From: an uncultured Methanobacteriaceae archaeon
GTDB taxonomy: Archaea > Methanobacteriota > Methanobacteria > Methanobacteriales > Methanobacteriaceae
Length of the DNA: 33,031 nucleotides
NCBI GenBank assembly: GCA_902797085.1
Contig: CADBRM010000048.1
Span: 1-33,031 of the forward strand
Reading direction: 5' to 3'
In this document: piece by piece, positions 1 through 33,031 of the stretch
Layout: each line of letters opens with the position of its first letter
Position numbering within the stretch: position 1 is the first letter of the stretch
Made by a program: the position numbers and the translations under genes
Notes under the pieces: generated by a model
The model's input: the letters and a program-made list of their open reading frames with translations, nothing else
The model's database searches: none
Told to the model about the DNA's origin: nothing

Positions 1-63
1 AAGGATAATGATAGGTTATCTAAGGATAATGATAGGTTATCTAAGGATAATGATAAGTTATCT
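1..63 (+). repeat. Three tandem 21-bp repeats coding coiled-coil heptads
   Basis: Copies at 1-21 and 22-42 are identical and the copy at 43-63 differs by one base (AGG to AAG). Diverged copies continue in phase to about 147. Each copy is exactly seven codons, one coiled-coil heptad (KDNDRLS), so gain or loss of a copy keeps the frame. The array probably extends upstream of the window. Confidence 0.9.
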
Positions 64-360
64 CAAGATAAGAATATGTTGGTTCGGGATAAGGATAAAT
101 TTGTTAAGGACAATGATAATTTAGTTAAAGAAAAGGAAAAATTACTTCAGCAAAATAATTATTTGAACAATGAAACGAATAAATTAACAGATAATGTAAA
201 AGGGTTAAATAACGAAATTAATCAACTTAAAAATGAATTAGAATCATTAAAAAGTGAAAATCAAAAATTAAGACAATTTAGAGGGGATGTTTTGTCTTCT
301 TCAAGTTGGAAAATAACTGAACCATTCAGAAAACTGATTTTAACTTTCAAAGATAAATAA
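1..360 (+). CDS. Heptad-repeat coiled-coil protein, C-terminal part (5' end outside window)
   Basis: The reading frame is open from base 1, so the start lies upstream; the first internal ATG is at 76 but the frame before it encodes the same repeat. The visible 119 residues are about 14 heptads, beginning with three near-identical KDNDRLS units and continuing with a Leu at nearly every sixth position, which indicates a long parallel coiled coil. The C-terminus carries SSSSWKITEPFRKL and a basic tail. This Ser-Trp-Lys/Arg-x-Thr tail recurs at the end of two GT2-type proteins in this window (17634 and 18878 genes), so the missing N-terminal part may be a glycosyltransferase. No catalytic domain is visible. 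A T-rich tract follows the stop codon, and the next gene starts 51 bases downstream on the same strand. Confidence 0.75.
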   Translation, partial: KDNDRLSKDNDRLSKDNDKLSQDKNMLVRDKDKFVKDNDNLVKEKEKLLQQNNYLNNETNKLTDNVKGLNNEINQLKNELESLKSENQKLRQFRGDVLSSSSWKITEPFRKLILTFKDK

Positions 361-370
361 TAAATTCATC

Positions 371-395
371 TCCCTTATTTTTTTTTAATTTTAAC
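371..395 (+). terminator. Possible T-tract terminator after the first CDS
   Basis: A run of nine T within a T-rich stretch lies 10-30 bases after the stop codon at 358-360, with no clear hairpin. Archaeal RNA polymerase can terminate on U-tracts alone. It is only 20-30 bases before the next start codon, so read-through into that gene is also possible. Confidence 0.35.
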
Positions 396-411
396 TTTCC
401 AGGTAATTTTT

Positions 412-2748
412 ATGAATTTACTTAATAGAATTTTTGAGTATATACTTAATCATAGTAACAGTTATCTTTTTTATAAAAATCATTATGAATCATCTATTTT
501 CCAGCATAATAATGATTTGATTGAAATAAAGAAGTTAAATAATGAAATTCAGGAATTAAAAGAAGAAAATATCAGATATAAAAATCAAATTAATCAGATA
601 AACAATAATCGTAATGAAATAATAAGTGAATTAAAACAGTTTTTTGAAAAAAATATTCGCGTATTGTCTGATGAAAATATTCGGCTGATGGAAAAAATAA
701 CTCAGACTAACAGTAAAAATGACAAGATATTGGAAAAAGTTATTCACAGCAACAGTAAAAATGATAAATTATTGGAAAAATTAAACCAGAATAATGTTAA
801 AAATGATGAAGTTCTAGAAAATGTGATTCACACCAATGATGAAAATCTTAATTTTATCCAAAATAATTTTAATGGTCAACTACAATCTATTGATTTTAAT
901 TTACATGTTCTCTTAAATAATTATAATTCGTTAAAGAATGACGTGAATAAATACTTATCATATACCTCACAGAACTATAAAGACATAATTAATCAATTTT
1001 ATAAAAACAACAATGAACTTCAGTTAAAAATAGATGATATTACTACAAACAATTCTGTAATGGAAAATCAGTTGACAACAATAACTGATGAAATGAATCA
1101 GAATAAAAACATCATACTGGATAATCAAAACAGTTCTAAGGAACTAATTAATGAAAAGATTGAAAAAGAATTATCTACATTAGGGACACAACTTGAATCA
1201 AATAACAGTTTAATTCAAAAAAATTATAAAGAATTCGTAGATATTAATGATGCAGGTATGGACTTGATAAGAAAAGGTCAGGAACAAATTACTTCACTTA
1301 TCAGCAATGGCGACAAGAATGTATTATCACAGTTATCCCTCCTGTCGGATTCGAATAATATGATTATGGGCAGTATGGATAAGTTTAACGATAAGCATAA
1401 TCAGAAAAACAACGAAATTATGGAAAAACTATTAACAATACAGAATGATGAAAGGGACATATCCTTATTAAATAGTATTGCAGAGAATAATGAGAACAGA
1501 TATGATACATTAATGAGTTTCCTTAACAGGAATCTTGACTTAAATAAAATAGAAATATTTAATAGAATTTCTGATGATTTGAACAATGGAAATTATATTA
1601 ATATGGATTCCTATAAGAAAATTAAGCAAATGGGACTTTTTGATGAAATGTATTATAAAAAGCAATACGATTATAATTTGGATATTGATCCATTACTTCA
1701 TTACATATACAAGGGTTATGAAGAAAACAAAAATCCATGTGAAAAATTTGAAACGCTATATTATAAGGAATCTGATGACAACGTGTTAAAATCACCATTA
1801 AATCCTTTAGTATATTTTGTATCAAAGGGATTCTATGAAGGAAATATAAGATTTAGTCCTAAAGAGTTAAGGGTAAATCATATCAACAAATTAGAGTTGG
1901 ATGATAAAATACAATCATTTGACAACAAAGGTACTGCAACCAACAAACGGCAGCCAAGATTAATAGTTTCATTAACTTCAATACCTGAAAGAATGTATGA
2001 TATACATTATTGTTTATATTCACTATTAAAACAGGAAGTTAAACCGGATGAAATAATATTATACTTGGGTGAAGATAAGTTTCCAGAAAAAGAACTGGAT
2101 TTACCTAAAGAAGTGTTACGTCTTAAGAAACACGGATTGACTATTAAATTCTGCAAAGATATTAAATCCTACACGAAGGTTATACCTGCACTAAAGGATT
2201 ATCCTGATGATATCATTGTAACAGCAGATGATGATATTTTCTATCCTGAGAATTGGTTAAAAGTTTTGTATGAGGAACATCAGAAGTATCCTGAATTAAT
2301 CGTTGGACATAGATTAAGAAGGATGCTTTATAATAATGGTGAATTTGAAAATTATGTAAACTGGAAAATCATAGAGGATGAAATGGAAGCTTCATTTTTA
2401 AATTTCATTACAGGTGTGGGAGGAGTACTGTATCCACCACATAGTCTCTATAGTGATGTCACTGATGAAAGTATATTCAGGGAATTATGTGAAGATGCTG
2501 ATGATATTTGGTTATGGGCAATGGCAGTTTTAAACAATACTAAAATAAAAATAGCTAAGAATCATAATCCGACATTACTGACCTATGTAAATCCGGCAAG
2601 AGAACGAAATTTAATTAATGAGAAAACATTGTGGTCCCAGAATATTGGTGCAAATCAAAACAATGTACAGCTGGAAAAAATTATTGACAAGTATCCTCAA
2701 ATAATTGCAATAATCGATGAAGAGTTAGATAAGAATAAAAATAAATAA
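412..2748 (+). CDS. Coiled-coil glycosyltransferase with DDD motif (GT-A fold)
   Basis: 778 residues. Residues 1-400 are Asn/Lys/Glu-rich coiled coil. Residues about 425-480 hold two copies of an LxHYIxxG...NP module like the NPDV/HYxxxGxxEGR repeats linked to many surface-polysaccharide glycosyltransferases. Residues about 515-760 form a GT-A type domain with SLTSIPER, then TADDDIFYP (DDD near 605-607, probable metal/nucleotide-sugar site), GVGGVLYPP and ADDIWLWAMA. The C-terminal half is clearly paralogous to the minus-strand gene 15783-17063. The N-terminus (NLLNRI...YKNHY) resembles that of the small coiled-coil protein at 2752-3144. There is no signal peptide or membrane segment, so a cytoplasmic-face enzyme tethered by its coiled coil is plausible (inference). 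AGGT at 401-404 supports the ATG at 412. The stop faces a convergent gene three bases away. Donor and acceptor are unknown. Confidence 0.85.
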   Translation: MNLLNRIFEYILNHSNSYLFYKNHYESSIFQHNNDLIEIKKLNNEIQELKEENIRYKNQINQINNNRNEIISELKQFFEKNIRVLSDENIRLMEKITQTNSKNDKILEKVIHSNSKNDKLLEKLNQNNVKNDEVLENVIHTNDENLNFIQNNFNGQLQSIDFNLHVLLNNYNSLKNDVNKYLSYTSQNYKDIINQFYKNNNELQLKIDDITTNNSVMENQLTTITDEMNQNKNIILDNQNSSKELINEKIEKELSTLGTQLESNNSLIQKNYKEFVDINDAGMDLIRKGQEQITSLISNGDKNVLSQLSLLSDSNNMIMGSMDKFNDKHNQKNNEIMEKLLTIQNDERDISLLNSIAENNENRYDTLMSFLNRNLDLNKIEIFNRISDDLNNGNYINMDSYKKIKQMGLFDEMYYKKQYDYNLDIDPLLHYIYKGYEENKNPCEKFETLYYKESDDNVLKSPLNPLVYFVSKGFYEGNIRFSPKELRVNHINKLELDDKIQSFDNKGTATNKRQPRLIVSLTSIPERMYDIHYCLYSLLKQEVKPDEIILYLGEDKFPEKELDLPKEVLRLKKHGLTIKFCKDIKSYTKVIPALKDYPDDIIVTADDDIFYPENWLKVLYEEHQKYPELIVGHRLRRMLYNNGEFENYVNWKIIEDEMEASFLNFITGVGGVLYPPHSLYSDVTDESIFRELCEDADDIWLWAMAVLNNTKIKIAKNHNPTLLTYVNPARERNLINEKTLWSQNIGANQNNVQLEKIIDKYPQIIAIIDEELDKNKNK

Positions 2749-2751
2749 TGA

Positions 2752-3144
2752 TTAGTCTAATTCTCCAATAATTTTCTCTATTTTTTCAAATTCATTATTG
2801 TTATACATCATTAAATTATCATAACATTTTTCATTGTGCATCTTATTTAAACTAATTTTCTTTTCAATAAGACATATGGATTCGTTGATGTTTATTATTT
2901 CAGATAGTATCTGAGTCATATTTTCGTTTTGTGCATTAATTTCTTGAATCTTTTCATTTTTGGAATTGTTGTCATTTGTCAGTTCCCTAATTTCAAATTC
3001 TAAATTCTTATTTTTATTCCGTAATTCATCAATAATCCTTTGTTTTTCTAAGTTTTGATTGTTAAGGAGTGTGTATTGTTCCTTATAATACTTGAAGCTA
3101 TGGCTTTTATTCAATAAGAAATTTTTAATTTTTTTTAATAACAT
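2752..3144 (-). CDS. Small coiled-coil protein, N-terminal paralogue of the 412-2748 glycosyltransferase
   Basis: 130 residues if started at the ATG at 3144, where GGTG (3151-3154) lies six bases upstream. A longer frame begins at an ATG at 3186 but overlaps the upstream gene's end and has a poorly placed ribosome site. The N-terminus (LLKKIKNFLLNKSHS...YYKEQY) matches that of the facing coiled-coil glycosyltransferase, which also supports the 3144 start. The rest is Asn/Glu/Lys-rich coiled coil, with no glycosyltransferase motifs. It is the last gene of the minus-strand operon 7131-2752, starting 16 bases after the tandem GT2 stop. It could be a free-standing scaffold or partner for a coiled-coil glycosyltransferase, or the relic of a duplication that lost its catalytic half. 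No enzymatic function can be assigned. Confidence 0.75.
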   Translation of the reverse strand: MLLKKIKNFLLNKSHSFKYYKEQYTLLNNQNLEKQRIIDELRNKNKNLEFEIRELTNDNNSKNEKIQEINAQNENMTQILSEIININESICLIEKKISLNKMHNEKCYDNLMMYNNNEFEKIEKIIGELD

Positions 3145-3150
3145 GTTTAA

Positions 3151-3154
3151 CACC
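3151..3154 (-). promoter_or_regulatory. Ribosome binding site deciding the 3144 start
   Basis: GGTG on the minus strand, six bases before the ATG at 3144. This spacing and the shared N-terminus with the facing glycosyltransferase favour 3144 over the upstream ATG at 3186. Confidence 0.6.
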
Positions 3155-3160
3155 AGTTCA

Positions 3161-5272
3161 TTAGATTCTTTTTGCAAAATCCTCATAATCTTCCGTATTC
3201 ATCATTAAATGATAGTTTCTTTTGTTCAGTTGATTCAAATATTTCTCAAAGTCTTCTTTTAACATATATTTCGTTTCATATTCACTGATTTTATTTTTCA
3301 TGTTCCGATAATATTCCTCTTTATATTCCCTATCAATCATGTAATATTTTTTGATAATGATGCTGATGATGTAATTCAGGACATTATCTTTACAGCTCTC
3401 GTATAAACCACTATTTTTGAAGTAATTTAGCACTATTTCAGAGATAGTTATTATGTTCAACAAGTTACTGTCAGTACAATTTGTGATGGAATATTCTCGT
3501 CTGCTTCTGTTGTATAAGTATTCATTGAGAAACAATATCGAATTTGATTCGTACATTATTTCAAAAAAGAAAGGATTATCTTCGTATATCACTTCTTCAG
3601 GGAAATATATTGAGTTTTTTTTAATAAATGAACTTTTTAGAAACTTATTGCAAGGACTGTTTGGAATATTGAAAATTACATCATTTCCAATTTCTTTATA
3701 AGTTAAGGATTTATCATAATTTATATTGAGATTGTCCATGGAATAATATTCTGATTTATAGAACTCATCTTTTCTGTAATCATAATTAATTAATTTAAAT
3801 ATTATGACTTCTGAATCATATTTGGTTGCAGCATCATACAACTTTTCTAAGGAATTTTCATCCAACCAATCATCGGAATCTAGGAATTGAATGTATTCCC
3901 CGTTTGAGTAATTTATTCCAATATTTCTACATGCACCCGGTCCAAGATTTTCTGTATTGTTGATTATTTTTACCCTATCATCTTTTTTAGCAAAATAATT
4001 TAGAATTGCCGGTGAAGAGTCAGTGGAGTTGTCATTTATGCAAATTATTTCAAAATCAGTGAATGTCTGATTAAGAACACTGTTGATGCAATTATGCAAA
4101 TATTTTTCGACATTATATATGGGAATAATAACTGAAATTTTAACTTTTTTATCGAAAACAATGCTGTTGTGTGAAATCTTTTTTGGCTTGTTTATGTTTT
4201 GTATGTTTTCAGAGTTTTTTTCTAGGTATAATTCATCATTAAGTTTGGTAATTTTTTTCTGATAATTCTTGATAACATCATAATAATTAAATGTTTCATT
4301 TTCTGTAATGTTGCAGTAGGTGTTTAAGAATTTAATTAAGTTTTTTGACAGTATTGGAGTAATTATCTTCAATAATTCTGAATTACCGGTTTTATGTTTA
4401 TTGATTCTGTTGAAAAGTTCCTTATAGTATTTAACCAGGTTTACTCGTTCATTAGTACTTAAATCGGTTTTTTCAAATAATGAAGTCCAATAGGAGAGGT
4501 GACTGTTTAAACAAATCACATATTCAGTATCATATTTCTTTAAAACTTCATACATTTTATCATATACTTCTAAGAACTCATGTAAACGTTCAAAGGTAAA
4601 AGTACCTGTAACAGACTTGTTTGAACTATCATCCTCTCGTTTATTATAAATTACTAATTCTTTGTTGGCAAAGGATATTCCTTTGGCCTTTGTAAGAACA
4701 GAATAGATAAATAATGCATCCTGTCCGGGCAGATTTTCATTAAATCGTATATTGTTTTTTAAAAGAAATTCTTTTTTATATATTTTTGTCCATATGGATG
4801 GTGGAAGTATTAATAATGACGGTTTTTCGTTTATGTCATTAATGGTTATTGAATCAGTGATTTCAACATAATCCCATGGAATCAGATTATCTTTTCGTTG
4901 AATGGAAAAATTTCCTGAAGCCAGATCAATATCTTCTGTAGTAATTTTCTTGTATAAAATTTCACAGGCATTTTCTGTTAAATAATCATCAGAATCTAGG
5001 AACATGATGTATTCTGCACTGGCCTTTTCTATTCCAATATTTCTAGGTTTTCCTGCAAATCCGCTATTTTCATCCAAATAATGTCCCTTTACATTTTCAT
5101 ATTTATTCTCATACTCTCTGATTTTAATTTTACTTTGATCTGAAGAACAGTCATCAATGAAGATTACTTCTAAATTTTCAAAACCAATTGTCTGATTGTA
5201 TATTGATTTAAATGTATTGTCAATATACTTCTCAACATTATAAACTGGTATGATAATTGAAATCTTGTACAT
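3161..5272 (-). CDS. Tandem-domain family 2 glycosyltransferase (two GT2 modules)
   Basis: 703 residues with two GT2 (GT-A fold) modules. Module 1 (about 1-220) has SIIIPVYN, FIDDCSSD (38-45) and FLDSDD (91-96), with GQDALF near 183 as the probable catalytic acid region. Module 2 (about 376-600) has SVIIPIYN, CINDNSTD (411-418), FLDSDD (463-468) and YEDNPFF (563-569). Both keep the nucleotide-binding Asp and the DxD-type motif, so both look active; two-module enzymes of this layout often add alternating sugars. A helical linker joins them. Module 2 is strikingly like the single-module gene at 19938-20954, including the INYD...YYSM stretch after the catalytic core. ATG at 5272 follows GGGGAAG at good spacing. 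The gene is 18 bases downstream of the SGNH hydrolase in the same operon. Sugar specificity is not deducible. Confidence 0.9.
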   Translation of the reverse strand: MYKISIIIPVYNVEKYIDNTFKSIYNQTIGFENLEVIFIDDCSSDQSKIKIREYENKYENVKGHYLDENSGFAGKPRNIGIEKASAEYIMFLDSDDYLTENACEILYKKITTEDIDLASGNFSIQRKDNLIPWDYVEITDSITINDINEKPSLLILPPSIWTKIYKKEFLLKNNIRFNENLPGQDALFIYSVLTKAKGISFANKELVIYNKREDDSSNKSVTGTFTFERLHEFLEVYDKMYEVLKKYDTEYVICLNSHLSYWTSLFEKTDLSTNERVNLVKYYKELFNRINKHKTGNSELLKIITPILSKNLIKFLNTYCNITENETFNYYDVIKNYQKKITKLNDELYLEKNSENIQNINKPKKISHNSIVFDKKVKISVIIPIYNVEKYLHNCINSVLNQTFTDFEIICINDNSTDSSPAILNYFAKKDDRVKIINNTENLGPGACRNIGINYSNGEYIQFLDSDDWLDENSLEKLYDAATKYDSEVIIFKLINYDYRKDEFYKSEYYSMDNLNINYDKSLTYKEIGNDVIFNIPNSPCNKFLKSSFIKKNSIYFPEEVIYEDNPFFFEIMYESNSILFLNEYLYNRSRREYSITNCTDSNLLNIITISEIVLNYFKNSGLYESCKDNVLNYIISIIIKKYYMIDREYKEEYYRNMKNKISEYETKYMLKEDFEKYLNQLNKRNYHLMMNTEDYEDFAKRI

Positions 5273-5290
5273 GTTCTTCCCCGTTGATAA

Positions 5291-6259
5291 TTATCCTAAA
5301 AATTCGCATATCTTATCAGAAAGAATGTAAGTAGCATATTCCGAGAAATGATTATCATCATATTTGATATAATCCAGTTCATCTTCATCAAATAACTCAT
5401 TAAAATATATTATGACACGATTTTTTCTGTTGTGAATGTTTTTTCTATAATGGTAGTTTTCTAGTTTTCTTATCGATGTGTCATCAATTAAAAATATTAT
5501 TTTCCTGTCAGTCTTTGATTCAGAAATAATACTAATAAATTCTTCTAATGTATGAATATGGTTAATTAAATATTGATTTAAAGATATGAGTATCACTATA
5601 TCGTTATTATTTATTAAACTAATTTTTTCAGCTAATTGTTTGTTTATTTCAATTTGTTTTGTTTTATAAAATATTATGGCATCTTTATTTAGTTCTCGAC
5701 TAATTATGTTGGGATACGAATTTCCACTACGAGATACTGATGCTCCTTGGGTAATTGAATTTCCAAAAAATAATATTGGATTTTCATTATTCATATTTTT
5801 ACTTTTCTTAATAGTATTATTTCTTTCTATACCAATAAATATTTTTTGAATATGCATAAAGTTCGGTAGAAATACGCATAAATCATCATTGGGGGTGTTC
5901 GAGATGACCTCTGAAAATATGTTATTATTCCCAAAGGGTGCAAATACGGTTTTATGATAATATTTATTGTTTTTTATTTTATAAACGTCAAATCCTCTGG
6001 AATTCCAGTCAGCCAATTTAAGATTCGTCGTATTTGCTTTTAATTCAACTTTAAAAACTATTTTTTTAGAAGTAGTTGAAAATTGCATTCTATTTCCATA
6101 AATGTTATAATTAAGGGATTTTTCGTCAATTATGGAATTATTATCTATATAATCATAGTTTTCGAAAAATAAGTCTTTATTCTGAAAAACATCAATGAAC
6201 ATATATTCTTTTTCATTTACGCTCCTGATGTTTTCATCAATAGAGTTTAAATATTCCAT
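5291..6259 (-). CDS. SGNH/GDSL-family hydrolase with GxDLY-type N-domain, oxyanion Gly missing
   Basis: 322 residues. The N-terminal beta domain contains RGFDVYK (near 88-94), matching the GxDLY motif of the domain that precedes one SGNH esterase family. The hydrolase domain has FFGNSITQGAS with Ser168 as the expected nucleophile, SLNQ (Asn228) in the block III position, and DDNHFSEY (Asp301/His304) as the expected block V pair. The block II glycine seen in the paralogue at 13758-14819 aligns with Ile here, so the oxyanion hole may be altered. Such enzymes usually remove acetyl or acyl groups from sugars. No signal peptide is seen. The start overlaps the end of the upstream pseudoenzyme gene by 13 bases and has a very strong GGAGAGG (6265-6271) five bases before the ATG, so translation is probably coupled. 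Activity is uncertain. Confidence 0.8.
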   Translation of the reverse strand: MEYLNSIDENIRSVNEKEYMFIDVFQNKDLFFENYDYIDNNSIIDEKSLNYNIYGNRMQFSTTSKKIVFKVELKANTTNLKLADWNSRGFDVYKIKNNKYYHKTVFAPFGNNNIFSEVISNTPNDDLCVFLPNFMHIQKIFIGIERNNTIKKSKNMNNENPILFFGNSITQGASVSRSGNSYPNIISRELNKDAIIFYKTKQIEINKQLAEKISLINNNDIVILISLNQYLINHIHTLEEFISIISESKTDRKIIFLIDDTSIRKLENYHYRKNIHNRKNRVIIYFNELFDEDELDYIKYDDNHFSEYATYILSDKICEFLG

Positions 6260-7131
6260 TGTAACCTCTCCATATCTTCTTTGATGATTTTATAAATCAA
6301 AATATTTGCATAGTCATTGATGAAGTTATTACTGGATGTGCACCGATCAAAAAATTCAGAATCATGAAGAAAGCTCATGTCTTTTAAAATTAGTTTGTCA
6401 CCATTCAATAAAGGGTCTAATGTGTAAAATAGTTCGTATTGTTTTTCTTTGTAATATCTTGGAATAGTATACCAGCATATTACTTTATTGCAATGTTTTA
6501 GCATGTGCCTTACTGTTTTAAGAAGAAAATTATCAACAATAAAATCATCTTGCTTGTAATAATCCAGTTCCAGGATGCCATATTCATATTTGCAATCAAT
6601 CTTGTCTTCAACAAAATAATTGTCTATCTTGTCTAAAAAGTTTCTATCAAGAAAAGATAGGTGATAGGGGGTTAAATTCATTTTTCTAGCAATAATATTG
6701 GAAAACATTGTGCCGGCTGCATTGATACCCATTCCATAAGTATGGACACCACCAGCAACCAGTATTTTTTCTTGGAAATCATTAATTTGAATATCAAAAC
6801 CCTGTGGGATTTCAATATTTAATTTTGTTAAGTCACCTACAATTGGTGGATGAATAATTATTTCAACATGCTCTTCAGAAGATATTTCTTTGGATAAATC
6901 AATTGAAATAGTTTCCTGATTGGCTTTAGCATTATAATTATTCCAATGATCTTTGATTTTATAGAGAACTTGTATTTCTTCTCTGGCATTCAAGCTTATC
7001 TGAGGATAGTTTCTTGAATATTCTGTTGTGATGTTGTATTTTATATCAAATTTGGTACAATCTGTTTTGAATTTATAGGCGTATTTTTTTAAGAAACTTT
7101 CTTCTGCAGTTGATAAAAGATCAATTATCAT
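6247..7131 (-). CDS. SGNH-hydrolase-like pseudoenzyme (catalytic Ser and His lost)
   Basis: 294 residues from the ATG at 7131; a TTG at 7140 is also possible, but the paralogue at 14820-15734 aligns from MILDLLS to MIIDLLS, which favours 7131. A beta-rich N-terminal region (about 1-120) is followed by a segment, ILVAGGVHTYGMG, that occupies the place of the SGNH block I (GNSITQG) with Val where the nucleophilic Ser should be. Near the end, SSNNFINDYAN occupies the block V place with Phe instead of His. It is therefore best read as a non-catalytic SGNH-fold protein that may bind a glycan or stabilise the hydrolase encoded immediately downstream, whose start overlaps this gene by 13 bases. A TATA-like element on the minus strand near 7183-7192 could be its own promoter. 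I know no described family with certainty; the fold assignment is by motif alignment only. Confidence 0.75.
   Translation of the reverse strand: MIIDLLSTAEESFLKKYAYKFKTDCTKFDIKYNITTEYSRNYPQISLNAREEIQVLYKIKDHWNNYNAKANQETISIDLSKEISSEEHVEIIIHPPIVGDLTKLNIEIPQGFDIQINDFQEKILVAGGVHTYGMGINAAGTMFSNIIARKMNLTPYHLSFLDRNFLDKIDNYFVEDKIDCKYEYGILELDYYKQDDFIVDNFLLKTVRHMLKHCNKVICWYTIPRYYKEKQYELFYTLDPLLNGDKLILKDMSFLHDSEFFDRCTSSNNFINDYANILIYKIIKEDMERLQWNI
6265..6271 (-). promoter_or_regulatory. Strong ribosome binding site inside the upstream gene
   Basis: GGAGAGG on the minus strand lies inside the last codons of the upstream pseudoenzyme gene, five bases before the ATG at 6259. This arrangement indicates coupled, near-equimolar translation of the pair. 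Confidence 0.7.
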
Positions 7132-7221
7132 ATTATTCAAACCTATCCTTTAAAGTAATTATTATTATTTTTAATTATTTCTTGATTTATAGGTTTTGAA
7201 TATTTTTATGAAATCTCGTAA

Positions 7222-10200
7222 TTAATGATTCTTAATCCAATCATATACTCGTTTACAATTGTTTTTATCAGTATATTTGAAGAAATTATTTACTCTGTCA
7301 ACATATTTATCTTCCATTTTACAGTCATTAAGAATATATTCCTCTATTTTATTTATTAAGTCATCATGAGATTTAATTTTATCACCAAAGCCCATGCTTT
7401 CATAATCGAAGTAACTGTCTTCATGATGATAATCATCTGCATAATGGTAGTAAATGATAGGTTTTTTCAAATATGCAAAATCAAAGAATACAGATGAATA
7501 ATCCGTTATCAACAATGATCCTGTTTCAAATAATTCAGGATATGTTTCATCATAGGATATCTTAATATTGTCATCAAATTCAAATAAATCTAAATATCTA
7601 ATGTCAGTATTTGGAATTGTATATTCCAACCTTGGATGAGGTTTGAACAGTATTTCATAGTCATGTTCCTTAGCTAATTTAATTAATCGTTCATCTTTAA
7701 CAAGATTATTAAGATTTTCATAATATTCTGAGCTTGTGAATAATTTTTCACTACCTTCAAGATAGTTACGCCATGTTGGAACTATCAGGATACGTTTCTT
7801 ATTATTATCATTCTTTAGATTATCATATCTTGGGAAACCAAGTACCTGGACAATATCCGGATCGTATGCGTATCGGCCATCGGTAAATGATTCCCGTTCC
7901 TCTTCGGAAACTGTAACAATTAAGGACAAATTCTTATCATATTTTCTCAGATAGTAGGCTATGTCATCTTTTGTTACGCCATGTTGTAGGAAGTAAATAT
8001 CTGAAGTTATTAAACCGTTGTATAAAGTTCTTGTGTCTTTATTTTTATCGTCATCATAAAATGGATTTAACAGGCTTTCATCCGGATGTGAAGCAATAAT
8101 CTTATGGGCCAATAAATATAACAGTTTATGTTTGAATGTTTTGTAACCAACAACAGTACCTATTTTGGATAGTCTATTATAGTCACGTGAATCTTTTTCT
8201 AATATGAAATATTTCTTTATACCGTCACCTTGCTGATTAGCATATTTAAATAAATGTTCTGAATTATCATCAGCCTTGTTAGTTCTGTCCATGAATAAAT
8301 ATATCTGTTTTCTTAAGAATCGGGTATTAATGAAATATAAAACAGAAGCTAATCGTCTAAGATTGATGGCTTCTTTAAATCCATTTGGTTTGGATTTTTT
8401 TAGATGCTCTCTGAAAGATTGTTCTTTTTGTCTCATTTTTTTGAATCTGTAGCCTTCAAGTTCAAAAGCATTGTTTTTAAATGTTAGTAAATGTGAATCT
8501 TTCACTTTATAATTGCTTTGGTTTGAGAGACGTGCATGTTTATGGAAATTGATTTTCAAGTAACGGTAAACAATATTTTCCACGGCATCTTTAGGGTAAT
8601 ACCTTGTAAGAATTTTTACTCTACATTTTTCGTTCACTTCAAGAGGAACTTTCAAGTCAAAATTATTTTTATACTGCCAGGTATACTCTAAAAATTTCAT
8701 GTCTTTACGTGTAGGATATTCAACTCTTTGTTGAACGTATTCTCCGATAACATCCCCTTTCCAGTTTTCTTTAACGGCCACAATTTCTATATTGTCATAA
8801 CTAAAGTTACTGTTTAAGAAACCAGAAATATTCAGGAAGTCATTCTTTATTTCAACAATGTCAATCCACAGTGTATGTGATTGTAAACTGTCTATTTGCT
8901 TATCTGAAACTTTAATAACGGCATTGTTGTTTTTTATTTCTACTTCTTTATTGCCGGTTATCATATATCTGAAGAAGTCCTTGAACTGTGGATTAGTAAT
9001 AAAATTGTTGTTAAGAACAACTTTTTCATCCAATTTTCTGACAACATCTTTTAATTTAGTCCAAAATTCTTTCTTTTCTTCCTCATCGAGTAAAGACAGT
9101 TCCGGTTCTTTCATTAACCATTGTATATCATATGCAATTAAATATTGAATAAACGGTTCTACCTTTCCAGTTTTTGAACAAGAATAATCCTCCAATTTCT
9201 TGAAATATTTGTCCAATTTGTCTGTAAAGAACTCTTTTTTAAGTCTGGATCTGTCAATAGTGGAACTTTCATCGTATCGTTTACGGTAATAATACATTGC
9301 AGAGTGTACCACACCATATTTCATTTTTTCTAACAATATTTCATTAATCATTATTGAATCTTCGGAAGTGATTATATCCGTAGCAAATTGGAATTTAGTG
9401 AAAAGATCTTTCTTAAAAAATGCACTTGATGCAGATAATTGTGGGTTATTAGCATCTTTTTCCAAATCAATTATTGCATCTTTCTTGAACTTGTCGTTTA
9501 ATAAGTGATAATTTTCATTTCTTCCAAAGAATTTTATTGGTATTGCTACTAAATCAATTTCGGATTCATGTTTGTTAAAGAATTCAAGCACGTTTTCTAA
9601 TGTATTTTCTGATAGATAATCATCACTATCTAGGAAGTTAACATATTTACCTTTGACATATTTGAGTCCGTTGTTACGTGCAGTTGCTTGTCCTGAGTTT
9701 AATTGAGAGATAACTTTTATGTTTTCAGGATACTTTCTCTGATAATACAGACAGATTTCTTTAGAATTGTCTTCACTACCGTCATCGACCAAGATTAATT
9801 GTACATTTTCTTTAAAATCGAGTGTTTGGTTAATGATTGAATCAAATGTTTCATACAAGTACTCGCCCGTATTATAAATTGCAATAACAATTGAGAAATT
9901 AAATCCTTTGCCTGCTTTGAAATACTCGTCATTCAATGTAATTAAAGTATTTTCTTTAATAACCTGTTTATCTTCAGGTATTGTGGTATTATATTTTATT
10001 TTTGGATTGAATGAAATTTTATCGTTATTATCTTCATAATTTACTTTAAAGTAATAGGAATTATCCTGTGTATTATCTAAATCAATGTTAAAAATATATT
10101 TGGACGAATATTTCCAATTTATTCCCAAATAATCTTTGACAAATTTGTTTTCATCGATTGGAGTTATTATTCTATTTTCATTGTTTTCCTCAATTTGAAC

Positions 10201-12648
10201 TAGTTCGATATTTATATAATCCGTATTCAAATAAGAATCTAAACAGGTTTTAATAATTATTTTTTCTTTGTCAATATCCATATCTTCAATAAATATCTCT
10301 GAACTATTGTTGATGTTTTCTTTATTTACATAAAGATTACCTTCCTCGGAGGTTTTAATTTCCTTATTCTCATTGCCTCTTAAATATTGCAAAAATGTCT
10401 TAAGATCATTATCTAAATAGTTATGATTTACTATGTTGTTTATGTCAATCTTTAAAAGTATCTTTGATAGTCTTGACAATATGGAATCATCAATATTAAT
10501 CTCTGAAGATTTGTTGACAAATTCTTTAATATAATATAGGAGTACGTTGTCATGGTATGAGCTGTTTTTTTCACTACTTTCATAGGACTGTAAAATTTCA
10601 ATATTGCTTAAAAAGTCTTCACATTCATAGACAGTCCTGAAAGAGTAATCTTTGTCTTTAAAGGAATTGTAGGAACATGTATTTAATAAAGCCAGTTTAT
10701 TTTCTTTAATAAGAAGTTTATTCACCAACAACATGTCTTCAAGAGAACTGTCGGGGTCAAACTTCTTATTGCACTCTTTTATTATGGATGATTTAATTAA
10801 TGTGGATTGTAACAATGTTTGAATGGATTGGCTTTTTTCTTCTAAATCAATAATTGCATATCCTTTATCATTACAATCATTGAATTTGTCATTTAATTCA
10901 TATGCATCAGAACTATCGTTTATGATAAATGGAATTGAAACAAGGTTTACTTCATCATTTTCTTTAATTAAGTTATATGCTTCTTCTAGTGCATTGTCTG
11001 ACAAGAAATCTCCGCATTCTAAAAAAGTAACATATTGGGCACTGGAATTGCTTAATCCGAATGATATATAGTTTTCTTCTTTTGGTTTGGAATAAACGAA
11101 AATGTTTTCAGGATATTTTTTATGGAATTTTTCCGTGATTTCAAATAAATCTTCATCGGTATCCTCGTTAATCAAGATTAATTGTATATGTTCTGAAAAA
11201 TTTAAGCTTTGATTAACAATTGAATAAATGGATTTGGATATGTTTTCATCAGAATCTAATTGCATTATTAAAGAAAATGTAAATTCTTTAATTTCTATGC
11301 TGTTTTTATTGAATACAATTAATTTATTATCAGATATTCTTCTTTTTTCAGAGTTTTTGTAAATGATTTCAGGGTTAAACGTAGTATTTTTTTCATTATC
11401 TAAAATAAACTCTATTAAATGAGTATTATCAAACGGAGTTTCTATTTTAAATTCATGCTTAAACATCCAATTTGTAAGGAAATCATTGTCTTCTACTTTT
11501 TGAATGGAAGATGTAGTGATGTCCACAATCTTATCAGAATTATCATTATCGGATATAAATTTTATTTTTAAATCTTCCCTTTCAAAAGGAGATTCTAATA
11601 ATCCGATTATTGACAAGCAATTGTCATTAATTGTTATATCATGGATGTAAACCTTGTAATTTGTAAAAATTTCCGTGATGAACGTACTGTCTATATTAGA
11701 AATTTCATCTAAAGAAAGGAAGTTGTCATGGTTTTTTAAATAGATTAAATATTCTTTAACATTGTTTTTCAGATAATTATTCCTTATCAATACATCAAAA
11801 TCTATTTTATTTAGGACGGAATCTAATTTTTGTTCAAGTTCCTCTTTTTTTATATGGGATAAATCGTTATTGAAATATTTTTGTAGCACGTTGGTCAAAG
11901 CATATTGGATAAATTTTGGTATGTTCTTTTCATTTTCACCCAATTCAATTAAATCATTTAATAAATTCAAAGGAAAACTGGTGGAATGATTCTGTATATT
12001 TTTATCATCAACAAAAACTTTGACATTTTTTATGAAAAGATATTCTTCATTTTTTACATATAAATCATTTATTAATAGGCTGTCTTCTCCAAATACTATG
12101 GAATTATTAAAAAGGTATTCTTTCAGGGATTCCTGTTTGAAGAAATAGGATTGAATCGGTAATTGGGAATTAAATGCTTCCTTTTTAAGGTTTATTATTT
12201 TATTAATTTCATCATTTTCTTTTAAGATGAAATTTTGTTCACTAAAAGAGCTTGAAATGGCTAAAAGATTAATATTGTTATTATATATTTCAAAAAGAGG
12301 ATATACTTCTTCAAGTGTGTTTTCACTAAAATAGTCTCCACTTTCTATAAAGTTAATATATTTTCCTAAAGCCTTTTTTATCGCAATTTTTCTGTTTTCA
12401 GTTTTATCAGTAGTTTCTACTTGTAGATACTTTATGTTTTCAGGATATTGTTCTTTGTATTCTTTTATTAAAGTTATTGTATCTTCGTTCTTATAGGATA
12501 ATATTATTATTTCTATGTTGTCTTTAAAGTCTAATGTTTGGTTTATAATGGAATTCATACTGTTAATAAGCAAATCTTCATTATCAAACAGATTAATTAC
12601 AATTGAAAAAGTAAATTCTTTTTTGTTAGCATTTTTATCAATATCCAT
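7222..12648 (-). CDS. Giant glycosyltransferase: three GT2-like units plus TagF/TagB-type glycerophosphotransferase domain
   Basis: 1808 residues from the ATG at 12648 (a TTG at 12657 has its AAAGG only one base away, so ATG is preferred); numbering here counts from the TTG. GT2-like unit 1 (15-215) reads SYK and ESGD where catalytic Asp motifs should be; unit 2 (459-680) reads INED and ECGD. Only unit 3 (919-1130) is intact, with VDDGSEDNS (957-965), LDSDD (1009-1013) and TSEDS. Each unit is followed by a similar beta-rich linker (about 334-450, 785-905, 1262-1400). The C-terminus (1430-1811) is a CDP-glycerol glycerophosphotransferase-type domain with FLQHG (1556-1560), FKPHPR (1671-1676) and TDYSSVFFDFAYLKKP (1718-1733). 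Bacterial relatives polymerise glycerol or ribitol phosphate in teichoic acids. Here it suggests an archaeal polyol-phosphate or glycan-phosphate surface polymer; substrate and product are unknown. The gene stands alone between a divergent acyltransferase and the SGNH operon. Confidence 0.88.
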   Translation of the reverse strand: MDIDKNANKKEFTFSIVINLFDNEDLLINSMNSIINQTLDFKDNIEIIILSYKNEDTITLIKEYKEQYPENIKYLQVETTDKTENRKIAIKKALGKYINFIESGDYFSENTLEEVYPLFEIYNNNINLLAISSSFSEQNFILKENDEINKIINLKKEAFNSQLPIQSYFFKQESLKEYLFNNSIVFGEDSLLINDLYVKNEEYLFIKNVKVFVDDKNIQNHSTSFPLNLLNDLIELGENEKNIPKFIQYALTNVLQKYFNNDLSHIKKEELEQKLDSVLNKIDFDVLIRNNYLKNNVKEYLIYLKNHDNFLSLDEISNIDSTFITEIFTNYKVYIHDITINDNCLSIIGLLESPFEREDLKIKFISDNDNSDKIVDITTSSIQKVEDNDFLTNWMFKHEFKIETPFDNTHLIEFILDNEKNTTFNPEIIYKNSEKRRISDNKLIVFNKNSIEIKEFTFSLIMQLDSDENISKSIYSIVNQSLNFSEHIQLILINEDTDEDLFEITEKFHKKYPENIFVYSKPKEENYISFGLSNSSAQYVTFLECGDFLSDNALEEAYNLIKENDEVNLVSIPFIINDSSDAYELNDKFNDCNDKGYAIIDLEEKSQSIQTLLQSTLIKSSIIKECNKKFDPDSSLEDMLLVNKLLIKENKLALLNTCSYNSFKDKDYSFRTVYECEDFLSNIEILQSYESSEKNSSYHDNVLLYYIKEFVNKSSEINIDDSILSRLSKILLKIDINNIVNHNYLDNDLKTFLQYLRGNENKEIKTSEEGNLYVNKENINNSSEIFIEDMDIDKEKIIIKTCLDSYLNTDYINIELVQIEENNENRIITPIDENKFVKDYLGINWKYSSKYIFNIDLDNTQDNSYYFKVNYEDNNDKISFNPKIKYNTTIPEDKQVIKENTLITLNDEYFKAGKGFNFSIVIAIYNTGEYLYETFDSIINQTLDFKENVQLILVDDGSEDNSKEICLYYQRKYPENIKVISQLNSGQATARNNGLKYVKGKYVNFLDSDDYLSENTLENVLEFFNKHESEIDLVAIPIKFFGRNENYHLLNDKFKKDAIIDLEKDANNPQLSASSAFFKKDLFTKFQFATDIITSEDSIMINEILLEKMKYGVVHSAMYYYRKRYDESSTIDRSRLKKEFFTDKLDKYFKKLEDYSCSKTGKVEPFIQYLIAYDIQWLMKEPELSLLDEEEKKEFWTKLKDVVRKLDEKVVLNNNFITNPQFKDFFRYMITGNKEVEIKNNNAVIKVSDKQIDSLQSHTLWIDIVEIKNDFLNISGFLNSNFSYDNIEIVAVKENWKGDVIGEYVQQRVEYPTRKDMKFLEYTWQYKNNFDLKVPLEVNEKCRVKILTRYYPKDAVENIVYRYLKINFHKHARLSNQSNYKVKDSHLLTFKNNAFELEGYRFKKMRQKEQSFREHLKKSKPNGFKEAINLRRLASVLYFINTRFLRKQIYLFMDRTNKADDNSEHLFKYANQQGDGIKKYFILEKDSRDYNRLSKIGTVVGYKTFKHKLLYLLAHKIIASHPDESLLNPFYDDDKNKDTRTLYNGLITSDIYFLQHGVTKDDIAYYLRKYDKNLSLIVTVSEEERESFTDGRYAYDPDIVQVLGFPRYDNLKNDNNKKRILIVPTWRNYLEGSEKLFTSSEYYENLNNLVKDERLIKLAKEHDYEILFKPHPRLEYTIPNTDIRYLDLFEFDDNIKISYDETYPELFETGSLLITDYSSVFFDFAYLKKPIIYYHYADDYHHEDSYFDYESMGFGDKIKSHDDLINKIEEYILNDCKMEDKYVDRVNNFFKYTDKNNCKRVYDWIKNH

Positions 12649-12836
12649 ATCTTTCAATCCTTTAGCTTTTATTATAACTATTTTTCTATTTTAAATCATA
12701 TTTATTTTTATCTATTTTCAAATATTTTTTATAATATTCATTATTTATGAAGTTAAAAATAATATTAAACTTCTAAACGGGGATTGAATGAATTAAACTG
12801 TGGAAAATAATCATTAATAAAAATATTTTAATAGTT

Positions 12837-12844
12837 TTATATAT
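12837..12844 (+). promoter_or_regulatory. Probable TATA box of the acyltransferase gene
   Basis: TTTATATA within a longer A/T stretch (12833-12849), about 75 bases before the ATG at 12915. Transcription would start near 12868, leaving a leader of about 45 bases. It lies in the 266-bp divergent region between the giant glycosyltransferase and this gene; I see no other defined element there. Confidence 0.4.
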
Positions 12845-12914
12845 AAAATAAGTATTATCTGAATTATTTAAAACTCGTATGCTCGATTAGTGGAATGAAG
12901 AAAGGGTGAAATAG

Positions 12915-13706
12915 ATGGATATTGTTGAAAAAGATGAAAAAAATAATCAAATAATTGGTTTTAAACCCCAACTAATTAATAGTAATATTCGATTTAGAGG
13001 AACTAATAATCGTTTAATATGTGAAGAAAATGTAATATTGCGTAATTCTAGTTTAGACTTCAATGGTGATAATTCAATAATTTTCTTATCATCTAATAGA
13101 AATAATTATCTTATTAATGTTTCAATTTATAACAATTCAGTTTGTTTCCTTGATGAACATAATTATATGAATGGTGTCCTGAATCTGATACTGTCCGAGG
13201 AAAAACATATACTTATAGGTAAAGAATGTCTTTTCTCTTTTGGTATCTGGATGAGAATTGCGGATCCTCATTTAATATATGATGTGGATACAAAAAGGAG
13301 AATAAATCCTACAAAGAGCATTTTTTTAGGAGATCATATTTGGATAGGACAGGATGTATTCGTATTGAAAGGTACAAAAATAGGGTCAGGCAGTATTATT
13401 GGAGCAAAGGCAGCAGTATCCAACAAAACAATTAGTTCAAATAGTAGTTGGGCAGGAAATCCTGCAAAAGAAGTTAGACGAGGAGTATCATTTAACAGAA
13501 CATCTGTGCATAATTTTACTAAAGAAGAAACGGAGAATTCAATGAAAGACACTTCGGAAGAATGGATTTATAAAAATGAGGGAGGAATCCTTAAATTTGA
13601 TGATATTGATTATGTATTATCAAATGAGGATAATGTGGATAATAAAGTATCCTATTTGTTTGCACTACGAAATAATACAAACCACAATAGGTTCTATATA
13701 GAATAA
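12915..13706 (+). CDS. Hexapeptide-repeat (left-handed beta-helix) acyltransferase
   Basis: 263 residues. The N-terminal half is beta-rich with irregular turns (GDNSIIFLSS, NNYLINVSI); the C-terminal half holds hexapeptide-type repeats, notably FLGDHIWIGQDVFV and LKGTKIGSGSIIGAKAAVS (138-169), ending in AGNPAKEVR (180-188). ADPH (116-119) sits where O-acetyltransferases of the WbbJ/maltose-acetyltransferase type carry their catalytic His. The likely reaction is acetyl-CoA- or acyl-CoA-dependent O-acylation of a sugar or polyol precursor in the cytoplasm. A further 70-residue tail has no recognisable motif. GGGTG (12904-12908) six bases before the ATG supports the start. The gene is a lone plus-strand unit facing the second SGNH operon, so it may supply the acyl groups that the neighbouring SGNH proteins act on (inference). 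Confidence 0.85.
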   Translation: MDIVEKDEKNNQIIGFKPQLINSNIRFRGTNNRLICEENVILRNSSLDFNGDNSIIFLSSNRNNYLINVSIYNNSVCFLDEHNYMNGVLNLILSEEKHILIGKECLFSFGIWMRIADPHLIYDVDTKRRINPTKSIFLGDHIWIGQDVFVLKGTKIGSGSIIGAKAAVSNKTISSNSSWAGNPAKEVRRGVSFNRTSVHNFTKEETENSMKDTSEEWIYKNEGGILKFDDIDYVLSNEDNVDNKVSYLFALRNNTNHNRFYIE

Positions 13707-13747
13707 GGAATAATTTTCACCTAAACACTAATCACCAAACTTTTTTT

Positions 13748-13765
13748 GGCTTTTAGCCTATTTTT
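13748..13765 (+). terminator. Short hairpin with T-tract between convergent genes
   Basis: GGCT-TTT-AGCC (13748-13758) is followed by TATTTTT on the plus strand, 40 bases after the acyltransferase stop. The hairpin overlaps the stop codon of the facing minus-strand hydrolase gene. The stem is only four base pairs, so the T-tract may do most of the work. Confidence 0.45.
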
Positions 13766-14819
13766 CAATCAGTTCACAAATTTTTTCTGCAACTTTATAC
13801 ATTCCGTAGTCAGTGTAGTGAGAAGCGTCTATGGCTATTAAATCATATTCATCTTCTTCAAATAAATCCTTTTGATGTAAAAGTTCAACATTTTCTCCAC
13901 GTTCAATTGCATTTGTGTAGGTTTCTTTTACAATTTCATCAAAATCATAATAATCAAACCAATGATTATATGATTCCGAAGTCATGAGAACTATTTTAGT
14001 ATTAGGGTGAAATGCTCTGATTTGTTTGTAGAACTTTTCATGAGTTGACTTGAACATTTTGGTGTTATGTGCATTTCTGGTGTAATCTATTACTATTGCA
14101 TGGCAATTAAGTTTTCCGATAAGATTTGCCATGGATTCATTTCCCAGACAACAGGATGAACATGAAAAGTTTATAACATCCCTATTTAACATTTTACTTA
14201 CATAGTTTACAAAACTGTTTCCACTTCTGGAAGCGGATGCACCTTGCGTAACAGAATTTCCATAAAATATTATTGGAGACCTGTTTTCCAATGGATAATC
14301 CACACTTTCTATTTTTGAGTCTTTCTCAAGACCTATATACAGCTCTTCAATTTTGTTATAGTTTGGTAAAAAAATGCATAATTCTGAATTTGGTTCTTCA
14401 CGTATTTCTTCAGCAAAAATATCACATCCGCTTGTTGGAGCAAATATGGTTCTATGATAATATTTATTGTCAATGATTTTATAAACGTCAAAACCGCTGG
14501 AACCCCAGTTAACCATTTTGAGGTATGCATATTTTCTTTGTAGCTTTACTTTGAATATAATCCGTGAAGAATTGGTTTTAAAACGTAGACGAACACCACA
14601 GGCCGAACTGTTGAGATGTTTCATTTCACTTACTGCACCTTCACCATATTCCACCATTTCTTCTTGCGTTTCTTGGGGAAACTTACAGAGATTTAACTTT
14701 TCGTTAGAAAAATTTAATGTTCCATAAAACAGGTGAGGATATTCAAATAAATTCAAATATTCAATATTATCCTCATTGATATTATTTAATGAATCGGTTA
14801 TATCAGTTAAATATTCCAT
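13758..14819 (-). CDS. SGNH/GDSL-family hydrolase with intact catalytic set
   Basis: 353 residues. The N-terminal beta domain includes GSSGFDVYK (about 106-114), a GxDLY-type motif. The hydrolase domain has FYGNSVTQGAS with nucleophile Ser189, a block II Gly226 in SCCLGNESM, Asn249 in DYTRNAHN, and Asp331/His334 in DASHYTDYG. All four SGNH positions are therefore present, unlike the paralogue at 5291-6259. The cluster SCSSCCLG holds four cysteines around the oxyanion-hole region, which is unusual. The expected activity is removal or transfer of an acyl group on a carbohydrate; no export signal is visible. The ATG at 14819 directly abuts the stop codon of the upstream pseudoenzyme gene, with a strong GGGGGA (14827-14832) seven bases before it, so translation is probably coupled. 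It is the last gene of the operon 17063-13758. Confidence 0.87.
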   Translation of the reverse strand: MEYLTDITDSLNNINEDNIEYLNLFEYPHLFYGTLNFSNEKLNLCKFPQETQEEMVEYGEGAVSEMKHLNSSACGVRLRFKTNSSRIIFKVKLQRKYAYLKMVNWGSSGFDVYKIIDNKYYHRTIFAPTSGCDIFAEEIREEPNSELCIFLPNYNKIEELYIGLEKDSKIESVDYPLENRSPIIFYGNSVTQGASASRSGNSFVNYVSKMLNRDVINFSCSSCCLGNESMANLIGKLNCHAIVIDYTRNAHNTKMFKSTHEKFYKQIRAFHPNTKIVLMTSESYNHWFDYYDFDEIVKETYTNAIERGENVELLHQKDLFEEDEYDLIAIDASHYTDYGMYKVAEKICELIEK

Positions 14820-15734
14820 TTAGAAGTCCCCCATCATATCAAAAAATAAACATTTTTCCAGGATAATTTCTTCAAGTTCTTTGTAAATCATCATGTTTCC
14901 AGAATCGTTTATAAAGTTTCCACTGTATGTACAGATATCATTATATTTTTTGTCAAATAAAAAGGAAAAGTCTTCTATAAACACTTTATTTGAAGATATT
15001 TCATCTAATAATCTATGTATTGCTTCTTTTTTGGATGACTTGTATTTTGGAAGACAATACCAACAGATTACAGTTTTACAGTATTTTTGCATATTTTCAA
15101 TTGTTTTTCGCAGATATTTCTTAGTTATTTCATCATTTTGATTTACATAATCAGCTTCCAAGATACCAACATCATACTTTCTAAGTTTTGGTTCCTTTTC
15201 AAAGTATTCGTTTATTTTTTCAAGGTAATTCGCATTATTGTATGTTAATTGGTCTACTGATGCTTCTAATTTACGTCCCAGCATGCTTGAAAAGGTTAAT
15301 GATGCTGTTGTACATCCAATTCCATAACTGATAAGTCCTCCGGCTACTAGAATATTTAATTCGGAGTCATTCGTTATAATTGAACCTGTGTTTCCTTCAG
15401 GTATTTCTATTTTTAGCACTGATAATTTACTGAGGACAGGACCATAAATTAATACTTCATATTCCTCATTTTCTTTAACCAAATGATGCATATATATTTG
15501 TCTGTTGTATCTTTCTGTAAATGCATCAACATTTAACCAACATATATCTTCCTCTTTTTTATATAAGACCATTATTCCCTCTTGAAGGGAGAGTCCTACA
15601 TGTGGATAGTTACCATGGATGGTGTCGGTTATCTTGAAGTTTATCCTGAAATTTTGTGCATTGGTCCTAAATTTGAATACTTGTGGGTTTGACAATGACC
15701 TGTTTTGGTTTTGTGATAATAAATCTAATATCAT
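14820..15734 (-). CDS. SGNH-hydrolase-like pseudoenzyme, second copy
   Basis: 304 residues, paralogous to the 6247-7131 protein over its full length. The N-terminal beta domain (to about 120) includes NYPHVGLSL, alike in both copies (YPQISLN). ILVAGGLISYGIG (128-140) stands where SGNH block I would be, with Leu134 replacing the nucleophilic Ser; YSGNFINDSGN (270-280) stands where block V would be, with Phe replacing His. The central ILEADYVNQND and KTVICWYCLPKY segments are conserved between the two copies, so the protein is under selection and is not simply decaying. GGAG seven bases before the ATG at 15734 supports the start. It lies between a glycosyltransferase gene 48 bases upstream and its partner hydrolase immediately downstream. 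A structural or substrate-binding partner role is inferred. Confidence 0.75.
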   Translation of the reverse strand: MILDLLSQNQNRSLSNPQVFKFRTNAQNFRINFKITDTIHGNYPHVGLSLQEGIMVLYKKEEDICWLNVDAFTERYNRQIYMHHLVKENEEYEVLIYGPVLSKLSVLKIEIPEGNTGSIITNDSELNILVAGGLISYGIGCTTASLTFSSMLGRKLEASVDQLTYNNANYLEKINEYFEKEPKLRKYDVGILEADYVNQNDEITKKYLRKTIENMQKYCKTVICWYCLPKYKSSKKEAIHRLLDEISSNKVFIEDFSFLFDKKYNDICTYSGNFINDSGNMMIYKELEEIILEKCLFFDMMGDF

Positions 15735-15782
15735 AAATTGACTCCGAAAGTTGGCTTTTTGTTACAAAAGTTCTATCAGTAT

Positions 15783-17063
15783 TTATTTCTGTTTTTTATT
15801 ATTGTTATATTCATTGATAATTTTTTCTTCAATTTCGGGGAATCTTTTAAGTAAGGATTCGAATTGACCATCATTATGTGTTTCATTGTATGACCACAGG
15901 GTGTCTTTGTTAAATAATATGTCTCTTGCTGGATTTACGTAAATAATTTCATACAGGTTATCATTCACTACCCTTGTCTTTGTATTGTTTAGCACAGCCA
16001 TGGCCCAAAACCATATGTCATCTCCTGTTGGACATACAGAATCATATATTTCTGTCTGATCAATGGTCTTGGATAATGAATTCGGTGGGAAAAGCACTCC
16101 TCCTCCTGTGGTAAAGAAATTTAAGTAACTGGCATCTTCCTGACTCTTAATTACATTCCAGTCCAGGTATTTTTTAACACGGCCGTTTTCAAATGATATT
16201 TTACGTGAACGGTGTGTAACTATGTCATCAGGATATTTAATATGGTGTTTATATAATTTTTCAAGCCAATTGTGTGGATAATATAAATCATCATCTGCCG
16301 TAACAATTATTGCTTCAGGGTATTCATTTAAACATGGGATAAGTTTCTTATATGATTTTGTTATCTCACACCATTTTATGGTTAAACCATTTTTTTTCAT
16401 CTTAATTAATTCTTCAGGCAAATCATCTTCTAAATTAGGAAATTCACTTTTTGCCAACCATAGGATAACATTATCCGGCTTTAAATTCTGGTTAAGAAGA
16501 GAATATAATGAGAATTTAACTTCATGAATTCTTTTAGGATATGACGTTAAGGAAACTATTATTGGAACATCACGTTGACCATTATTAATCCCCCATGAAT
16601 CAAATTCTTTAATCTTTTTAGTAAAATCAAATTTGTTTATTGATAATGGTTGCCACATATCCTCATTTACAGATATTATTCCTTCATCGATTCCTCTATT
16701 GACAAGGTATACTAAAGGATTTTCTGTGGTAATGTTTTCATTAAAATTTCGATAATAGGAAGTATCGAATATTTCACACGGATTAAGATTTTTTGTATGA
16801 CCTATGTAAATATAATGTAATAATGGATCTATCTCCGGTTTGAAATCGCATTCATTCAGATAGAATTCTTCGTTAAATAATTCGTATTCAAGGATTTTAT
16901 TGTATGCTTTGAAGTTATCATAGTTTTCATCTTCAATATCCTTTTGAATTTTGTTTAAAATTTCAACATTTTCTTTATTAAGTGTTTTATTCTCTTGAAA
17001 CAGAGCATTATAAAATCCTTTCAATGAACCTTTTATTCCATTATTTTTGTTGAAACTTTTCAT
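15783..17063 (-). CDS. DDD-motif glycosyltransferase with HY-G repeat module
   Basis: 426 residues. After a short helical N-terminus, two repeats (DPLLHYIYIG near 79-88 and NPLVYLVNRGIDEG near 115-128) resemble the NPDV/HYxxxGxxEGR repeats of polysaccharide glycosyltransferases. The GT-A domain (about 167-390) has SLTSYPKR, VTADDDLYYP (254-263), TGGGVLFPP (319-327) and GDDIWFWAMA (347-356). It is the close paralogue of residues 425-778 of the 412-2748 protein but lacks that protein's 400-residue coiled coil. There is no clear Shine-Dalgarno sequence before the ATG at 17063, and a TATA-like AAATTTATTT lies only about 25-35 bases upstream, so the mRNA may be leaderless. It heads the operon that continues into the second SGNH pair. 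Donor sugar unknown. Confidence 0.85.
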   Translation of the reverse strand: MKSFNKNNGIKGSLKGFYNALFQENKTLNKENVEILNKIQKDIEDENYDNFKAYNKILEYELFNEEFYLNECDFKPEIDPLLHYIYIGHTKNLNPCEIFDTSYYRNFNENITTENPLVYLVNRGIDEGIISVNEDMWQPLSINKFDFTKKIKEFDSWGINNGQRDVPIIVSLTSYPKRIHEVKFSLYSLLNQNLKPDNVILWLAKSEFPNLEDDLPEELIKMKKNGLTIKWCEITKSYKKLIPCLNEYPEAIIVTADDDLYYPHNWLEKLYKHHIKYPDDIVTHRSRKISFENGRVKKYLDWNVIKSQEDASYLNFFTTGGGVLFPPNSLSKTIDQTEIYDSVCPTGDDIWFWAMAVLNNTKTRVVNDNLYEIIYVNPARDILFNKDTLWSYNETHNDGQFESLLKRFPEIEEKIINEYNNNKKQK

Positions 17064-17100
17064 GTTGATATATTATGCTTCAATACAAATAAATTTTATT

Positions 17101-17108
17101 AAATAGAA
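17101..17108. repeat. Left 8-bp target-site duplication (AAATAGAA)
   Basis: Exact copy of 17484-17491, directly outside the inverted ends of the element between them. Perfect 8-bp direct repeats at both borders indicate insertion by transposition. Confidence 0.75.
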
Positions 17109-17483
17109 GGCTTTGTAGAAATCCCTTTATATTATTTTCAATAGTATTACCTTTAATATAATGTTTAAATACTTTTAAATGGATAATTATTAATTACATC
17201 AGAATATTGTATTTTATTGTTTTTTGTTAGTGAAATGTGTTTTTTGATGTGTTAATGTTTAGTTATGTATAAGAGTTATGTTGTTGGGATTTATCCTATG
17301 TTTTTCAGGAAAATATTTTTATTAGGCAGGAATCTATGAAACACTTATTGTTTAATAGGAGTAAACAGTATTTGGTGTTGGATGGAATTTAGGTAGCATT
17401 GAAATAAAATTCTTCCCTCTGTAATGAAGGACATATTTGAGTAATACTCATACTTCACTCTAACAAAGGATTTCTACAGGGCC
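17109..17483. mobile_element. MITE-like or deleted insertion sequence, 375 bp
   Basis: The left end (17109-17128) and the reverse complement of the right end (17464-17483) match at 16 of 20 bases around the shared core TGTAGAAATCC. The element is bordered by perfect 8-bp direct repeats (AAATAGAA). No transposase can be read inside; the longest remnant is a short open stretch around 17285-17392 with no recognisable motif. It is therefore a non-autonomous element or an internally deleted IS. The 8-bp duplication is the size reported for ISM1 of Methanobrevibacter smithii, but relation to that element is not established here. It occupies most of the 570-bp gap between divergent operons; the rest (17064-17100, 17492-17633) holds the promoters. 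Confidence 0.7.
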
Positions 17484-17491
17484 AAATAGAA
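17484..17491. repeat. Right 8-bp target-site duplication (AAATAGAA)
   Basis: Exact match to 17101-17108 on the other side of the 375-bp element. Confidence 0.75.
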
Positions 17492-17548
17492 CAATTTAAT
17501 AATTCGATGATTATTACATTGTTAAAAAAATCTTCTTCAAAATAAATA

Positions 17549-17558
17549 GTATATAGTA
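17549..17558 (+). promoter_or_regulatory. Possible TATA box of the four-gene GT2 operon
   Basis: GTATATAGTA in an A/T-rich stretch about 80 bases before the ATG at 17634. Other A/T runs nearby could serve as well, so the choice is tentative. It lies just downstream of the right end of the mobile element. Confidence 0.3.
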
Positions 17559-17633
17559 TTATAATTAAATAGTAAATTAGCTATAATCTAATGATAATTA
17601 GTTTATTATTTTTAAATTATTTGGGGAAATAAG

Positions 17634-18863
17634 ATGGTTAAACTTTCAATAATTATGCCGGTATATGATGCTTCAGAATTTCTTGAAGAATCATTGAAGA
17701 GTATTTTTAATCAAACGTTTGAGGATTACGAGGTAGTCTGTGTAAATGATGGATCTAATGACAATTCATTGTCTATACTAAAAAATATTCATAAAGAGCA
17801 TAACAATGTAAAGATTATTAACCAAGAAAATATGGGTTCCGGAATTGCTCGAAATAATGCTATGAGTGAAGCTGAGGGTGAATACTTGGCATTTCTTGAT
17901 GCAGACGATAGGTTTTTAGATAATGATGCTTTAATGAAAATGACAGATACTGCATTCAGAAATGACAGCAACATGGTGGCTGCAAATCTAAAAAGGATTA
18001 AGCCGGATGGTAGTATTGAAATAAATTATGATTATTGTCACACTCCTTTTGCTCATTTTAACAGGGAAATGATAATAAAACCTGAAGAATATGGAATACC
18101 TTTCGCATTTTATAAAAACATTTATAAACGGGAATTCATTGAAAAAAATAACATCAATTTTCCAGATTTACAAAGAGGTCAGGATCCAGTATTCCTTGCA
18201 AAGGTATTAACAGAAGTTAATGAAATATACACTGTGCCTATTGATTTATATGGATATAATTATTCCGTATCGGGTGGTGTAAATATTAAAGTAAATACCT
18301 ACTCTAAGAAGAAGGATTATATTCAACATTTTATTGAAACATTTGAAATCTTAGAAAGAGATGGTTTTGAAGATATGTTGAATAACTATAAGAAGGAATT
18401 CATAGATTATCTTAATTTCAGACAAAATATTGATGATATGGATATTCAAAAAATTGTAAAAGATTCTTTTGAGGGTGATAAATACTTTAAAGAATCAGAT
18501 TATGGTTATCTGATTATGGATTCAATAATCAATTCTGTTATTAACACGGATATTGAATATAATGTGGTAAAGCACTGTTTGTTTGAGGAAAGCATGCTTG
18601 AAAATACAGTTATTGAAGTTGACAGATTGAAAACTTTCGTAAATAATTATAATAAAACAGAAGACAATGAATTACTCAAATCTTCATTCAATGTACTTAA
18701 ACAGATAGAAAATTATACATTTCAAGAAAAAAGGGAAATTAACGGTAAAGTGGACAGATTGAAGATGAATATAAAACGTTCCATTCATTCTAATGAGGAA
18801 ATATTGTCTTCCAATAGTTGGAGAGTAACAAGTTATCTTCGTTCTCTAAAACATAAAATGTAG
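17634..18863 (+). CDS. Family 2 glycosyltransferase with C-terminal S-SW-R tail
   Basis: 409 residues. A complete GT2 core lies in residues 1-215: LSIIMPVYD, CVNDGSNDNS (36-45), FLDADD (87-92) and RGQDPVF (181-187). A mostly helical region follows, and the last 18 residues hold SSNSWRVTSYLRSL, the same tail motif as in the first CDS of the window and in the next gene. GGGG at 17623-17626, seven bases before the ATG, supports the start. It is the first gene of a four-gene operon whose members follow at 3-15 base intervals. No signal peptide or membrane helix is present. It probably adds a sugar to a lipid-linked or protein-linked glycan at the cytoplasmic face; the sugar is unknown. Confidence 0.9.
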   Translation: MVKLSIIMPVYDASEFLEESLKSIFNQTFEDYEVVCVNDGSNDNSLSILKNIHKEHNNVKIINQENMGSGIARNNAMSEAEGEYLAFLDADDRFLDNDALMKMTDTAFRNDSNMVAANLKRIKPDGSIEINYDYCHTPFAHFNREMIIKPEEYGIPFAFYKNIYKREFIEKNNINFPDLQRGQDPVFLAKVLTEVNEIYTVPIDLYGYNYSVSGGVNIKVNTYSKKKDYIQHFIETFEILERDGFEDMLNNYKKEFIDYLNFRQNIDDMDIQKIVKDSFEGDKYFKESDYGYLIMDSIINSVINTDIEYNVVKHCLFEESMLENTVIEVDRLKTFVNNYNKTEDNELLKSSFNVLKQIENYTFQEKREINGKVDRLKMNIKRSIHSNEEILSSNSWRVTSYLRSLKHKM

Positions 18864-18867
18864 TGTT

Positions 18868-18873
18868 GGTGGG
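18868..18873 (+). promoter_or_regulatory. Ribosome binding site deciding the 18878 start
   Basis: GGTGGG lies four bases before the ATG at 18878 and too close to the ATG at 18875. The upstream GTG at 18863 has no such site, so 18878 is the best start. Confidence 0.55.
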
Positions 18874-18877
18874 TATG

Positions 18878-19924
18878 ATGACAAAAGTAACGTTAATAAT
18901 ATCAACGGATAATGAAAATTCTATTGAAGAATCATTCAGGGGAATACTCAATCAATCTGGGGATAATCTGGAGATAATATGTGTATTGGATGATGCTATT
19001 CAATTACAGGATGAGTATAAGAATGTTGTAATAAAAAAATATACTGATAATCAAATTGAAGTGATGAATGATGCAATAATTAATGCAACTGGGGAATACA
19101 TATTATTTGCTGATATTGGTAGTGAAATTGATTTTAAAAAAATAGAAATCTTTTATAATAAAATTTTAATGGATAAATCGGATGTTCTAATTTTTAATAA
19201 TTTGGAAGACAATAAAACAATGAATATTCTTTCACGATTATGTGAAAATAAAGTTTTCACTTATGAAAAAATTTATGAATATATTTTTGATATTGATAAA
19301 ACGCCATTTAATAAGTTATTTAATAGAAATTTTTTAATAGGTAATGATTTATTTTTTAAAAATACCTATTATTTGGATGAATTGTTCTATTTTAATACAT
19401 TATTCAAAGCAAAAAGATTGTCTTTTATGAACGAGTCAGTATATTTTTCATATAACAATAATCTATCAGTAACAGATAAACAGCTTTTCAATGAGTACAT
19501 TTCAAATCAGGAGGATATGTTAAGTCTTTTTAAGCAAATGGGTGACGAAGAAAAGTTGATTCGGGCATTTGATAATTATATTATAAATTTGATTAACAAA
19601 TATTCTGATTTAAAAATTGCAAATAAAAATGAAATATATCCTATTTTAAGACACAAATTTATACGTATTTTAAAAATAGATGAAAATAAATTCTTAATAG
19701 ACAACTTGGATATGCAGAGTCGCAAATTATTCGAACAGGTAATTATATGCGAAAGTGCAGAGGAATATGACTTATTTCATAAAGTTAATGAAGATAAAAA
19801 ATATTTAAATTTTATGGGTAGGTATAAAAAAATTCTCACTACTGAAGAGAAGAAGATTAAACGATTTAATAATAGTCTTACATCATCAAACAGTTGGAGA
19901 TTAACTAGAATATTTAGACTTTAA
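18878..19924 (+). CDS. Degenerate GT2-like protein (DxD lost) with S-SW-R tail
   Basis: 348 residues from the ATG at 18878; a longer frame with GTG at 18863 overlaps the previous stop. The N-terminal half follows a GT2 core: VTLIISTDNE, LNQSGDNLEIICVLDDA, INATGEYILFADIGSE. However, the FLDSDD motif of its neighbours is replaced by FADIGSE (77-83), and the NDGSTDN region is gone. The TPFNKLFNRNFLI and YYLDELFYF segments match the acceptor-side region of the other GT2 genes. The C-terminus is SSNSWRLTRIFRL, the shared tail. It probably does not bind nucleotide-sugar metal in the usual way and may be a partner subunit of a neighbouring active GT2 (inference). Codon use and reading frame are intact, so it is not an obvious pseudogene. 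Confidence 0.82.
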   Translation: MTKVTLIISTDNENSIEESFRGILNQSGDNLEIICVLDDAIQLQDEYKNVVIKKYTDNQIEVMNDAIINATGEYILFADIGSEIDFKKIEIFYNKILMDKSDVLIFNNLEDNKTMNILSRLCENKVFTYEKIYEYIFDIDKTPFNKLFNRNFLIGNDLFFKNTYYLDELFYFNTLFKAKRLSFMNESVYFSYNNNLSVTDKQLFNEYISNQEDMLSLFKQMGDEEKLIRAFDNYIINLINKYSDLKIANKNEIYPILRHKFIRILKIDENKFLIDNLDMQSRKLFEQVIICESAEEYDLFHKVNEDKKYLNFMGRYKKILTTEEKKIKRFNNSLTSSNSWRLTRIFRL

Positions 19925-19937
19925 TGATGTGATAAGT

Positions 19938-20954
19938 ATGGTAAAAGTATCTGTTGTAATACCGGTATATAATGTCGAAAAATACTTAAAGGATTGTTTG
20001 AATTCAGTAACTAAACAAACGTTAACTGATATTGAAATTATCTGCGTTAATGATGGATCAACGGATAATTCCTTAGAAATTATAAATGAATATGCAAATG
20101 AGGATAATCGAATAAAAGTTTTTTCACAAGAAAATGCAGGGCATGCTGTTGCAACAAATATTGGAATGTCACATGCAACAGGAGAATACTTGTTCCTGAT
20201 GGATTCTGATGATATAATAGAGTATAATGCACTTGAATTAACATATGACAAAGCTATAGAAAATGATGTTGATTTCGTAATATTCAAGGCAATTAACTAT
20301 GATAATTCAACAAAAAGTTACTATGAAACCGAATCATACAGTATGAATGAAGTTTATAAAAGGGTTGGTAAGGAAGTATTCAATTATGATGATGTTAAAG
20401 ACTTAATTTTCACGATGTCTGTTACGCCATGGAGTAAACTTTATAACAGACAATTCATAGTTGATAACAACATTCTATTTCCTGAAGGATTAATATTTGA
20501 TGATAATATTTTCTTCTGGGAAGTATTATTCAATGCAGAAAAAATATGTTTCCTGAACGAATTTTTGTTTATAAGGAGATTTTATTCTACTTCTTCTACA
20601 AATAATGGTGATCTAAGGTTCTTGGATTCTATAGAAATTAATAAATTAATTTGGGATACATTCAATAAACATGGTCACTTTGATGAACATAAAGAAGTAT
20701 TGTTTAATAGCAGGGTATCCTCATTATACACAAGGTTTACTAAAATTAAAGAAGAATACAAGGATGATTTCTTTGTTGAAATGAAAAAATCATTGATGAC
20801 CATACTCGAGGATGAAATTTATTTTAATGATTTCATGTCAAAATTAAATTCCAAAAATAAAAATTTATTTATTCAAATATTAAGCACTGAAAATAGTAAA
20901 GACTTTGAATTACTAAGAGAAACTTATAGTTCTATACTAAAAAATTCAAAATAG
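19938..20954 (+). CDS. Family 2 glycosyltransferase
   Basis: 338 residues from the ATG at 19938. A GTG at 19929 is in frame, but those bases (GTGAT) fit a ribosome site for the ATG better, and the protein then begins directly with VKVSVVIPVYN. The GT2 core is complete: CVNDGSTDNS (36-45), FLMDSDD (86-92) and FDDNIFFWE in the catalytic-acid region. It is the closest relative in the window of module 2 of the tandem GT2 at 3161-5272, sharing the INYD...YYxxExYSM stretch and the long C-terminal helical part. It lacks the S-SW-R tail of the two genes before it. Third gene of the operon, 13 bases after the previous stop. Sugar specificity cannot be read from sequence. Confidence 0.9.
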   Translation: MVKVSVVIPVYNVEKYLKDCLNSVTKQTLTDIEIICVNDGSTDNSLEIINEYANEDNRIKVFSQENAGHAVATNIGMSHATGEYLFLMDSDDIIEYNALELTYDKAIENDVDFVIFKAINYDNSTKSYYETESYSMNEVYKRVGKEVFNYDDVKDLIFTMSVTPWSKLYNRQFIVDNNILFPEGLIFDDNIFFWEVLFNAEKICFLNEFLFIRRFYSTSSTNNGDLRFLDSIEINKLIWDTFNKHGHFDEHKEVLFNSRVSSLYTRFTKIKEEYKDDFFVEMKKSLMTILEDEIYFNDFMSKLNSKNKNLFIQILSTENSKDFELLRETYSSILKNSK

Positions 20955-20956
20955 AT

Positions 20957-20961
20957 GGTGG
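20957..20961 (+). promoter_or_regulatory. Ribosome binding site deciding the 20970 start
   Basis: GGTGG lies eight bases before the ATG at 20970. The ATG at 20955 overlaps this site and has no ribosome site of its own. Confidence 0.5.
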
Positions 20962-20969
20962 TATTTCAA

Positions 20970-21956
20970 ATGAATGAGGATAACATAAAAATTTCTGTAA
21001 TTATACCAACATTAAATGTTAAGAAGTATATCAAACAATGTATTGAAAGTGTTATTAATCAAACATTCTCGAATATTGAAATATTATGCGTTGATGGTGG
21101 CAGTGATGATGGAACACTGGAAATACTTAAGGAATATTCACAAATCCATGGAAATCTGCACGTGTTCTTATCAAATAAAAAAAGTTATGGGAGTCAAGTT
21201 AATCAGGGTATTGTCAATGCAAAAGGAGATTATATTGCAATAGTTGAAAGTGATGATTATATAAGTCCTGAAATGATGGAAACATTATATGATTTAACAG
21301 AGTTGGGTTATGTTGATATTGTGAAGGGAACATTTTATCATTTTTATGAATCAGAAACAGATAAGCCGATACTAAAAGTTGACAATGCCAAAGGACAATT
21401 AAAAAATGATAAGAAATTTATTATAGGGGAGGAACCCCTATTTTTAGAGGGACATCCATCAATATGGGCTGCAATATATAAGAAAAGTTTTCTGATAAAA
21501 AATAAAATAACATTCAGGGAAGAACCAGGTGGAGCCTGGGTTGACAATCCATTCTTTTTAGAAACAGCACTTAAAGCTAACAGTATAAGATATATTAATA
21601 AGCCTTTATATTTTTACAGGGAAGATAATGAAAATTCATCTTCAAATAATCTTCAGGATTTAAGCATACCGGCTGGTAGAATATTGGACATGTTTGATAT
21701 TTTGGAAAAGGAAAAATGTGATAATGATGAAATTAAAAACATGATTTATAAACGTTTATTTAGGTATGTCGAGATAACTATTGAAAACAATAACAATTCT
21801 ACTGAAGGATTGGATTATAAAACATCTAAATCTCTCTATGAGGCACTAAAAAAAGTCGATTTTGAATACGTGCAGTATAATGTTAATAATAAAGATAAGA
21901 AGTTATACTATAAATTCCGTTCACCCTTAATATTAAAAGGTTTTGAAGAAGATTAA
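20970..21956 (+). CDS. Family 2 glycosyltransferase
   Basis: 328 residues from the ATG at 20970 (an in-frame ATG at 20955 is less likely). A GT2 core with SVIIPTLN, CVDGGSDDGT (40-49) and VESDD (92-96); DGGSDDG in place of NDGSTDN and ESDD in place of DSDD are tolerated variants that keep the metal-binding Asp residues. GGAWVDNPFF in the acceptor-side region carries the probable catalytic acid. The C-terminal part is helical and ends without the S-SW-R tail. It is the last gene of the operon that begins at 17634 and is followed by a T-tract. It differs more from its operon neighbours than they do from each other, suggesting a different linkage or sugar. Confidence 0.88.
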   Translation: MNEDNIKISVIIPTLNVKKYIKQCIESVINQTFSNIEILCVDGGSDDGTLEILKEYSQIHGNLHVFLSNKKSYGSQVNQGIVNAKGDYIAIVESDDYISPEMMETLYDLTELGYVDIVKGTFYHFYESETDKPILKVDNAKGQLKNDKKFIIGEEPLFLEGHPSIWAAIYKKSFLIKNKITFREEPGGAWVDNPFFLETALKANSIRYINKPLYFYREDNENSSSNNLQDLSIPAGRILDMFDILEKEKCDNDEIKNMIYKRLFRYVEITIENNNNSTEGLDYKTSKSLYEALKKVDFEYVQYNVNNKDKKLYYKFRSPLILKGFEED

Positions 21957-21958
21957 TG

Positions 21959-21985
21959 TTTTTTTTCTAAACTTTCTTTAATCAT
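21959..21985 (+). terminator. T-tract terminator after the GT2 operon
   Basis: A run of eight T directly after the stop codon, followed by further T-rich sequence with no hairpin, fits archaeal U-tract termination and separates the glycan island from valS. Confidence 0.4.
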
Positions 21986-22079
21986 TTTATTCTATTTTTT
22001 TATTCAAAAATTCATTAAAATTATATTCTATTTTTTACATATATTATATTATTATAAAGAATTAATCAAAGAGTGTAGA

Positions 22080-22087
22080 TATTTAAA
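22080..22087 (+). promoter_or_regulatory. Possible TATA box of valS
   Basis: TATTTAAA preceded by purine-rich AAAGAGTGTAG, about 70 bases before the valS ATG. Transcription would start near 22110. A second A/T element at 22037-22050 is an alternative. Confidence 0.35.
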
Positions 22088-22152
22088 TCTATTTGCTGAT
22101 TTATTCAAATTAATGTTAATTATAATCTAATATTTTAGGAGATATTTTTTAA

Positions 22153-24789
22153 ATGAGTAGTAATGAAATTCCAAAAGATTATGATCATACAAAAGAAGTA
22201 GAATTACAAGATTTATGGCAAAGAGAAAACACTTATCGTTTTATTGGTGATGGAACTAAACCTACATATATTATTGATACTCCACCACCATATCCAACAG
22301 GTAAACTCCATATGGGTCACGTTTTAAATTGGGTTTACATGGATATTATTGCCAGATACAAACGTATGAACAATTTTGATGTATTATTCCCACAGGGATG
22401 GGATTGTCACGGTCTCCCAACAGAAGTAAAGGTTGAGGAAATTCATGAAATCAAAAAGAATGATGTTCCAAGAGAAACATTTAGGGATTACTGTATTGAT
22501 TTAACCCACGATAACATTGAAAAAATGAGAATTCAAATGCGTAGTATGGGTTACTCACAAGATTGGGATCATGAATACATCACAATGCTGCCTGAAAATA
22601 AAAAACGAACTCAATTATCTTTCCTTAAGTTATATGATGAAGATATGATTTATCAGGATATTCACCCAATTAACTGGTGTCCTCGTTGTGAAACGGCAAT
22701 AGCATTTGCAGAAGTGGAATATAAAGATAACACAACCAAATTAAACTATGTCAACTTCCCGGCAACAGATGGTTTAGGAAATGCAACAATTGCAACAACA
22801 AGACCTGAGTTATTATGTGCATGTGTAGCAGTTGTAGTTCATCCTGAAGATGAAAGATACATGTCCTTACATGGAAAAACGGTTACTCTTCCAATATATG
22901 AAAGAGAAGTTAAGATTATCACTGATGAATCAGTAGACCCTGAATACGGTACCGGTGTTGTAATGATTTGTACATTTGGGGATAAAACAGACGTTGAATG
23001 GGTAACACGATATGATTTGGATGTTATTGATGCAATAAGTGAAAATGGTCTTATGCTCCCTGTTTCCGGTAAATATGAAGGAATGGCAATTAAGGAATGT
23101 AGACAGGCAATCATTGAAGACTTAAAAGATGAAGGATTCCTTATCAAACAGGAAGAAGTAGATCAGAATGTGGGATTATGTTGGAGATGTAAAACTCCTA
23201 TAGAAATCATGACCAAAAAACAATGGTTTGTTGCAGTAAGTAAAATGCAGGAAGATATTGTTGAACAAGCAAAAAGCATGAGGTGGATTCCGGGACACAT
23301 GTACCAGAGACTAGAAAATTGGGCTAATAGTATGGACTGGGATTGGTGTATTTCAAGACAAAGAATATTTGCAACACCTATTCCTGTATGGTACTGTGAT
23401 GACTGTCATGAAGTAGTACTACCAAGTGAGGAACAATTGCCTGTGGATCCTACCATTGACCAACCGGACCATGCATGTACATGTGGATGTACTTCATTTA
23501 CAGCAGAAGAAGATGTTCTGGATACTTGGATGGATAGTTCAATAACTCCGTTAACAGTTGCAGATTGGCCAAATCCTGGATGGGAGAAGGTTTATCCATC
23601 AACACTCAGACCACAGGGTCATGATATTATCAGAACATGGGCTTTCTATACAATCATGCGTTGTTATGCATTGACAGGTGAAAAACCGTTCGATGAATTG
23701 GTAATCAATGGTATGGTATTTGGTGAAGACGGACATAAAATGAGTAAATCATTGGGTAATGTTATTGCTCCTGAGGAAGTATTAACAGAATATGGTGCAG
23801 ATGCTCTTAGATTATGGAGTGCTAACAGTGTACCTGGATCCGATGTACCGTTCGCATGGAAAGATATTGTACACGCATATAAATTCCTGAGAAAATTCTG
23901 GAATGCATTCAGATTTATCAGTATGCACTTGGATGATAATGTACCTGATGAATTGTCAGAAAACAACATCATTGACAGATGGATATTATCTAAACTCAAC
24001 AGATTAAACAATACGGTAACACAGGCATTTGAAGAATATAACTTTGCAAATGCTGAACAAGCAATATATAACTTTGTATGGCATGACTTCTGTGATGAAT
24101 ACATTGAAGCAGTAAAATACAGATTATATGAAGATACAACATCAACACAGGATGCAAAATACACTCTTAAGAAAGTTATTGAAACAGTATTGGCTTTAAT
24201 GGCACCAATCACACCATTCTTTGCAGATCAAGTAAGTTCATATTTGGGAAACACTTCCTATGATTTGCATAATGGGGGATGGCCTAGTGTAAATGATGAA
24301 TTAATCAGTGATGATATTGAATTGACTGGAAGTTATGCTATTGATGTAATCGATGAACTCAGACGTTACAAATCATCACATGGAATTCCATTGAATCAAC
24401 CAATCAATAGTGTAAACATATACACTGAAGATGTTGAAAAGGTAAATTCATGTATTGAGGATATTAAAAATACAAACAAGGTTGATAATATTACAGTTCA
24501 AAACGGTAAACCTGATTTACATGAAAAGGTTATTCAAATAGAACCGATAATGAGTAAACTCGGTCCGGTATTTAAACAAAATGCAAAGAAAATTATTGAC
24601 TTTATAGCAAACACTAATCCGGAAGTAATAATGGAAGAATTAAATACTACCGGTGAGGTAAAAGTGGATGATGTGGCATTCACAGCAGAACACATTACAA
24701 CAGAATCTGAATTAGTGAGTAAAACTGGTGAAGTTGTAGATATTATTAAAACAGAAAACTATGAAATATTATTAGAAGTTCTACAATAA
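22153..24789 (+). CDS. valS: Valyl-tRNA synthetase
   Basis: 878 residues, the usual length. It charges tRNA-Val with valine in the cytoplasm. The class I signatures are present: [12 protein letters not shown] with HMGH at 53-56 and KMSKS at 529-533. The CP1 editing domain lies between them ([33 protein letters not shown] region), with Cys pairs typical of archaeal ValRS zinc sites (WCPRCE, CWRCK, WYCDDC, CTCGC). The anticodon-binding helical domain follows KMSKS ([32 protein letters not shown]). AGGAG starting about 14 bases before the ATG supports the start. The gene marks the switch from the island to housekeeping genes. It is followed 49 bases later by aroA with its own AAGGAG, so co-transcription is possible. 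Confidence 0.97.
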
Positions 24790-24838
24790 AGGACTTCCTA
24801 CTACTCATTTTTAAATATTTTTAAGGAGACTTTTTATT

Positions 24839-26116
24839 ATGGATTTAAAAGTAGAAAAAGTTGACCAAATTTCAGGTACAATAAAAGCTCCTGCATCAAA
24901 AAGTTATTCACATAGAGCCTTTATTGCAGCAGCATTGGCAGAGGGGGAATCCATCCTAAGAGACCCATTATATTCGGAGGATACTCTTGCAACATTAGAA
25001 GCATGTGAACAATTAGGTGCTCTGTTCCAAAGATATCCTGATAAATGCATAGTACAAGGTACGGCAGGATATATAAGAACACCAGATAATGTTATTGACG
25101 TAAAAAACTCTGGAACAAGTGTAAGGATACTCAGTAGTGTTGCAGCTATCGCACCAAGAGCTAATTACACGATATTCACGGGTGATGAATCATTAAGAAA
25201 AAGACCAATGCAGCATCTGATTGATGCATTAGAAAATCTTGGTGTGAATATTCACTCATCACAAAGTAATGGAACACCACCAATAATAGTAAAAGGTGGA
25301 TTTGATGGAGGAGAAACGGATATTAAGGGAGATGTAAGTAGTCAATTCATTTCTTCAATAATAATGGCAGCGCCATACTCTAAAAATCCGGTAACACTAA
25401 ATGTTCGTGGAACATTTGTTTCCAAACCATACGTTAACATGACATTATCCGTTATAAGCAAGTTCGGAATAGATTTTGAATATGATACAAGCAATCAACC
25501 GGAATACTCCTCTTATTATATTGAACCACAACGTTATGAATGTGCAGATTACACTATAGAGGGAGATTATTCCTCTGCATCATACATCTTGGCTGTTGCA
25601 AGTATGATACCTTCTGATATCACAATACAAAACCTCTACAAAGACTCAATGCAGGGGGATAAACTAATAGTTGATATTATTCGCAAAATGGGGGTACAAG
25701 TAACAGTTAATGATACTGAAATTCATATTAAAAGCGATGGAAAATTGAAAGCATTTGATGTGGACTTGTCAGATGCACCTGATTTATTACCTACAGTAGC
25801 AGTTCTTATGGCACAGGCAGAAGGAACATCTAAGATAACTGGTGTGGAACATGCCAGATTTAAGGAAACAGATCGTGTACATAACTGTGCAATAGAACTG
25901 GAAAATGTTGGGGTGGAAGTGGAAGAACTACAGGATGGAATAATTATTAAAGGTAATCCTACTGGCGGAAATGTAGATTCTCACATGGATCATCGTATGG
26001 TAATGGCATTTTATGTTCTTGGACTTAAAATAGGTAACATTAGCATTAAAGATGCATCCTGTTATGACATCTCTTTCCCTAACTTTTTGGAAGTAATGAA
26101 TAAAATCACTAACTGA
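24839..26116 (+). CDS. aroA: 3-phosphoshikimate 1-carboxyvinyltransferase (EPSP synthase)
   Basis: 425 residues, full length. It transfers the enolpyruvyl group of phosphoenolpyruvate to shikimate-3-phosphate in the chorismate pathway. The diagnostic motifs are all present: APASKSYSHRA (17-27, substrate Lys/Ser), NSGTSVR (90-96), GDESLRKRPM (115-124), DVSSQF (165-170), SDAPDLLPT (311-319, catalytic Asp), FKETDRV (341-347) and DHRMVMA (384-390). AAGGAG about ten bases before the ATG supports the start. It lies between valS and nth; nth starts nine bases after its stop, so aroA and nth are almost certainly one transcript. Confidence 0.97.
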   Translation: MDLKVEKVDQISGTIKAPASKSYSHRAFIAAALAEGESILRDPLYSEDTLATLEACEQLGALFQRYPDKCIVQGTAGYIRTPDNVIDVKNSGTSVRILSSVAAIAPRANYTIFTGDESLRKRPMQHLIDALENLGVNIHSSQSNGTPPIIVKGGFDGGETDIKGDVSSQFISSIIMAAPYSKNPVTLNVRGTFVSKPYVNMTLSVISKFGIDFEYDTSNQPEYSSYYIEPQRYECADYTIEGDYSSASYILAVASMIPSDITIQNLYKDSMQGDKLIVDIIRKMGVQVTVNDTEIHIKSDGKLKAFDVDLSDAPDLLPTVAVLMAQAEGTSKITGVEHARFKETDRVHNCAIELENVGVEVEELQDGIIIKGNPTGGNVDSHMDHRMVMAFYVLGLKIGNISIKDASCYDISFPNFLEVMNKITN

Positions 26117-26125
26117 GGTAATTGT

Positions 26126-26779
26126 ATGGATGAAAGCATGAAAGGTAATTATTCAACAGAAGAAATAATATTCATTGTTGATGAACTTGAAAGAATATTC
26201 GAACGTAGAACCTTTGAAGATCAAACGCCATATGAGGTATTGGTTAGAACAATCCTATCACAAAGAACCAGGGATGAAAATACTGATAAAGCGACCGAGA
26301 ATCTTTTTAGTGTATATCATACAATGGAAGAAGTTGCAGATGCTCCCGTAGAAGAAATTGCAAAACTTGTTAAACAGGCAGGATTTTATAATGTCAAGGC
26401 AGGCAGAATTAAGGAAGTCTCTAACATATTACTGGAAGAATATGAGGGAGTAGTACCGGATGATTTGAATGAACTGATGAAATTACCTGGTGTTGGACGT
26501 AAAACAGCAAACTGCGTATTGGTATTTGGTTTTCAGGAGGATGCAATACCTGTAGACGTACATGTCCATAGGATATCTAATCGATTGGGGCTGGTTCATA
26601 CAAAAGAACCTGAAGAAACAGAGGAAGTTCTTCGAGAAATAGTTCCACAGGAATATTGGTTACCCATAAATGATTTAATGGTACAATTTGGTCAAAATAT
26701 TTGTAAGCCCATAAATCCACAACACATGCAATGTCCGTTCACAGACCTTTGTGAATTATATAATTCAGAATTAGACTAA
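26126..26779 (+). CDS. nth: Endonuclease III-family DNA glycosylase/AP lyase with a Cys-to-His change at the iron-sulfur motif
   Basis: 217 residues, usual length for Nth. It excises oxidised pyrimidines and cleaves the abasic site. [13 protein letters not shown] (41-53) matches the family core. The helix-hairpin-helix is LPGVGRKTA with catalytic Lys126, and VDVHVHR carries the catalytic Asp144, so it should be a bifunctional glycosylase/lyase. The C-terminal [4Fe-4S] loop normally reads C-x6-C-x2-C-x5-C; here it reads C193-x6-H200-x2-C203-x5-C209, so the second ligand is His. Three Cys plus His could still hold a cluster. GAGGT six bases before the ATG overlaps the aroA stop, showing coupling. 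Paralogous families (MutY, Mig-type glycosylases) are less likely given the intact Lys and Asp. Confidence 0.93.
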
Positions 26780-26806
26780 TCTCCTTATTTTTATTTTTTT
26801 TAACTT
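26780..26806 (+). terminator. T-tract terminator after nth
   Basis: TTATTTTTATTTTTTTT follows the stop codon within ten bases. An A-run at 26877-26883 gives the facing DHH gene a U-tract on the minus strand. The 147-bp gap holds nothing else I can support. Confidence 0.4.
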
Positions 26807-26926
26807 CTTTAAACTATTTTTATCAACAAAAAGTAAGACATGAAATAATAAATAATAATAAAATATGAAAATTTATAAAAAAATAGAGTTTTAAAAAGGT
26901 AGAGAAATTATATGGAGGTTAGGATA

Positions 26927-28840
26927 TTATCTTTTAAGATTTTTAACCTCTTCAATGAATAAGTTTAATACTTCTTCTTGTAATCCTTCAACAAATTTCA
27001 ATGAACCTGCTACTTCGTGTCCTCCACCATCAGCACCTGCTTGTGGAATTTCTTCCTGGATTTTGGTAATGACATTGTTTAAGTTAAACTCATAGTCATT
27101 TTTAATTACTTCGGTAGCTCTAAGAACTGCAAAGTCTGGTCCATTAGCTAGTGTCATAATAGGTTCATCTTCACTCTTTTCTTGTACAAGTTTATCATGC
27201 ACATATCCTGTAGTTTTTCCAGGGGCTGGGTAAGTGAATTTGTGAGCATATTTTTCTACATCTAATCTGTTAAGTTGGATACCATTATCAAAATAAACTG
27301 TTTCTACATTAGGCATTGCTGCTTTTAGTTGTGTTTCTACACGTTTATCAGATTCGCTCATTAATACATCAAGTAATTCTTCCTGACGTTCCTTGTCTTC
27401 AAGACCTAATATTGTATTCATTACTCCTCTACCATTCATGAATCTTAAGAAGTAAGCTTCAAAGTCAACACAGGTTGCTACTTTGTCAAGATCTTCACGT
27501 GAGTAACCTTCTTCAGCGGCAATTTCAAGGTATCTGTCAACTTCCATACATTCTGCATGGTCACCTACTGCTGCAATACCAGGGAAGTGCCTAATTTCAG
27601 GTCTAACATCAGGGTTAATCATACCGGCAAGTTCTACTGCCAATGCTCCTGCGGTTAACTGTGAATCTCCACCTACGAGGTATGGGTTTACATGTATATC
27701 AACATAATCATCAATTAATGCACGACCATTTTCTACTTCACCAGGATAGTGGTGGTCTACAACTATGGATTCTATTCCATAAACTTTTGAATGTCTGAGT
27801 GCTGCAACATCTTCTTCTGTAGAACCGTTATCAAGTAAAACCAGTAATGGAAGTTTTTGTCCATGACGTTCGGCGTCTTCTAATGCATAGGACAAGTCTT
27901 TTACAACATCTTCTAATTCATAGAATGGTGCTTTACTTGGTGAACGTTTAAAGAAGTGCCATTCAGCATCTGCATCGTTACTTTCTTCCCTAAGTAATGG
28001 AAGTACTGCTTGTTCGACTGCTACTCCTGCACATATACCATCAGCATCAGCGTGGTGGCGTACAAGAATTGATCTGCCATCGAGAATTGCTTTTCTAATT
28101 GCTTTAGCTGCAAGAGCAAGTTTTGGTTTAAGTAATTGTAGAATTTCACTTTCTTCAACCATAACAGAAGTGTCTTCCGGTTCTGCTTTTTTATCCATTG
28201 CGTCTGAAACAATCTTTTTGAAGGTTTCTTCCTCTTCACCGTCTAGTTTTTCAATCAGTTCGGATTCAATTTGAATCTTTCCGCCATGTAATGAAACTTC
28301 ACCTAATATTTCCACTACATCTTCAACTTCTAATTCAGGATACATTCTGACTCCCGGTTCATTGAATGCTGCAGCCCAAGTGATGTCTGTTTCATCACGA
28401 ACAGTGAAGATTGTTGGTCCGCTTGTTTGTTGAATCTGTATAATTTCCCCTTGGATAGCAACGTTACGACCCAGATTATCTTCTGATAAATCAGCAATCT
28501 TTGTTCTTTTAACGTTTCTTTTTACTTTAATGATTTCATAGTCATTACCGTATTTGGTTTTTGAATATGTTAAATCAACGTCCATTTTACCTTTATGCGG
28601 TTTTATTTCGGCGATTTTAACAACTATTTTGTCACCAACTTTTTCTTTAGGATTTCTTGATCTTAATAGTCCGTAAACACTTTTACTAAGACTTACAAAG
28701 AAACCATATTTTTCCACTCTGGTAATGACTCCTTCATAATCACTGCCTATTTCCAGGTCTTCAATTTGACATGAAGGATTTAATACATACACGATAGGTT
28801 TATTATTGCCTTGGTGTGATGTATTTTTATTTTTAGCCAT
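26927..28840 (-). CDS. RecJ-like DHH-family nuclease/phosphoesterase with S1 and OB domains
   Basis: 637 residues. The N-terminal S1 domain is at about 30-95 (YEGVITRVEKYGFFVSLS), and an OB-fold nucleic-acid domain at about 125-198 (VAIQGEIIQIQQTSGPTIF). The DHH catalytic domain carries RHHADADG (261-268), LLDNGS (335-340), VDHHYPGE (361-368) and GDHAE (426-430). The C-terminal DHHA1-type domain ends with GADGGGHEVAG (602-612). All metal-binding Asp/His motifs are intact, so it is probably a manganese-dependent exonuclease or oligonucleotide phosphodiesterase. Euryarchaeal homologues include RecJ-like proteins of DNA repair and the GINS-associated nuclease, and I cannot tell which role applies. 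GGAGAT upstream of the ATG at 28840 supports the start. It lies 26 bases downstream of a membrane-anchored small protein gene, so they are likely co-transcribed. Confidence 0.92.
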   Translation of the reverse strand: MAKNKNTSHQGNNKPIVYVLNPSCQIEDLEIGSDYEGVITRVEKYGFFVSLSKSVYGLLRSRNPKEKVGDKIVVKIAEIKPHKGKMDVDLTYSKTKYGNDYEIIKVKRNVKRTKIADLSEDNLGRNVAIQGEIIQIQQTSGPTIFTVRDETDITWAAAFNEPGVRMYPELEVEDVVEILGEVSLHGGKIQIESELIEKLDGEEEETFKKIVSDAMDKKAEPEDTSVMVEESEILQLLKPKLALAAKAIRKAILDGRSILVRHHADADGICAGVAVEQAVLPLLREESNDADAEWHFFKRSPSKAPFYELEDVVKDLSYALEDAERHGQKLPLLVLLDNGSTEEDVAALRHSKVYGIESIVVDHHYPGEVENGRALIDDYVDIHVNPYLVGGDSQLTAGALAVELAGMINPDVRPEIRHFPGIAAVGDHAECMEVDRYLEIAAEEGYSREDLDKVATCVDFEAYFLRFMNGRGVMNTILGLEDKERQEELLDVLMSESDKRVETQLKAAMPNVETVYFDNGIQLNRLDVEKYAHKFTYPAPGKTTGYVHDKLVQEKSEDEPIMTLANGPDFAVLRATEVIKNDYEFNLNNVITKIQEEIPQAGADGGGHEVAGSLKFVEGLQEEVLNLFIEEVKNLKR

Positions 28841-28866
28841 AATATAATCTCCTATATCCTAAAAAA

Positions 28867-29358
28867 TTATATAAATTTATCAGGATATTGTTGTTCTAAT
28901 AGACTACGTTTGTCTGAATAGTCTTTTGCTTCTTTCATAAGCTGATTTGACCTATCAAAATATGATAAGGCCGTTCTTGGATTACTGTTTACACATGTTA
29001 ATCCGTTGTACAGTTCTACAGTAGCATTAATTTTTAACTCAAGTTCATCGATAGTATAAGTGAAATAATCAATTTGTAATGACTGATTATTTTTTATAGC
29101 CTTGTTTAATGCTGTTTGTGTATGTGTCTTAGTTTTTACATATTCTACATAGGACTCATTGCAATGATAGGATGATTGAGAAAAATTTTTTGTGTTTAAA
29201 TAATCTACTGCAATATTGTATTCGTTGTTTGCTTTTTGTAAATGGTTATTAATATATGGAACTTCAGTATCTGCATTATTAATATCATTGTAATATATTA
29301 ATCCTACAATTATGATTAAAATTAGAATTAAAATTCCTATAATTAATTTTTTATTCAT
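28867..29358 (-). CDS. Membrane-anchored helical protein of unknown function
   Basis: 163 residues from the ATG at 29358, preceded by GGGATG at six bases; an ATG at 29367 overlaps that site and is less likely. Residues about 2-22 form one hydrophobic helix (LIIGILILILIIIVGLIYY) after MNKK, so the protein is anchored at the membrane with the rest outside. The outer part is helical and rich in Asn, Tyr and Lys, with two cysteines (YHCNES and GLTCVNS) that could pair outside the cell. I do not recognise a family. It is upstream of the DHH gene by 26 bases; the two functions have no obvious link, so the arrangement may be incidental. Confidence 0.8.
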   Translation of the reverse strand: MNKKLIIGILILILIIIVGLIYYNDINNADTEVPYINNHLQKANNEYNIAVDYLNTKNFSQSSYHCNESYVEYVKTKTHTQTALNKAIKNNQSLQIDYFTYTIDELELKINATVELYNGLTCVNSNPRTALSYFDRSNQLMKEAKDYSDKRSLLEQQYPDKFI

Positions 29359-29497
29359 AAAAAGCATCCCATTATTTTTATTTAAACAATATATATTTAT
29401 GTTGTTTTTAGTTTAAATACTTGAGAAAAATCAAAAATGTCTTTTGAATAAAAAAAATGTTTAGAAATATGTAAAATTATTAATTAAATTTAGTTAT

Positions 29498-29540
29498 AAA
29501 AAAAGGATTACAAGAAGTATAAAAATTATACTCTTGTAAT
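29498..29540 (-). terminator. Hairpin plus U-tract terminator overlapping the adhesin stop codon
   Basis: On the minus strand the arms 29540-29527 and 29521-29507 pair over 14 bases with one bulge, leaving a short A/T loop, and are followed by CC and seven T. The left arm encodes the last codons of the adhesin gene (Ile-Thr-Arg-Val) and the stop codon sits at its end. Bacterial-style intrinsic hairpins of this quality are uncommon in this window. Confidence 0.7.
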
Positions 29541-32500
29541 GTCAGTTATGGTTGTTCTGTAACCTTCATATACAGTAGTTGCACCAGTTACTAAAGTAAC
29601 ATCATTAAGATTTATTTCTTTTGCTAAACTAATTCTTATGGAGATGATACCGTTGGTTACAGTATAAGTAATTGCGTTACCTAAACTGTTTTTAACAGAA
29701 ACACCATTTAATTTAACATTAACTTTGTTGGTACCTTCAACATTGTTTCCTTTAGAATCTTTTATGTTACCTTTAATTGTAATGGTTTTAGCACTACTAT
29801 CATAAACAATACTTGATGTTTGTATTGTTACAGGTGCTCTTTCAACATTGAATTTTGCATCAGTTGTTGTTTTTACACTAGTGTAGTCAGGGCTAGAGAA
29901 TACAGCGCTAACTGTGTAGTCTCTGACGGTACCGTTTTTGTAAACAGCTGCCATTCCCTTAGGTACTGTATAAGTGTAGGTTGCAACACCATTATTCACT
30001 GTATTTTTGATAGTGTTATTGTTACTATCTTTAATGGTTACACCATTTACTTTAAAGATCACTACAGCTTTTGCATTGTTTGCTGGTGCTTTTGAAGTTT
30101 TAGTATCGGTAACTTTAGCAGTGAATGTGATTGTTCCTTCTTGTTGTTGTTTTGATGGTGAAACACTAACAGTAATAGTAGCGGTTCTTAATGAAATACT
30201 TATTTTACCATCAGTTGTGGTTTTATTTTCACTGTAAGTATTAGTACCACTGTAAGAAGCACTTAAAGTTTTTGCACCGCTAAGACTGGATGTAACGTCA
30301 ATAACAGTTGTTGCTACTCCATTTTTAACTGAAACTTTAATAGGGGAACCGTTTGCTGTTACAGTTTTACCATTTATTTTGAAACATACGTTTCCACCAG
30401 TTACAGCTTTACCTTCAATATCTTTAACATTTGCTGTTAAAGTCATTGTTTCTCCGATAACACCATTAGCATCGTTTACAGTTACAACAGTAGCTGTTTT
30501 AACTACTGGAATGGTGTCTTTGAATACGTTGTTAGAAATTTTTGCGTAATTTCCATCATTGTATATTGTTGCAGAGTATTTTGAAGTAGAAGCGTTAATG
30601 TTGTTTGAAATAGTTACTCCAGTACCATAATTTCTTATGGCATCTCCGGTTGTACCTGCAGTGTTTTGTGTGAATACATTGTTTAATATATTCATGTTGT
30701 TTCCACGAGTGAAAATTGCTCCACCAATGCTTGATGCACTGTTTTTAGTGAAGTTGTTGTAAGTGATATCAGATGATGCTAAATCACCAGCAATTGCTCC
30801 ACCAGATGCATTAGCACTGTTGGAAGTGAAATCGTTTTTGGTGATGGTAATTTTTGTACCAGCATAATTGATAATTGCTCCACCATTGGATTTTGCAGAG
30901 TTTCCACTAATAACATTATTTGAAATTGTTGAATCAGAAGATTGGTAGTTTGCTATAGCTCCACCAGCATTTGATGCAACGTTGTTTGAAATAGTGTTAT
31001 CTGATATGGTTGTTTTTTCAACTTTATTGTTAGCTATTGCTCCACCAAGTTGTCCAGCAACATTGTTTAATATTTTGTTATTTTTAATAGTTGTACCGGT
31101 AGTTCCATCGTTGTAAATACCAGCACCACCGTTTGTTGCTTTGTTGTTGGAAATTTCGTTTCCTGTTACGGTCATTGAATTTCCATTGATGTATAATCCA
31201 GCACCTGAACGACTTGCAGTATTTTCAATGATTTTGTTATTACTTACCATAGAATTGCTACCTCTGATGTATATAGCTCCACCATCGTTGGTAACAGTAT
31301 TTTTAGTAAATTCGTTGTTTGTTACATTGAAATTTTTACCTTCATCGTAAACAGCACCACCAGTTCTTGATGCACTGTTTTCGGTGAATTTGTTTCCATC
31401 AATTAAAACATCGGAACCTTGTGTGAAGATAGCTCCAGCAGTTCTTCCTGCAGTGTTGCTTGTGAAATTATTATTTTTTACAACTGTGTTAGTTGATGTG
31501 GAATATATAACGATTGATCCTCCATCACTGTTTGCTCCTTTAGCAGAGTTCTTTTGGAAGTCATTGTTAGATATTTCAGTTTTTTTATCATTGTTGTTTG
31601 TAATAGCTCCTCCACCACCAGTTGAAACACTGTTTTCGGTGAATTTGTTATTACTAATAACAGTTCCAGTTGTTCTGATGTTTAGTATTGCTCCAGCATC
31701 CACTGCACTGTTTTGTGTAAATGTGTTTCCATCAATTTTTGCGTTGGTACCTTCAACATAAACTGCACCTGCAGATGCTGTTGCAGTATTTTTAGTAAAG
31801 GTATCTTTTGTTACAGTCAAACCGTTTGCAGTATTATATATTGCTCCACCAGTTTGAGCTGAGTTTTGTGTGTATTTGTTGTTTGTTGATGTTAAGCTTG
31901 AACCTTGGTTGTATATTGCTCCACCAAATACTTTTGCTTTGTTGGTAGTAAATTCGCTGTTGGTTACTTTTACTGTAGAGTCAACAGCATATATTGCTCC
32001 ACCAGATGCACTAGCTGCATTGTTGTTAGTGAATTTGGAATTAGAAATATCTACATTACTTTTACGAACATATACTGCTCCACCGTAAGCTGCTTGATTG
32101 TCTTTAAATGTACAATCAGATATTACTAAGTTTCCACCATCTACTTTACAAATTGCTCCTCCAACATCACTTCCGGAGGTTACACCATTTGTAAATATGA
32201 TGTTTTTAAGATTTAAGTTAACATTTGCACCTACGTACATAATTCTTGAACCTTTGTTTCTGTCAATGGTAACTGTTTTACCATCTTGTCCAGAAATAGA
32301 ATATGTACCTGCTGTTGTTAAACCGAGATAATTAGATAATTTATATGTCCCGGCAGCAAGAATGAGGTTTCCACCTTTATCACTTTGGATTTTACTTATT
32401 CCTTTAACAATATCAAAAGGACTGTCTTGAGTACCTTGATTTGAAGAGGAACCAGTAGTAGAGACATAGTAAGTTCCAGCAGATTTTACATCCTTACTTG

Positions 32501-32705
32501 TTGTTTTGTTTAAATTGTCTCCTTTTATGTCAGTTTGAACAGAATTTGTTTCTGTGTCAACCGTATTTTGAATTTCAGTTGTGTCAATAGTTTGAGCATC
32601 TGAAGCAGCACTAACATCATTGTCAGCAGCTGAAACTGCAGATACTGTGAGACAAAGCACTATTAAACTAACAAAAAGAAGTAACATGCTCTTTTTATTT
32701 ATCAT
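29526..32705 (-). CDS. Secreted adhesin-like protein: beta-helix repeats plus Ig-like domains
   Basis: 1059 residues from the ATG at 32705, preceded by GGAGA at eight bases; the TTG at 32720 overlaps that site. MINKKSM and a hydrophobic stretch ending VSAVSA-AD form a signal peptide. After a short Asp/Thr-rich linker, residues about 60-735 contain about 20 rungs of a right-handed beta-helix, each near 25-28 residues and marked by GGAIY followed by SNNxFTxNSA. Residues about 735-1059 hold three Ig-like beta domains (GETMTLTANVKD, GTITFTAKVTD, KTITIKGNIKD). This matches the adhesin-like proteins abundant in gut Methanobacteriales. No C-terminal membrane helix or pseudomurein-binding repeat is visible, so its anchoring is unclear. 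The many plus-strand reading frames within it are repeat shadows. The gene is transcribed divergently from the SRP RNA. Confidence 0.93.
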   Translation of the reverse strand: MINKKSMLLLFVSLIVLCLTVSAVSAADNDVSAASDAQTIDTTEIQNTVDTETNSVQTDIKGDNLNKTTSKDVKSAGTYYVSTTGSSSNQGTQDSPFDIVKGISKIQSDKGGNLILAAGTYKLSNYLGLTTAGTYSISGQDGKTVTIDRNKGSRIMYVGANVNLNLKNIIFTNGVTSGSDVGGAICKVDGGNLVISDCTFKDNQAAYGGAVYVRKSNVDISNSKFTNNNAASASGGAIYAVDSTVKVTNSEFTTNKAKVFGGAIYNQGSSLTSTNNKYTQNSAQTGGAIYNTANGLTVTKDTFTKNTATASAGAVYVEGTNAKIDGNTFTQNSAVDAGAILNIRTTGTVISNNKFTENSVSTGGGGAITNNNDKKTEISNNDFQKNSAKGANSDGGSIVIYSTSTNTVVKNNNFTSNTAGRTAGAIFTQGSDVLIDGNKFTENSASRTGGAVYDEGKNFNVTNNEFTKNTVTNDGGAIYIRGSNSMVSNNKIIENTASRSGAGLYINGNSMTVTGNEISNNKATNGGAGIYNDGTTGTTIKNNKILNNVAGQLGGAIANNKVEKTTISDNTISNNVASNAGGAIANYQSSDSTISNNVISGNSAKSNGGAIINYAGTKITITKNDFTSNSANASGGAIAGDLASSDITYNNFTKNSASSIGGAIFTRGNNMNILNNVFTQNTAGTTGDAIRNYGTGVTISNNINASTSKYSATIYNDGNYAKISNNVFKDTIPVVKTATVVTVNDANGVIGETMTLTANVKDIEGKAVTGGNVCFKINGKTVTANGSPIKVSVKNGVATTVIDVTSSLSGAKTLSASYSGTNTYSENKTTTDGKISISLRTATITVSVSPSKQQQEGTITFTAKVTDTKTSKAPANNAKAVVIFKVNGVTIKDSNNNTIKNTVNNGVATYTYTVPKGMAAVYKNGTVRDYTVSAVFSSPDYTSVKTTTDAKFNVERAPVTIQTSSIVYDSSAKTITIKGNIKDSKGNNVEGTNKVNVKLNGVSVKNSLGNAITYTVTNGIISIRISLAKEINLNDVTLVTGATTVYEGYRTTITDITRV
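30600..32150 (-). repeat. About 20 beta-helix rung repeats coding GGAIY...NNxFTxNSA
   Basis: Degenerate repeats of about 75-84 bp encode the beta-helix rungs. The DNA copies are similar enough to recombine, a known source of length variation in such surface proteins. Boundaries are approximate. Confidence 0.75.
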
Positions 32706-32779
32706 GATAAATGTCTCCAAGAATAATTTGATAATTATCCATATTTCTATTTATGATGTAAATAATAATAAAGTTAACT

Positions 32780-32790
32780 GTATATAATTT
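32780..32790 (-). promoter_or_regulatory. Possible TATA box of the adhesin-like protein gene
   Basis: On the minus strand the sequence reads AAATTATATA, about 75 bases before the ATG at 32705, giving a predicted leader of about 50 bases. The surrounding sequence is very A/T-rich, so the call is weak. Confidence 0.35.
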
Positions 32791-32917
32791 ATTTATTTTG
32801 TAATCTAAATTGTATTTACCCAAAATTTTAAGATTTGAAACATTATTTTTTATTTTATATCAGTTTTGTCAGTTTTTTATAAACTTATTTTTTAAATGAC
32901 TTTGGTTAATACAAACA

Positions 32918-32925
32918 TTTATAAA
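32918..32925 (+). promoter_or_regulatory. TATA box of the SRP RNA gene
   Basis: TTTATAAA lies 25-32 bases upstream of the predicted RNA 5' end at about 32950, the standard archaeal distance. Confidence 0.65.
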
Positions 32926-32949
32926 TGTTAATCATCATAATTTATAATA

Positions 32950-33031
32950 GGCTAGGTTGGGAGGTTAGTGGTCTCTTGTAAGCTCAAATCCTCTATATGG
33001 AGCGACCGAAGTTTTTGGAGAGGCATATTAA
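32950..33031 (+). ncRNA. Signal recognition particle 7S RNA, 5' part (truncated by window end)
   Basis: The sequence begins GGCTAGGTTGGGAGGTTAG, and TGTAA at 32977-32981 followed by AGCTC matches the 5' Alu-domain layout of archaeal 7S RNA (GGCUAGGCCGGGGGGUU...UGUAA in relatives). The G/C content jumps relative to the flanking DNA, as expected for a structured RNA. Only about the first 82 of roughly 300 bases are inside the window. The RNA guides ribosomes making secreted and membrane proteins to the translocon together with SRP19 and SRP54. The exact 5' end is estimated from the TATA box and family pattern. Confidence 0.88.

Follow-up and report, generated by a model that had tools for sequence, protein, structure and literature searches.

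Our analysis has shown that two copies of an unusual gene pair, in which a hydrolase of the GxDLY-SGNH type lies beside a paralogue that has lost its catalytic residues, are present in a 33,031-nucleotide stretch of DNA from an uncultured Methanobacteriaceae archaeon. This stretch, referred to here as the window, is the entire contig C48 of a 1.77-Mb assembly. Its closest named relatives belong to Methanosphaera, which is thus its most likely genus. The first-pass annotation had placed a second pseudoenzyme/hydrolase pair, in the same order as the first, at 13758-15734; its coordinates proved exact, with pair 1 at 5291-7140 (Table 1). The dead gene is clearly useful and probably serves as a helper in building surface sugars. 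We favor, with a probability of roughly 0.55, the reading that its product and the hydrolase are co-translated as a prozyme-like enzyme/pseudoenzyme pair that acts as a cytosolic heteromer in surface-glycan assembly.

Table 1. Features of the window that bear on the two gene pairs
Feature	Coordinates	Strand	Description
P0002	14820..15734	-	Pair 2 pseudoenzyme half, 304 aa; GxDLY beta-sandwich and SGNH-fold domain without catalytic residues
P0001	13758..14819	-	Pair 2 hydrolase half, 353 aa; GxDLY and Lipase_GDSL_3
Pair 2 junction	14817..14822	-	TAA stop followed immediately by the ATG start of the hydrolase
L134 codon, P0002	15333..15335	-	Replaces the nucleophile Ser; GGLISYG instead of GNSVTQG
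F274 codon, P0002	14913..14915	-	Replaces the catalytic His; SGNF instead of DASH
S189 codon, P0001	14253..14255	-	Predicted nucleophile (GNSVTQG)
H334 codon, P0001	13818..13820	-	Predicted catalytic His (DASH)
P0004	6247..7140	-	Pair 1 pseudoenzyme half, 297 aa from TTG; the family start is an ATG at 7131
P0003	5291..6259	-	Pair 1 hydrolase half, 322 aa
Pair 1 overlap	6247..6259	-	13 nt; pseudoenzyme stop within the MEYL start of the hydrolase
GT2/glycerophosphotransferase protein	7222..12657	-	1811 aa; three GT2 domains and CDP-glycerol glycerophosphotransferase; between the pairs
Acyltransferase-like gene	12915..13706	+	Hexapeptide-repeat type, convergent with pair 2; sub-threshold Pfam Hexapep match
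DDD-motif glycosyltransferase	15783..17063	-	Immediately upstream of pair 2; order kept in L075 and L078
Second DDD-type glycosyltransferase	412..2748	+	Beyond pair 1

The hydrolase half of pair 2 matches both domains of the GxDLY (PF14607) plus Lipase_GDSL_3 (PF14606) esterases, with 92.8 and 62.1 bits, respectively, against a cut-off of 27. All of S189, G226, N249, D331 and H334 (blocks I, II, III and V) are present, and its motifs follow the order S-G-N-H. The pair 1 hydrolase also exceeds the Pfam cut-off for both domains and retains S, N, D and H; however, Ile occupies its block II Gly position, and this hydrolase is probably catalytically eroded itself. The dead half is less easily placed. 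P0002 scored 25.1 bits against GxDLY, where the cut-off is 27, and a sub-threshold match to GxDLY is the only one in Pfam for P0002 and P0004 alike. BLASTP between the dead and the hydrolase halves gave no significant similarity, and homology was thus shown via profile and structure. Profile-profile alignment (hhalign) of 19 dead halves with 21 hydrolase halves gave a probability of 95.7% and an E of 8.8e-9 over 289 columns. AlphaFold2 modeled P0002 with pLDDT 88 and pTM 0.86. The top PDB match of this model in Foldseek was 4lhs, which is a GDSL-like lipase from Bacteroides ovatus (TM 0.70, E 1.5e-16, 15% identity); CE2 carbohydrate esterases and the acyltransferase SsfX3 ranked next. The same 4lhs was the sole PDB sequence match for the profiles of both halves. 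Membership of the dead half in the GxDLY-SGNH fold is therefore weak by sequence alone but firm by profile-profile comparison combined with the predicted structure, and P0002 shares ancestry and the two-domain fold with the GxDLY plus Lipase_GDSL_3 SGNH hydrolases.

In the profile-profile alignment, S189, N249, D331 and H334 of P0001 align to L134, Q199, S271 and F274 of P0002. Across the 19 dead halves, the Ser position is occupied by L, F, V, T, I, S or P, the Asp position by S, N or G and the His position by F or Y only, while the Asn position is Q in 18 (Q199 in P0002). His or Asp was found at the positions equivalent to S271 and F274 in none of the 19. The first-pass annotation had described the motif losses of the two window pairs as the same; they are equivalent, but the letters differ, with GGLISYG and SGNF in pair 2 and GGVHTYG and SNNF in pair 1. 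Six invariant residues (G133, E193, W225, C268, N276 and N280) are specific to the dead half and lie at or near the former active-site motifs. Since the adjacent motifs are conserved and include such residues, the former active-site region has been remade and constrained rather than merely lost, and it may bind a ligand. With its fold kept, its catalytic residues gone and purifying selection acting on it, P0002 is best described as a pseudoenzyme that is predicted to be inactive.

Purifying selection on the dead copies is strong. Between the two closest of them (G054a and G072a; 308 codons), we counted 14 synonymous changes and no nonsynonymous one, a pattern for which we calculate from site counts a neutral chance of about 1e-10. 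For the next closest pair, G054b/G072b, dN/dS was 0.063 in the dead copies and 0.071 in their hydrolases. Tree-wide GY omega ranged from 0.018 to 0.065 for the dead halves and from 0.014 to 0.020 for the hydrolases, values that are rough because synonymous sites are saturated in the other pairs. A recent duplicate, G054c and the G054 fusion, is looser (dN/dS 0.27). The notion that the dead copies are simply decaying duplicates could appeal to the lost triad, but open frames in 20/20 copies and dN/dS values far below 1 refute it, and we give it practically no credence. Neutral evolution is likewise rejected, and the earlier proposal of a selected function for the dead partner holds.

Pairs of this kind recur. 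The pseudoenzymes of pairs 1 and 2 are 38% identical over 290 aa (E 7e-65) and the hydrolases share 34% identity over 351 aa (E 7e-68). Contig C45 of the same genome carries a third pair, and about 17 more were found in related genomes, which excludes chance as the source of the recurrence. In a joint tree, each half forms one side of a 100/100 branch, and the dead half thus most simply arose once. Independent origins, which the first-pass annotation had named as an outcome to look for, did not appear; the dead copies form a single clade and the trees of the two halves are congruent. Separate trees share 8/16 splits (permutation mean 0.3, maximum 3 in 2000) with no well-supported conflict. Patristic distances of the two halves correlate (Mantel r 0.55, 0/2000 permutations), and branch lengths on the shared tree covary with rho 0.87 over 35 branches, of which shared time explains part. 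The halves have co-diverged, which linkage by itself would lead one to expect. Pair 1, pair 2 and the C45 pair belong to three different clades, each with other species; they are therefore old paralogues that were duplicated as units, and a recent duplication of the window pairs was considered and rejected.

Pairing of the two genes is close to invariable. In 19 of the 20 Methanobacteriaceae dead copies, a hydrolase gene follows immediately downstream in the same orientation, at a spacing of -26 to +4 nt. The remaining copy, P0006, carries a fused DUF6270 domain and sits just behind a hydrolase, so that none of the 20 copies was found away from one. An overlap of exactly 13 nt occurs in 9/19 pairs, several of which carry a GAGGT-like ribosome site within the dead gene. 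Stop and start codons had been described as abutting in both window pairs; this is true of pair 2, but pair 1 has the 13-nt overlap, in which a KWNI-type end is read across a MEYL-type start. Gene overlap and obligate pairing suggest a fixed stoichiometry of the two proteins. GxDLY (PF14607) genes were found in 11/139 family genomes and are paired apart from two exceptions, a copy at a contig end (G060) and a tandem extra hydrolase (G087); given the nature of these exceptions, a hydrolase without a dead partner was not demonstrated in the 139 genomes. Searches of 120-152 family and phylum genomes limited the dead half to two genera. A one-motif scan of genome contigs, which recovered just part of the known copies, likewise returned Methanosphaera and Methanobrevibacter only, and no dead half was detected when phages, plasmids and viral contigs were searched. 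At one locus (L077:12523-16502, G069), two pairs lie tail to tail inside 4 kb. The DUF6270-fused copy (582 aa, with the dead half behind DUF6270; L019:1495-3243, G054:C1, about 710422-712170) has an unfused neighbor to which it is about 97% alike. In addition, DUF6270 was seen as a stand-alone gene upstream of a pair (L083:12142-12828) and fused to GT2 domains just upstream of another (L086:10995-14651).

The pairs are found among genes for building glycans. Genes of the GT2, DDD-type glycosyltransferase, CDP-glycerol glycerophosphotransferase or LicD type lie within two genes of 19/20 dead copies. The first-pass annotation had stressed that the linked genes differ between the two window pairs, which is overstated, as glycosyltransferase or LicD genes accompany nearly all copies and a DDD glycosyltransferase is also found beyond pair 1. 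Genes resembling choline kinase and cytidylyltransferase are close to the third pair. At L074:4086-9231 and L081:5507-7282, choline-kinase/nucleotidyltransferase, IspD-type cytidylyltransferase and LicD genes were observed near pairs and suggest a surface polymer decorated with phosphocholine or polyol-phosphate; TGT (archaeosine) and PyrI genes flank the choline-kinase/LicD locus in several species. The window also encodes a repetitive secreted adhesin-like protein of 1064 aa (29526-32720), and beta-helix proteins resembling it are encoded immediately upstream of a pair in L084. Previous work has described many laterally acquired, clustered glycosyltransferases in M. stadtmanae (PMC3445992) and teichoic-acid-type genes in Methanobrevibacter ruminantium (PMC2812497).

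The pair had also been described as a movable module. The pairs do lie in different neighborhoods, but those of the window are old syntenic paralogues. Another Methanosphaera species (G051, locus L075) has the DDD-glycosyltransferase, pair 2, the long GT2/glycerophosphotransferase and pair 1 in the same order; its counterpart of the 1811-aa protein is shorter (1458 aa). The DDD-glycosyltransferase and pair 2 also keep their order in G069 (L078), beside valS, aroA and nth. The window pairs have thus kept their positions for no less time than the G051 and G069 species have existed, and "movable" holds just on a longer timescale. No transposase, recombinase or terminal repeat was seen attached to the pairs among the neighbors scanned. 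G072 and G054 have in common a 10.6-kb block that includes a pair and is 95.5% identical (L080:1-10608 and L082:9290-19901); another block shared by these genomes shows 86% identity, and recent transfer or uneven divergence could be responsible.

Loss of catalytic residues is not confined to the dead half. The full S-G-N-D-H set is kept in 9/21 hydrolase halves, with both genera represented; one of the 21 is cut by a contig end and can be scored only at Ser. In other hydrolase halves, the block II Gly, the Asn or triad residues are missing, and in G087x none of the five is left. In the G051 orthologue of pair 1, Thr replaces the Ser of the hydrolase. Eroded hydrolase halves were seen at L015, L016, L018, L013, L030 and L037, with losses that include D/H to N/Y, S to T, S to A, D/H to E/Q and all five, and both halves of such a pair then look inactive. 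Since about half of the partners lack at least one canonical residue, hydrolysis cannot be assumed for every pair, and judging from these residues, active esterase cannot be the function that all pairs have in common.

Under the heteromer reading that we favor, an ancestral GxDLY/GDSL_3 esterase would have been duplicated in tandem; one copy would have lost its catalytic residues once, and both would since have been kept and duplicated together. The two proteins, in which no signal peptide was seen by eye, would form a heteromer in the cytosol. The dead subunit may bind or position the glycan, or activate its partner as a prozyme does, while the hydrolase subunit may remove or transfer an O-acyl group on surface-polymer precursors. 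The polymer itself would be teichoic-acid-like or phosphorylated and built by the neighboring GT2, CDP-glycerol-transferase and LicD genes. Pair 2, read through as a single fused chain, gave an AlphaFold2 model with a pTM of 0.65 (four paired rows, without an interface score or control), where our own rough estimate for two unrelated halves is about 0.55; this mild excess leans toward an interface but is not decisive.

Other roles for the dead half can be envisioned. It might be an independent, non-catalytic, lectin-like glycan binder that is co-transcribed with the hydrolase and works in the same pathway without forming a complex with it. CE2-type folds can bind glycan non-catalytically, to go by the title of 2w9x, the motifs of the former pocket are conserved, and the copy fused to DUF6270 rather than to a hydrolase suggests that the domain can serve other partners. 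However, this fused copy is a recent duplicate that still lies directly behind a hydrolase, no dead gene is found away from one, and the 13-nt overlap, together with a gene order that never varies, points to a fixed stoichiometry; we consider independent binding possible but unlikely. A related and similarly tentative idea is that the dead subunit is a general glycan-recognition adaptor that docks SGNH-like or glycosyltransferase partners, and that some pairs, such as those of the C45 clade, are doubly non-catalytic binding or patterning heteromers.

It is also conceivable that the dead half is a repurposed enzyme with another chemistry, based on Gln199, Cys268, Glu193 and Asn276. Polar residues specific to the dead half and two cysteines are indeed strongly conserved at or near the old active-site motifs, but the nucleophile position varies freely, the His position is always F or Y, one of the cysteines (C141) is not invariant and no known SGNH chemistry fits, which makes this reading quite doubtful. 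Slightly less probable still is a pair in which neither half is hydrolytic, the two proteins acting as a binding heteromer or assembly platform and the intact triads representing retained ancestral activity. Hydrolase residues have been lost in several clades, and selection on eroded hydrolase copies is still strong (omega about 0.07 for G054b/G072b). On the other hand, the complete residue set in members of both genera indicates that activity is ancestral and common, and eroded partners with a surviving upstream dead gene all occur in genomes that have other pairs.

One precedent for such an arrangement is the trypanosome AdoMetDC/prozyme system, in which a dead paralogue activates the active one by heteromer formation. 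A dead paralogue is kept beside an active one in both cases, and the obligate genetic pairing and co-divergence by which a prozyme-like pair would be recognized were both found here; the folds are unrelated, however, and in our case the heteromer is predicted. CE2 enzymes and SsfX3 have the same beta-sandwich plus SGNH architecture as the dead half, with a TM-score of about 0.6 and about 10% identity, but they are active enzymes, and we know of no dead partner for either. The Bacteroides GxDLY relative (L090) is a single gene in a polysaccharide-degradation locus, whereas the archaeal gene is paired with a dead paralogue in a glycan-building setting. Alginate O-acetylation involves two SGNH-like proteins, AlgJ and AlgX, that are encoded in one polysaccharide cluster and have distinct roles, and the alpha1/alpha2 form of PAF-acetylhydrolase Ib is an SGNH-fold catalytic heterodimer of two paralogues (both in PMC9487903, the latter as cited there). 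Unlike the archaeal pair, AlgJ and AlgX both have a triad, are periplasmic and show the circularly permuted order H-S-G-N rather than the S-G-N-H of P0001. PAF-acetylhydrolase Ib alpha1/alpha2 is not known as a pair of an active and a dead subunit. Our search of the literature on SGNH pseudoenzyme pairs found nothing close, and among the papers searched none was found to name GxDLY or DUF6270.

Taken together, these pairs provide a clear and repeated archaeal case of a pseudoenzyme kept by selection beside its active paralogue. As they span partners from intact to heavily eroded, the role of a dead paralogue can be tested across paralogues of one genome. The pairs also hint that gut methanogens edit O-acyl groups on their surface polymers, an unstudied process that would be a host-facing trait.
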